Shown: piece after piece, positions 1-36,472 of the stretch
Layout of the letters: each line of letters starts with the position of its first letter
Position numbering within the stretch: position 1 is the stretch's first letter
Assembly: GCA_022848865.1 (NCBI GenBank)
Contig: JAJISE010000017.1
Location: 1 to 36,472, forward strand
Direction: 5' to 3'
DNA length: 36,472 nucleotides
From: Candidatus Thermoplasmatota archaeon
GTDB taxonomy: Archaea > Thermoplasmatota > Thermoplasmata > RBG-16-68-12 > JAGMCJ01
Program-made: the position numbers and the translations under genes
The notes under the pieces: model-generated
Told to the model about the DNA's origin: nothing
The model's input: only the letters and a program-made list of their open reading frames with translations
Databases searched by the model: none

Positions 1-2
1 AC

Positions 3-560
3 AGAGGAAGGAGGTTCGCCAACAAGATCAGGAAGTACGCCAGAGAAGTTGCCATCGCCGACGGGGAGGAGTTTGAATTCGGCAGGACGAAGGTCCTGTT
101 CTCAGAGCCCGTCGTGCACGGCGTGAACGACAGAATGGGCTATGTCATTGAGGTCTGCGTCCGGGAGGGGCGCACCGCCTTCGTGCACACATCGGACATC
201 GTGGGCGGGTGCATGAGGGACCAGATCGACTTCATAGTGGAGCAGAACCCCCAGACGGTGCTGATGGACGGCGCCCTCAGCTACATGATGGGCGTCTACG
301 GCAAGGAGAACATGGAGCTCTCTCAGAGGAACATCGCACGCCTCTTCGAGGAGACGGACCTGCGGACGTTCATGATAGACCATCACCTCCTCAGGGAGAG
401 GAAGTGGATGGAGAGGATCCCGCTCGTCTTCGAGTCCGCGAAGAAGCACGGCGTCAAGGTGCTCACATGCGCGGGGTACGTCGGTCGCAGCGATGAGCTC
501 CTCGAGGCCAGGAGAAAGGACCTGTTCGGGAAGAGGAAACGCCGCAGGAGAAGGAGTTGA
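3..560 (+). CDS. UPF0282-type metallo-hydrolase, 3' part only
   Basis: The frame is open from base 3 and stops with TGA at 558-560; the N-terminal half, including the usual HxHxDH-type motif, lies outside the window. The visible C-terminal 185 residues match my recollection of the archaeal UPF0282 family of the metallo-beta-lactamase fold: a RGRRFANKI segment, FSEPVVHG, FVHTSDIVGG, a run with MIDHHLLRE, and a tail with LLEARRKDLFGK. The HG, SD and DHH motifs would supply late metal ligands of this fold. The substrate is unknown. The extreme C-terminus is very basic (KRKRRRRRS), which could contact nucleic acid; that is inference. An internal ATG at 114 is not the start, because homology-like sequence continues upstream of it. 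Confidence 0.8.
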   Translation, partial: RGRRFANKIRKYAREVAIADGEEFEFGRTKVLFSEPVVHGVNDRMGYVIEVCVREGRTAFVHTSDIVGGCMRDQIDFIVEQNPQTVLMDGALSYMMGVYGKENMELSQRNIARLFEETDLRTFMIDHHLLRERKWMERIPLVFESAKKHGVKVLTCAGYVGRSDELLEARRKDLFGKRKRRRRRS

Positions 561-639
561 TCGTGGAGTGCGAACCCAACAGCTTTAGGTATCCCTTCAC
601 CTATACCGCTACGGTCCGTAACCTGTCGGAGGGTGTGTC

Positions 640-1209
640 TTGACGTGGCATGAGAAGGGGCTCGTCGGATGGGGCTTCAACAACATCCCAGCGGCGAGAG
701 ATATCGAGATGCTTGTCGAGGTGTTCTGCCGCATGTTCTCATCCTTCTTCATTCCCCTCGAGCTGGAGATGTATCGCTTGACGGGAGACATGAGGATAAG
801 GTTGGAGAGCGTAGGGATAATTCCCGCGATGGTCAAGCAGTACGGCTGTGCGAACCGGCCGGTGACAATCCTCTGCAAGAGCAAGGTCAGAAAGACGAGC
901 GGTTACGTCGTGGAGGAGCAGGATGTCCCGGGCAACGGAGCCGATTCCTCGATCTTCGCTGGATTGGATGATGACGGCTTCCAATACGTCACGCTCGAAT
1001 TGAGCTCGGACGAGTGGTTCAGGGACGACACCGACCCGGAGTGGTTGACGGTGTTCAACAACTGCTTCGGTGAAGCGGTCAGGGTCCTCGAAGTGGGCGA
1101 GGTCGCCTGCGATTGCCTGGAGAAGGAGTTCGATGACCTCGTCAATGATCACGGTTTCTCGCCCCGGATGTTCCAGAAGCTGGCTGCGCAGGAGAACGAA
1201 GTCGGGTAG
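640..1209 (+). CDS. Hypothetical protein, soluble, 189 aa
   Basis: I do not recognise the family. The start is TTG at 640, supported by a GGAGGG RBS at 628-633 with six bases between it and the TTG, the spacing used by many genes here. The product is acidic and has no membrane segment. It has a mixed N-terminal half with a PVTILCKSKV strand, then a DDDGFQYVTLELSSDEWF stretch, then a helical C-terminal third with cysteines at CDCLEKEFDD. The pattern could be a two-domain alpha/beta regulator, but there is no diagnostic motif. It stands alone between the UPF0282 gene and the PKD protein. Other-frame ORFs over it lack an RBS or any family resemblance. Confidence 0.7.
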   Translation: MTWHEKGLVGWGFNNIPAARDIEMLVEVFCRMFSSFFIPLELEMYRLTGDMRIRLESVGIIPAMVKQYGCANRPVTILCKSKVRKTSGYVVEEQDVPGNGADSSIFAGLDDDGFQYVTLELSSDEWFRDDTDPEWLTVFNNCFGEAVRVLEVGEVACDCLEKEFDDLVNDHGFSPRMFQKLAAQENEVG

Positions 1210-1270
1210 CCCGATTCTCGATCAGGCTCGAACTCGCCCAGATTCGCAGGTCCGAGAATCACTCCTGCTA

Positions 1271-1280
1271 CTATTATATA
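1271..1280 (+). promoter_or_regulatory. TATA box of the PKD-domain gene
   Basis: CTATTATATA lies about 30 bases before the ATG at 1310. No RBS stands before that ATG, so transcription probably starts at or next to it, giving a leaderless mRNA. Confidence 0.6.
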
Positions 1281-1309
1281 CGACAGGATTTCTCGTCGAA
1301 TCGATTTCC

Positions 1310-2050
1310 ATGAACAGGGAGAAATACGAACTGGTGCTTGGAACCGTGGTGCTCGCGTTGGGCATCGCGATACTAATGTTCGTGCTCGTGTTCGCCTTCG
1401 GATTCATCCCGACGGCGGGCGAGTACTTCGAGGAGCAACTGCCTCAGGAGGAGATCCTTGAGGGTCCGAGCACATCCTTCACATTCAGAGTGGACAACTA
1501 CACGGTGGACTTCACGGACACGTCGGATCCGGGAGATGCTGACATAGTGTCCTGGGAATGGGACTTCGGGGACGGCGACACGTCAAACAGCGAGAACCCG
1601 ACGAAGACCTACTCCTCCGAGGGGCGTTACACCGCCAAGCTCACCGTGGAGGACGAGAACTCGAAGAGGAGCTCTGCGGTGGCGGCCGACCTGTTCGTAG
1701 GCCCAGACACGCAACAAGCGGGGAGTAGTATGCCTGACTTCGGAGACTTCGGCCTCGACTTGGACTTCACAAAGATGCTCCTGCCTGTGGCCCTGGCAAT
1801 CCTCGTGGTCGGGCTGTTCTTGGTGATGGCCATCGTTGCGGGCTACGTCACAAAGGCTGGCTGGAACCTGATAAAGCCCAAGCCGGAGACCATCAAGGTA
1901 AGGATCAAGCCCAAGGACCTGGAGGTCGAGCCCATCCATGCGGCGCCGGTGCAGCCGGACCCTGGATATCGGCTCGCGCAGCCTCCCGCTCAGACTCCGC
2001 CGCAGCAGATACAACCTCAAGAAGGTCCCCCGCCACCGCCCCAGGAATAG
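1310..2050 (+). CDS. PKD-domain membrane protein
   Basis: The protein has 246 residues. Residues 6-28 form a hydrophobic N-terminal anchor or uncleaved signal (YELVLGTVVLALGIAIL and on). Residues about 60-125 form a PKD domain with the hallmarks WEWDFGDGD, a YSSEGRYTAKLTV strand and a conserved aromatic in the core. A second membrane segment follows (about 155-180, LLPVALAILVVGLFLVMAIV), then a cytoplasmic, proline- and glutamine-rich tail ending in PPPPPQE. The likely topology puts the PKD domain outside the cell between two membrane passes. PKD domains usually bind proteins or glycans; no enzyme domain is present. I chose ATG 1310 rather than the longer upstream frame because of the TATA box at 1271 and the hydrophobic N-terminus. 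Confidence 0.8.
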   Translation: MNREKYELVLGTVVLALGIAILMFVLVFAFGFIPTAGEYFEEQLPQEEILEGPSTSFTFRVDNYTVDFTDTSDPGDADIVSWEWDFGDGDTSNSENPTKTYSSEGRYTAKLTVEDENSKRSSAVAADLFVGPDTQQAGSSMPDFGDFGLDLDFTKMLLPVALAILVVGLFLVMAIVAGYVTKAGWNLIKPKPETIKVRIKPKDLEVEPIHAAPVQPDPGYRLAQPPAQTPPQQIQPQEGPPPPPQE

Positions 2051-2106
2051 CTCCCGGGAAGCATGGGAAAGCTTTTCTAATGCTGTGATGATTAGTCTAA
2101 TCGAGG

Positions 2107-2352
2107 ATGCCCATGGAGGATGCTTGCCCCAAGTGTGAGAACGGAGCCAGGACGAGCCTTCAGGTGTCGGTCTTCGCACCGTACAGGCCAAAGGGATCGG
2201 GAGTGGAGCAGAAGTGGCCTCTGAAGCTGCTCGTTTGTGAGAACTGCGGCTACGCCGAGTCCTTCGTGGAGACGGACGACATCGAGAGGCTGAAATCGCT
2301 CTCGGAGAAGCAGGAGAGGCTCTCAAAGACGAAGGTCCAGGCGCTCAAGTGA
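2107..2352 (+). CDS. Zinc-ribbon protein with helical tail
   Basis: This 81-residue protein has two CxxC knuckles, CPKC at 7-10 and CENC at about 44-47, as in a zinc ribbon, and a charged helical C-terminus (IERLKSLSEKQERLSKTKVQ). The first ATG at 2107 is used here; ATG 2113, two codons later, is equally possible and no RBS decides between them. An AT-rich stretch at about 2070-2100 may be the promoter of a leaderless message. It resembles small archaeal zinc ribbons of unknown role and could bind nucleic acid or protein. It is followed after 44 bases by the AlkD-like gene, which has its own TATA box. Confidence 0.7.
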   Translation: MPMEDACPKCENGARTSLQVSVFAPYRPKGSGVEQKWPLKLLVCENCGYAESFVETDDIERLKSLSEKQERLSKTKVQALK

Positions 2353-2396
2353 TTCCCCTCAGGTCGTATTTATAGACGGGCGTCGATTCCGTCTTC

Positions 2397-3101
2397 GTGA
2401 AAGCGGAGACCAGGCGGATTATCGAGGCCCTTGAGAAGAAGCAGGTTCCAACCGATCCTTGGGTGGCGGAACGGTACATCGGCACGAAGCTGAGGAGCCT
2501 CGGCATCAGAGCACCAGAGATCCACGCGATGGCAAGGGATTTCTCGGCCTCGCACAGAGACGCTGAGCTCGAGGAGGTCCACAAGACCGCTGATGAACTC
2601 TGGCACTCCGGGATATTCGAGGCAAGGAGCCTGGCCGCTTCCATTCTGATGAGATTCAAGAGGAGGCTGGACAAGAACTCGTTCGAGCTCGTGAGCGGAT
2701 GGTACGATGACGTGGACAACTGGGCCAACTGCGACGCCCTCTCGGTCTTCGTCCTCGCTGAGTTCATGTTCAGAGACGATGATGTCACGTCGCAGGTTTC
2801 CGAATGGATCAGGTCGCCCAACCCTTGGAGAAGGCGGGGGGCCGTGACCTCGACCATACCGGCGAACAGGGAGGGAAGGTCCGACGCGGAGACCGTCCTG
2901 GAAATGGTGCGCAGTCTCCTCGATGACGATGAGTACTTCGTGAAGAAATCTCTCGGCTGGGTTCTGCGAGAGCTGGGAAAGAGTCGACCAGAGATCGTGG
3001 CCTCGTTCCTCCTGGAACATAGGAACAAGCTGAACAAAGAGCAGCTGAAGAAGGCCGTGAAATACTTGCCCGAGGAGCTCGGGGCGGGCATTCTGGAGTA
3101 G
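2397..3101 (+). CDS. AlkD-like DNA alkylation repair glycosylase
   Basis: The 234-residue product is all-helical with the HEAT-like repeats of the AlkD/AlkC family (COG4912), which excise alkylated bases such as 3- and 7-methyl purines. As numbered from the GTG start, W109 and D113 sit in the motif DNWANCD, arginines in RRRG at 146-148, and W188 in SLGWVLREL. These fall almost exactly where Bacillus cereus AlkD has its catalytic W109, D113, R148 and W187 (established for that enzyme). The length is typical of the family. The start is GTG 2397, leaderless, with a TATA box (GTATTTATAG) at 2366-2375. It is probably an active cytosolic repair enzyme. Confidence 0.85.
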   Translation: MKAETRRIIEALEKKQVPTDPWVAERYIGTKLRSLGIRAPEIHAMARDFSASHRDAELEEVHKTADELWHSGIFEARSLAASILMRFKRRLDKNSFELVSGWYDDVDNWANCDALSVFVLAEFMFRDDDVTSQVSEWIRSPNPWRRRGAVTSTIPANREGRSDAETVLEMVRSLLDDDEYFVKKSLGWVLRELGKSRPEIVASFLLEHRNKLNKEQLKKAVKYLPEELGAGILE

Positions 3102-3130
3102 CCACGAACATGCTTGATCGCTGACAAAAG

Positions 3131-3140
3131 GATTTATATC
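3131..3140 (+). promoter_or_regulatory. TATA box of the aldolase-dehydrogenase pair
   Basis: GATTTATATC is a good archaeal TATA element. It predicts a transcript start near 3160-3165, which rules out a start codon at 3151 and favours ATG 3190 behind the RBS GGGAGGGGAT. Confidence 0.6.
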
Positions 3141-3189
3141 GCCATCTCTATTGAGAAACAATCCCATTCTTGACTGGGAGGGGATAGAA

Positions 3190-3987
3190 ATGGACTGGGG
3201 AATGAAGAATCGTTTATCACGGATAATCAAGCCGAGAACTGGACACACTGTCATGCTGGCCATCGACCATGGCTATTTCCTGGGGCCGATGACGAAGCTC
3301 GAGAAACCAGAGAAGACGTTGGAACCGCTTATCCCGTACGCGGACTCCATAATGCTCACGCGAGGCGTGCTTCGCTCGTCCGTCGCCGCCACGATCGAGA
3401 ACCCGATCGTTCTGAGGGTTTCCGGCGGGACGAGCATAGTCGGAGAGAACCTCGCGAACGAGGGGATCACGACGTCGATGCAGGAGGCCATCCGCCTGAA
3501 CGCGGCGGCCGTGGCCCTGTCGATATTCGTGGGGACGCCTCACGAGCGTCAGACCCTGCTCTCGCTCTCGGAGCTCGTGAATCAGGGCGAGCAGTACGGC
3601 ATACCTGTCCTGGCGGTCACGGCGGTCGGAAAGGAGCTGGGGAAGAGAGACGCACGCTACCTGGGCCTGGCATCCAGGATCGCGGCGGAGCTCGGAGCCC
3701 GCATCGTGAAGACATACTACTGCGATGATTTCGACAAGGTCGTCGACGGCTGTCCAGTCCCAATCGTGATTGCGGGCGGACCGAAGCTGGAGACGGAGAT
3801 GGACGCCTTCGAGATGACGTACAACGCCATCCAGACAGGCGCAGTGGGAGTGGACATGGGCAGGAACATATGGCAGCACGAGCACTCCGTACCCATGATA
3901 AAGGCCGTCCGTTCGGTCGTTCACGAGAACGCCACGCCCAAGGAAGCGATGGACGTCTTCAATCAGGCCAAGAGCGGCGAGGCCTAG
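3190..3987 (+). CDS. LsrF/DhnA-type class I aldolase
   Basis: This is a 265-residue TIM-barrel aldolase of the DeoC/FbaB family. From memory it is closest to bacterial LsrF, the thiolase that degrades phospho-AI-2: it shares an N-terminus MDWGMKNRLSRI, then VMLAIDHGYF, LTRGVLRS, KTYY, CPVPIVIAGG and GVDMGRNIWQ. The Schiff-base lysine is K174 in KTYY. Archaeal relatives also act as fructose-bisphosphate aldolase or as ADH synthase for aromatic amino acids, so the substrate is uncertain; no other lsr gene is present. ATG 3190 follows the RBS GGGAGGGGAT. The next gene, an alcohol dehydrogenase, begins 46 bases downstream and is probably co-transcribed, suggesting sugar or polyol carbonyl metabolism. 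Confidence 0.85.
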   Translation: MDWGMKNRLSRIIKPRTGHTVMLAIDHGYFLGPMTKLEKPEKTLEPLIPYADSIMLTRGVLRSSVAATIENPIVLRVSGGTSIVGENLANEGITTSMQEAIRLNAAAVALSIFVGTPHERQTLLSLSELVNQGEQYGIPVLAVTAVGKELGKRDARYLGLASRIAAELGARIVKTYYCDDFDKVVDGCPVPIVIAGGPKLETEMDAFEMTYNAIQTGAVGVDMGRNIWQHEHSVPMIKAVRSVVHENATPKEAMDVFNQAKSGEA

Positions 3988-4032
3988 CTTCGCGGATCGA
4001 CTCTACGTGTCGTTCTCTGGGGAGAGAAAGCC

Positions 4033-5058
4033 ATGCGTGTCGCGATGTACTACAACAACAAGGACATACGGCTTGAAGAGATGCCGGTGCCAGAAATCGG
4101 GCGGGACGAGCTTCTCGTCAAGGTGATGGCAAGCGGGATCTGCGGCAGTGACGTTATCGAGTGGTACCGGTTGCCAAAGGCCCCCCGCGTTCTGGGCCAC
4201 GAGATCTCTGGAGAAATCGTGGAAACCGGAAGTGCCGTGAAGGATTACGAAGAGGGACAGCGAGTGTTCGTTTCTCATCACGTGCCGTGCATGGAATGCC
4301 GATTCTGTCAGAGAGAGAATCACACAGTCTGCGAAACCTTGCGAACCACGAACTTCGATCCAGGAGGCTTCTCAGAATACGTGAGAGCGCCATCCATCAA
4401 TGTGGAGCATGGCGTCTACCCGCTTCCGGACGAGGTCTCGCATGAGCAGGCGGTATTCATAGAACCCCTTGCCTGCGTCATCAGAGGACAGAAGAAGGTC
4501 AGGGGAATCGAGGATGGGAACATGGTCGTCATGGGAAGCGGCCTCACGGGCATTCTTCACGTTCAGCTGGCCAAATCACGGGGAGCGAGCAGCGTTGCGT
4601 GCACGGACATAAGCGATTATCGCCTGGAAATGGCCCGCAAGTTCGGGTCGGACGTAGCTATTCCCGCGAGCGACGCCGTTCCGGATAGGCTCAGAGATGT
4701 GTTTGGCGGGCTTCTGGCGGATGTTGTCATTGTCTCTACTGGTGCAAGGAAGGCCATTGAGCAGTCCTGGTCTCTCGTCGAATGGGGAGGGAGTGTTCTG
4801 TTCTTCGCGCCAACAGATCCGGACACCATGATTCCAATGCCATTCAATGACATCTGGTTCAAGAACGTGACCGCCACAACATCATACGCCGCGGGCAGGC
4901 AGGACATACTGGATGCGATCGAGTTGATCGCTTCCCGCCAGATTCGTGTTCAGGAGATGATCACGCACAGGCTCGGTCTTGGCGAGACCGCTAGGGGCTT
5001 TGACCTGGTCCTCAGAGCCGCGGATTCAATGAAAGTGATAATTGAGCCGCAGAACTAG
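4033..5058 (+). CDS. Zinc-dependent alcohol/polyol dehydrogenase (MDR family)
   Basis: The 341-residue protein is a medium-chain dehydrogenase. The catalytic zinc site is C37 in SGICGSD and GHE in VLGHEISGEIVETG. The structural zinc site is the four-cysteine lobe CMECRFCQRENHTVC. The Rossmann domain follows, with the dinucleotide loop VVMGSGLTGILHVQLA. The family includes sorbitol, threonine 3- and glucose dehydrogenases; the sequence alone does not settle the substrate. The start is ATG 4033, with the purine-rich RBS GGGGAGAG at 4019-4026. Its stop codon abuts the 3' end of the tRNA gene on the other strand, so the two transcripts converge with no spacer. Confidence 0.85.
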   Translation: MRVAMYYNNKDIRLEEMPVPEIGRDELLVKVMASGICGSDVIEWYRLPKAPRVLGHEISGEIVETGSAVKDYEEGQRVFVSHHVPCMECRFCQRENHTVCETLRTTNFDPGGFSEYVRAPSINVEHGVYPLPDEVSHEQAVFIEPLACVIRGQKKVRGIEDGNMVVMGSGLTGILHVQLAKSRGASSVACTDISDYRLEMARKFGSDVAIPASDAVPDRLRDVFGGLLADVVIVSTGARKAIEQSWSLVEWGGSVLFFAPTDPDTMIPMPFNDIWFKNVTATTSYAAGRQDILDAIELIASRQIRVQEMITHRLGLGETARGFDLVLRAADSMKVIIEPQN

Positions 5059-5162
5059 TGCTCCCGAGGGGATTCGAACCCCTGTCTTCGGCTATCCCCG
5101 ACTCCCGCCAGGGCGAAAATCGCGAGAGGCCGAGATGATTGGCCGGACTACACTACGGGAGC
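5059..5162 (-). tRNA. tRNA-Glu (CTC) with a 29-nt intron
   Basis: The acceptor strands are GCTCCCG and CGGGAGC with discriminator A; the T-arm is AGGGGTTCGAATCCCCT; the D-arm is of the GTGTAGTCCGGCCAATCAT type typical of archaeal tRNA-Glu. The anticodon stem is TCGGC/GCCGA. Removing an intron at + positions 5094-5122 leaves the loop CTCTCGA, so the anticodon is CTC. The precursor folds into a canonical bulge-helix-bulge: a four-pair central helix of loop bases CTCT with GGGG, 3-nt bulges on each side, and an eight-pair intron hairpin with a six-base loop. The cut sites fall exactly at 37/38. The mature length is 75 nt and CCA is not encoded. Confidence 0.95.
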
Positions 5163-5225
5163 GTGCGCCGAACTATGGATGATGATTAGATAAACCTTTT
5201 TACCTGAGACAACTTCTCCGCGACC

Positions 5226-5534
5226 GTGAAGCTGGTCTACTGTCCGTCCTGTGATGAGGTCTTGATGAGAAGCAGGATCGAGGGAGAACGATGTCCCGAG
5301 TGCGGTGGAAGCGTCGAGAAAGTCGACACTGGTCTCTCGTGGCAGTATGTCACTTCGTGGATAGTCCTCCTTATGGGTGCCGCCATGATATTGCTCTTGG
5401 AGATGGAGGACATGATAATGAAGATCCTGCTTTTCGTGCTGTTCGCGATAGTGGCGTTCGCGCTTTCCAGCTGGGGCGTGGAGGACCAGAAGAAGAAGGC
5501 TCTGTCGAAGGCAAGAGAGGAGAGGAAGGAATGA
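5226..5534 (+). CDS. Zinc-ribbon membrane protein
   Basis: The 102-residue protein has an N-terminal zinc ribbon (CPSC at 6-9 and CPEC at about 23-26), then two membrane segments (VTSWIVLLMGAAMILLLE, and IMKILLFVLFAIVAFALSS), then a short charged tail rich in Lys, Arg and Glu. The ribbon probably lies in the cytoplasm. It starts with GTG 5226, leaderless, behind an AT-rich promoter at about 5190-5202 (TAAACCTTTTTA). Its TGA overlaps the ATG of the next gene by four bases (ATGA), so the two are translationally coupled. The function is unknown. Confidence 0.75.
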   Translation: MKLVYCPSCDEVLMRSRIEGERCPECGGSVEKVDTGLSWQYVTSWIVLLMGAAMILLLEMEDMIMKILLFVLFAIVAFALSSWGVEDQKKKALSKAREERKE

Positions 5535-6343
5535 GAATCGTACTTGGCCAGGTCCAACCCGAATTGGGGAACAAGGAGCACAACGTAGAGAAGATAGAGA
5601 GAGTCGTCGCGGAGAACGAGTGCGACCTCGCGGTCTTCGGTGAGCTCTTCCTGACAGGCTACATGTGCAGGGGCGATTTCCCGAGGCTCGCGGAGAACCT
5701 GTCGGGCCCTTCCGTGTCCAAGGTCAAGCGCATTTCGGAGGAACACGGCTCCCACATCATCCTCGGGATGCCGGAGATGGACGAGAAGACGAGGGGGATA
5801 TACAACTCCTCCGTGCTCGTCGCCCCCGACGGGAATGCCCGTTCATACAGGAAGCTGCACCTGGCGAACTTCGGACCTTTCGAGGAGAGCCTGCACTTCG
5901 GCAGGGGCTCCGGGCTGGAGGTCTTCGAGACCGACATCGGGCGTATCGGACTGATCATCTGCTTCGACATATTCTTCCCGGAGCTCTCGAAGTTCCACGC
6001 CCTCGCCGGTGCGGACATGATCGTGGCCTGCTCCGCTTCGCCCTCCACGAGCAAGTTCTTCTTCCAGACGATCATCCCGGCCAGGGCGATAGAGAACGCC
6101 CTGTTCTTCGTCTACTCCAACCTCGTGGGCACGGAGAAGAACATGATCTTCTTCGGCGGGAGCACGGTCGTGGGGCCCCGAGGGGACGAGAAGGTGAAGG
6201 CCAAGGAGTACGAGGAGGATGTCGTTCGGTGCGATGTCGACCTGAAGGAACTGGAGAAGGCGAGACAGCACAGGCCCGTCGTGAGGGACACGCGCTTCGA
6301 CGTGCTGGGCAGGATCCCGGAGTTCCAGGGGAAACCCGGGTGA
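5531..6343 (+). CDS. Carbon-nitrogen hydrolase (nitrilase family)
   Basis: The 270-residue protein carries the Glu-Lys-Cys triad of the nitrilase superfamily: E in FGELFLTGY (about residue 40), K in RKLHLANFG (about 110), and C in GLIICFDIFFPE (about 145). These enzymes hydrolyse amides such as omega-amides, N-carbamoyl amines or NAD-linked glutamine amide groups. The size fits a stand-alone amidase; the substrate cannot be told from sequence. The ATG at 5531 overlaps the upstream stop. The longer frame that begins upstream in the other gene is a shadow. A promoter for the ribosomal genes begins right after its stop. Confidence 0.88.
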   Translation: MRIVLGQVQPELGNKEHNVEKIERVVAENECDLAVFGELFLTGYMCRGDFPRLAENLSGPSVSKVKRISEEHGSHIILGMPEMDEKTRGIYNSSVLVAPDGNARSYRKLHLANFGPFEESLHFGRGSGLEVFETDIGRIGLIICFDIFFPELSKFHALAGADMIVACSASPSTSKFFFQTIIPARAIENALFFVYSNLVGTEKNMIFFGGSTVVGPRGDEKVKAKEYEEDVVRCDVDLKELEKARQHRPVVRDTRFDVLGRIPEFQGKPG

Positions 6344-6350
6344 CGCAACC

Positions 6351-6359
6351 TTTTTATAC
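6351..6359 (+). promoter_or_regulatory. TATA box of the rpl7ae-rps28e-rpl24e-ndk operon
   Basis: TTTTTATAC, preceded by a purine/C-rich BRE-like stretch, lies about 80 bases before the L7Ae ATG. This leaves an untranslated leader of about 55 bases that includes a GGAGGT RBS. Confidence 0.6.
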
Positions 6360-6436
6360 GGACCCGAGTCTTTCACGCTCGCTCTTTTAAGAGCCGATGA
6401 TTGATGAAGTTCGCAAGAACTGAAGGAGGTCAAAGT

Positions 6437-6808
6437 ATGGCTAAGCCCATATACGTGAGATTCGAGATGCCCAAGGAGCTCGTCGATGCGACCTACCAGG
6501 TCGTGGAGCTTTCGAGGGACAGCGGAAAGGTCAGGAAGGGTACCAACGAGGTCACCAAGCTCGTCGAGCGGGGAGAGGTCTCGCTCGTCGTCATGGCGGA
6601 GGACGTTCAGCCGGAGGAGATACTGGCGCACATGCCGCTCCTCTGCGAGGAGAAGGGCATCCCCTACGCCTACGTGCCGAGCAAGGGCGAGCTCGGGGTC
6701 GCGGCCGGCCTGGGAAAGGCGACGGCATCCGCGGCAGTGCTCGACGCCGGGAAGGGAAAGCCCATGATGGATGACCTTGCCAAGAAGCTGAAGAAACTGA
6801 GGGAGTAG
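6437..6808 (+). CDS. rpl7ae: Ribosomal protein L7Ae
   Basis: The 123-residue protein matches archaeal L7Ae, which binds kink-turns in 23S rRNA, box C/D and H/ACA guide RNAs and RNase P RNA. Visible hallmarks are [55 protein letters not shown] quote that only as its successive parts: RNA-contacting KGTNEVTK, the core VVMAEDVQP, and YVPSKGELG. The start is ATG 6437, six bases after a perfect GGAGGT at 6425-6430; an in-frame upstream start at 6401 would run through the RBS. It is the first gene of a tight four-gene operon. Confidence 0.96.
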
Positions 6809-6812
6809 ACGA

Positions 6813-7022
6813 ATGGTAGAGGGTAGCATTCCCGCCGAGGTTGTCGAGGTCGTCGGACGCACGGGCATGACCGGCGAGGCGATCCAGGTGAAGGTGAGGG
6901 TCCTCGAGGGCCGAGACAAGGGAAGGATCATCACCAGGAACGTCAAGGGCGCCGTGCGCATGGGCGACGTTCTGATGCTGCGAGAGACCTCGAGAGAAGC
7001 GAGGAAGCTATCCATCAAGTGA
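6813..7022 (+). CDS. rps28e: Ribosomal protein S28e
   Basis: The 69-residue protein is a full-length archaeal/eukaryal S28e of the small subunit: OB-type barrel, motif [20 protein letters not shown], and the conserved C-terminus [11 protein letters not shown]. It follows L7Ae by four bases and precedes L24e by ten. L7Ae-S28e-L24e-ndk-infB is a common archaeal gene order, which supports each of the calls. Confidence 0.96.
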
Positions 7023-7032
7023 GGGTGTTTGA

Positions 7033-7266
7033 GTGGTTCAGGCCAGGACCTGCACGTTTTGCGGGGAGAGAATAGAACCCGGGACGGGGAAGATGTACAT
7101 CAAGAAGGACGGAACCTTCTTCTACTTCTGCTCGGGCAAGTGCCAGAAGAACTCCCTCAAGCTCGGGAGGGTTCCGAGGAGGACCCGCTGGACTAGGCGG
7201 TACCCCCGAAAGACGGTAAAGGCCGAGAAGAGAGAGGCTCCCGCTGGTGACGCGGATGAGGACTGA
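7033..7266 (+). CDS. rpl24e: Ribosomal protein L24e
   Basis: The 77-residue protein has the L24e zinc-binding pattern [13 protein letters not shown], then [11 protein letters not shown] (C-x2-C, C-x3-C), and a basic C-terminal part. It starts with GTG 7033, six bases after the RBS GAGGGT. The acidic C-terminal extension (APAGDADED) overlaps the start region of ndk, so translation of ndk is probably coupled to it. Confidence 0.95.
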
Positions 7267-7708
7267 CAGGGCGTTCGTTCTCGTCAAACCCGACGGTGTG
7301 CAGAGAGGGCTCATAGGGACGGTCGTCTCGCGGTTCGAATCGCGCGGGCTCAAGATCGTGGCCATGAGGATGCTGAGGCTTGACAGGGACATCGTGGAGA
7401 GGTACTACGCCGAGCACGTGGAGAAGGACTTCTTCGAGGACCTGGTGGGCTTCATAACCTCCGGACCTGTCGTCGCAATGGTCGTCGAGGGGCCCGAAGT
7501 CGTCTCCGTTGTCAGGAGAATGGTGGGAACCACCGATTCCAAGGAGGCGTCTCCGGGCACGATCAGAGGGGACTTCGGCATATCGAAACAGATGAACATA
7601 ATACACGCCTCGGACTCGCCCGAGAGCGCAGAGAGGGAGATCTCGATCTTCTTTTCGGACGACGATATCCAGGACTTCGAGAGAATGGACGGCCCTTGGA
7701 CGAAATGA
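7256..7708 (+). CDS. ndk: Nucleoside-diphosphate kinase
   Basis: The 150-residue enzyme transfers the gamma phosphate between nucleoside triphosphates and diphosphates. The phospho-accepting histidine is H117 in [16 protein letters not shown]. Other hallmarks are [15 protein letters not shown] at the N-terminus, RADF-like RGDFGI, and the usual length. ATG 7256 gives the standard N-terminus; an in-frame GTG three codons earlier (7247) is possible. It overlaps the end of rpl24e by 11 bases. The next gene, infB, has its own promoter. Confidence 0.95.
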
Positions 7709-7787
7709 GACGTCCGTCTTGTGGCATGTCCGGTCTTCTGATGGCAAGTGGTAATGACCCAGCATCCAGTGTCGCGCAACGAATATT

Positions 7788-7796
7788 AGATATATT
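7788..7796 (+). promoter_or_regulatory. TATA box of infB
   Basis: The AT-rich AGATATATT lies about 26 bases before the infB ATG at 7818, and no RBS is present, so the message is predicted to be leaderless. Confidence 0.55.
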
Positions 7797-7817
7797 CTGG
7801 TCACATTCGAGATTCGG

Positions 7818-9563
7818 ATGATCAGGCAGCCCATCGTCAGCGTTCTGGGTCATGTCGACCATGGGAAGACGGCACTGCTAGATTCGATCAGAGGGTCGAA
7901 TGTCGCCGCCAGGGAACCCGGTGCCATAACTCAGCACATCGGGGCCACCGAGGTCCCGTTGGACACGATAGTGGAGGTCTGCGGGGACCTCATGGAGGGC
8001 AGGGAACTGGAGGTTCCGGGTCTCCTTTTCATTGACACGCCGGGGCACCACTCGTTCGTGACACTGAGGGCAAGGGGCGGCGCGCTCGCCGACCTCGCCG
8101 TACTAGTCATCGACATAAACGAGGGTGTAATGCCCCAGACGGTCGAATCGCTCTCGATACTGAAGAGGTTCAAGACGCCCTTCCTGGTCGCCGCCAACAA
8201 GATAGACCGGGTCGCGGGGTGGAGAAAGAAGACGAGTCTCTCGTTTCGGGAGATGATATCGGACCAGCCCGAGTCCTACGTGGAGTACTTCGATCAGAAG
8301 TTCTATCATCTGGTCGGCCAGCTATATCAGCAGGGTTTCGATTCGGAGATGTTCGACAAGATCGAGGACTTCACGACCGTCGTGGCGGTCGTTCCGACGA
8401 GCGGGAAGTTCGCGGTGGGCGTCCAGGAGGTCCTTCTCATGCTCGTTGGCCTCGCACAGAGGTTCCTGACGCCGAGGCTCAAAACGGTCAGCGGTCCCGC
8501 CAAGGGGACGATTCTGGAGGTCAAGGAGGAGAGGGGTCTGGGCCCTACGATTGACACCATAATCTACGACGGTGTGATTCGAAAGGGAGATACGATCGTG
8601 CTGGGAGGAACCGAGGAACCGCTCGTGACGAGGGCGAGGACCCTCCTGAAGCCTAAACCGCTTGACGAGATCAGGGACCCAAGAGAGAGGTTCGACTCCG
8701 TGGACGAGGTCTACGCCGCGGCGGGGATCAAGATCTCGGGAAGCGGGCTGGAATCCGCCATTGCGGGGTCTCCGCTCCGAGTTTGTGGGGAGGACATCGA
8801 AGAGGCCAAGAAGGAAGTGGTCCAGGAGACCAAGATAGAGGTCGAGACGGAGGATACGGGAATACTCGTCAAGGCGGATGCCATCGGTTCTCTGGAGGCC
8901 ATATCGTTCGAGTTGCGACATGCAAAGATTCCCGTGAAGACCGCCGAGGTCGGGGATGTCTCCAAAAGGGATGTCGTGTCCGCTGCCACGGTGGCCGACC
9001 CGCTGAAGAGGGTCATCTTCGCGTTCAACGTGGATGTCCTTCCAGATGCCAAGGAAGAGCTTGTCAGGACCGAGGTGAAGCTGCTGGAGGGGAACATCAT
9101 CTACGGCATCCTGGAAGACTACCAGGCCTGGGCGGAGGAGATGCAGCTGGAGCTTGAGCGGCGGCGGCTCAGGACGATTACTCATCCCGGGAAGATCCTT
9201 CTGCTCGAGGACCACGTATTCCGCGCGAGCAAGCCAGCGATCGTGGGTGTTCGTGTACTCGCAGGACGAATCCGTCAGGGGGTCGGCCTGCTCAGGGATG
9301 ATGGGAAGGTCATAGGCAAGATCAAGAGCCTGAGGAGCGGTGAGGATAGCCTCAAGGAAGCCATCGCCGGCAGTGAGATCGCGATGGCCGTGGACGGTGT
9401 CACCGTGGGGAGACAGATGAGCCCGGGAGACGTTCTGTACGTGGACATCCCCGAGTCCGCGGCCAAGAAACTCGATTCCGTGGACCTCAATCCGGATGAG
9501 AAGGAGGTCCTCGAGCGGGTCAAGGACATCAAGAGAGAAGAGGACCCTTTCTGGGGGATGTAA
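7818..9563 (+). CDS. infB: Translation initiation factor aIF5B
   Basis: The 581-residue GTPase promotes subunit joining in archaeal initiation (homologue of eukaryal eIF5B and bacterial IF2). Domain order: G domain with GHVDHGKT at 11-18, switch-2 DTPGH, NKID; beta-barrel domain II beginning near residue 230 (GTILEVKEERGLGPTID); the alpha/beta domain III (EDTGILVKADAIGSLEA); and C-terminal domain IV, another barrel (FRASKPAIVGVRVLAGRIRQG). The length is normal, with no intein. Its TAA overlaps the next small ORF by one base (TAATG). Confidence 0.97.
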   Translation: MIRQPIVSVLGHVDHGKTALLDSIRGSNVAAREPGAITQHIGATEVPLDTIVEVCGDLMEGRELEVPGLLFIDTPGHHSFVTLRARGGALADLAVLVIDINEGVMPQTVESLSILKRFKTPFLVAANKIDRVAGWRKKTSLSFREMISDQPESYVEYFDQKFYHLVGQLYQQGFDSEMFDKIEDFTTVVAVVPTSGKFAVGVQEVLLMLVGLAQRFLTPRLKTVSGPAKGTILEVKEERGLGPTIDTIIYDGVIRKGDTIVLGGTEEPLVTRARTLLKPKPLDEIRDPRERFDSVDEVYAAAGIKISGSGLESAIAGSPLRVCGEDIEEAKKEVVQETKIEVETEDTGILVKADAIGSLEAISFELRHAKIPVKTAEVGDVSKRDVVSAATVADPLKRVIFAFNVDVLPDAKEELVRTEVKLLEGNIIYGILEDYQAWAEEMQLELERRRLRTITHPGKILLLEDHVFRASKPAIVGVRVLAGRIRQGVGLLRDDGKVIGKIKSLRSGEDSLKEAIAGSEIAMAVDGVTVGRQMSPGDVLYVDIPESAAKKLDSVDLNPDEKEVLERVKDIKREEDPFWGM

Positions 9564-9715
9564 TGCCCGAATTGCACTGCAAGGATTGCGACAAGTGGTA
9601 CGGGGCGGAGGATGACGAATTCGGACCATGCATGATAAAGCACATGCGCGGGGACAAGAAGTACGTCACGCACGGCAGTCACGATTGCGACGAAGGCTAC
9701 GAGATGAAGGAATGA
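9563..9715 (+). CDS. 50-aa Cys/His-rich small protein
   Basis: This short gene is tightly packed between infB (TAATG overlap) and the acetyltransferase gene (ATGA overlap). The product has CKDC at 6-9, further cysteines in FGPCMIKHM and HDCDEG, and histidines in between, a plausible single metal site. I do not recognise the family. It could be translated by re-initiation after infB; GGGGG at 9553-9557 may serve as RBS. The packing on both sides is the best evidence that it is real. Confidence 0.65.
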   Translation: MPELHCKDCDKWYGAEDDEFGPCMIKHMRGDKKYVTHGSHDCDEGYEMKE

Positions 9716-10545
9716 GAATAAGGAGGATGACGCCTGGGGACTTCTCGTTCGCCGTATCTCTGACCGATTCGGAAGATTGGGCCTATGTCGAGAACGATTT
9801 TGCGAGACTGCTGGGCTACGAGCCCGAAGGATGCTTCATCGCCGAGGTGGAGAAGCGACCAGTCGGTCTGACGACCGCGACGTCCTACGGACCTGTGGCG
9901 TGGATTGGGAATGTGATCGTGGCCGAAGGATCCAGAGGAACGGGCATTGGGACGCAGCTCGTCAGCACCGCAGTGGACTACCTTGGGAGCGTCGGTGTGA
10001 AGACCGTTCATCTTGCATCCTACATGAACACGATTCGATTCTACGAAAGACTCGGCTTCAGACAGGAATTCCCCGTTTCCACGATGTCGATCGACACAAC
10101 TGGATTCGATTCTTCGGACGTGGACGTAGCGAAGGAGACGGACCTCGAGCAGATTGCAGCGCTGGATGCTGCATACTTCGGCGGGAACAGGTCCAGGATC
10201 ATACAACGGATGTGGAGAGATTTCCCCCAGTTGTTGCTCAAGACCGACGTCCCAGCGGGCTATGTCATCGCCACATGCACGGAGAAGTCCTGCGAGGTCG
10301 GGCCGCTCATAGCCGAAGCGGGAAGCCCGGATGCCGCGGAGCTGCTCTTGAGAGGGATACTCGGCAGTGTCGTGGCAGACAGAGCCAGGGTTTTCGTGCC
10401 TCACGCAAACCCACGGGCCGTGGACCTGGCCAAATCGGTGGGATTCGATGAGGACTTCAGAACGATGCGAATGCTGAACGGCGAGGTCAACGAGGCAGAG
10501 AGCACGGACGGCATCTACGCGCTGGGGGCCTTGGAGAAGGGATAG
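9712..10545 (+). CDS. GNAT-family N-acetyltransferase, two-lobed
   Basis: The 277-residue protein has a complete N-terminal GNAT domain: acetyl-CoA loop motif VIVAEGSRGTGIGTQLV (pattern R-G-x-G-x-G) near residues 66-82, and the late strand FYERLGFRQE. The C-terminal half (from about 130) looks like the second, degenerate acetyltransferase lobe seen in YitH/HolE-type enzymes, with DLEQIAALDAAYFGGNRSRI. Substrate unknown. The ATG at 9712 overlaps the preceding small gene by four bases, so it lies in the infB operon. Confidence 0.8.
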   Translation: MRIRRMTPGDFSFAVSLTDSEDWAYVENDFARLLGYEPEGCFIAEVEKRPVGLTTATSYGPVAWIGNVIVAEGSRGTGIGTQLVSTAVDYLGSVGVKTVHLASYMNTIRFYERLGFRQEFPVSTMSIDTTGFDSSDVDVAKETDLEQIAALDAAYFGGNRSRIIQRMWRDFPQLLLKTDVPAGYVIATCTEKSCEVGPLIAEAGSPDAAELLLRGILGSVVADRARVFVPHANPRAVDLAKSVGFDEDFRTMRMLNGEVNEAESTDGIYALGALEKG

Positions 10546-10608
10546 ATCTCACACGTCAGAGCAGGCCAGTCCTGTCTCCAATCTCAGTTGTGATAATGGG
10601 GGAATAAC

Positions 10609-10618
10609 CTTTAATAGA
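10609..10618 (+). promoter_or_regulatory. TATA box of the RAD55-like gene
   Basis: The AT-rich element CCTTTAATAG lies about 40 bases before ATG 10653. A short leader with AAGGGAT as a modest RBS would follow. Confidence 0.5.
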
Positions 10619-10652
10619 CAATGTCAGACTGGATGGGAGCAGAAGGGATCAC

Positions 10653-11345
10653 ATGACTGGAGACAGGGTCAAAACATACATCCGTGGATTGGACGAGCAG
10701 TTGCAGGGTGGCGTTCCGAAAGGGCACGTCATCCTGATCGCGGGAAAGCCTGGAACGATGAAATCCTCCGTCGCATTCAACATCCTGTACCGGAACGCGA
10801 AGGACAGTCGGGGAGGCGCATACGTCACCCTTGAGCAGAGCAGGGAGAGCATGCTCGACAACATGGCTGGCATGGGGATGGATGTCAAGGGTCTTGAGAA
10901 GCAGATGTCAGTCCTGGACCTCGCCATGATAAGAAAGAAGCTGAAGCAGCTCTCGAAGCAGTCCTGGATGGAGGTCTTCAAGATGTACGTCGGCAACCTG
11001 AAGAAGAGCATGGATCTCGACCTGCTCGTTGTGGACTCCTTGCCGGTCCTTCAGGTGATGGCGAAGTTCGAGGATCCCAGGGACGAACTCTTCAGGTTCT
11101 TCGAGTGGCTGAGGGACCTGGAAATCACCACATTCCTGATCGCTGAGATGAGGCAGGATTCGGGCATGTTCTCGGACAACGGAGAGGATTTCCTCTCTGA
11201 CGGCATAATTCATCTCGATCTCAGGAGGGAGGACAGGATCGTCAACCTGTTCATGAGCGTTGTCAAGATGAGGAAGACGGGCCACAAGAGAGGCTATTTC
11301 CCGTTGATCTTCGTCGATGGCGGATTCGAGATAATCACGAACTAG
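10653..11345 (+). CDS. KaiC/RAD55-like RecA-fold ATPase
   Basis: The 230-residue protein is a single KaiC/RadA-type domain. Walker A is GKPGTMKSS, in which the second-last glycine of GxGK is Met, a variant I recall from archaeal RAD55-family proteins. The strand-2 glutamate lies in YVTLEQSRE. Walker B is LDLLVVDSLPVL. Late strands include TTFLIAEMRQD and the C-terminus GYFPLIFVDGGFEI. Such proteins act in recombination, motility or signalling; the partner is unknown. It ends tail-to-tail with the site-2 protease, overlapping by four bases. Confidence 0.8.
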   Translation: MTGDRVKTYIRGLDEQLQGGVPKGHVILIAGKPGTMKSSVAFNILYRNAKDSRGGAYVTLEQSRESMLDNMAGMGMDVKGLEKQMSVLDLAMIRKKLKQLSKQSWMEVFKMYVGNLKKSMDLDLLVVDSLPVLQVMAKFEDPRDELFRFFEWLRDLEITTFLIAEMRQDSGMFSDNGEDFLSDGIIHLDLRREDRIVNLFMSVVKMRKTGHKRGYFPLIFVDGGFEIITN

Positions 11346-12733
11346 ATTCTCGGACCGATGATCTGCCACAAGATCAACGCCAGTATGAACAGGGCGAGGA
11401 AGTAGGACACGTATCTGACGTAGGCCTCCCTTTTCTCAGCGGCCATGTCGGGGTTCGTCCTCTCCATCACTGATTCCAGACCGTCCCTGAAGATGTATCC
11501 TCCGTCGAGGGGCACGGCCGGAAGGACGTTGGTCAGACCGAGCATCAGGTTCAACCAGAAGATCCAGTACATCACGTTTGCCAGAATCCAGAAGGAGTCG
11601 ACTGGGAGGAAGGACCAGAACCCCTCCACCTCGTAGAACTGAGTGAACCAGTTCGGGAAGGGTGACATCGATTCCGGGCCGACCCGCAGAAGAGGGAGCC
11701 CGATGTAGGCGAAGAGCGAACCGGTGAAGTACTTCGGGTCACGCATGTCCGCAAACGGGTTGAAGAAATCAGGGCCATTCTTCACCTCAAGAGTCCTTGC
11801 ACTGCCCATAACGGTGAAAACCAGGACCGTCCGCACTCCCAGGTATCCCTTTCCAGTGTCATTGACGTCCTGAGTGAAGTCGAAGCGGTCAGCGAGGGTC
11901 AGGCTGATCGTCCGGGTCGCGCCGTTCTCGTATGTCCCGATCGAGACGTTCTGCCCCGCGGATGTGTCCTCAACGGCGGCGGAGAAGGACTGATGGTCGC
12001 TGATAGCACTCCCGTTGAACGAGTAAATCATCATACCTGGTGTGATGTTGCCATAGGCGGGGGAGTCCACCACGACGGCGAAGACGCCGACGCCATCGTG
12101 CACGGGGGTGACGCTTGCCATCATGGAGGACGTGAATATGAAGGAGAACAGCAGGGCGGCGATGAGGTTCGTGGCGGGTCCAGCAGCGAACAACCGAGAC
12201 CTCTTTCTCCTGTCGATTTTCATGAGCCCCTCCTCGTCAGGTTCAACGAATGCACCTATCGGGATTATGAAGAAGAGAACCCCAAGACTGAGGACCTTCA
12301 GCTTGGCGACGTACGTGAGTATCCCGTGCGCGAACTCATGTATCACTATGGCCACTACCAGAGCCACCACCCCGTACCCTATCGGTATGAAGGGGTTGAG
12401 CCCGGGGATCCCTATCAGGGCCTGGACGGGAGGAACCCTGTCCGAAGGTATGGACGACACAAGTGTCGCTGCCCAAAACAGGACGCCCGTGATTACGAAC
12501 ATCCCCACGATACAAAGCCCGATGGCGAAATCCCCGTATGCCTCCCAGAACCTCTTGGCACTGGCTATCTTCTCAAGGGCCTTCCGTCCCCTCGATGTCT
12601 TCCACATCAGGAAGATGCCGTACAGGGAAAGACTGGGGCCTTCGAGCTTCTTCAGCTTGTAGAGCGCGTAGACGACAAGGCCGTAGGTGAGGAAGATCAG
12701 TAGTATCAGCGAATAGAGCACAGCATCGTCCAT
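11342..12733 (-). CDS. Site-2-type intramembrane metalloprotease (M50)
   Basis: The 463-residue membrane protein carries the S2P zinc motif HEFAH (H132, E133, H136) in a membrane helix, and the third ligand in VPLDGGYIF near the C-terminus, preceded by the conserved NVLPAVPLDGG. A PDZ-like domain lies between (about residues 220-300: GMMIYSFNGSAISDHQSF). At least five other hydrophobic segments are visible. S2P enzymes cleave membrane-bound regulators in the bilayer; the substrate here is unknown. It is leaderless: TATA at about 12753-12765 on the minus strand, with ATG at 12733. Confidence 0.9.
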   Translation of the reverse strand: MDDAVLYSLILLIFLTYGLVVYALYKLKKLEGPSLSLYGIFLMWKTSRGRKALEKIASAKRFWEAYGDFAIGLCIVGMFVITGVLFWAATLVSSIPSDRVPPVQALIGIPGLNPFIPIGYGVVALVVAIVIHEFAHGILTYVAKLKVLSLGVLFFIIPIGAFVEPDEEGLMKIDRRKRSRLFAAGPATNLIAALLFSFIFTSSMMASVTPVHDGVGVFAVVVDSPAYGNITPGMMIYSFNGSAISDHQSFSAAVEDTSAGQNVSIGTYENGATRTISLTLADRFDFTQDVNDTGKGYLGVRTVLVFTVMGSARTLEVKNGPDFFNPFADMRDPKYFTGSLFAYIGLPLLRVGPESMSPFPNWFTQFYEVEGFWSFLPVDSFWILANVMYWIFWLNLMLGLTNVLPAVPLDGGYIFRDGLESVMERTNPDMAAEKREAYVRYVSYFLALFILALILWQIIGPRI

Positions 12734-12752
12734 CTGGCGATGGTTATAGCAC

Positions 12753-12765
12753 CGATATTATAACC
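12753..12765 (-). promoter_or_regulatory. TATA box of the site-2 protease gene
   Basis: Read on the minus strand, GGTTATAATATCGG lies about 25 bases before the ATG, and no RBS is seen. Confidence 0.6.
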
Positions 12766-12792
12766 TTTTTCTGTGGACGTCCAAGGAGGCTG

Positions 12793-13221
12793 TCAGTCTC
12801 GGGTCCAGACCTCTTCAGAGATAGAATCGTAGACGCTCCCGAACTCCTCCTCATCTTCATCCTCACTGCTTGCTGCGAGTGCCTTGATGTGCTCCTTCTT
12901 GATGATCCAGTAGTGGATCCGCCAGAGCTTTCCCCTCTTCAGGTTGATCTCCTCCCTTCTGGTCGTGAGGATCCCTTCCTCCTCGAGCATGTAGAAGACA
13001 TCCCTGTCATGGGGCCTCAGAAGATTGTCTATCACCTCGTCGTTGAAGCCGAAGAACGACATCAGATAGTCCGCCAGTTTGCGGATTTCGTCCTCGGGCA
13101 TGTCCCTCTTGCCTAGCGTCTTTCGGAGGGCTTCTGTCAATTCGGAGATGCTAATGACAGTCAATATGCTCGTGAGTTCTTCATCCAACCCTTCTAAAGT
13201 ATTTTGCTCTCTGACTATCAA
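12793..13221 (-). CDS. Conserved archaeal protein, DUF6015-like
   Basis: From residue 20 on, this resembles a Thermoplasmata protein family that I recall as DUF6015: ISELTEALRKTLGKR, DEIRKLADYLMSFFGFNDEVIDN, a winged-helix-like DVFYMLEEEGILTTRREE, and WRIHYWIIKKEHI, then an acidic tail. It may be a small regulator. The start is uncertain. The longest frame begins at TTG 13221, but that codon sits beside the TATA box of cutA. An AT-rich element at about 13194-13203 would place the transcript start near 13170, so TTG 13164 (123 aa) is a good alternative. It is divergent from cutA. Confidence 0.65.
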   Translation of the reverse strand: MIVREQNTLEGLDEELTSILTVISISELTEALRKTLGKRDMPEDEIRKLADYLMSFFGFNDEVIDNLLRPHDRDVFYMLEEEGILTTRREEINLKRGKLWRIHYWIIKKEHIKALAASSEDEDEEEFGSVYDSISEEVWTRD

Positions 13222-13231
13222 GTTTTATAAT
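13222..13231 (+). promoter_or_regulatory. TATA box of cutA
   Basis: GTTTTATAAT lies about 25 bases before ATG 13252, predicting a leaderless cutA mRNA. Confidence 0.6.
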
Positions 13232-13251
13232 CGGGTCTCGTTTGAGTCGAC

Positions 13252-13563
13252 ATGTACTCCATGGTGTACGCTACGGCATCGGATGAGAAGGAGGGCATGC
13301 AGATCGGAAGGACTGTCGTGGAGAAGAAGCTGGCGGCCTGCGCGAACATGTTCCCCATCAGGTCTATCTATTGGTGGAAGGGCAGTATCGAGGAGGGCAA
13401 TGAGCAGGCATTGATCTTCAAGACCAGGTCCGAACTGGTGCCCGCGCTCATCAAGGAAATCGAAAAGAAGAGCAGCTATGACACCGTCTGTGCGGTCTCC
13501 TACGCGATGTCAGAGGGCAGCGAGAAGTATCTCGAGTGGATAGAGGACAGCACTAGGACCTGA
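13252..13563 (+). CDS. cutA: CutA-type divalent ion tolerance protein
   Basis: The 103-residue protein is a full-length CutA1, a trimeric PII-like ferredoxin fold. Family marks are VYATASDEKEGMQIGRTVVEKKLAACANM, given as YATASDEKEG and KKLAACANMFP, then IYWWKGSIEEGNEQALIFKT and a C-terminal YLEWIED. CutA is linked to copper and other divalent ion tolerance, but its biochemical role is unsettled. It converges with the MEMO gene, overlapping its end by 11 bases. Confidence 0.93.
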   Translation: MYSMVYATASDEKEGMQIGRTVVEKKLAACANMFPIRSIYWWKGSIEEGNEQALIFKTRSELVPALIKEIEKKSSYDTVCAVSYAMSEGSEKYLEWIEDSTRT

Positions 13564-14368
13564 CCAGCAGTGCGCCATAGCCCACGACTTCTACCATCGG
13601 GCGGACGTCGCCTGAAGTCGCGTACTTCAGAAGCTCGGCCCTCTTCCCTTGGACGGCCGTGAGCATCGCTATCACTGGCCCGTGGCCGCACATGGACACG
13701 TTGTTCTTGACCCTGACCTTGTTCATTCCCTGGGGATCGAGTCCGAGGATCTTCTGGATCACTTCGCTGTCCTTCGCCTGAGCGACGCCTTGTGTCACGT
13801 AGTGCGAGAAGTCGGTCGAGGCTATCACGACGACGTCCTTTCCGGCGATGGCTTCGCCGAGGACCCCGCCAAGCTCCCGGGCGGGCCGATACTCCTGGTC
13901 CATCATCGAGATCGGCAGGAACTCGAAGTCCTTAGATATGTGCTGGAGAAAGGGCAATTGCACCTCCACCGAGTGCTCGAACCTGTGCGCCAGTATGTCG
14001 TCGTTGATTCCCTTCCTTGTCAGTCTCCCCGCCAATTCCTTGTCGACGGGGACCTCGCCCAGTGGTGTCTGGAAGGCCTGTGTCGTCAGGGCAATCGGGC
14101 TGCCCCTTCCGCCGTGGTTGGGGCCGATGATCACGAATGTCTCGGGAAACCCGTCATGTGCAAGAGCGTGGTATGCATGAGCGGCAACTGGGCCGGAGAA
14201 GATGTACCCTGCGTGAGGGACAACGAGTCCGCGAATGCTCCTCTCCCCCTCCACCAGCTCTGGGAGCCTCCCTGGACCAATGGGGCTCGTGTAGCAGGAC
14301 TCTATCTCCTTGACAAGCGCCTCCTCGGTGCTGGAATAGAACTGACCAGCAACAGCTGGATACCTCAA
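13553..14368 (-). CDS. MEMO1-family protein (AmmeMemoRadiSam protein B type)
   Basis: The 271-residue protein is a MEMO-family member related to LigB dioxygenases: RYPAVAGQFY at the N-terminus, VVPHAGYIFSGPVAAHAYHAL, IGPNHGGRGSP, EHSVEVQLPFLQ and ASTDFSHY. The histidines in PHAGY, PNHGG and EHSVEVQ and the Asp/His in DFSHY form the usual metal-like site. Its function in archaea is unknown; it often sits downstream of rps2 and eno, as here. It starts with TTG 14368, six bases after the RBS TAGGT. Confidence 0.93.
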   Translation of the reverse strand: MRYPAVAGQFYSSTEEALVKEIESCYTSPIGPGRLPELVEGERSIRGLVVPHAGYIFSGPVAAHAYHALAHDGFPETFVIIGPNHGGRGSPIALTTQAFQTPLGEVPVDKELAGRLTRKGINDDILAHRFEHSVEVQLPFLQHISKDFEFLPISMMDQEYRPARELGGVLGEAIAGKDVVVIASTDFSHYVTQGVAQAKDSEVIQKILGLDPQGMNKVRVKNNVSMCGHGPVIAMLTAVQGKRAELLKYATSGDVRPMVEVVGYGALLVRS

Positions 14369-14376
14369 CTTACCAC

Positions 14377-14994
14377 CTACAGGGTTGCTTCGAAATCCTC
14401 GACTGCGAGCCCGAACCCGGAATCATCCTTGATGGTCCCTCTCTCCTTGAGGACCTCCCTCGTCAGCAGCCAGTAGATCGTTGCGAGCGCCCTTCTGCCT
14501 TTGTTGTTCGTGGGTATGATGAAGTCCACGAACTTCGTCTCGTTGTTGGCGTCGCACAGCGCCACTATCGGTATGCCCACGTTGAGGGCCTCCCTTAGCG
14601 CCTGCTGATCCGCCGCGGGGTCTGTGACCACGAGTATATCGGGCTCTGTGAACATGGGCAGGTCCGGATTGGTCAGCGTCCCGGGGACGAACCGCCCAGC
14701 GAAGATATCTGCCCCGATCGTGCGGGCGAAGACCTTGGCCGGTTTCTGACCGTACTGCCTCGCTGCGACGACCAGAACCCGCTCGGGCTCGTATCTTGCC
14801 AGGAATCTCCCTGCACCTCTGATTCTGTCGTCGGTCTTCCTTATGTCCAGGACGTAGAGACCGTCTGTCCTGACCTTGTAGATGAAGGGCTTCATGTCAG
14901 CGCTCTTCTGCTGTGTCCCGATGTGGACTCCTGACGTCAGATACTGATCCTCCGTAATCAGCAATGGTTCTTCTGGACTCTCCGTGCTTTCCAT
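14377..14994 (-). CDS. rps2: Ribosomal protein S2
   Basis: The 205-residue small-subunit protein shows the S2 hallmarks: [21 protein letters not shown] near the N-terminus, [61 protein letters not shown] and GIPIVALCD. The length is normal for archaea. The RBS AGGTG precedes ATG 14994. It is co-directional with enolase (ten-base gap) and MEMO (eight-base gap), a classic archaeal block. Confidence 0.97.
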
Positions 14995-15004
14995 GTGAAT
15001 GCAC

Positions 15005-16207
15005 CTAGGATTTCAGTTCTTCTTCAATGCGTATCAACTCATTAAGCTTTGCTATTCTTTCCCCGCCAACAGCGCCAGTCTTGATGGCGAAACAGCGGAA
15101 TGCCACAGCGAGGTGGGCGATTGCGTTGTCCGTCGTTTCTCCACTCCTGTGAGAGACGATCGACCGATATCCCGCATCCTTTGCCAAAGAGAGCGCATCC
15201 ATCGCATCGGTGAGTGTCCCGATCTGATTCGGCTTTATTATCGTCGCGTTGGCGGCGCCCATGTCGATACCTTTCTGCAGCCTTGTCTTGCGGGTGACGA
15301 AAAGGTCGTCACCGACGATGAGGCATTTCTTCCCGCACAGCTCCGTCAGTCTGGCGAACCCCTCGAAGTCCTCCTCGTGGAGAGGATCCTCAACGTAGGC
15401 GAGCCTATACTCATCGATGAGGTCCGCAACGAACTCTATCTGGTCTTCCGCGGAAAGCGATCCTTCTCGATACTGGTACTTCCCGTTCGAGTAGAATTCC
15501 GTCGCGGCGATGTCGAGGCCAGGGGAGCAGCGGACTCCGGTCTCCCGGGTCACATGCTTGCATGACTCGCTCAGGATATCCATTGCCTCCTCGTTCCCGA
15601 TGTCTGCCACCCAGGCACCCTCATCGCCCTTTCCGATCGCATCGTCGGGCAGACGCTCCATCAGCTCGCTCTTCACTAGCCCGTGAAGCCTTGCATTTGC
15701 GGTGATGGCCTCGAGAACGGAAGCCCCGGAGGCGAGCGACAGGAACTCCTGAATGTCCGTCCCGCCAACGGCATGGGCACCCCCGCCCAGGACGTTTCCA
15801 AGTGGACGTGGCATGGAGACATCCTTTGAGCCCGCCAGATACTCGTAGAGGGGCAGCCCTTGGGTACTCGCTGCGGCCTTCGCGACGGCGATGGAAGTGG
15901 CTATGGCTATGCTCCCGCCGATCTTCGAGAAGTTGTCCGTTCCATCGAGCTCGTGCAGCTTCTCGTCCACGGCTTCTTGCTCCGCCGGGTCAATCCCCTC
16001 CAGTGCCGGGGCGACTCTCGACCTGAAGTTCACAAGGTCCGCGTTGATCCCATTGGCTGAGAAGCCGACAGCCTCGGCCGCCCCGGTGCTGGCCCCAGCG
16101 GGTGCAGACGCCCGTCCGAATCCTCCTTCCGTGCGAACATCCACCTCGACTGTGAGGTTCCCGCGGCTGTCCAGGATTCTCCTGATCTCGAGGTTGGTGA
16201 TTGCCAT
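15005..16207 (-). CDS. eno: Enolase
   Basis: The 400-residue enzyme interconverts 2-phosphoglycerate and phosphoenolpyruvate. Hallmarks are [29 protein letters not shown], the metal ligands in [14 protein letters not shown] and GDDLFVT, the catalytic lysine in [13 protein letters not shown], and SHRSGETTD. The ATG at 16207 gives the standard [11 protein letters not shown] start and follows the RBS GGAGCT by six bases; the longer upstream frame overlaps rpoK and is not used. It lies four bases after rpoK. Confidence 0.97.
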
Positions 16208-16211
16208 CTGG

Positions 16212-16379
16212 TCAGCTCCTTTCCACCGTGATGGGGAGAATTCCCCGCTCGAACTCCAGCTCAGCGAGTGCAATGGCTTCCGACACCTCTTGATCTGCAA
16301 GAAGGGACGGCGCTCCCATGGATATCTGAAGCGCCCTGGCACCGACTATTCTGGCTGTCTCATATCTCGTATGATTCAT
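16212..16379 (-). CDS. rpoK: RNA polymerase subunit RpoK (Rpb6/omega)
   Basis: This 55-residue gene is hidden in the frame upstream of enolase. It encodes NHTRYETARIVGARALQISM, then GAPSLLADQEVSEAIALAE, then FERGILPITVERS. This is the core Rpb6/omega motif (TRYE-ARIVGARALQISMGAP), which clamps the largest polymerase subunit. It starts at ATG 16379 and ends with TGA at 16212-16214. No rpoN precedes it, although rpoN-rpoK is the common archaeal order; a divergent promoter and the DUF5679 gene lie there instead. Confidence 0.95.
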   Translation of the reverse strand: MNHTRYETARIVGARALQISMGAPSLLADQEVSEAIALAELEFERGILPITVERS

Positions 16380-16437
16380 TGTACCACTCAAGGGAGTCTC
16401 ACTCGATATGAAGTCACGCTCTTAATCTTTTTGGCCA

Positions 16438-16450
16438 CGATATATTAATA
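16438..16450. promoter_or_regulatory. Near-palindromic TATA element between rpoK and the DUF5679 gene
   Basis: CGATATATTAATA is AT-rich on both strands and could serve both directions. On the plus strand it predicts a transcript start near 16470, just ahead of the GGTGAT RBS of the DUF5679 gene. On the minus strand it is about 60 bases from the rpoK start. Confidence 0.45.
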
Positions 16451-16482
16451 TGCCCCCATACCATTCACGGCTCGGTGATGAT

Positions 16483-16626
16483 TTGGTAGAGGCCTACTGC
16501 GTGAAATGCAGGAAGAAGATTGAGATGAAGGATCCCAAGAAGATCACGATGAAGAACGGAAAGCCAGCCACGAAAGGCACATGCCCCAAATGCGGGACTA
16601 AGGTCTTCAGGATAGGTGCCTCATAG
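16483..16626 (+). CDS. DUF5679 zinc-ribbon protein
   Basis: The 47-residue protein reads VEAYCVKCRKKIEM, then KKITMKNGKPATKGTC, then PKCGTKVFRIGAS: the DUF5679 pattern with two CxxC pairs. These small archaeal zinc ribbons have no settled role. The start is TTG 16483, six bases after GGT of the RBS GGTGAT at 16474-16479. An in-frame ATG at 16450 is rejected because it lies inside the TATA element, upstream of the likely transcript start. Confidence 0.85.
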   Translation: MVEAYCVKCRKKIEMKDPKKITMKNGKPATKGTCPKCGTKVFRIGAS

Positions 16627-16725
16627 GCCCGACTTCATAATCTCGATTCTTTTTCGAAAACGGATAGATAGAGCGTGCTTCCTCGATTGAACCAGATTTC
16701 CTCTTCAAGGTAAGGTGTGTTTGAA

Positions 16726-18051
16726 ATGACAAAAGCTCCAGATATTAGGACGACCCCTCCAGGCCCGAAGGCGAAGGAGATAGTGGAAAGAGATTCCGAG
16801 TTCGTTGCCACGACGACGAAGACGTCTCCCATAGTCGCAAAAAGGGCCAGAGGCTCCATCGTGGAGGACGTGGACGGCAACGTCTATGTGGACTTCACAT
16901 GCGGAATCGGTGTCACGAACGTTGGCCATTGCCATCCAGAAGTTGTAGATGCGATCAAGAAGCAGTCATCAGAGCTGATCCACTTCGCGGGCACGGACTT
17001 CTACTACGAGATCCAGGTGGATCTCGCGGAGAGGCTCTGCAAGATCACGCCTGGGGATTCTCCCAAGAAGGTGTTCTACACCAATAGCGGAACCGAGGGA
17101 ACGGAGGCGTCCATCAAGATAGTGAAATGGAACACTCAGAAGCCCCTGATAATCGGATTCATCCGCGCGTTCCACGGAAGGACCATGGGCTCCTTGGCGA
17201 TCACGGCCAGCAAGCCCGTCCACAGAGCGAGGTTCGCCCCGATGATGCCCGGGGTCGTTCACATACCATTTGCCTACTGCTACAGGTGTTCGTACAAGAT
17301 GGAGTTCCCGGATTGTGGCCTCCACTGTGCTAAGATCCTCGAGGAGCTGTACTTCGAGGCCCATGTGCCGCCAGAAGACGTTGCGGCGATATTCACTGAG
17401 CCAGTGCAGGGCGAGGGAGGATACGTCGTTCCACCGAAGGGTTGGATTGACGAGATTGCGAGCATAGCGAGAAGGCACGAGATCCTGCTCGTGGATGATG
17501 AGGTCCAAGCGGGGTTCGGGAGAACGGGGAAGATGTTCGGCATCGAACACTCCAATACCGTTCCGGACGTCCTCTATACGGCGAAGGGGATCGCATCCGG
17601 GATGCCCATGGGAGCTGTCATCTTGGACGCCAAGCTCGATTTCGGCGTGCAGGGTGCCCACTCGAATACATTCGGCGGGAACCTCGTCGCCTGTGCCGCG
17701 GCCCTGAAGACGATAGAGCTGATAGAGAGGGAGGGCATGCTGGACAACGCGAATCGCATGGGTAAGGTGCTCAAGGACCGGCTGGATGAGATGGCCGGGA
17801 CATACAACATCATGGGCGATAACAGAGGCCTGGGCCTGATGTGGGCGACGGAGTTTGTCAAGGACAGGGCGACCAAGGAGTTCGCAGTCAAGGAGCGGAA
17901 CGAGATCGTCAAGCTCGCCTACGAGAGGGGGCTCATCCTGTTGCCTGCGGGCAAGTCCGCGATCAGGTACATCCCGGCCCTCAACATCACCGAGGAGGAG
18001 CTCAATTCAGGTGTGGATGTCCTCGAGAGCTGCATCAAGGACGTGGCCTAG
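16726..18051 (+). CDS. Class III aminotransferase, 4-aminobutyrate/ornithine type
   Basis: The 441-residue PLP enzyme belongs to the acetylornithine/4-aminobutyrate aminotransferase group. Marks: FYTNSGTEGTEASIK (phosphate-binding SGTE), FHGRTMGSLAIT, EPVQGEGGYVVPPKG, LLVDDEVQAGFGRTGKMF (D binding the PLP nitrogen), and the PLP lysine in YTAKGIASGMPMG. A cysteine-rich insert, YCYRCSYKMEFPDCGLHC, is typical of the archaeal branch, in which some members are annotated as ornithine aminotransferases or broad amino acid racemases. The substrate is therefore open. ATG 16726 is preferred; GTG 16717 is in frame. The 3' end overlaps tiaS by 17 bases tail-to-tail. Confidence 0.9.
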   Translation: MTKAPDIRTTPPGPKAKEIVERDSEFVATTTKTSPIVAKRARGSIVEDVDGNVYVDFTCGIGVTNVGHCHPEVVDAIKKQSSELIHFAGTDFYYEIQVDLAERLCKITPGDSPKKVFYTNSGTEGTEASIKIVKWNTQKPLIIGFIRAFHGRTMGSLAITASKPVHRARFAPMMPGVVHIPFAYCYRCSYKMEFPDCGLHCAKILEELYFEAHVPPEDVAAIFTEPVQGEGGYVVPPKGWIDEIASIARRHEILLVDDEVQAGFGRTGKMFGIEHSNTVPDVLYTAKGIASGMPMGAVILDAKLDFGVQGAHSNTFGGNLVACAAALKTIELIEREGMLDNANRMGKVLKDRLDEMAGTYNIMGDNRGLGLMWATEFVKDRATKEFAVKERNEIVKLAYERGLILLPAGKSAIRYIPALNITEEELNSGVDVLESCIKDVA

Positions 18052-19375
18052 TCAGGGAAGCAAGATCGTTCCCCACGACGCCCGTCCTTGAGAGTGGTTT
18101 GCTCAGGTGTCTCCTCGCGCATACTGGCGGTTCATAGGGACCCAGTTCCAACTCCCGCTTGACCTTCACGACCTTCGCGGAGCCTTCCTCAGCCTTTGTG
18201 TGACACTTCCTGCAGCGATAACCGGACCCCTTGCCCGTGGACTTCATCGACTTCCCGCACTTCGGACATGCCGGATTGCCAGTTTTCCGGAACCTCTCCC
18301 CGAGCTTCAGGATCTCGATCTTCTCCAGATTGATCGTCCTCGGCGAATCTCTCACGCTGCCGAAGACCCGGACCTCGTCCCCGAGGGAGAGCGTCCTGCC
18401 GACATCCCTGAACTGCTTGGACGGCTCATATACGGTGCACTCGACACTCCCCGTGCCGTCGCCGATCTCGAAGACAACGTGACCCCTTTCGATATCTGCG
18501 GGTTCCCTGGTGACTCTTCCCGCAACGATTACGGACTCGTACTCCCCGATGTCGCTGATTCGCTTTCGTATCAGGTGGTCGTCCGTTCCTTGATTGGTCA
18601 GGAAGAGATGCCATCTGTCGATGTCCTCTGAATCTATCATCTCCATGGCATCCAGCAGGTCATCGGGCTCGTCTCCCCGGATCCCGAAGAGGACAGGGCA
18701 CGGAGAGTTTGGGGCAATCGCGACTCTCTCATTCAGATAATCGTAGTTGTTGAACGTGCACCGGGTCTTCGTGTCCATTCCCTTCACGGATCCGTCCGAT
18801 ATCCTCCGAGGAGACCCCCATTTCGAGCGTTCTCTGTACGTGATGATCTCATACGTCCGGTCCCTGGGCATCCAGGAGATCGCGGAACACGCACCGATCA
18901 GCCCTCTGCCGTTCTTGTACTTCTTCGTCTCGCCGAGGCCGGTGACCATCCTCTCGACCTCCGGGAGGGTCACGAGTCCCCTCACGGCTCGCCAGTACAA
19001 CGACGGACTGGGCTTCTTCTGCAGTATCGCGAAGGCGGGATTGGTCTTGTCCTCATGGAAATGAGCGTATGTCTCCAGGATACTGGACAGCCGCTCGACC
19101 GCATCGTCTGGAATGGGGCCGGGAAGCTCTCTCTCGAAGGCGAACACCGATGTCCCCGAGATCTCGCCCGCGAAGAGCCTCCTTCCGCCTCGGCGGCCCA
19201 TCCTGACGCAGATGGCGCCATTGCCTCTGGTCTTCCACGGTATGTTGGGATTCAGACGCACCAGCCTGGGATATCCTATCAAGTCCAAGTCGTCGAATTC
19301 CCTGATGATCTCGGACACTAGATACGTCGTGCACATCCCGGACAGGGAGTCCGTGTCGTCGACGCCGATGTAGAT
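18035..19375 (-). CDS. tiaS: tRNA(Ile2) 2-agmatinylcytidine synthetase TiaS
   Basis: TiaS attaches agmatine to C34 of tRNA-Ile2 so that it reads AUA. Domains: N-terminal catalytic part with YIGVDDTDS at the very start, KTRGNGAICVRMGR and a TKKYKNGRGLIGACSAISW segment, then FGIRGD, an OB-fold (VIVAGRVTREPADIERGHV), and a C-terminal zinc ribbon (CPKCGKSM, then CRKCHTKA). The first ordinary start, ATG 19336, would cut off the essential DDTDS motif. In the same frame, an RBS GAGGT is followed after six bases by ATC at 19375, which would give (M)YIGVDDTDS; an in-frame TGA precedes it. I set the start there. A point error turning ATG into ATC is the main alternative. Confidence 0.9.
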   Translation of the reverse strand: MYIGVDDTDSLSGMCTTYLVSEIIREFDDLDLIGYPRLVRLNPNIPWKTRGNGAICVRMGRRGGRRLFAGEISGTSVFAFERELPGPIPDDAVERLSSILETYAHFHEDKTNPAFAILQKKPSPSLYWRAVRGLVTLPEVERMVTGLGETKKYKNGRGLIGACSAISWMPRDRTYEIITYRERSKWGSPRRISDGSVKGMDTKTRCTFNNYDYLNERVAIAPNSPCPVLFGIRGDEPDDLLDAMEMIDSEDIDRWHLFLTNQGTDDHLIRKRISDIGEYESVIVAGRVTREPADIERGHVVFEIGDGTGSVECTVYEPSKQFRDVGRTLSLGDEVRVFGSVRDSPRTINLEKIEILKLGERFRKTGNPACPKCGKSMKSTGKGSGYRCRKCHTKAEEGSAKVVKVKRELELGPYEPPVCARRHLSKPLSRTGVVGNDLASLTRPRP

Positions 19376-19474
19376 GTCAGCACCTCAGGGAGTAGAACCC
19401 AGCAGCAGAAATAAGCCTTTAGGAGAAAACCGAAAGCTCTATCTACTGAGACCTGCTATTAAGGGGAGAACCGC

Positions 19475-19894
19475 ATGCCAGTGAAGCATTTTGAGTTGTT
19501 GGCCATCGAGGGGAAGAGATTCTCCAAGCTGAGCGAGAAGCCGAGAAACGTCAGGATAGACCATAACAGCTCCGTGACCTCCGTTACGGAGAAAAGCAAG
19601 AACGAGGCGGTGATCGACTTCCGGTTCATGGCGAACTACCAGGGTCTCGGCGTGATATCCATCGAAGGGAGCCTCGTGTACGAGGGCGATGCGAAGGAGA
19701 TCGTGGTGCAGTGGAGGAACCAGAGAAAGATGCCTGACAAGGTGGCGACCGAGGTCCATCAGGCGATCATGAACAACTGCATCCCCGAAGCAGTCGTAAT
19801 CGCGAGGGACATAAGACTGCCCCCGCCGGTTCCGCTCCCTCCCATAAGAATCGGTGGAAAACCGAAGGACAGCACGGGCATCGAGGTTGCCTGA
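19475..19894 (+). CDS. Conserved archaeal protein of unknown function, 139 aa
   Basis: The protein begins PVKHFELLAIEGKRFSK, continues with NVRIDHNSSVTSV, VIDFRFMANYQGLGVISIEG and LVYEGDAKEIVVQW, and ends with a proline-rich segment RLPPPVPLPPIRIGG. The strand-rich core followed by helix and Pro-rich tail recalls the SecB fold, a resemblance in layout only. I recall similar unnamed proteins in other euryarchaea but cannot assign a function. ATG 19475 follows GGGGAG by six bases. It is convergent with the coiled-coil gene, two bases apart, and divergent from tiaS. Confidence 0.8.
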   Translation: MPVKHFELLAIEGKRFSKLSEKPRNVRIDHNSSVTSVTEKSKNEAVIDFRFMANYQGLGVISIEGSLVYEGDAKEIVVQWRNQRKMPDKVATEVHQAIMNNCIPEAVVIARDIRLPPPVPLPPIRIGGKPKDSTGIEVA

Positions 19895-19896
19895 CG

Positions 19897-22482
19897 CTAC
19901 TTGATGTGGTCCAGCGAGAAGGACCCTATGTTCACTCCGTGCTTGCTGTACGTGTACTTTATCCATGCCCTGGACTGAACGTCACCGATGCCCTTGACGC
20001 TCAGGAGGGACTTGAGCTGCTCGACCTTGAAGTCCAGCATGCCCTCCATCATGCTTCCTATCATCTGGATCTCCTGGTCGGTGTGCATGCCCTTCTCGAT
20101 TATGTACAGTGCGACGGCCTTGTGCCTCTTCCTTCTTCCGGCGAAGGCCTGCAGGAACTTGAATATCGACGTCGAGTCCAGGTATGCGATGAGGGTTGAC
20201 ACGGATCGGAAAACGAGCCTGTAGTACTTGTGGTTCTTGAGCAACTCCTTCGAGATCTTGTCCACTGCGCTCAGTATGGCCTTGTAGTCGGTCGGGTCCT
20301 CCAAGTAGATTGTGTACGGGTCCTCCTCCACCTCGCCCATGCTCTTGGAGTAGGAGTCCACATACTTCACCAGACCCAGCTTCTCGTACTCCTCGTATCC
20401 GGAGACGACCGCACCCATCTCCTCCCTTATGTCGGAGGGCATCTTCTCCGTCGTCACCCATATCGTCGGGATGCCCTTCCTCAGGGCCTCGGCCATGAAC
20501 CCGTTGGCAACGACCTCTTTTCCGACGAAAGGCGGACCGTAGATGAGGACGTTGGAACCGAACGGTATCCCGCCCAGGAGCAGGTCGTCGAGTCTCGGAG
20601 TTCCCGTCTTGACCTTCTCCACTTTGAACTCGAGCATCCTCTCCTCTTCGCGGGCGTCGATCTCCTCCTCTATCAGGCCCTGCTCGCGCAGGCGGAGCTC
20701 CTCCATCTTGGACTTCAGGTACTTCTCCTTGGCCCTGACCTCGTCCTCCTTTCTCGCGATCTCCACCTTGAGGGACTCGAGGCGGTCCTTCATCTCGTGC
20801 TCCTCGATGTTCATGGAGGACGCCTTCGCCTCCTCGACCTTCCTTCTCTCTGCCGACAGCCTCTTCTCTCGGTAGAGCAGGTCCTCCTCTCTCCTCAGGA
20901 GCTCCTCTTCCTTGTAGGACAGGGGCTCCTTGACCTTCTGGAGCTCGTCCTCCTTGTCCCTGAGCTCGTCCTTGAGCCTGTCGATCTCCTCCTCTCTGAG
21001 GAGGATTGACTTCTCCTTTGCCTGGAGGTCCTTCTCCTTGGCTATGAGGACCTCGTCTATCTCGTTCTCGGAAAGCTGTCGCAGATCCTGGCTGTCCTTA
21101 CGTAGCTTCTCATCGATCCTGGAGGTCTGGATCTCTCCCTCGAGATGTATGATCTTCTTCCTCAGCTCGTCCTCTTTCTCAAGGAAGTCCTTCTCTTTCT
21201 CCCTCAGCTCGGCCTGAAGTCTCAGTTCCAGCTCGTGCTCGCCTGACTCGCCACCGGGAACGAGCTCTCCGTTCTGGACCGCCCGCTCGTACGCTTCGAG
21301 CTGGTCCTCCTTCGCCTTGATATCGGCTTCCCTCACCACGAGCGCCAGTTCCTTCTCCTTCAGGGCCTTCTTGTCCGCAGGCATCTCGTCCAGTTTTCCC
21401 TCCAGCTGGGCCTTCATGTTCTCCATCACCGTGCCCATCCTCTCGAGCTCGATCTGCAGTCTCTTCCTCTCCGCACCCTCCTCGGCCAGCTTCTTCTTGA
21501 CGGCGGGACCTCCGCCGCGGACCATCTGCTCCTTCATGTACTTGACAACGGCAGATGTTCCCTTCTTCAGGTGGCTGATGTCCTCCTCCAGCTGCTTTCT
21601 CTTGCGGACCTCGGTCTGCAGGTTCTTGCTGAGCTCGGCTGTCTCTTCGATGAGCTTCATCGGGTCGAACTTCCCCGTACGGACTGCCTCCAGTTCCTTC
21701 TCTATGATCTTCTTCAGTTCATTGAGCTCGATGCTCATGCCGTCGACTTCGTCTTCCTTGCGCTTGATGTCATCCTCTCGATCGTTGAGGATCTGCTGTC
21801 TTTCAAGGAGCTCTCTGCTCTCAACGACATCCCCGACTGGGGCGGCTCCAGACTCTCCGAGCCAGGTTTCGAGCGCGTCCTCCTCTCCGGTCAGCCACTT
21901 GCGCAGGGCCCCCATAGTGTCATCCTCACCGTCGCTGGCCGCTTCGGCCGGCGCAGGGCTCTTCTGCTCGGGCGGATCGCCACCGAGCCAGACGCCGAGA
22001 GCGTCGTCCGAATCCCCGGACAACCAGTCGGTGAGGGCCTCTGGGTCCTTCTTGTCCTCCGCGGGTTCGGTGGGATCGAGGATGTTGTTCATGATCGTCT
22101 CCGCAAGCTTGTCCCCGATACCATTGATGGCGGAGAGGTCCTCCAGGGCGGCGGATTTCAGATCCTCCAGAGAGGAATAGCCATTATCGAACAGGATCTC
22201 GGCTTTCGATTCACCGACTCCCTTTATGTTCGAGAAAACCTTGACTGCGTCCTCCCTGGAAGGATCTTCGGGCGTACTTGGACTGGCAACGGATGGTTCA
22301 GGATTCGGCGCAGGATTCTCAGGGCCGGGATTCCCGGCCTTCTTCTCTGAGATGTCCTTGGATTGCGTCCCGCATATGGTACACTGATCCTGCGGGTTCA
22401 AAGGACCCCCGCACACGGCGCAGACACCCGCTTCTGCAGAATCCTTCTTGGGACTAGCCTTCTTCTTGTCTTCGCTTGCCAA
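19897..22482 (-). CDS. Long coiled-coil protein with zinc ribbon, HhH and degenerate KaiC domain
   Basis: The 861 residues run: zinc ribbon (CAVCGGPLNPQDQCTICG, about 21-38); acidic, proline-rich linker; helix-hairpin-helix pair (IKGVGESKAEILFDNGY, INGIGDKLAETIM, about 90-135); short repeats of the LTDWLSGD / VWLGGD / LRKWLTGE / TWLGES type (about 148-212); roughly 400 residues of charged heptad coiled coil (about 225-620); and a KaiC/RAD55-like domain (624-861). In that domain the Walker A is GPPFVGKEV, with Glu656 where Ser/Thr should be, and the Walker B position reads LVFRS, with Arg759 for Asp. It starts with TTG 22482, six bases after the RBS GAGGT. It may be a structural chromosome or membrane-associated scaffold; the function is unknown. 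Confidence 0.85.
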   Translation of the reverse strand: MASEDKKKASPKKDSAEAGVCAVCGGPLNPQDQCTICGTQSKDISEKKAGNPGPENPAPNPEPSVASPSTPEDPSREDAVKVFSNIKGVGESKAEILFDNGYSSLEDLKSAALEDLSAINGIGDKLAETIMNNILDPTEPAEDKKDPEALTDWLSGDSDDALGVWLGGDPPEQKSPAPAEAASDGEDDTMGALRKWLTGEEDALETWLGESGAAPVGDVVESRELLERQQILNDREDDIKRKEDEVDGMSIELNELKKIIEKELEAVRTGKFDPMKLIEETAELSKNLQTEVRKRKQLEEDISHLKKGTSAVVKYMKEQMVRGGGPAVKKKLAEEGAERKRLQIELERMGTVMENMKAQLEGKLDEMPADKKALKEKELALVVREADIKAKEDQLEAYERAVQNGELVPGGESGEHELELRLQAELREKEKDFLEKEDELRKKIIHLEGEIQTSRIDEKLRKDSQDLRQLSENEIDEVLIAKEKDLQAKEKSILLREEEIDRLKDELRDKEDELQKVKEPLSYKEEELLRREEDLLYREKRLSAERRKVEEAKASSMNIEEHEMKDRLESLKVEIARKEDEVRAKEKYLKSKMEELRLREQGLIEEEIDAREEERMLEFKVEKVKTGTPRLDDLLLGGIPFGSNVLIYGPPFVGKEVVANGFMAEALRKGIPTIWVTTEKMPSDIREEMGAVVSGYEEYEKLGLVKYVDSYSKSMGEVEEDPYTIYLEDPTDYKAILSAVDKISKELLKNHKYYRLVFRSVSTLIAYLDSTSIFKFLQAFAGRRKRHKAVALYIIEKGMHTDQEIQMIGSMMEGMLDFKVEQLKSLLSVKGIGDVQSRAWIKYTYSKHGVNIGSFSLDHIK

Positions 22483-22556
22483 TCATGCACCTCTAGAGGC
22501 GTTATGGCGGCCGCTGGCTCGCCATTTGTTGTCGACATATTCTATATTAGGGCGAC

Positions 22557-22566
22557 ACTATAAATA
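22557..22566 (-). promoter_or_regulatory. TATA box of the coiled-coil gene
   Basis: Read on the minus strand, TATTTATAGT lies about 75 bases from the TTG start, leaving a leader of about 50 bases that ends with the GAGGT RBS. Confidence 0.5.
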
Positions 22567-22600
22567 ACTTTCACAGAGGTTCTCCCAGCATGAACGCCAA

Positions 22601-22610
22601 CATATAAATA
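22601..22610 (+). promoter_or_regulatory. TATA box of the 56-aa unknown gene
   Basis: CATATAAATA predicts transcription from about 22630, which excludes ATG 22622 as a start and favours ATG 22685. Confidence 0.55.
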
Positions 22611-22684
22611 CGGAGAATATCATGGCAAAAACCGGAAGTCATCCTGGGTTCCCAGCCTTCGGCAAAAGGGTGGATGGGATAGTA

Positions 22685-22855
22685 ATGGACAAGAAGATTC
22701 ATCTGAAGATCGACAAGAATGACTCGTCAATCACGCTGAAGGACGTCCTTGACAAGATACAGGAGATCCAGAAGGAGAACCCGGAACTCGAGGTCTTTTT
22801 TGACGGCGATGAGTACGCCGTGTGCAGCCGACCGAGAAGGGAGGAGATCGGCTAG
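22685..22855 (+). CDS. Small unknown protein, 56 aa
   Basis: The product reads MDKKIHLKIDKNDSSITLKD, then VLDKIQEIQKENPELEVFFD and GDEYAVCSRPRREEIG: a strand, a helix and a strand in an acidic protein. I do not recognise it. The longer frame from ATG 22622 is unlikely because it begins before the expected transcript start. Its stop overlaps the end of the M29-like gene by four bases, tail-to-tail. Confidence 0.6.
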   Translation: MDKKIHLKIDKNDSSITLKDVLDKIQEIQKENPELEVFFDGDEYAVCSRPRREEIG

Positions 22856-23973
22856 TCGACCTTCCCGAGGCTCAGCCTACCCTTGTCCAGTATGATCCTT
22901 CCGTCCACCTCGACCGTCGGATGGAGGACCGTTCCCGCGAAGTCGAACGTGCTGTCGTTATCCCCGCCCAGAGAGAGGTTGTCACCGATGCCTACGGAGA
23001 CCGCTCCCAGAACGGTCTGGTCGTCGAAGTAGCCGATCATCTGGGCTTTCGGGTTGATCCCGATGCTGAAGCGGGCTATCCTGTCCTTCTCGCCCTTTCC
23101 AGGTTCCAGAAGGTTCCTGAACGCGTCCACGTTCTGCTTCGCCCCGTATGACCTCAGCTTCCCCTCGGCGAACGTCCATTCCAGGTCCTCTATCATCTTT
23201 CCCAGGGACGCCTGTGGACAGTCGAAGAGCACCCTCCCCTCGGCGCTGTCCTCTTGCGGGGCCACGGTCACGTAGCCAGTTGGCAGGTTCGTGAAGGGCC
23301 TGCCGCTCGCGACATCCTGATCGTCAACGACCCCGTCCTCTATGTGGACCCTCCGTCCCGCCATCTGGAAGCGCAGGTCCGTCCCGCTCTCCGAGCTTAT
23401 CCGCACCTCCTTCGCCTGCGCGAGGATGTCCGCGATCCTCTTGCCCAGCTGGGACATCAGGTCGTAGTCGACATCGATGGCCTCGTTCACCGCGCGCTTC
23501 CAGTGCTCTATCGAGAAGCCGTACACGGATGCCCTCTCGGGAGTGATCAGGCCCAGCGTCACGAACGCTCCCCTGATGCTGCTGTCGATGACCTTCTTCT
23601 CCAGCGGCCTGTAGGCCTCCCTTATGGCCGCCATCTTGCTCGTGTCAACGTTGTGGAACATCTCGGGGTTCTCAGGGCCCGCCAGGGCGATGCTCACGGT
23701 GACCTCGTCCAGGGCCTTGAGCTGGTGCCTTGGCGTCTTTCTCAGGAACTCAACGGGGACCTCCGTGAGAGTCCTCTCATACAATTCATCCGTGTCCAGA
23801 GTGATGAGAGGGACGGCTCCGAGCTTCCTGCACTCCAAAGCCATCTCACTGGCCAGTTCTATCGTGTGGTGCCAGGTGTCGATCCAGACCATGTCGTCCT
23901 CTTTCACAGTGAGCGAGTTCCTCACGATTCTCTTGGCTATACTAGATAGGTCTCCTTCCTGCAAGGGGAACAC
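22852..23973 (-). CDS. Aminopeptidase T/M29-like protein with altered metal ligands
   Basis: The protein (373 aa from GTG 23973) has the overall layout of M29 aminopeptidases: an N-terminal alpha/beta half, and a C-terminal half with FTNLPTGYVTVAP, EGRVLFDCPQ, FAEGKL, FSIGINPKA, GAVSVGIGDN and an FDFAGTV segment. In active M29 enzymes these places carry metal ligands (PxGEVFT, GELGIGxNP, GTVHIALG, HxD). Here I read Tyr234, Arg301, Ser326 and no HxD. It may therefore be an inactive relative or use another chemistry. TTG 23964, seven bases after GAGGT, is an alternative start. It is preceded by a gap of 100 bases, with TTTTTATA read on the minus strand. Confidence 0.75.
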   Translation of the reverse strand: MFPLQEGDLSSIAKRIVRNSLTVKEDDMVWIDTWHHTIELASEMALECRKLGAVPLITLDTDELYERTLTEVPVEFLRKTPRHQLKALDEVTVSIALAGPENPEMFHNVDTSKMAAIREAYRPLEKKVIDSSIRGAFVTLGLITPERASVYGFSIEHWKRAVNEAIDVDYDLMSQLGKRIADILAQAKEVRISSESGTDLRFQMAGRRVHIEDGVVDDQDVASGRPFTNLPTGYVTVAPQEDSAEGRVLFDCPQASLGKMIEDLEWTFAEGKLRSYGAKQNVDAFRNLLEPGKGEKDRIARFSIGINPKAQMIGYFDDQTVLGAVSVGIGDNLSLGGDNDSTFDFAGTVLHPTVEVDGRIILDKGRLSLGKVD

Positions 23974-24073
23974 CTCGGTGAGGAAAGCGATACCCAGGTC
24001 TGGTGACCCGGATAGTTTACACCCTCCAATCCTCGTAATACATATCGTGAAGGAGATATAAAAAGGATTTGTC

Positions 24074-24772
24074 TCAGAGAGCCAGTTGTTCGTTGTCGTG
24101 ACTGAAGATCGGGCGCCCGCCCATCTCCCTGAGCGCGTCTAGGGAGGCTAGGGCCTCGACGGAGTTGTGGAGGACGCCGACTATGTTCCGCCTCTCGTAG
24201 TTCTCCTTCAGGGGCGCGATGTCCCCGCAGTAGACGTACCGCTTATCACCTTCGACTATCACGGACTGGTGCCCGGGAGTGTGTCCTGGTGTCTGCATCA
24301 GCGTCACGTCCTCCGTGAGCTCGTGAGTGCCGCTCACGGTCCTGAACCTAGACGCGTCGAAGAGGCTCTTGACGTACGCTCCCTTCTGGAACCTGTGGGG
24401 GTTCTCCGCGTAGGCGAGCTCTATCTCCTGGACGACGAACCTGGCGCCCTTGAAGAGACGGTTGTTGCCGCAGTGGTCCACGTGAAGATGCGTGTTGACG
24501 ACGGTCGTGATATCCTCGGGGGACAGCCCGACCTTTCTCAGGCTCTTCTCGATGGTCATGGACCTGTCGGGCTTGAAGTACTTCACGATCTTCTCGGGCA
24601 GTTCGCCGATCCCCGTGTCCACGAGTATGCGGAGGTCCTCGGACTCGAGGAGCAGCGGCTTCAGGGCGGCCATGTACTTCTTGCCGTAGTAGGAGGTCTT
24701 CCCGTACACGAGCAGGCCGAGGTCGATCTCGAAACATCCATCGGAAAGCAGCACAACTCTCTTTGCGGTCGT
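24074..24772 (-). CDS. N-acyl-homoserine-lactonase-type metallo-beta-lactamase
   Basis: The protein has the metal-binding motif THLHVDHCGNN, then GHTPGHQ, a later Asp in YCGDIAPL and a final His in FSHDNEQL, as in AiiA-like lactonases and related hydrolases; the real substrate is unknown. The first ordinary start is GTG 24754. However, the RBS AAGGT just after purM is followed six bases later by ACG at 24772, which in the same frame would give (M)TAKRVVLLSDG, a normal N-terminus for this family; TAA of purM lies in frame just before. I set the start at ACG with the GTG as alternative. It is downstream of purM by nine bases. Confidence 0.82.
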   Translation of the reverse strand, partial: TTAKRVVLLSDGCFEIDLGLLVYGKTSYYGKKYMAALKPLLLESEDLRILVDTGIGELPEKIVKYFKPDRSMTIEKSLRKVGLSPEDITTVVNTHLHVDHCGNNRLFKGARFVVQEIELAYAENPHRFQKGAYVKSLFDASRFRTVSGTHELTEDVTLMQTPGHTPGHQSVIVEGDKRYVYCGDIAPLKENYERRNIVGVLHNSVEALASLDALREMGGRPIFSHDNEQLAL

Positions 24773-24781
24773 TGGATCACC

Positions 24782-25804
24782 TTAGTACTTGTCGTATCTC
24801 AGGTCCAGGGTCGGGGCGGTCACGCCTGTTCCCTCCTCGACCACTCCGATGACCTTGGCGGGCGTGCTCCTGCATATGGACTCCACTATCGAGCCGGCGT
24901 CGTCGCTCCCGCAGATCAGAGCATACCCGAGTCCCATGTTGTACGTCTGGTACATCTCCTCGTCCTTTATCCCGCCCAGTTGCTGGAGGAGGCCGAAAAC
25001 AGGCTGCGGCTCCATCGGGTCCGTAATCGTGTATTGCACACCGTCCTTCATGCGTATGAGGTTCCTCAGGCCGCCTCCGGTGATGTTCGCCATCCCTTTG
25101 ATGCTGAACTCCTTGACCGCCGCCAGTATCTCGCGGACGTATATCCTCGTGGGCTCCAGGAGCTCCTCCCCGATCGTTCGGTCCAGTCCCTGGGGAGTGT
25201 CGCTCAGGCCGATTCCCGCTCCTGAGACAAGTTTCCTCGCAAGAGTGAGGCCGTTCGAGTGTATCCCGGAGCTGGCGAGGCCCACTATCGAGTCCCCGAC
25301 CGCAATGTTCGAACCGGAGACCATCTTGTCTTTCTTGACGTACCCGAGGCAGGTTCCCGCCAGATCGAACCCCTTCACGACCTCTGGGAGCGTGGCAAAC
25401 TCGCCGCCCACCAGAGAGAGGTTGGCGAGCTTCGCGCCCTCGTTCAGCCCGATGCCGATCTGCCTGGCCACTTCCTTGTCGTACCTCTCGACGGCGAAGT
25501 AGTCGACGAATGCGAGCGGCTCGGCCCCGACGCAGATCATGTCGTTGGCGCTCATCGCGATACAGTCTATGCCCACGGTGTCCCATTTCTCCAGGGCGGA
25601 GGCCACGATCATCTTCGTCCCGGTGCTGTCCGTGCACAATGACAGGTAGATGTCCCCGAAGTCGATGAGTCCGGTGAAGGACCCTGGGATGTCGCGCGAC
25701 GCGCCGAGACCCTCCCTTCTGTACGTGAGCTGAGAGACCAGCGCCCTAATGGACTCGCCTTCAGCATCGATGTCGACGCCCGCCTCCTTGTACGTCTTCA
25801 CCAT
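24782..25804 (-). CDS. purM: Phosphoribosylformylglycinamidine cyclo-ligase
   Basis: The 340-residue AIR synthetase closes the imidazole ring in purine synthesis using ATP. Hallmarks: YKEAGVDIDAEGE at the N-terminus, STGTKMIVASALEKWDTVGIDCIAMSANDMICVGAEPL (the family's GTK and NDM motifs, quoted in part), SLVGGEFATLPE, GLASSGIHSNGLTLAR, and ITGGGLRNLIRM. The length is normal. ATG 25804 has a TATA-like element (CCTTATTCAC, minus strand) about 25 bases upstream and no RBS, so it is leaderless. It is divergent from the thiolase operon. Confidence 0.95.
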   Translation of the reverse strand: MVKTYKEAGVDIDAEGESIRALVSQLTYRREGLGASRDIPGSFTGLIDFGDIYLSLCTDSTGTKMIVASALEKWDTVGIDCIAMSANDMICVGAEPLAFVDYFAVERYDKEVARQIGIGLNEGAKLANLSLVGGEFATLPEVVKGFDLAGTCLGYVKKDKMVSGSNIAVGDSIVGLASSGIHSNGLTLARKLVSGAGIGLSDTPQGLDRTIGEELLEPTRIYVREILAAVKEFSIKGMANITGGGLRNLIRMKDGVQYTITDPMEPQPVFGLLQQLGGIKDEEMYQTYNMGLGYALICGSDDAGSIVESICRSTPAKVIGVVEEGTGVTAPTLDLRYDKY

Positions 25805-25863
25805 CCGGCAGTGGTAAGGTCAGAGAGGTGAATAAGGCTTTGGTTCGAGCCCCGAATCTAAAG

Positions 25864-25873
25864 CTTTAATATG
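25864..25873 (+). promoter_or_regulatory. TATA box of the thiolase-DUF35 operon
   Basis: CTTTAATATG lies about 50 bases before the first thiolase gene and is the only clear promoter for the four-gene operon. Confidence 0.5.
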
Positions 25874-25922
25874 GACAGGGAATTGACACTTGGGGGAGCG
25901 GGAACCCTAGGATTGTGCATTG

Positions 25923-27074
25923 ATGGAAGATAGAATCGCGGTTGTTGGTGCTGGTTCCACGAAGTTCAGACCGGACACGTCAGAACAGAACTGGAAGGAA
26001 CTGATGTTTGAGGCTGCGTCCAAAGCATATCTGGACGCGGGGCTGAACCCGAGGAAGGACATAGACAGCTTCGTCACTTGCGCGGAGGATTACTGGGAAG
26101 GCTTCAGCATATACGACGAGTTCGTGCCCGACCAGCTCGGGGCGGCGATGAGGCCCACGTGCACCGTGTGCGGGGACGGCCTCCACGGGCTTGCGATAGC
26201 GTGCATGCAGATAATGTCGGGCATGGTGGACGTCGTGGCTGTTGAATCGCACAGCAAGATCTCGGACCTGAACACGTACAACGACGTGGTCCTCTTCGCG
26301 TTCGACCCCATATACAACAGGCCCCTTGCCGGGCATCCATACTACGTGGCGGGAATGGAGATGAACGCGTTCCTGAACGGCTCGGGCAACACGGAAGAGC
26401 AGTGCGCCGGGGTCGCCAGCAAGAACATGACGAATGCGTTGAAGAACCCGCTAGGTGCGTACGGCAAGAATGTCGGCGTGGGCGATGTGATGGGCTCCGA
26501 GCCCATGTTCAGCCCCGCGAAGAAGCTGGACATCGCCGAGCTCGTGGACGGTTCCATTGTCCTTGTCCTTGCGCGGGCGGAGAAGGCGAAGGACATCACT
26601 GACAATCCCGTCTGGATAACGGGCTTCGGATGGAACTCCGGCACGCCCTGGCTGGAAGGGAGAGCCTGGGGTCGGGCTTCCTATGCGGAAGAGGCCGCCA
26701 AGATGGCCTACAAGATGGCGGGCATCGCCGAGCCGAGGAGCGAGATCGGCTTCGCTGAGGTCGATGACAAGTTCTCGTACAAGGAGCTCATGCACCTCGA
26801 GGCGGTCGGTCTGGCGGGAAAAGGCCAGGCGGGAAATGACCTGGAGAACGGCAGGTTCCAGCCTGACGGGGACATTCCGATCAACGCCTCAGGAGGCTCG
26901 CTCGGATGCGGGAACCTGATCGAGGCTTCCGGACTGCACCGAGCTCTGGAGGTCGTCCTTCAGCTCAGAGGGCAGGCGGATGGAAGGCAGCTGAACGATA
27001 TTGAGAGAGGGCTCGCCCAGTCCTGGAGAGGTGTGCCCACCGCCTCCGGGGCGGTAGCGGTATTCGAGAGGTGA
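25923..27074 (+). CDS. Thiolase-family protein with catalytic cysteine
   Basis: The 383-residue protein has the thiolase fold of the SCP2-thiolase type. C83 in TVCGDGLHGLAIAC sits where the nucleophile belongs, 17 residues before the SG of MSG. The usual GHP histidine motif reads LGCGNLIEASG, so His is replaced by Asn. Other family parts are GSEPMFSPAKK and FAEVDDKFSYKELMHLEAVGL. Start ATG 25923 (TTG 25920 also in frame). The next gene encodes a second, cysteine-less thiolase, four bases downstream, and two DUF35 genes follow. In known systems, thiolases with DUF35 partners make or cleave C-C bonds of acyl-CoA or polyketide substrates. Confidence 0.82.
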   Translation: MEDRIAVVGAGSTKFRPDTSEQNWKELMFEAASKAYLDAGLNPRKDIDSFVTCAEDYWEGFSIYDEFVPDQLGAAMRPTCTVCGDGLHGLAIACMQIMSGMVDVVAVESHSKISDLNTYNDVVLFAFDPIYNRPLAGHPYYVAGMEMNAFLNGSGNTEEQCAGVASKNMTNALKNPLGAYGKNVGVGDVMGSEPMFSPAKKLDIAELVDGSIVLVLARAEKAKDITDNPVWITGFGWNSGTPWLEGRAWGRASYAEEAAKMAYKMAGIAEPRSEIGFAEVDDKFSYKELMHLEAVGLAGKGQAGNDLENGRFQPDGDIPINASGGSLGCGNLIEASGLHRALEVVLQLRGQADGRQLNDIERGLAQSWRGVPTASGAVAVFER

Positions 27075-27078
27075 TGAG

Positions 27079-28239
27079 ATGAGAAAAGTTTGCGTTCTCG
27101 GCGGCGGGATGACGATTTTCAGGAGAAGGCTTCAGGAAACGGGAAAGGAGATGAGCTATGAGGCCACCAAGATGGCCCTGGAAGAGGCGGGGCTGGAGCT
27201 GAAGGATGTGGACAGCGTTGTGATGGGCTCGGCGCCCGACGCGTTCGATGGCATACACATGAAGGGCGAGAACCTGCTCGACGGAGCTGGCGGGGCTGGG
27301 AAGCCCTACCTTAGGGTCTTCGTCGGCGGCGGTACTGCGGTCTTCACGCCCATTGCGGGCTGGTGGCACATCGCTTCCGGGATGGCGGACGTCTGCCTTG
27401 TTGTTGCAGAAGAGAAGATGTCGAGTGTCTTCCCGCACCCGCAGTCGGCGTTCGGACACATCTGGGACCCGATACTCGACCGCCCGCTAAAGCCCAACCT
27501 CGTGTGGATATTCGCCATGGAGATGAACAGGTACATGACCGTGCACGGCATCAAGAAGGAGGACATCGCCAGGGTCGCGGTCAAGAACAAGAGGAACGCG
27601 CTGGACCACCCGTGCGCGCAGCTGGCAGCAAACCTGACGATCGACGACGTGCTCAACTCGGAGATGATGGCGTGGCCCGTCCAGAGACTGGACATCAGCC
27701 CGCCGAGCGACGGCGCGTCCGCGATGATCCTCGCGTCGGAGGAGGTCGCGAAGAAGCTCACGGACGACCTGGTCTACCTCGACGGCGCGGGATGGTGCAT
27801 CGACAGCACGATGTGGACGGACAGGGACCTCTACTTCCCGGAGTACGTGGCCGGAGCCGCCAAGATGGCGTACAAGATGGCGAAGATCGAGAACCCGCGA
27901 AAGGAGATCGACGTCGCCGAACCCTACGACCCGTTCGACTACAAGGAGCTGCACCACATGGAGGGTCTGCTCCTGTGCGACAAGGGAGAGGCCCCGATTC
28001 TTACGCGGGAGGGAGTCACGGAGCGTGACGGTGACCTTCCAGTGTGCCCGTCCGGCGGGCTTCTCGGCGTCGGAAACCCGATCGCCGCCACGATGGGGAT
28101 CAAGGCTTGCGAGATATACTGGCAGCTCGCGGGGAAGGCGGGAAAGCGGCAGGTTCCGAATGACCCGCAGGTGGGCATCTGCCAGGCGTGGGGTGACCTG
28201 ATGCAGTATGGCAGCGTGCTCATAATGAGGAGGGGGTGA
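27079..28239 (+). CDS. Thiolase-like protein lacking the nucleophilic cysteine
   Basis: The 386-residue protein aligns along its length with the gene before it. At the nucleophile site it reads FVGGGTAVFTPIAGWWHIASG, with Gly84 in place of Cys and no cysteine nearby. The GHP site reads LGVGNPIAAT, with Asn for His. The fold marks CPSGGLLG, YDPFDYKELHHMEG and LVVAEEKMSSVF remain. It is probably the structural or regulatory half of a hetero-oligomer with the upstream thiolase, much as non-catalytic thiolase-like subunits occur in PhlACB-type complexes (inference). ATG 27079 follows GAGGT by six bases. Confidence 0.8.
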   Translation: MRKVCVLGGGMTIFRRRLQETGKEMSYEATKMALEEAGLELKDVDSVVMGSAPDAFDGIHMKGENLLDGAGGAGKPYLRVFVGGGTAVFTPIAGWWHIASGMADVCLVVAEEKMSSVFPHPQSAFGHIWDPILDRPLKPNLVWIFAMEMNRYMTVHGIKKEDIARVAVKNKRNALDHPCAQLAANLTIDDVLNSEMMAWPVQRLDISPPSDGASAMILASEEVAKKLTDDLVYLDGAGWCIDSTMWTDRDLYFPEYVAGAAKMAYKMAKIENPRKEIDVAEPYDPFDYKELHHMEGLLLCDKGEAPILTREGVTERDGDLPVCPSGGLLGVGNPIAATMGIKACEIYWQLAGKAGKRQVPNDPQVGICQAWGDLMQYGSVLIMRRG

Positions 28240-28240
28240 C

Positions 28241-28759
28241 GTGACGAAACCAGAGAACCCGAAAGGAGTGGAGCTTTCCTCGAAGCAGATGAAAGAGGGC
28301 GACGTGATAGTGAACAAGTGGGACCCCAGGGTCAAGTACGCCTGGGCGACGGGAGAGGCGATATCCAGATTCCTCGAGGAGATGAAGAACGGGAAGCTCA
28401 TCGCGCGCAAGTGCGACTCGTGCAAGAGGATACTCTTCCCGCCGAGGATGTTCTGCGAGGAGTGCTTCAAGCCGACGACCGAGTGGGTGTACATCAAGGA
28501 CACCGGCAAGATAGAGACGTACTCCATCTCGTACCTGGACAAGGACGCGAGGAGGATCACGGACCCGATCTTCGTGGGCGTGGTCTCGATAGACGGCGCG
28601 TCCGAGAAGATGGGCATAATGCACTACTTCGACGAGACGACGAAGGAGGAGATAAGCATCGGCATGCCCGTGAAGGCCGTCTGGAAGCCGCCCGAGGAGC
28701 GTGAGGGGGCGATCACGGACATCAAGTACTTCCGCCCGCTCAAGGAGGGAGAGGAATGA
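28241..28759 (+). CDS. DUF35 protein (zinc ribbon plus OB-fold), acyl-CoA-associated
   Basis: The 172-residue protein has a long N-terminal helix region (KYAWATGEAISRFLEEMKNG), a zinc ribbon CDSCKRILFPPRMFCEECF (about 64-82), and an OB-fold with VYIKDTGKIETYSISYLD and FVGVVSIDGA. This is the DUF35/ChsH2 C-terminal type architecture. DUF35 subunits bind CoA thioesters and pair with thiolases or CoA hydratases. GTG 28241 is six bases after GGAGGG and two bases after the preceding stop. It overlaps the next DUF35 gene by four bases. Confidence 0.88.
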   Translation: MTKPENPKGVELSSKQMKEGDVIVNKWDPRVKYAWATGEAISRFLEEMKNGKLIARKCDSCKRILFPPRMFCEECFKPTTEWVYIKDTGKIETYSISYLDKDARRITDPIFVGVVSIDGASEKMGIMHYFDETTKEEISIGMPVKAVWKPPEEREGAITDIKYFRPLKEGEE

Positions 28760-29181
28760 GCTTCACGCACTGGCACGGGGACATGGAGGCGCAGTACATC
28801 TACACCGCTGGAATCGCTGGTGAGCGCTTCTTCCGCGAGCTCAAGGACAACGGCAAGCTCGTGGGGACGCGCTGTCCGAAGTGCGACATCACGTACGTGC
28901 CACCGCGGATGTACTGCGAGAAGTGCTTCACGGAGCTGGACGAGTGGAAGGACGTGCCCCTCGAGGGCGAGGTCGTTGCCCACACGGAGGTCCACGTGGA
29001 CATCGAGGACAAGAAGCTCGCCGAGCCGTTCGTGATCGGCTTCGTTCGGATCGACGGCACGCAGGGGGGCCTGGTCCACTACATCAAGGCTGCCGAGGTC
29101 AAGAACGGGATGAAGGTGAAGGCCGTGCTGAAGGCCGACCGTGTCGGGTCCATCCTGGATATCGAGCACTTCGCGCCGTAG
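28756..29181 (+). CDS. Second DUF35 protein (zinc ribbon plus OB-fold)
   Basis: The 141-residue paralog has an N-terminal helix (YIYTAGIAGERFFRELKDNG), a zinc ribbon CPKCDITYVPPRMYCEKCF (about 39-57) and an OB-fold (DVPLEGEVVAHTEVHVD, FVIGFVRIDGTQGGL). It shares the PPRM-FCEECF/YCEKCF motif with its neighbour, so the pair arose by duplication. The ATGA overlap points to coupled translation. Two thiolase-fold proteins plus two DUF35 proteins suggest either one complex of four different subunits or two paired enzymes. Confidence 0.88.
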   Translation: MSFTHWHGDMEAQYIYTAGIAGERFFRELKDNGKLVGTRCPKCDITYVPPRMYCEKCFTELDEWKDVPLEGEVVAHTEVHVDIEDKKLAEPFVIGFVRIDGTQGGLVHYIKAAEVKNGMKVKAVLKADRVGSILDIEHFAP

Positions 29182-29264
29182 CTGGCGGTAGCGTCTGCCC
29201 AAGGCTTTCTCAATCCTGAGGCTTGCTTAGAGGAGGATAGAAGTGGGATAGTAGTAGGACTATT

Positions 29265-29369
29265 GTTGAAACGGAGTTAGGCCTTGGTTGAAACGGAGCT
29301 ATGACGGAGCTAGAACGGAGCTATATCGGAGCTATGCCTTGGTTGTATAGGAGCTATTACGGAGCGAGT
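29265..29369. repeat. Degenerate short tandem repeat, core CGGAGCTAT
   Basis: About seven copies of a 9-12 base unit with core CGGAGCTAT occur in 29265-29369, most of them 10-13 bases apart. They are embedded in two or three longer copies of GCCTTGGTTGAAACGGAG or its variant with TTGTATAGGAG. The stretch lies between the DUF35 operon and a minus-strand gene end, has no open frame of note, and could be a decayed satellite or a source of transcribed repeats. Confidence 0.75.
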
Positions 29370-29375
29370 ATGCAT

Positions 29376-29936
29376 CTATCTAGAAGCACCGTTGGAGAGA
29401 TCTAGTCGCACCTTGAGCCCGAGCCCCTCCAAGGTCACTGGTAGCCCCAGGTCAGAGATGTTCTCAATAGTGATAACATCCTCGACACCACCCAGCCTGA
29501 GTACGAAGTAGTAGGGAGCGTCCTCAACTGTCAGAGCGATCTCGAATGCATCGGTGAGCGGACACTCGAACAGTGATGTCTTGCCCTGGCGTAGGATGAA
29601 CCAGCCGTCGTCGCCCTCGAGCGAGGTTCCCGCCAGGACGAATGGGACTGTGGGCTCTTCTCCCCTGGTGTGGGATTCCATCCACTTGCTGAGGAAGAGG
29701 TTGTATCCCGACGTCCTCTTCGCGATCCCATTGTAGAAGCGTCTCTGCGATTCACGCAAGGAGCGCCACGTCTCGACGCCATCCGCGAAGTGGTTCCTAT
29801 TCCTCTGCTGCACCGGCGATCTCGGATTGTGCGGTATGACGTGAGTCCTGAGGAAGTTGACGCCGTTCCTGTTGACAGCAGTCATCTTGTCTATGGTCCC
29901 ACTGAACTTGGTTCCGAACGAGTTCTTTATCTTCAC
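29376..29936 (-). CDS. Phage-like protein with NPRSPVQQ-type N-terminal domain
   Basis: The 186-residue protein starts MKIKNSFGTKFSGTIDKM and has IPHNPRSPVQQRNRNHF, WRSLRESQRRFYNGIA and SGYNLFLSKWM. This NPR(T/S)P-x-QQ...R...W..L...Q...GYNLF pattern occurs, as I recall, in small proteins encoded near phage or repeat-rich regions in bacteria and archaea; its function is unknown. The C-terminal half is a beta-rich domain (GDDGWFILRQGKTSLFECPL and on). The start is ATG 29936. It sits at the edge of the accessory stretch. Confidence 0.65.
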   Translation of the reverse strand: MKIKNSFGTKFSGTIDKMTAVNRNGVNFLRTHVIPHNPRSPVQQRNRNHFADGVETWRSLRESQRRFYNGIAKRTSGYNLFLSKWMESHTRGEEPTVPFVLAGTSLEGDDGWFILRQGKTSLFECPLTDAFEIALTVEDAPYYFVLRLGGVEDVITIENISDLGLPVTLEGLGLKVRLDLSNGASR

Positions 29937-30103
29937 ATTCTCCCCCTCTGGGAAAAGTCCCTGTTGTTATTCTCGTCCGGGATATATGAATGCTGTGTTA
30001 GTGACAAACCTGTGGCAGGGATGTGATTGACGTTGGAGGGGCTTGCGATCCAGCTCCAGAAATGTCGCACTCCTCATTGGAGTCTGACATTCTCGGGAAC
30101 TGG

Positions 30104-30148
30104 CCAGTAAAAGAGCGCCGGGGGGAGATTCGAACACCGTTTTACTGG
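30104..30148. repeat. 45-bp repeat, copy 1, with 9-bp inverted ends
   Basis: It begins CCAGTAAAA and ends TTTTACTGG, a perfect 9-bp inverted repeat around a G-rich middle that ends GGGGAGATTCGAACACCG. The middle vaguely recalls a tRNA T-arm (GTTCGAATC on the minus strand), but the T-stem has two mismatches. The second copy lies at 30697-30741. Confidence 0.85.
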
Positions 30149-30345
30149 CAGATCCCCTACCAGCCGTCGCGCCCCTTTCGACGGGGGCCGGCGGGTCGGC
30201 AAGCCTGGGGCGGTCGAGAATGCCTTCTAACAGGTGGGGCGGACTCCACTCACGTCCGACTTGTGCTGCTATCCAATCAAGCGACCCGGAGAAAGCCTAA
30301 TCATGAGGACGGTCTCATCTTTTTCTTTTATCTTCACAGAAGAAT

Positions 30346-30357
30346 CTTTAATATAAC
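30346..30357 (+). promoter_or_regulatory. TATA box of the small membrane protein gene
   Basis: TCTTTAATATAA lies about 27 bases before the predicted transcript start near 30380, leaving a very short leader that contains the perfect RBS GGAGGT. Confidence 0.55.
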
Positions 30358-30387
30358 TCGAAATTATGCTGTTGTGAAGAAAAGGAG

Positions 30388-30666
30388 GTGGTATCTATTC
30401 CGGAGGATTTCTTCAGGAACCGTGAACAAGTAAGGACTGAGATTAGAAAATGTGCACTTCTTGGCGGCATTATTGTGGGGCTTGGCCTTCTGTTTGCTTC
30501 ATTAGGAGTCGTTGGTGATGCCTTGGACGTCTCTCTTGGCTTAGAGTCAATATCCTGGTTATTGCTGGCAGTTTTCTTCGGTCTGGCTTCTTTGGGTCCT
30601 CTCATGCACTCGGTGGCCGCTAAGCACTTGTATGGGATAGAGTCCGAACGTCAAGAGAGGCAGTGA
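30388..30666 (+). CDS. Small membrane protein between the two 45-bp repeats
   Basis: The protein (92 aa from GTG 30388) has two membrane segments, CALLGGIIVGLGLLFASLGVV and SISWLLLAVFFGLASLGPLM, with a charged N-terminus (EDFFRNREQVRTEIRK) and a charged C-terminus (YGIESERQERQ). I do not recognise it. The perfect GGAGGT at 30384-30389 overlaps the GTG; seven bases after it comes ATT at 30397 in frame, so the actual start may be an AUU codon. It is AT-rich compared with its surroundings and is boxed between the repeats. Confidence 0.7.
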   Translation: MVSIPEDFFRNREQVRTEIRKCALLGGIIVGLGLLFASLGVVGDALDVSLGLESISWLLLAVFFGLASLGPLMHSVAAKHLYGIESERQERQ

Positions 30667-30696
30667 TTCCACAGTATCCACAGTTTGACTCTTGGG

Positions 30697-30741
30697 CCAG
30701 TAAAGAGCGCCGAGGGGGAGATTCGAACACCGTTTTACTGG
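30697..30741. repeat. 45-bp repeat, copy 2, with 8-bp inverted ends
   Basis: It is nearly identical to copy 1 at 30104-30148 and in the same orientation. The differences are one missing A in the left arm and one inserted A in the G-run. The arms are CCAGTAAA and TTTACTGG. It ends five bases before the stop codon of the TIR-like gene. Confidence 0.85.
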
Positions 30742-30746
30742 TAGAC

Positions 30747-31646
30747 CTACTCATCCAGTCGCTGATGGTCCCGTGCTTGTTTCGAAAGCTTTTCCAGGAA
30801 GCCTTTCAGCTCTGGGAAGCCAGTCTCAAAAAGCCGTCGTATTGCCTGTGAACAGGCGCGCAGAGCTCTTTCCTTCTCCTCCTGGTATCTGGCATGTTTC
30901 GACTCAAATCTTGATTCTCTTTCTTTGCGCTCGCCAGGTTTCTCTTTACTGAGGAAAGGTGGATGTAGGTCATCCCTCAACGATCTGAGATAGTCCTTGA
31001 ATGCACTGATAGCAACATATCCCTCTTGCACATCATTCTGAATCTCCACAGGGAGCATCAATAGGCGTCCTGTAACTTTGCCGTAAGCATAAGTCATTGG
31101 CCATCTGCCTATCTCAAGGTCCTGGTCTGCCACCTCTATCAAGGAGGCAAACTCAAGTAGCTCCACAGCTAGAGCTTTCATGAGAGCGACATCCTCTCTT
31201 AGAGAGGGAAGGCTCGTGATGAGGCTACGGACAGAAATGAGGTATCTAGCAATCACAGGTGCCGATGACCCCAAGTCTTCCCGGTCAAACCTCACGTAAT
31301 CCGAAATTAACGGACCTAGGCCAGACATGTCAATGCCTTTCTCAGCAAACACAGCGACTGGCTTCTCCGCTTCGTAGGCCATTCCGATCTCCGAATGAAC
31401 CCACTCTGGTCCTTTCCATTTCTCTGTCTCTGAAACTCTGTCCCTTCTGGTGATAACTGCCACAAGTACGTCGGAGTCCCTTATCCTCTCTCTGATCTTC
31501 TCATGAGGAGGGGAAGGTTCAGGCTCCTTGCCAGAGACGACTTGGAATTCGAGAGACCTTAACATGTCTGCGAACCAATTGAAGACAACCTCATCGTCAA
31601 CTGCAAAACTCCCGCTCAGGAAGCATTTTGGATAGCGCAGAGGCAT
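30747..31646 (-). CDS. TIR-like protein, putative defence or signalling effector
   Basis: The 299-residue protein has an N-terminal TIR-like domain (about 1-125): first strand KCFLSGSF, helix with VFNWFADMLRSL, DSDVLVAVITRRD, WKGPEWVHSEIGMAYEAEKPV and VAVFAEKG. E86 in WVHSEIGMA sits where TIR NADases keep their catalytic glutamate. A helical C-terminal domain (about 130-299) has no motif I know. Bacterial and archaeal TIR proteins often act in antiviral systems by cutting NAD, but no second defence gene is evident here. ATG 31646 has a weak TATA (CTTTAAGG, minus strand) about 25 bases upstream. Confidence 0.75.
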   Translation of the reverse strand: MPLRYPKCFLSGSFAVDDEVVFNWFADMLRSLEFQVVSGKEPEPSPPHEKIRERIRDSDVLVAVITRRDRVSETEKWKGPEWVHSEIGMAYEAEKPVAVFAEKGIDMSGLGPLISDYVRFDREDLGSSAPVIARYLISVRSLITSLPSLREDVALMKALAVELLEFASLIEVADQDLEIGRWPMTYAYGKVTGRLLMLPVEIQNDVQEGYVAISAFKDYLRSLRDDLHPPFLSKEKPGERKERESRFESKHARYQEEKERALRACSQAIRRLFETGFPELKGFLEKLSKQARDHQRLDE

Positions 31647-31949
31647 GCTATCTAGTATTGAACCAAATCCTTAAAGATGTTGGTCAGAGAAGGTTATCCC
31701 CTCTATGTGCATAGAATGAGATATGGAAGGTTTGGACGAACTCTCTCCGGATGGTCAGCACAGGTTCTGTCCCCCTATGCCGACAATCCCTGGCGCGGAC
31801 CAAGAAATGTCAGAGTTCAATATGATGGACGACATTTTCCATTGACCTCAAGTCTCCCTCCATCTTTTCTTAGGAACTCGGGGATGGGCGTGGATTCCCG
31901 TGCTCCGCCACCTATCAGGCATCATGTGAGCAGGGCAAGATTGGACTCA
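31647..31949. other. Gene-free stretch between the TIR-like gene and mntP
   Basis: The plus frame at 31677-32069 runs into mntP on the other strand and resembles no protein. No RNA gene or repeat is visible. The TIR-like gene's promoter lies at its left edge (about 31665-31675). I see nothing else that I can support. Confidence 0.5.
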
Positions 31950-32507
31950 TCAAGCCAAATGCTCAATCAGTATTCTTATTCCAATACCGATCAGAATGAG
32001 GCCTCCCGCGATCCCGATCTTCTTCTCAAACAGATGACCAACCTTATTACCCACAAAAACGCCCAGTAAGGACAGCAGAAATGTCACGACTCCGATGATT
32101 ATGATTGGGGTCACGATCGAAACCTCCAGGAAAGCGAAAGTTATGCCAACGGCCAAAGCATCGATACTCGTGGCGATGGATAACATCAGCAGAAGATAGA
32201 CATTCATGGGGTCGATCACCTTCTCTCTTGATTCGAGTCTGATGGACTCATATATCATCTTGCAGCCTATCAAACTCAGAAGAGCAAAGGCTATCCAATG
32301 GTCAATGCCAGAAATGAGATCCGTCAAGCTGAGTCCTGCCAGCCATCCTAATACTGGCATTAGGGCTTGGAACGATCCGAAGAATACCGCGATCTTCAGG
32401 GCTTTGCTGATCTTCAGTTCTCTCATTTCCAATCCGCTCGTGATGGATACGGCAAGGGAATCCATCGCCAGTCCAATTGCGATCAGCACCATTGTCAGTA
32501 TGTCCAT
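31950..32507 (-). CDS. mntP: Manganese efflux pump MntP
   Basis: The 185-residue protein has the six membrane helices and two internal repeats of MntP (formerly DUF204/YebN): GLAMDSLAVSITSGLE in the first half and ATSIDALAVGITFAFLE in the second, each with the key Asp. It exports Mn(II). In bacteria mntP is often controlled by a Mn riboswitch; I saw no convincing one upstream here. The 240 bases upstream, at 32508-32747, hold only chance ORFs. Confidence 0.93.
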   Translation of the reverse strand: MDILTMVLIAIGLAMDSLAVSITSGLEMRELKISKALKIAVFFGSFQALMPVLGWLAGLSLTDLISGIDHWIAFALLSLIGCKMIYESIRLESREKVIDPMNVYLLLMLSIATSIDALAVGITFAFLEVSIVTPIIIIGVVTFLLSLLGVFVGNKVGHLFEKKIGIAGGLILIGIGIRILIEHLA

Positions 32508-32747
32508 CAGACATCACATCATACGATCCACCTTGCTTAATGTCCTGAGAATAGAATAGGTTTGCCCATACGCGAGTGTGGGGATGTTCTCCCTTTCCTG
32601 TCTCATCAAGCCCCAGTCGCATCTCTGGAGGCCGGTGTCAAGGTTGCCTCCCACTTTGACCCTTCGAAAAGAAGTAAAGGATACATGATGTGGAGAATGA
32701 TTTGTCGTAGGGATTACTGAGGACTTCAAGGGCAATATCAGCAAGGT

Positions 32748-33359
32748 CTATGCAAATCCATGGGATAACAGGACGAACACCCCAAGGATCAGAAGTAATG
32801 TCCCAATGACGATCCTCTCGTTTTCCTCCAACCAGTGAGAGTGGATCCTCTTGTATCCGATCATAGTGAGGTATATGAGAAGCAGCATTCCCCCGATGGT
32901 CGTCAGTGCGACTATCACCACAAGGACTGCAAGGACCGCGCCTCCGTAGGGGCTGGCCGCGAAGAAGACGGGGATCATGGCCTCACATGGCGAGAACGTC
33001 AGCATGATGAAGAGCGAGAGCGCAGTAGCCTTGTCGGGAACCTCCGTGTGATGTTGCTTCTTCCTGAGCCCGAGGATTATGTAGACAACCCCAAACGCGA
33101 TGAGGATGCCGCTCGTCACCGGGAGAAGGAGGACGTCCAATGAGGAGGCTATGAGGCTGCCCGCCAGCGCGACCGCCACGCCGAGCAGGACGGTCATCAG
33201 CACGTGGCCTCCCCCGGCGAAGAACGCGATGCGCAGGATCTTCCTGTCTTCCCAGTTCTGAGCGTTGCCCACCAGCACGAAGGGCAGCCAGTGGTTTGGC
33301 AGTATCGCGTGAAGGACGGATATCGTCACCGCCCCAGCCATCAGTGCATAGACGTCCAT
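32748..33359 (-). CDS. Polytopic membrane protein, putative metal transporter (NicO/UreH-like)
   Basis: The 203-residue protein has six hydrophobic segments and the motifs HAILPNHWLPF at residues 16-26 and FSPCEAMIPVFF near the middle. These resemble the HAxxPDH and PC-type motifs of Ni/Co and related cation transporters of the RcnA/UreH group. A His-rich loop (KKQHHTEV) sits between helices. Metal specificity is unknown. Lying next to mntP, it may belong to metal homeostasis. The promoter has TATA-like TGTATAAGC on the minus strand, about 30 bases upstream of ATG 33359. Confidence 0.7.
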   Translation of the reverse strand: MDVYALMAGAVTISVLHAILPNHWLPFVLVGNAQNWEDRKILRIAFFAGGGHVLMTVLLGVAVALAGSLIASSLDVLLLPVTSGILIAFGVVYIILGLRKKQHHTEVPDKATALSLFIMLTFSPCEAMIPVFFAASPYGGAVLAVLVVIVALTTIGGMLLLIYLTMIGYKRIHSHWLEENERIVIGTLLLILGVFVLLSHGFA

Positions 33360-33580
33360 CGGCTCGTCACGGATATCAGAAGATGCTTATACAATTTGGC
33401 GGACTGATCGAGTTTGCGCGTGAAATCGTGAGGGAAGATGTAGGCGAATCACTCGGTATGTCGCACTCCAATGAGAAGGTCGACATTCGCCTGCCACATC
33501 ATCGAGCTGTATCATCGGTCATGGGCAGACACCGAATCTCCTTGGGCACATGGCCAGGTGAGTGACCTTCCAGACCTTCC

Positions 33581-34501
33581 CTACGAAACTAGGGGAACAC
33601 CCGCAGACTGTCTGATGGAGGCTGTCTTCTTGGACAGTATCCATTGCGCCAGTTCATGGAATCCCCTCTCCACGTTCATTCCGGTTTTGGCGCTAGTGAA
33701 GATGAACGGAGAGCCGATCCTTCGCGAATACTTCGCCACATCCTTCCTGTCAAGATCGAACTGATCCTCCAGGTCCGTCTTGTTGGCAACGATGCACACA
33801 GGCACCTTTCCCGTCGCATGGAAGATGGAAGACTTCCAGCCCTCCAGGCCTCTCAGAGTCTCGTTTCGCGTGACATCGCAGACGGCGAGGACGCCCTGCA
33901 TCCCCTTGAAATGGGACTCCATGCAAAGGTCCGCGATGCTCCTCTCTCCCAGGATGTCCCATATCATCATGTCCACCCTCATCCGCCTGTTGTGCGGGAG
34001 GGGAATGAAGACCTCCTTCTTGGAGACCTTCGCGCCTATCGTCCTGACGTAGGCGTCGTCGAATTGATCCAGGACGAATTTCCTGATCAGACTGGTCTTG
34101 CCTACCGCGGCGTCTCCGACGAGTCCGACCTTGAGCTTCGCCACGCTCTCGTTGTCTCTCTTCATATCGGTCGGAGCCTCGGAGACCACCCTCATCTCGT
34201 AGTCTATGCGAGCCACCTTCAAGAGGTACTTCATCTTGTAGATGGCCGTGTGAACCGCCTTTGCGACGTTCCTGTCACGAGAGGAGAAGGCGTTCTTGGG
34301 AACCGTAAGGGTGAGCCTGTCGTCCTCGAGAATCCAACATTCCGATTCCAGGACGTCGGACACCATTCCCACTATGGAATCCTTTCCCTTGAAGTGAACC
34401 TCGAAGATGATCCTTCCCTCTTTGCTTATCTCCCTCAGGTCTCTGCGCTTTGAGATTCCATCCAGCAGGACCTTCCTGCTTCCGGACCTCGATGATGTCA
34501 T
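33581..34501 (-). CDS. Ras/Rab-like small GTPase with N-terminal extension
   Basis: The 306-residue protein has a small-GTPase domain (about 123-295): G1 GDAAVGKTS at 129-137, G2 Thr154 in YVRTIGAK, G3 WDILGE with DxxG at 182-185, G4 NKTD at 240-243, G5 SAKTG at 270-274. The residue after DxxG is Glu186 instead of the catalytic Gln of Ras, so intrinsic hydrolysis may be slow. The N-terminal 110 residues are beta-rich (RIIFEVHFKGKDSIVGMVSDV, in part; then a helix) and could be a small ligand-binding domain. GGGT six bases before ATG 34501 is the RBS. Confidence 0.85.
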   Translation of the reverse strand: MTSSRSGSRKVLLDGISKRRDLREISKEGRIIFEVHFKGKDSIVGMVSDVLESECWILEDDRLTLTVPKNAFSSRDRNVAKAVHTAIYKMKYLLKVARIDYEMRVVSEAPTDMKRDNESVAKLKVGLVGDAAVGKTSLIRKFVLDQFDDAYVRTIGAKVSKKEVFIPLPHNRRMRVDMMIWDILGERSIADLCMESHFKGMQGVLAVCDVTRNETLRGLEGWKSSIFHATGKVPVCIVANKTDLEDQFDLDRKDVAKYSRRIGSPFIFTSAKTGMNVERGFHELAQWILSKKTASIRQSAGVPLVS

Positions 34502-34766
34502 GGATTCACCCTGCTTTCTTCTGCCGGGATGCCCTCGATTCGACCCTCAGATAAATCTTCCGCCGACATTATCGCCGGCGAGACCGTGTGGTGCTGGAGA
34601 GGTTCGGGGAAGAGAGGAATTCGAACTAGGTGTCGGATGGTAGGGTCTATCCTTGAGATTCACGGTGGCATACGGGATGGGCTGTTATCATTCCTGATAA
34701 CGACGCAGAAGGGATTTAATGGCCAATCCACGACCCCCTCACAAGAATACGAAAGGAGATGTCAAC

Positions 34767-35261
34767 ATGACTAGTCTGGAAGGAAACAGCTTACTGTTCC
34801 TCAAGATAAGAAGCGGTTCCGTAGACGAAGCCGCCTCGGACCTGAGGAACAGACCCGAGATAACGCAGGTGTATCGACTGTTGGGCCACTGGGATATGGT
34901 CGTCTCCGTGAATCTCCCCGAATACGAGAGCCTGAGGGGCTTCGCCGACCACGTGGAAGAGAAGCCGTACTGCGAGAGGGCATCCTTCTATCCCTGCTTC
35001 GAGCAGTGGACGAGGGAGAAACCATCAAAGGCTCCAGTAACCGGATGGGCGATGATCGGGACGACGAAGACGGAAGAGACATTCGAGAAGCTCAAGGAGT
35101 ACGAGCAGGTTTACTGGATGACTCAGACCGGTGGTGACTGCAGCATAATCGTCCACATGGGAGCGAGAGAGCTCGACGAACTGAGCAGTTTCATCACGTC
35201 CGAGATACACAGGATTCCCGGAGTGAACAGAACAGAGACCTATCCATCCGTTCGAGAGTGA
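34767..35261 (+). CDS. Two Lrp/AsnC ligand-binding units without a DNA-binding domain
   Basis: The 164-residue protein holds two RAM-type (AsnC_trans_reg) domains in tandem. The first is LLFLKIRSGSVDEAASDLRN, then YRLLGHWDMVVSVNLPEYESL; the second is GWAMIGTTKTEETFEKLKEY, then MTQTGGDCSIIVHMGARELDELSSFI. The G-x-D/W-D strand patterns recur in both. There is no helix-turn-helix, so it cannot act as a classical Lrp repressor on its own. The start is ATG 34767, six bases after GGAGAT; the upstream in-frame ATG 34719 lies before this RBS and is rejected. Confidence 0.82.
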   Translation: MTSLEGNSLLFLKIRSGSVDEAASDLRNRPEITQVYRLLGHWDMVVSVNLPEYESLRGFADHVEEKPYCERASFYPCFEQWTREKPSKAPVTGWAMIGTTKTEETFEKLKEYEQVYWMTQTGGDCSIIVHMGARELDELSSFITSEIHRIPGVNRTETYPSVRE

Positions 35262-35280
35262 CCTCTTCTCGACACCCAAA

Positions 35281-35315
35281 GGGAGGCTGCTCTACTAATG
35301 TCCGGTCAGCCTCCC
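35281..35315 (+). terminator. Possible terminator hairpin after the Lrp-type gene
   Basis: GGGAGGCTG pairs with CAGCCTCCC, a perfect nine-base-pair stem with a loop of 17. It lies 20 bases past the stop codon. No clean T-run follows, so factor-independent stopping is not assured. Confidence 0.5.
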
Positions 35316-35476
35316 ACCATTCTCTGCGTTGAGATGATTCTAGCGCTAGAGACATCTCACTTCTTTTCGGAGTGCCAGGCTTCCTGCAAGCCCTCACATG
35401 TTCAGGGAGGTGGCCAGAAGGTTCATAACTCGGATGCAGCATGCTGAGTTGCTTAGTTGAGCATCCCTCCACAACA

Positions 35477-35501
35477 TGGGCCGCTTTTCTCAGGCGGCCC
35501 A
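35477..35501 (-). terminator. Possible terminator hairpin between the convergent genes
   Basis: TGGGCCGC pairs with GCGGCCCA, an eight-base-pair stem with a nine-base loop. It lies about 90 bases past the stop of the TPR-like gene on the minus strand, and also follows the other gene on the plus strand. Confidence 0.4.
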
Positions 35502-35589
35502 GTTTCTTCCTGTGCCTTTCCTGAAGACGGCTTGAGAAGATAGGTCTGCAGGTCGTACGAGAAGACAATCGTGGAAATGGATCTCCTCC

Positions 35590-35943
35590 TCAGTAAACAG
35601 AACCAGAGTGTGATGCCTGCACGGCTGTAGCACCCTCGAAGGAATCGATGTCCTCCTTCAATCGCAGGCGCTCCGCAACCTCAGTACAGAGCCGGGACAA
35701 CCTCTCGTGCCCCATCAAGGCGTACAAGGTTGCTTTCAGTCTCCAAACGGAGGGATAGTTTATCTTGACCCTCGTGACCTGGTTGAAACAGTAGAGGGCT
35801 TGCCTGTACTTCTCCAGCCACGCAAGGGTCACCCCTTTCGAGAACCAAGCGTCCACATCCATAAGGTCCATTTCCAGTCTCTTCTGGCATGTCCGAAGGA
35901 GCTTGAGAATATCTTCTCGCTTGTCACGCTCGTTCCTCATCAT
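35590..35943 (-). CDS. TPR-like small protein, copy A
   Basis: The 117-residue helical protein resembles two tetratricopeptide-like hairpins: DVDAWFSKGVTLAWLEKYRQALYCFNQ and YPSVWRLKATLYALMGHERL, with the usual W/L-x2-G/A-x3 pattern and Y-x-A (quoted in part). It is a paralog of the gene at 36001. It probably mediates protein contact; function unknown. Two adjacent ATGs (35943, 35940) could serve as the start. Confidence 0.7.
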   Translation of the reverse strand: MMRNERDKREDILKLLRTCQKRLEMDLMDVDAWFSKGVTLAWLEKYRQALYCFNQVTRVKINYPSVWRLKATLYALMGHERLSRLCTEVAERLRLKEDIDSFEGATAVQASHSGSVY

Positions 35944-36000
35944 CCAGCAATCGTTCTCAGAAGCGATATCCCTTTCCTTCCAGAAATCAAGAATGATAGG

Positions 36001-36294
36001 CTACTTGGATTGCTCCTCAGCCCTTTCCAGACAGAGCCTGGCCATCCTCTCGTTGCCGAGCTGTCCGAATATCTTGGCCTTGAGCATCCAGATCCCCGGG
36101 TAGAAGGGATCTCTCTTCGTGATCACTTCCAGGGTCTCGATGCACTTCTCATAGTCCTCGGTCTTTGCCAGCCAAGCCGCTTTAGCGAACAGCGCGTCCA
36201 GGTCCAACAGGTTCTTCTGCAGCCTTTCTCGGCATTGCCGCTGCCAAATCCTCGTATGGTCCCAATTCCCCTGTTCTGCATCGTTCTTGGACAT
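36001..36294 (-). CDS. TPR-like small protein, copy B
   Basis: The 97-residue paralog of copy A reads QCRERLQKNLLDLDALFAK, then DYEKCIETLEVITKRDPFYP and GIWMLKAKIFGQLGNERMAR. The shared pattern RLxxxLxDxDAxFxK, YPxxWxLKA and GxERxxRLC supports duplication. I start it at ATG 36294, because the in-frame ATG at 36357 overlaps an AT-rich promoter-like stretch (GAGATATACT on the minus strand). The remaining 110 bases to the window end contain no gene. Confidence 0.7.
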   Translation of the reverse strand: MSKNDAEQGNWDHTRIWQRQCRERLQKNLLDLDALFAKAAWLAKTEDYEKCIETLEVITKRDPFYPGIWMLKAKIFGQLGNERMARLCLERAEEQSK

Positions 36295-36472
36295 TAGGGA
36301 GATCACTTGCCCAGGCAAATATCCTGGAGAGGCTTCTGAGAAGAGAGTATATCTCACTTCTTAGGCCGTTATCAGATTCGATATCGACTGCATTGGAATT
36401 GGACAATTCTGGTATCGAATCTGAGTCCTCCAGTGAGCTTGGAACAAGAGGACGGCGGTACGGAAAATGCCG

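Follow-up and report, generated by a model that had tools for sequence, protein, structure and literature searches.

A conserved rod protein of Thermoplasmata carries a KaiC-like domain with replaced ATPase residues and is a candidate non-catalytic scaffold

Dozens of KaiC-like proteins with no assigned role are encoded in archaeal genomes, and one gene of Candidatus Thermoplasmatota archaeon (assembly GCA_022848865.1, contig JAJISE010000017.1; the whole stretch of 36,472 nucleotides analysed is referred to as the window) raises the question of what a KaiC-like domain does at the end of a long charged rod when its residues for ATP hydrolysis appear to be broken. The gene, recognised from its open reading frame and translation and from its orthologues in related genomes, occupies positions 19897-22482 on the minus strand and encodes an 861-aa protein. 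Direct reading gave a TTG start at 22482 and a TAG stop at 19899-19897, and close relatives share both this TTG and the MASE-KKKAS opening. An earlier note on this DNA (hereafter the original prediction) had the coordinates and the length of 861 aa correct, the strand being added here, and the parts that it had listed, namely a zinc ribbon, a helix-hairpin-helix (HhH) pair, a WL region, a long charged helix and a KaiC-like C-terminal domain, are all present.

The predicted zinc ribbon, residues 21-37 (CAVCGG...CTICG; 22372-22422, minus strand), is formed by C21-x2-C24 and C34-x2-C37 and is found in many, not all, orthologues. The HhH pair, residues 84-131 (22090-22233, minus), matches PF14520 HHH_5 with E 7.8e-13 and is likewise missing from many orthologues; since an HhH pair is also present in a TPR protein of the same genome, it is taken to be a mobile module. 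The WL[ST]G[ED] region, residues 150-209 (21856-22035, minus), carries WL motifs at 153, 165, 196 and 207, of which the conserved short form is LxxWL[ST]GE; the motif is present in most orthologues, and a search for it among the proteins of the same genome gave one weak match. A long charged helical or coiled-coil rod (45-58% charged) follows at residues 215-620 (20623-21840, minus), and residues 624-861 (19900-20613, minus) constitute the KaiC/RecA-like pseudo-ATPase domain, assigned by PF06745, PF24336 (DUF7504) and hhalign. The Pfam KaiC match at 624-800 (E 1.3e-17; 64.4 bits against a cut-off of 26.6) places the domain in the KaiC superfamily, and the DUF7504 match at 642-811 (E 8.6e-10; 39.8 against 27 bits) also passes the gathering cut-off. 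Outside this domain, the WL motif, a segment at 265-319 and the helix adjoining the domain are the most conserved parts. Conservation within the family is also high at the C-terminus (VQSRxWIxYT...GSFSLDHI), yet the last 40 or so residues lie outside the alignment with intact KaiC.

The rod had been described as about 400 residues of coiled coil. When residues 215-620 of the 861-aa protein were analysed alone, the heptad signal was not significant, and residues 480-620 gave a weak one; the profile averaged over orthologues, however, peaked at a hydrophobic period of 3.50, and none of 500 shuffles gave a peak as strong. The heptad signal is thus weaker than that description implies.

The state of the nucleotide-binding site was analysed by hhalign of the family against 17 KaiC-like proteins of the same genome with intact motifs (E 2e-22). 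GPPFVGKE, residues 649-656 (20515-20538, minus), was paired with the intact P-loop, TTEKM with TLEQS, and YRLVFRSVSTL with DLLVVDSLPVL, the hhhhDS strand. By this alignment, which we regard as unambiguous at positions 656 and 759, the P-loop Ser/Thr is replaced by Glu656 (codon GAG at 20515-20517, minus) and the Walker B Asp by Arg759 (codon CGA at 20206-20208, minus), both codons being read directly, as the original prediction had placed them. Where an active KaiC-type ATPase has GK[ST] in Walker A and hhhhD in Walker B, the 861-aa protein thus has GKE and Arg759; the acidic catalytic residue after the third strand is present as Glu679 (20446-20448, minus), aligned with the Glu of TLEQ in the intact set.

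Alignment of homologues had been proposed as a check on this placement, and a total of 149 non-redundant homologous domains were counted. Intact Walker motifs in homologues, which would have counted against the original prediction, are not the family state: position 656 is Glu in 119 domains, Arg in 12, Asp in 7, Tyr in 4, Gly in 3, Ser in 1, another residue in three and Thr in none, and position 759 varies by lineage (Arg in 77 domains, Glu in 16, Val and Asp in 10 each, and other residues in the rest), the Walker B Asp being missing in 139. The supposed loss of canonical ATP hydrolysis gains support from these numbers, with Glu656 in 119 of the 149 domains and Ser/Thr in one. At position 679 Asp (103) or Glu (25) is found in 128 of 149 domains, and because this acidic residue is kept at the catalytic-Glu position, the loss concerns the Mg-binding residues. 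The commonest pair at 656/759 is E/R (77), and the charge-swapped R/E occurs in 2 domains; salt-bridge covariation as a rule was rejected, since E/E (11), E/D (7) and pairings of Arg and a hydrophobic residue are frequent too. An AlphaFold2 model of the KaiC-like domain, for which five close sequences were the input, gave a mean pLDDT of 43 and was unusable, and no claim is based on it.

The explanation that we consider best, with a probability of about one half, is a non-catalytic RecA-fold docking or assembly platform carried on a soluble coiled-coil rod. The 861-aa protein would be a soluble scaffold in which the C-terminal KaiC/RecA-fold domain, no longer capable of a Mg-ATP hydrolysis cycle, would form, at the tip of the long helical rod, a constitutive platform for assembly or docking, and the rod, the WL[ST]GE motif and the variable N-terminal modules (the zinc ribbon, and the HhH in some lineages) would present or recruit partners. 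Oligomerisation, docking of partners and co-assembly with a paralogue (see below) are properties that we infer for it.

Weighed against such a platform are the conservation of the P-loop Gly and Lys and of the acidic residue at 679, which would allow for ligand binding or an unusual kind of catalysis, and the weak heptad signal of residues 480-620. The main rival, to which we allow a real though clearly minor chance, is that the domain senses a nucleotide independently of Mg, or another phosphate ligand, and that binding without hydrolysis switches the partners of the rod. It draws on the retention of the P-loop (G649 in 144, G654 in 142 and K655 in 140 of the 149 domains) together with the acidic residue at 679, and on the precedent of ArlH/FlaH, the KaiC-like protein of the archaellum, a putative switch that binds ATP without hydrolysing it (PMC8978795). 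In the present family, however, both Mg ligands are gone, the Glu occupies the place where Mg and the phosphates are held, and the Lys is lost in some homologues. ArlH, in addition, keeps its Walker motifs.

The age of the replaced residues was estimated from a tree of the family and intact KaiC proteins built without the scored columns, in which the pseudo-KaiC family is split from the intact proteins with 99% SH-aLRT. Among the deepest Thermoplasmatota branches are standalone or differently fused members (L223, L224, L225, L226, L230 and L237) that have GKE together with an intact Walker B Asp, and in the rod-bearing members the Walker B Asp is lost too. Because the basal relatives show this pairing, the P-loop hydroxyl was probably lost first and the Walker B Asp later, on a tree with several long branches and open forks. 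The dN/dS of the KaiC-like domain among close relatives is 0.08-0.15, and the domain is therefore under strong purifying selection, which favours the earlier suggestion that the RecA fold is maintained as a scaffold. Since the ATPase residues stay replaced across most related archaea, the domain is judged to be a maintained pseudo-enzyme, its residues replaced long ago, and not a decayed one. The broken catalytic motifs, if taken by themselves, would suggest a decaying gene or an artefact of sequencing or assembly; this is refuted by the same residues in independent genomes and genera, by open frames of similar length and by the low dN/dS, which leave it next to no probability.

About 33 KaiC-profile matches were found in the 2-Mb genome. 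Many intact KaiC-like proteins are present, and the 861-aa protein would therefore not be needed as an ATPase. As further broken P-loops (GDEKD, GNEKY, PTEKR and GVGKL) occur among the KaiC-like proteins of this genome, the phenomenon is broader than a single gene. Another pseudo-KaiC is a 2360-aa frame (L038, on G000:C57), in which a degenerate KaiC-like domain (GDEKD) at the start is followed by apparent TPR, a zinc ribbon, a TM segment and FG-GAP-like repeats. Within the window, a KaiC-like protein with an intact-type P-loop (GTMKSS) is encoded at 10653-11345 on the plus strand.

The order of domains had been called rare, a view that is not supported, as the architecture is conserved across most of the sampled Thermoplasmata genomes. 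Judged from similarity searches, the gene is present in most of the Thermoplasmata genomes sampled: the pseudo-KaiC domain was detected at E 1e-30 in 147 of 200 genomes of the class, a count that takes in a membrane paralogue, and 59 of the 61 nearest genomes gave a match at E 0.001, a loose count that takes in other KaiC-like proteins. The domain is missing from most of the sampled genomes of two families, f11 and f22; G146 is the one f11 genome that carries it, and a short divergent GKY form is present in some of the f22 genomes.

The paralogue, about 900-970 aa in length, has 4-6 N-terminal hydrophobic segments, that is, membrane helices instead of the zinc ribbon and HhH, and it also carries a rod and ends in the same domain, with GKE at the P-loop and mostly Leu, Met or Ile at position 759. 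In this genome it is a 903-aa protein (L036; G000:C13:5335-8043, minus strand) with N-terminal membrane helices and the GKE pseudo-KaiC domain. Since a rod and a domain of the same kind stand behind 4-6 membrane helices, the platform could sit in both places, the soluble protein placing it in the cytoplasm and the paralogue at the membrane.

The membrane paralogue without HhH also bears on a suggestion made in the original prediction, tethering to DNA through the HhH. In a DNA-tethered SMC-like organiser, the HhH and zinc ribbon would bind DNA, the rod would span the distance and the RecA fold would dimerise. The HHH_5 match is clear, and several DNA-repair families (RadA, UvrC, Hel308-type helicase) match the same segment; the SMC_prok_B profile matches the rod, weakly and at chance level (E 0.05). 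The HhH is, however, missing from whole groups of orthologues, and some orthologues have no zinc ribbon, with the WL[ST]GE motif, the segment at about 265-319 and the helix adjoining the domain being conserved; the mobility of the HhH pair, as seen with the TPR protein, is a further point against it. Because so many orthologues are without HhH, the distribution argues against DNA tethering as the core function, and an organiser of this kind is considered unlikely.

The soluble platform was also considered with respect to its gene neighbourhood. Around the gene in orthologous loci, no conserved operon was found, nor was an active KaiC found in its conserved neighbourhood. The immediate neighbour (19475-19894, plus strand) encodes a 139-aa protein; its gene stands next to the rod gene, in convergent orientation, at 20 loci that represent 11 families of the class. 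The protein has a conserved LPPPxPxP segment and an EVA C-terminus, belongs to no Pfam family and is present in 95 of the 194 genomes that were sampled from the phylum. Sequence-profile searches with it gave no PDB match and no significant Pfam match. An AlphaFold2 model of the 139-aa protein, with a mean pLDDT of 64 and values of up to 88 in the core strands and helices, consists of four strands followed by two helices. A fold search ranked Rv1957, a SecB-like chaperone, and SecB itself highest among solved structures (E 0.02-0.05, probability 0.57-0.89, TM about 0.3), a weak match that is suggestive of a SecB-like fold. A proteostasis adaptor working with this neighbour, for example by handing clients to membrane insertion, would agree with the convergent adjacency and with the SecB-like chaperones as best fold matches. 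The genes, however, are convergent without an operon, the resemblance in fold is weak (E 0.02, TM about 0.3), and each gene occurs in genomes without the other: the 139-aa family has a different location in other genomes, is present in many members of the phylum without the pseudo-KaiC domain, and is missing from some genomes with the rod gene. Linkage is what was observed, any link between the two proteins is inferred, and the adaptor is held to be quite improbable.

Divergently upstream of the rod gene, at 22622-22852 on the plus strand, lies a conserved ORF of 77 aa (KIHLKIDKNDSSITLKDVLDKIQEIQ...DGDEYAVCSRP), relatives of which are found near the orthologue in several other genomes. Most of the other annotated genes in the window are housekeeping genes, such as those for an M29-type peptidase, TiaS, an aminotransferase, enolase, IF-2 and PurM. 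A Ras-like small GTPase with an N-terminal extension of about 120 residues is encoded at 33581-34501 on the minus strand.

A more elaborate version of the platform may be imagined, in which a soluble and a membrane protein form a two-protein Thermoplasmata scaffold, their homologous pseudo-RecA heads co-assembling through a metal-free site that has Glu in place of the Mg-binding hydroxyl. The pair would connect partners in the cytoplasm or nucleoid to the membrane, and the SecB-like protein would take part as a partner; this is speculative, and we rate its chance as small. As regards the simpler platform, the pseudo-enzyme state looks old, ordered and strongly selected in most of an archaeal class, and goes together with a fixed rod architecture and a relative bound to the membrane. 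The family offers a clear and testable example of a RecA fold retained for a role other than catalysis, and is a candidate for a structural or signalling component of Thermoplasmata.

Among known systems, PH0284 (PDB 2dr3), SSO2452 (2w0m) and cyanobacterial KaiC share the fold family of the 861-aa protein (phmmer E 2e-10 against 2dr3). These intact KaiC-like ATPases differ in keeping GK[ST] and the Walker B Asp, and the last 40 or so residues of the pseudo-KaiC family are not aligned with them. ArlH resembles the 861-aa protein in its KaiC-like fold and in not hydrolysing ATP, but it binds ATP and autophosphorylates, and the profile match is weak, the NCBIfam ArlH score being 21 bits against a cut-off of 215. 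SMC/Rad50-like coiled-coil ATPases likewise join a long helical rod to a fold of nucleotide-binding type; their heads are ABC, whereas the head of the 861-aa protein is of KaiC/RecA type and stands at one end. A further relative is the DUF7504 member WP_006067971.1 of Natronorubrum bangense (27% identity over 180 aa; DUF7504 at 137 bits), which shares a SVSTLxxYxDxxTxFRFLxxFxGR-type signature but is a standalone protein of 210 aa. Since this haloarchaeal protein has GKR and Tyr at the two Walker sites, the inactive family extends beyond this phylum; no paper on DUF7504 was found in the literature collection that was searched.

Inactivated KaiC-like archaeal domains (iKaiC) are a described class, proposed to be signal-transduction adaptors (PMC5847659, citing Makarova, Galperin and Koonin 2017). 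As presented in that citing paper, they have the KaiC-superfamily fold with ATPase residues lost and are fused to other modules in archaea, for example to response-regulator and HalOD1 domains (PMC5847659). The 861-aa protein has the KaiC fold and the inactivated motifs, with no signalling domain recognised by Pfam, and differs from the iKaiC described there in its zinc ribbon, HhH, WL motif and 400-residue rod and in being widespread in Thermoplasmata. The inactivated KaiC class and the membership in Pfam KaiC and DUF7504 are thus already known; what appears to be new, iKaiC being compared through the citing paper, is the conserved architecture, the widespread Glu substitution with the order of losses proposed here, and the membrane-anchored relative.
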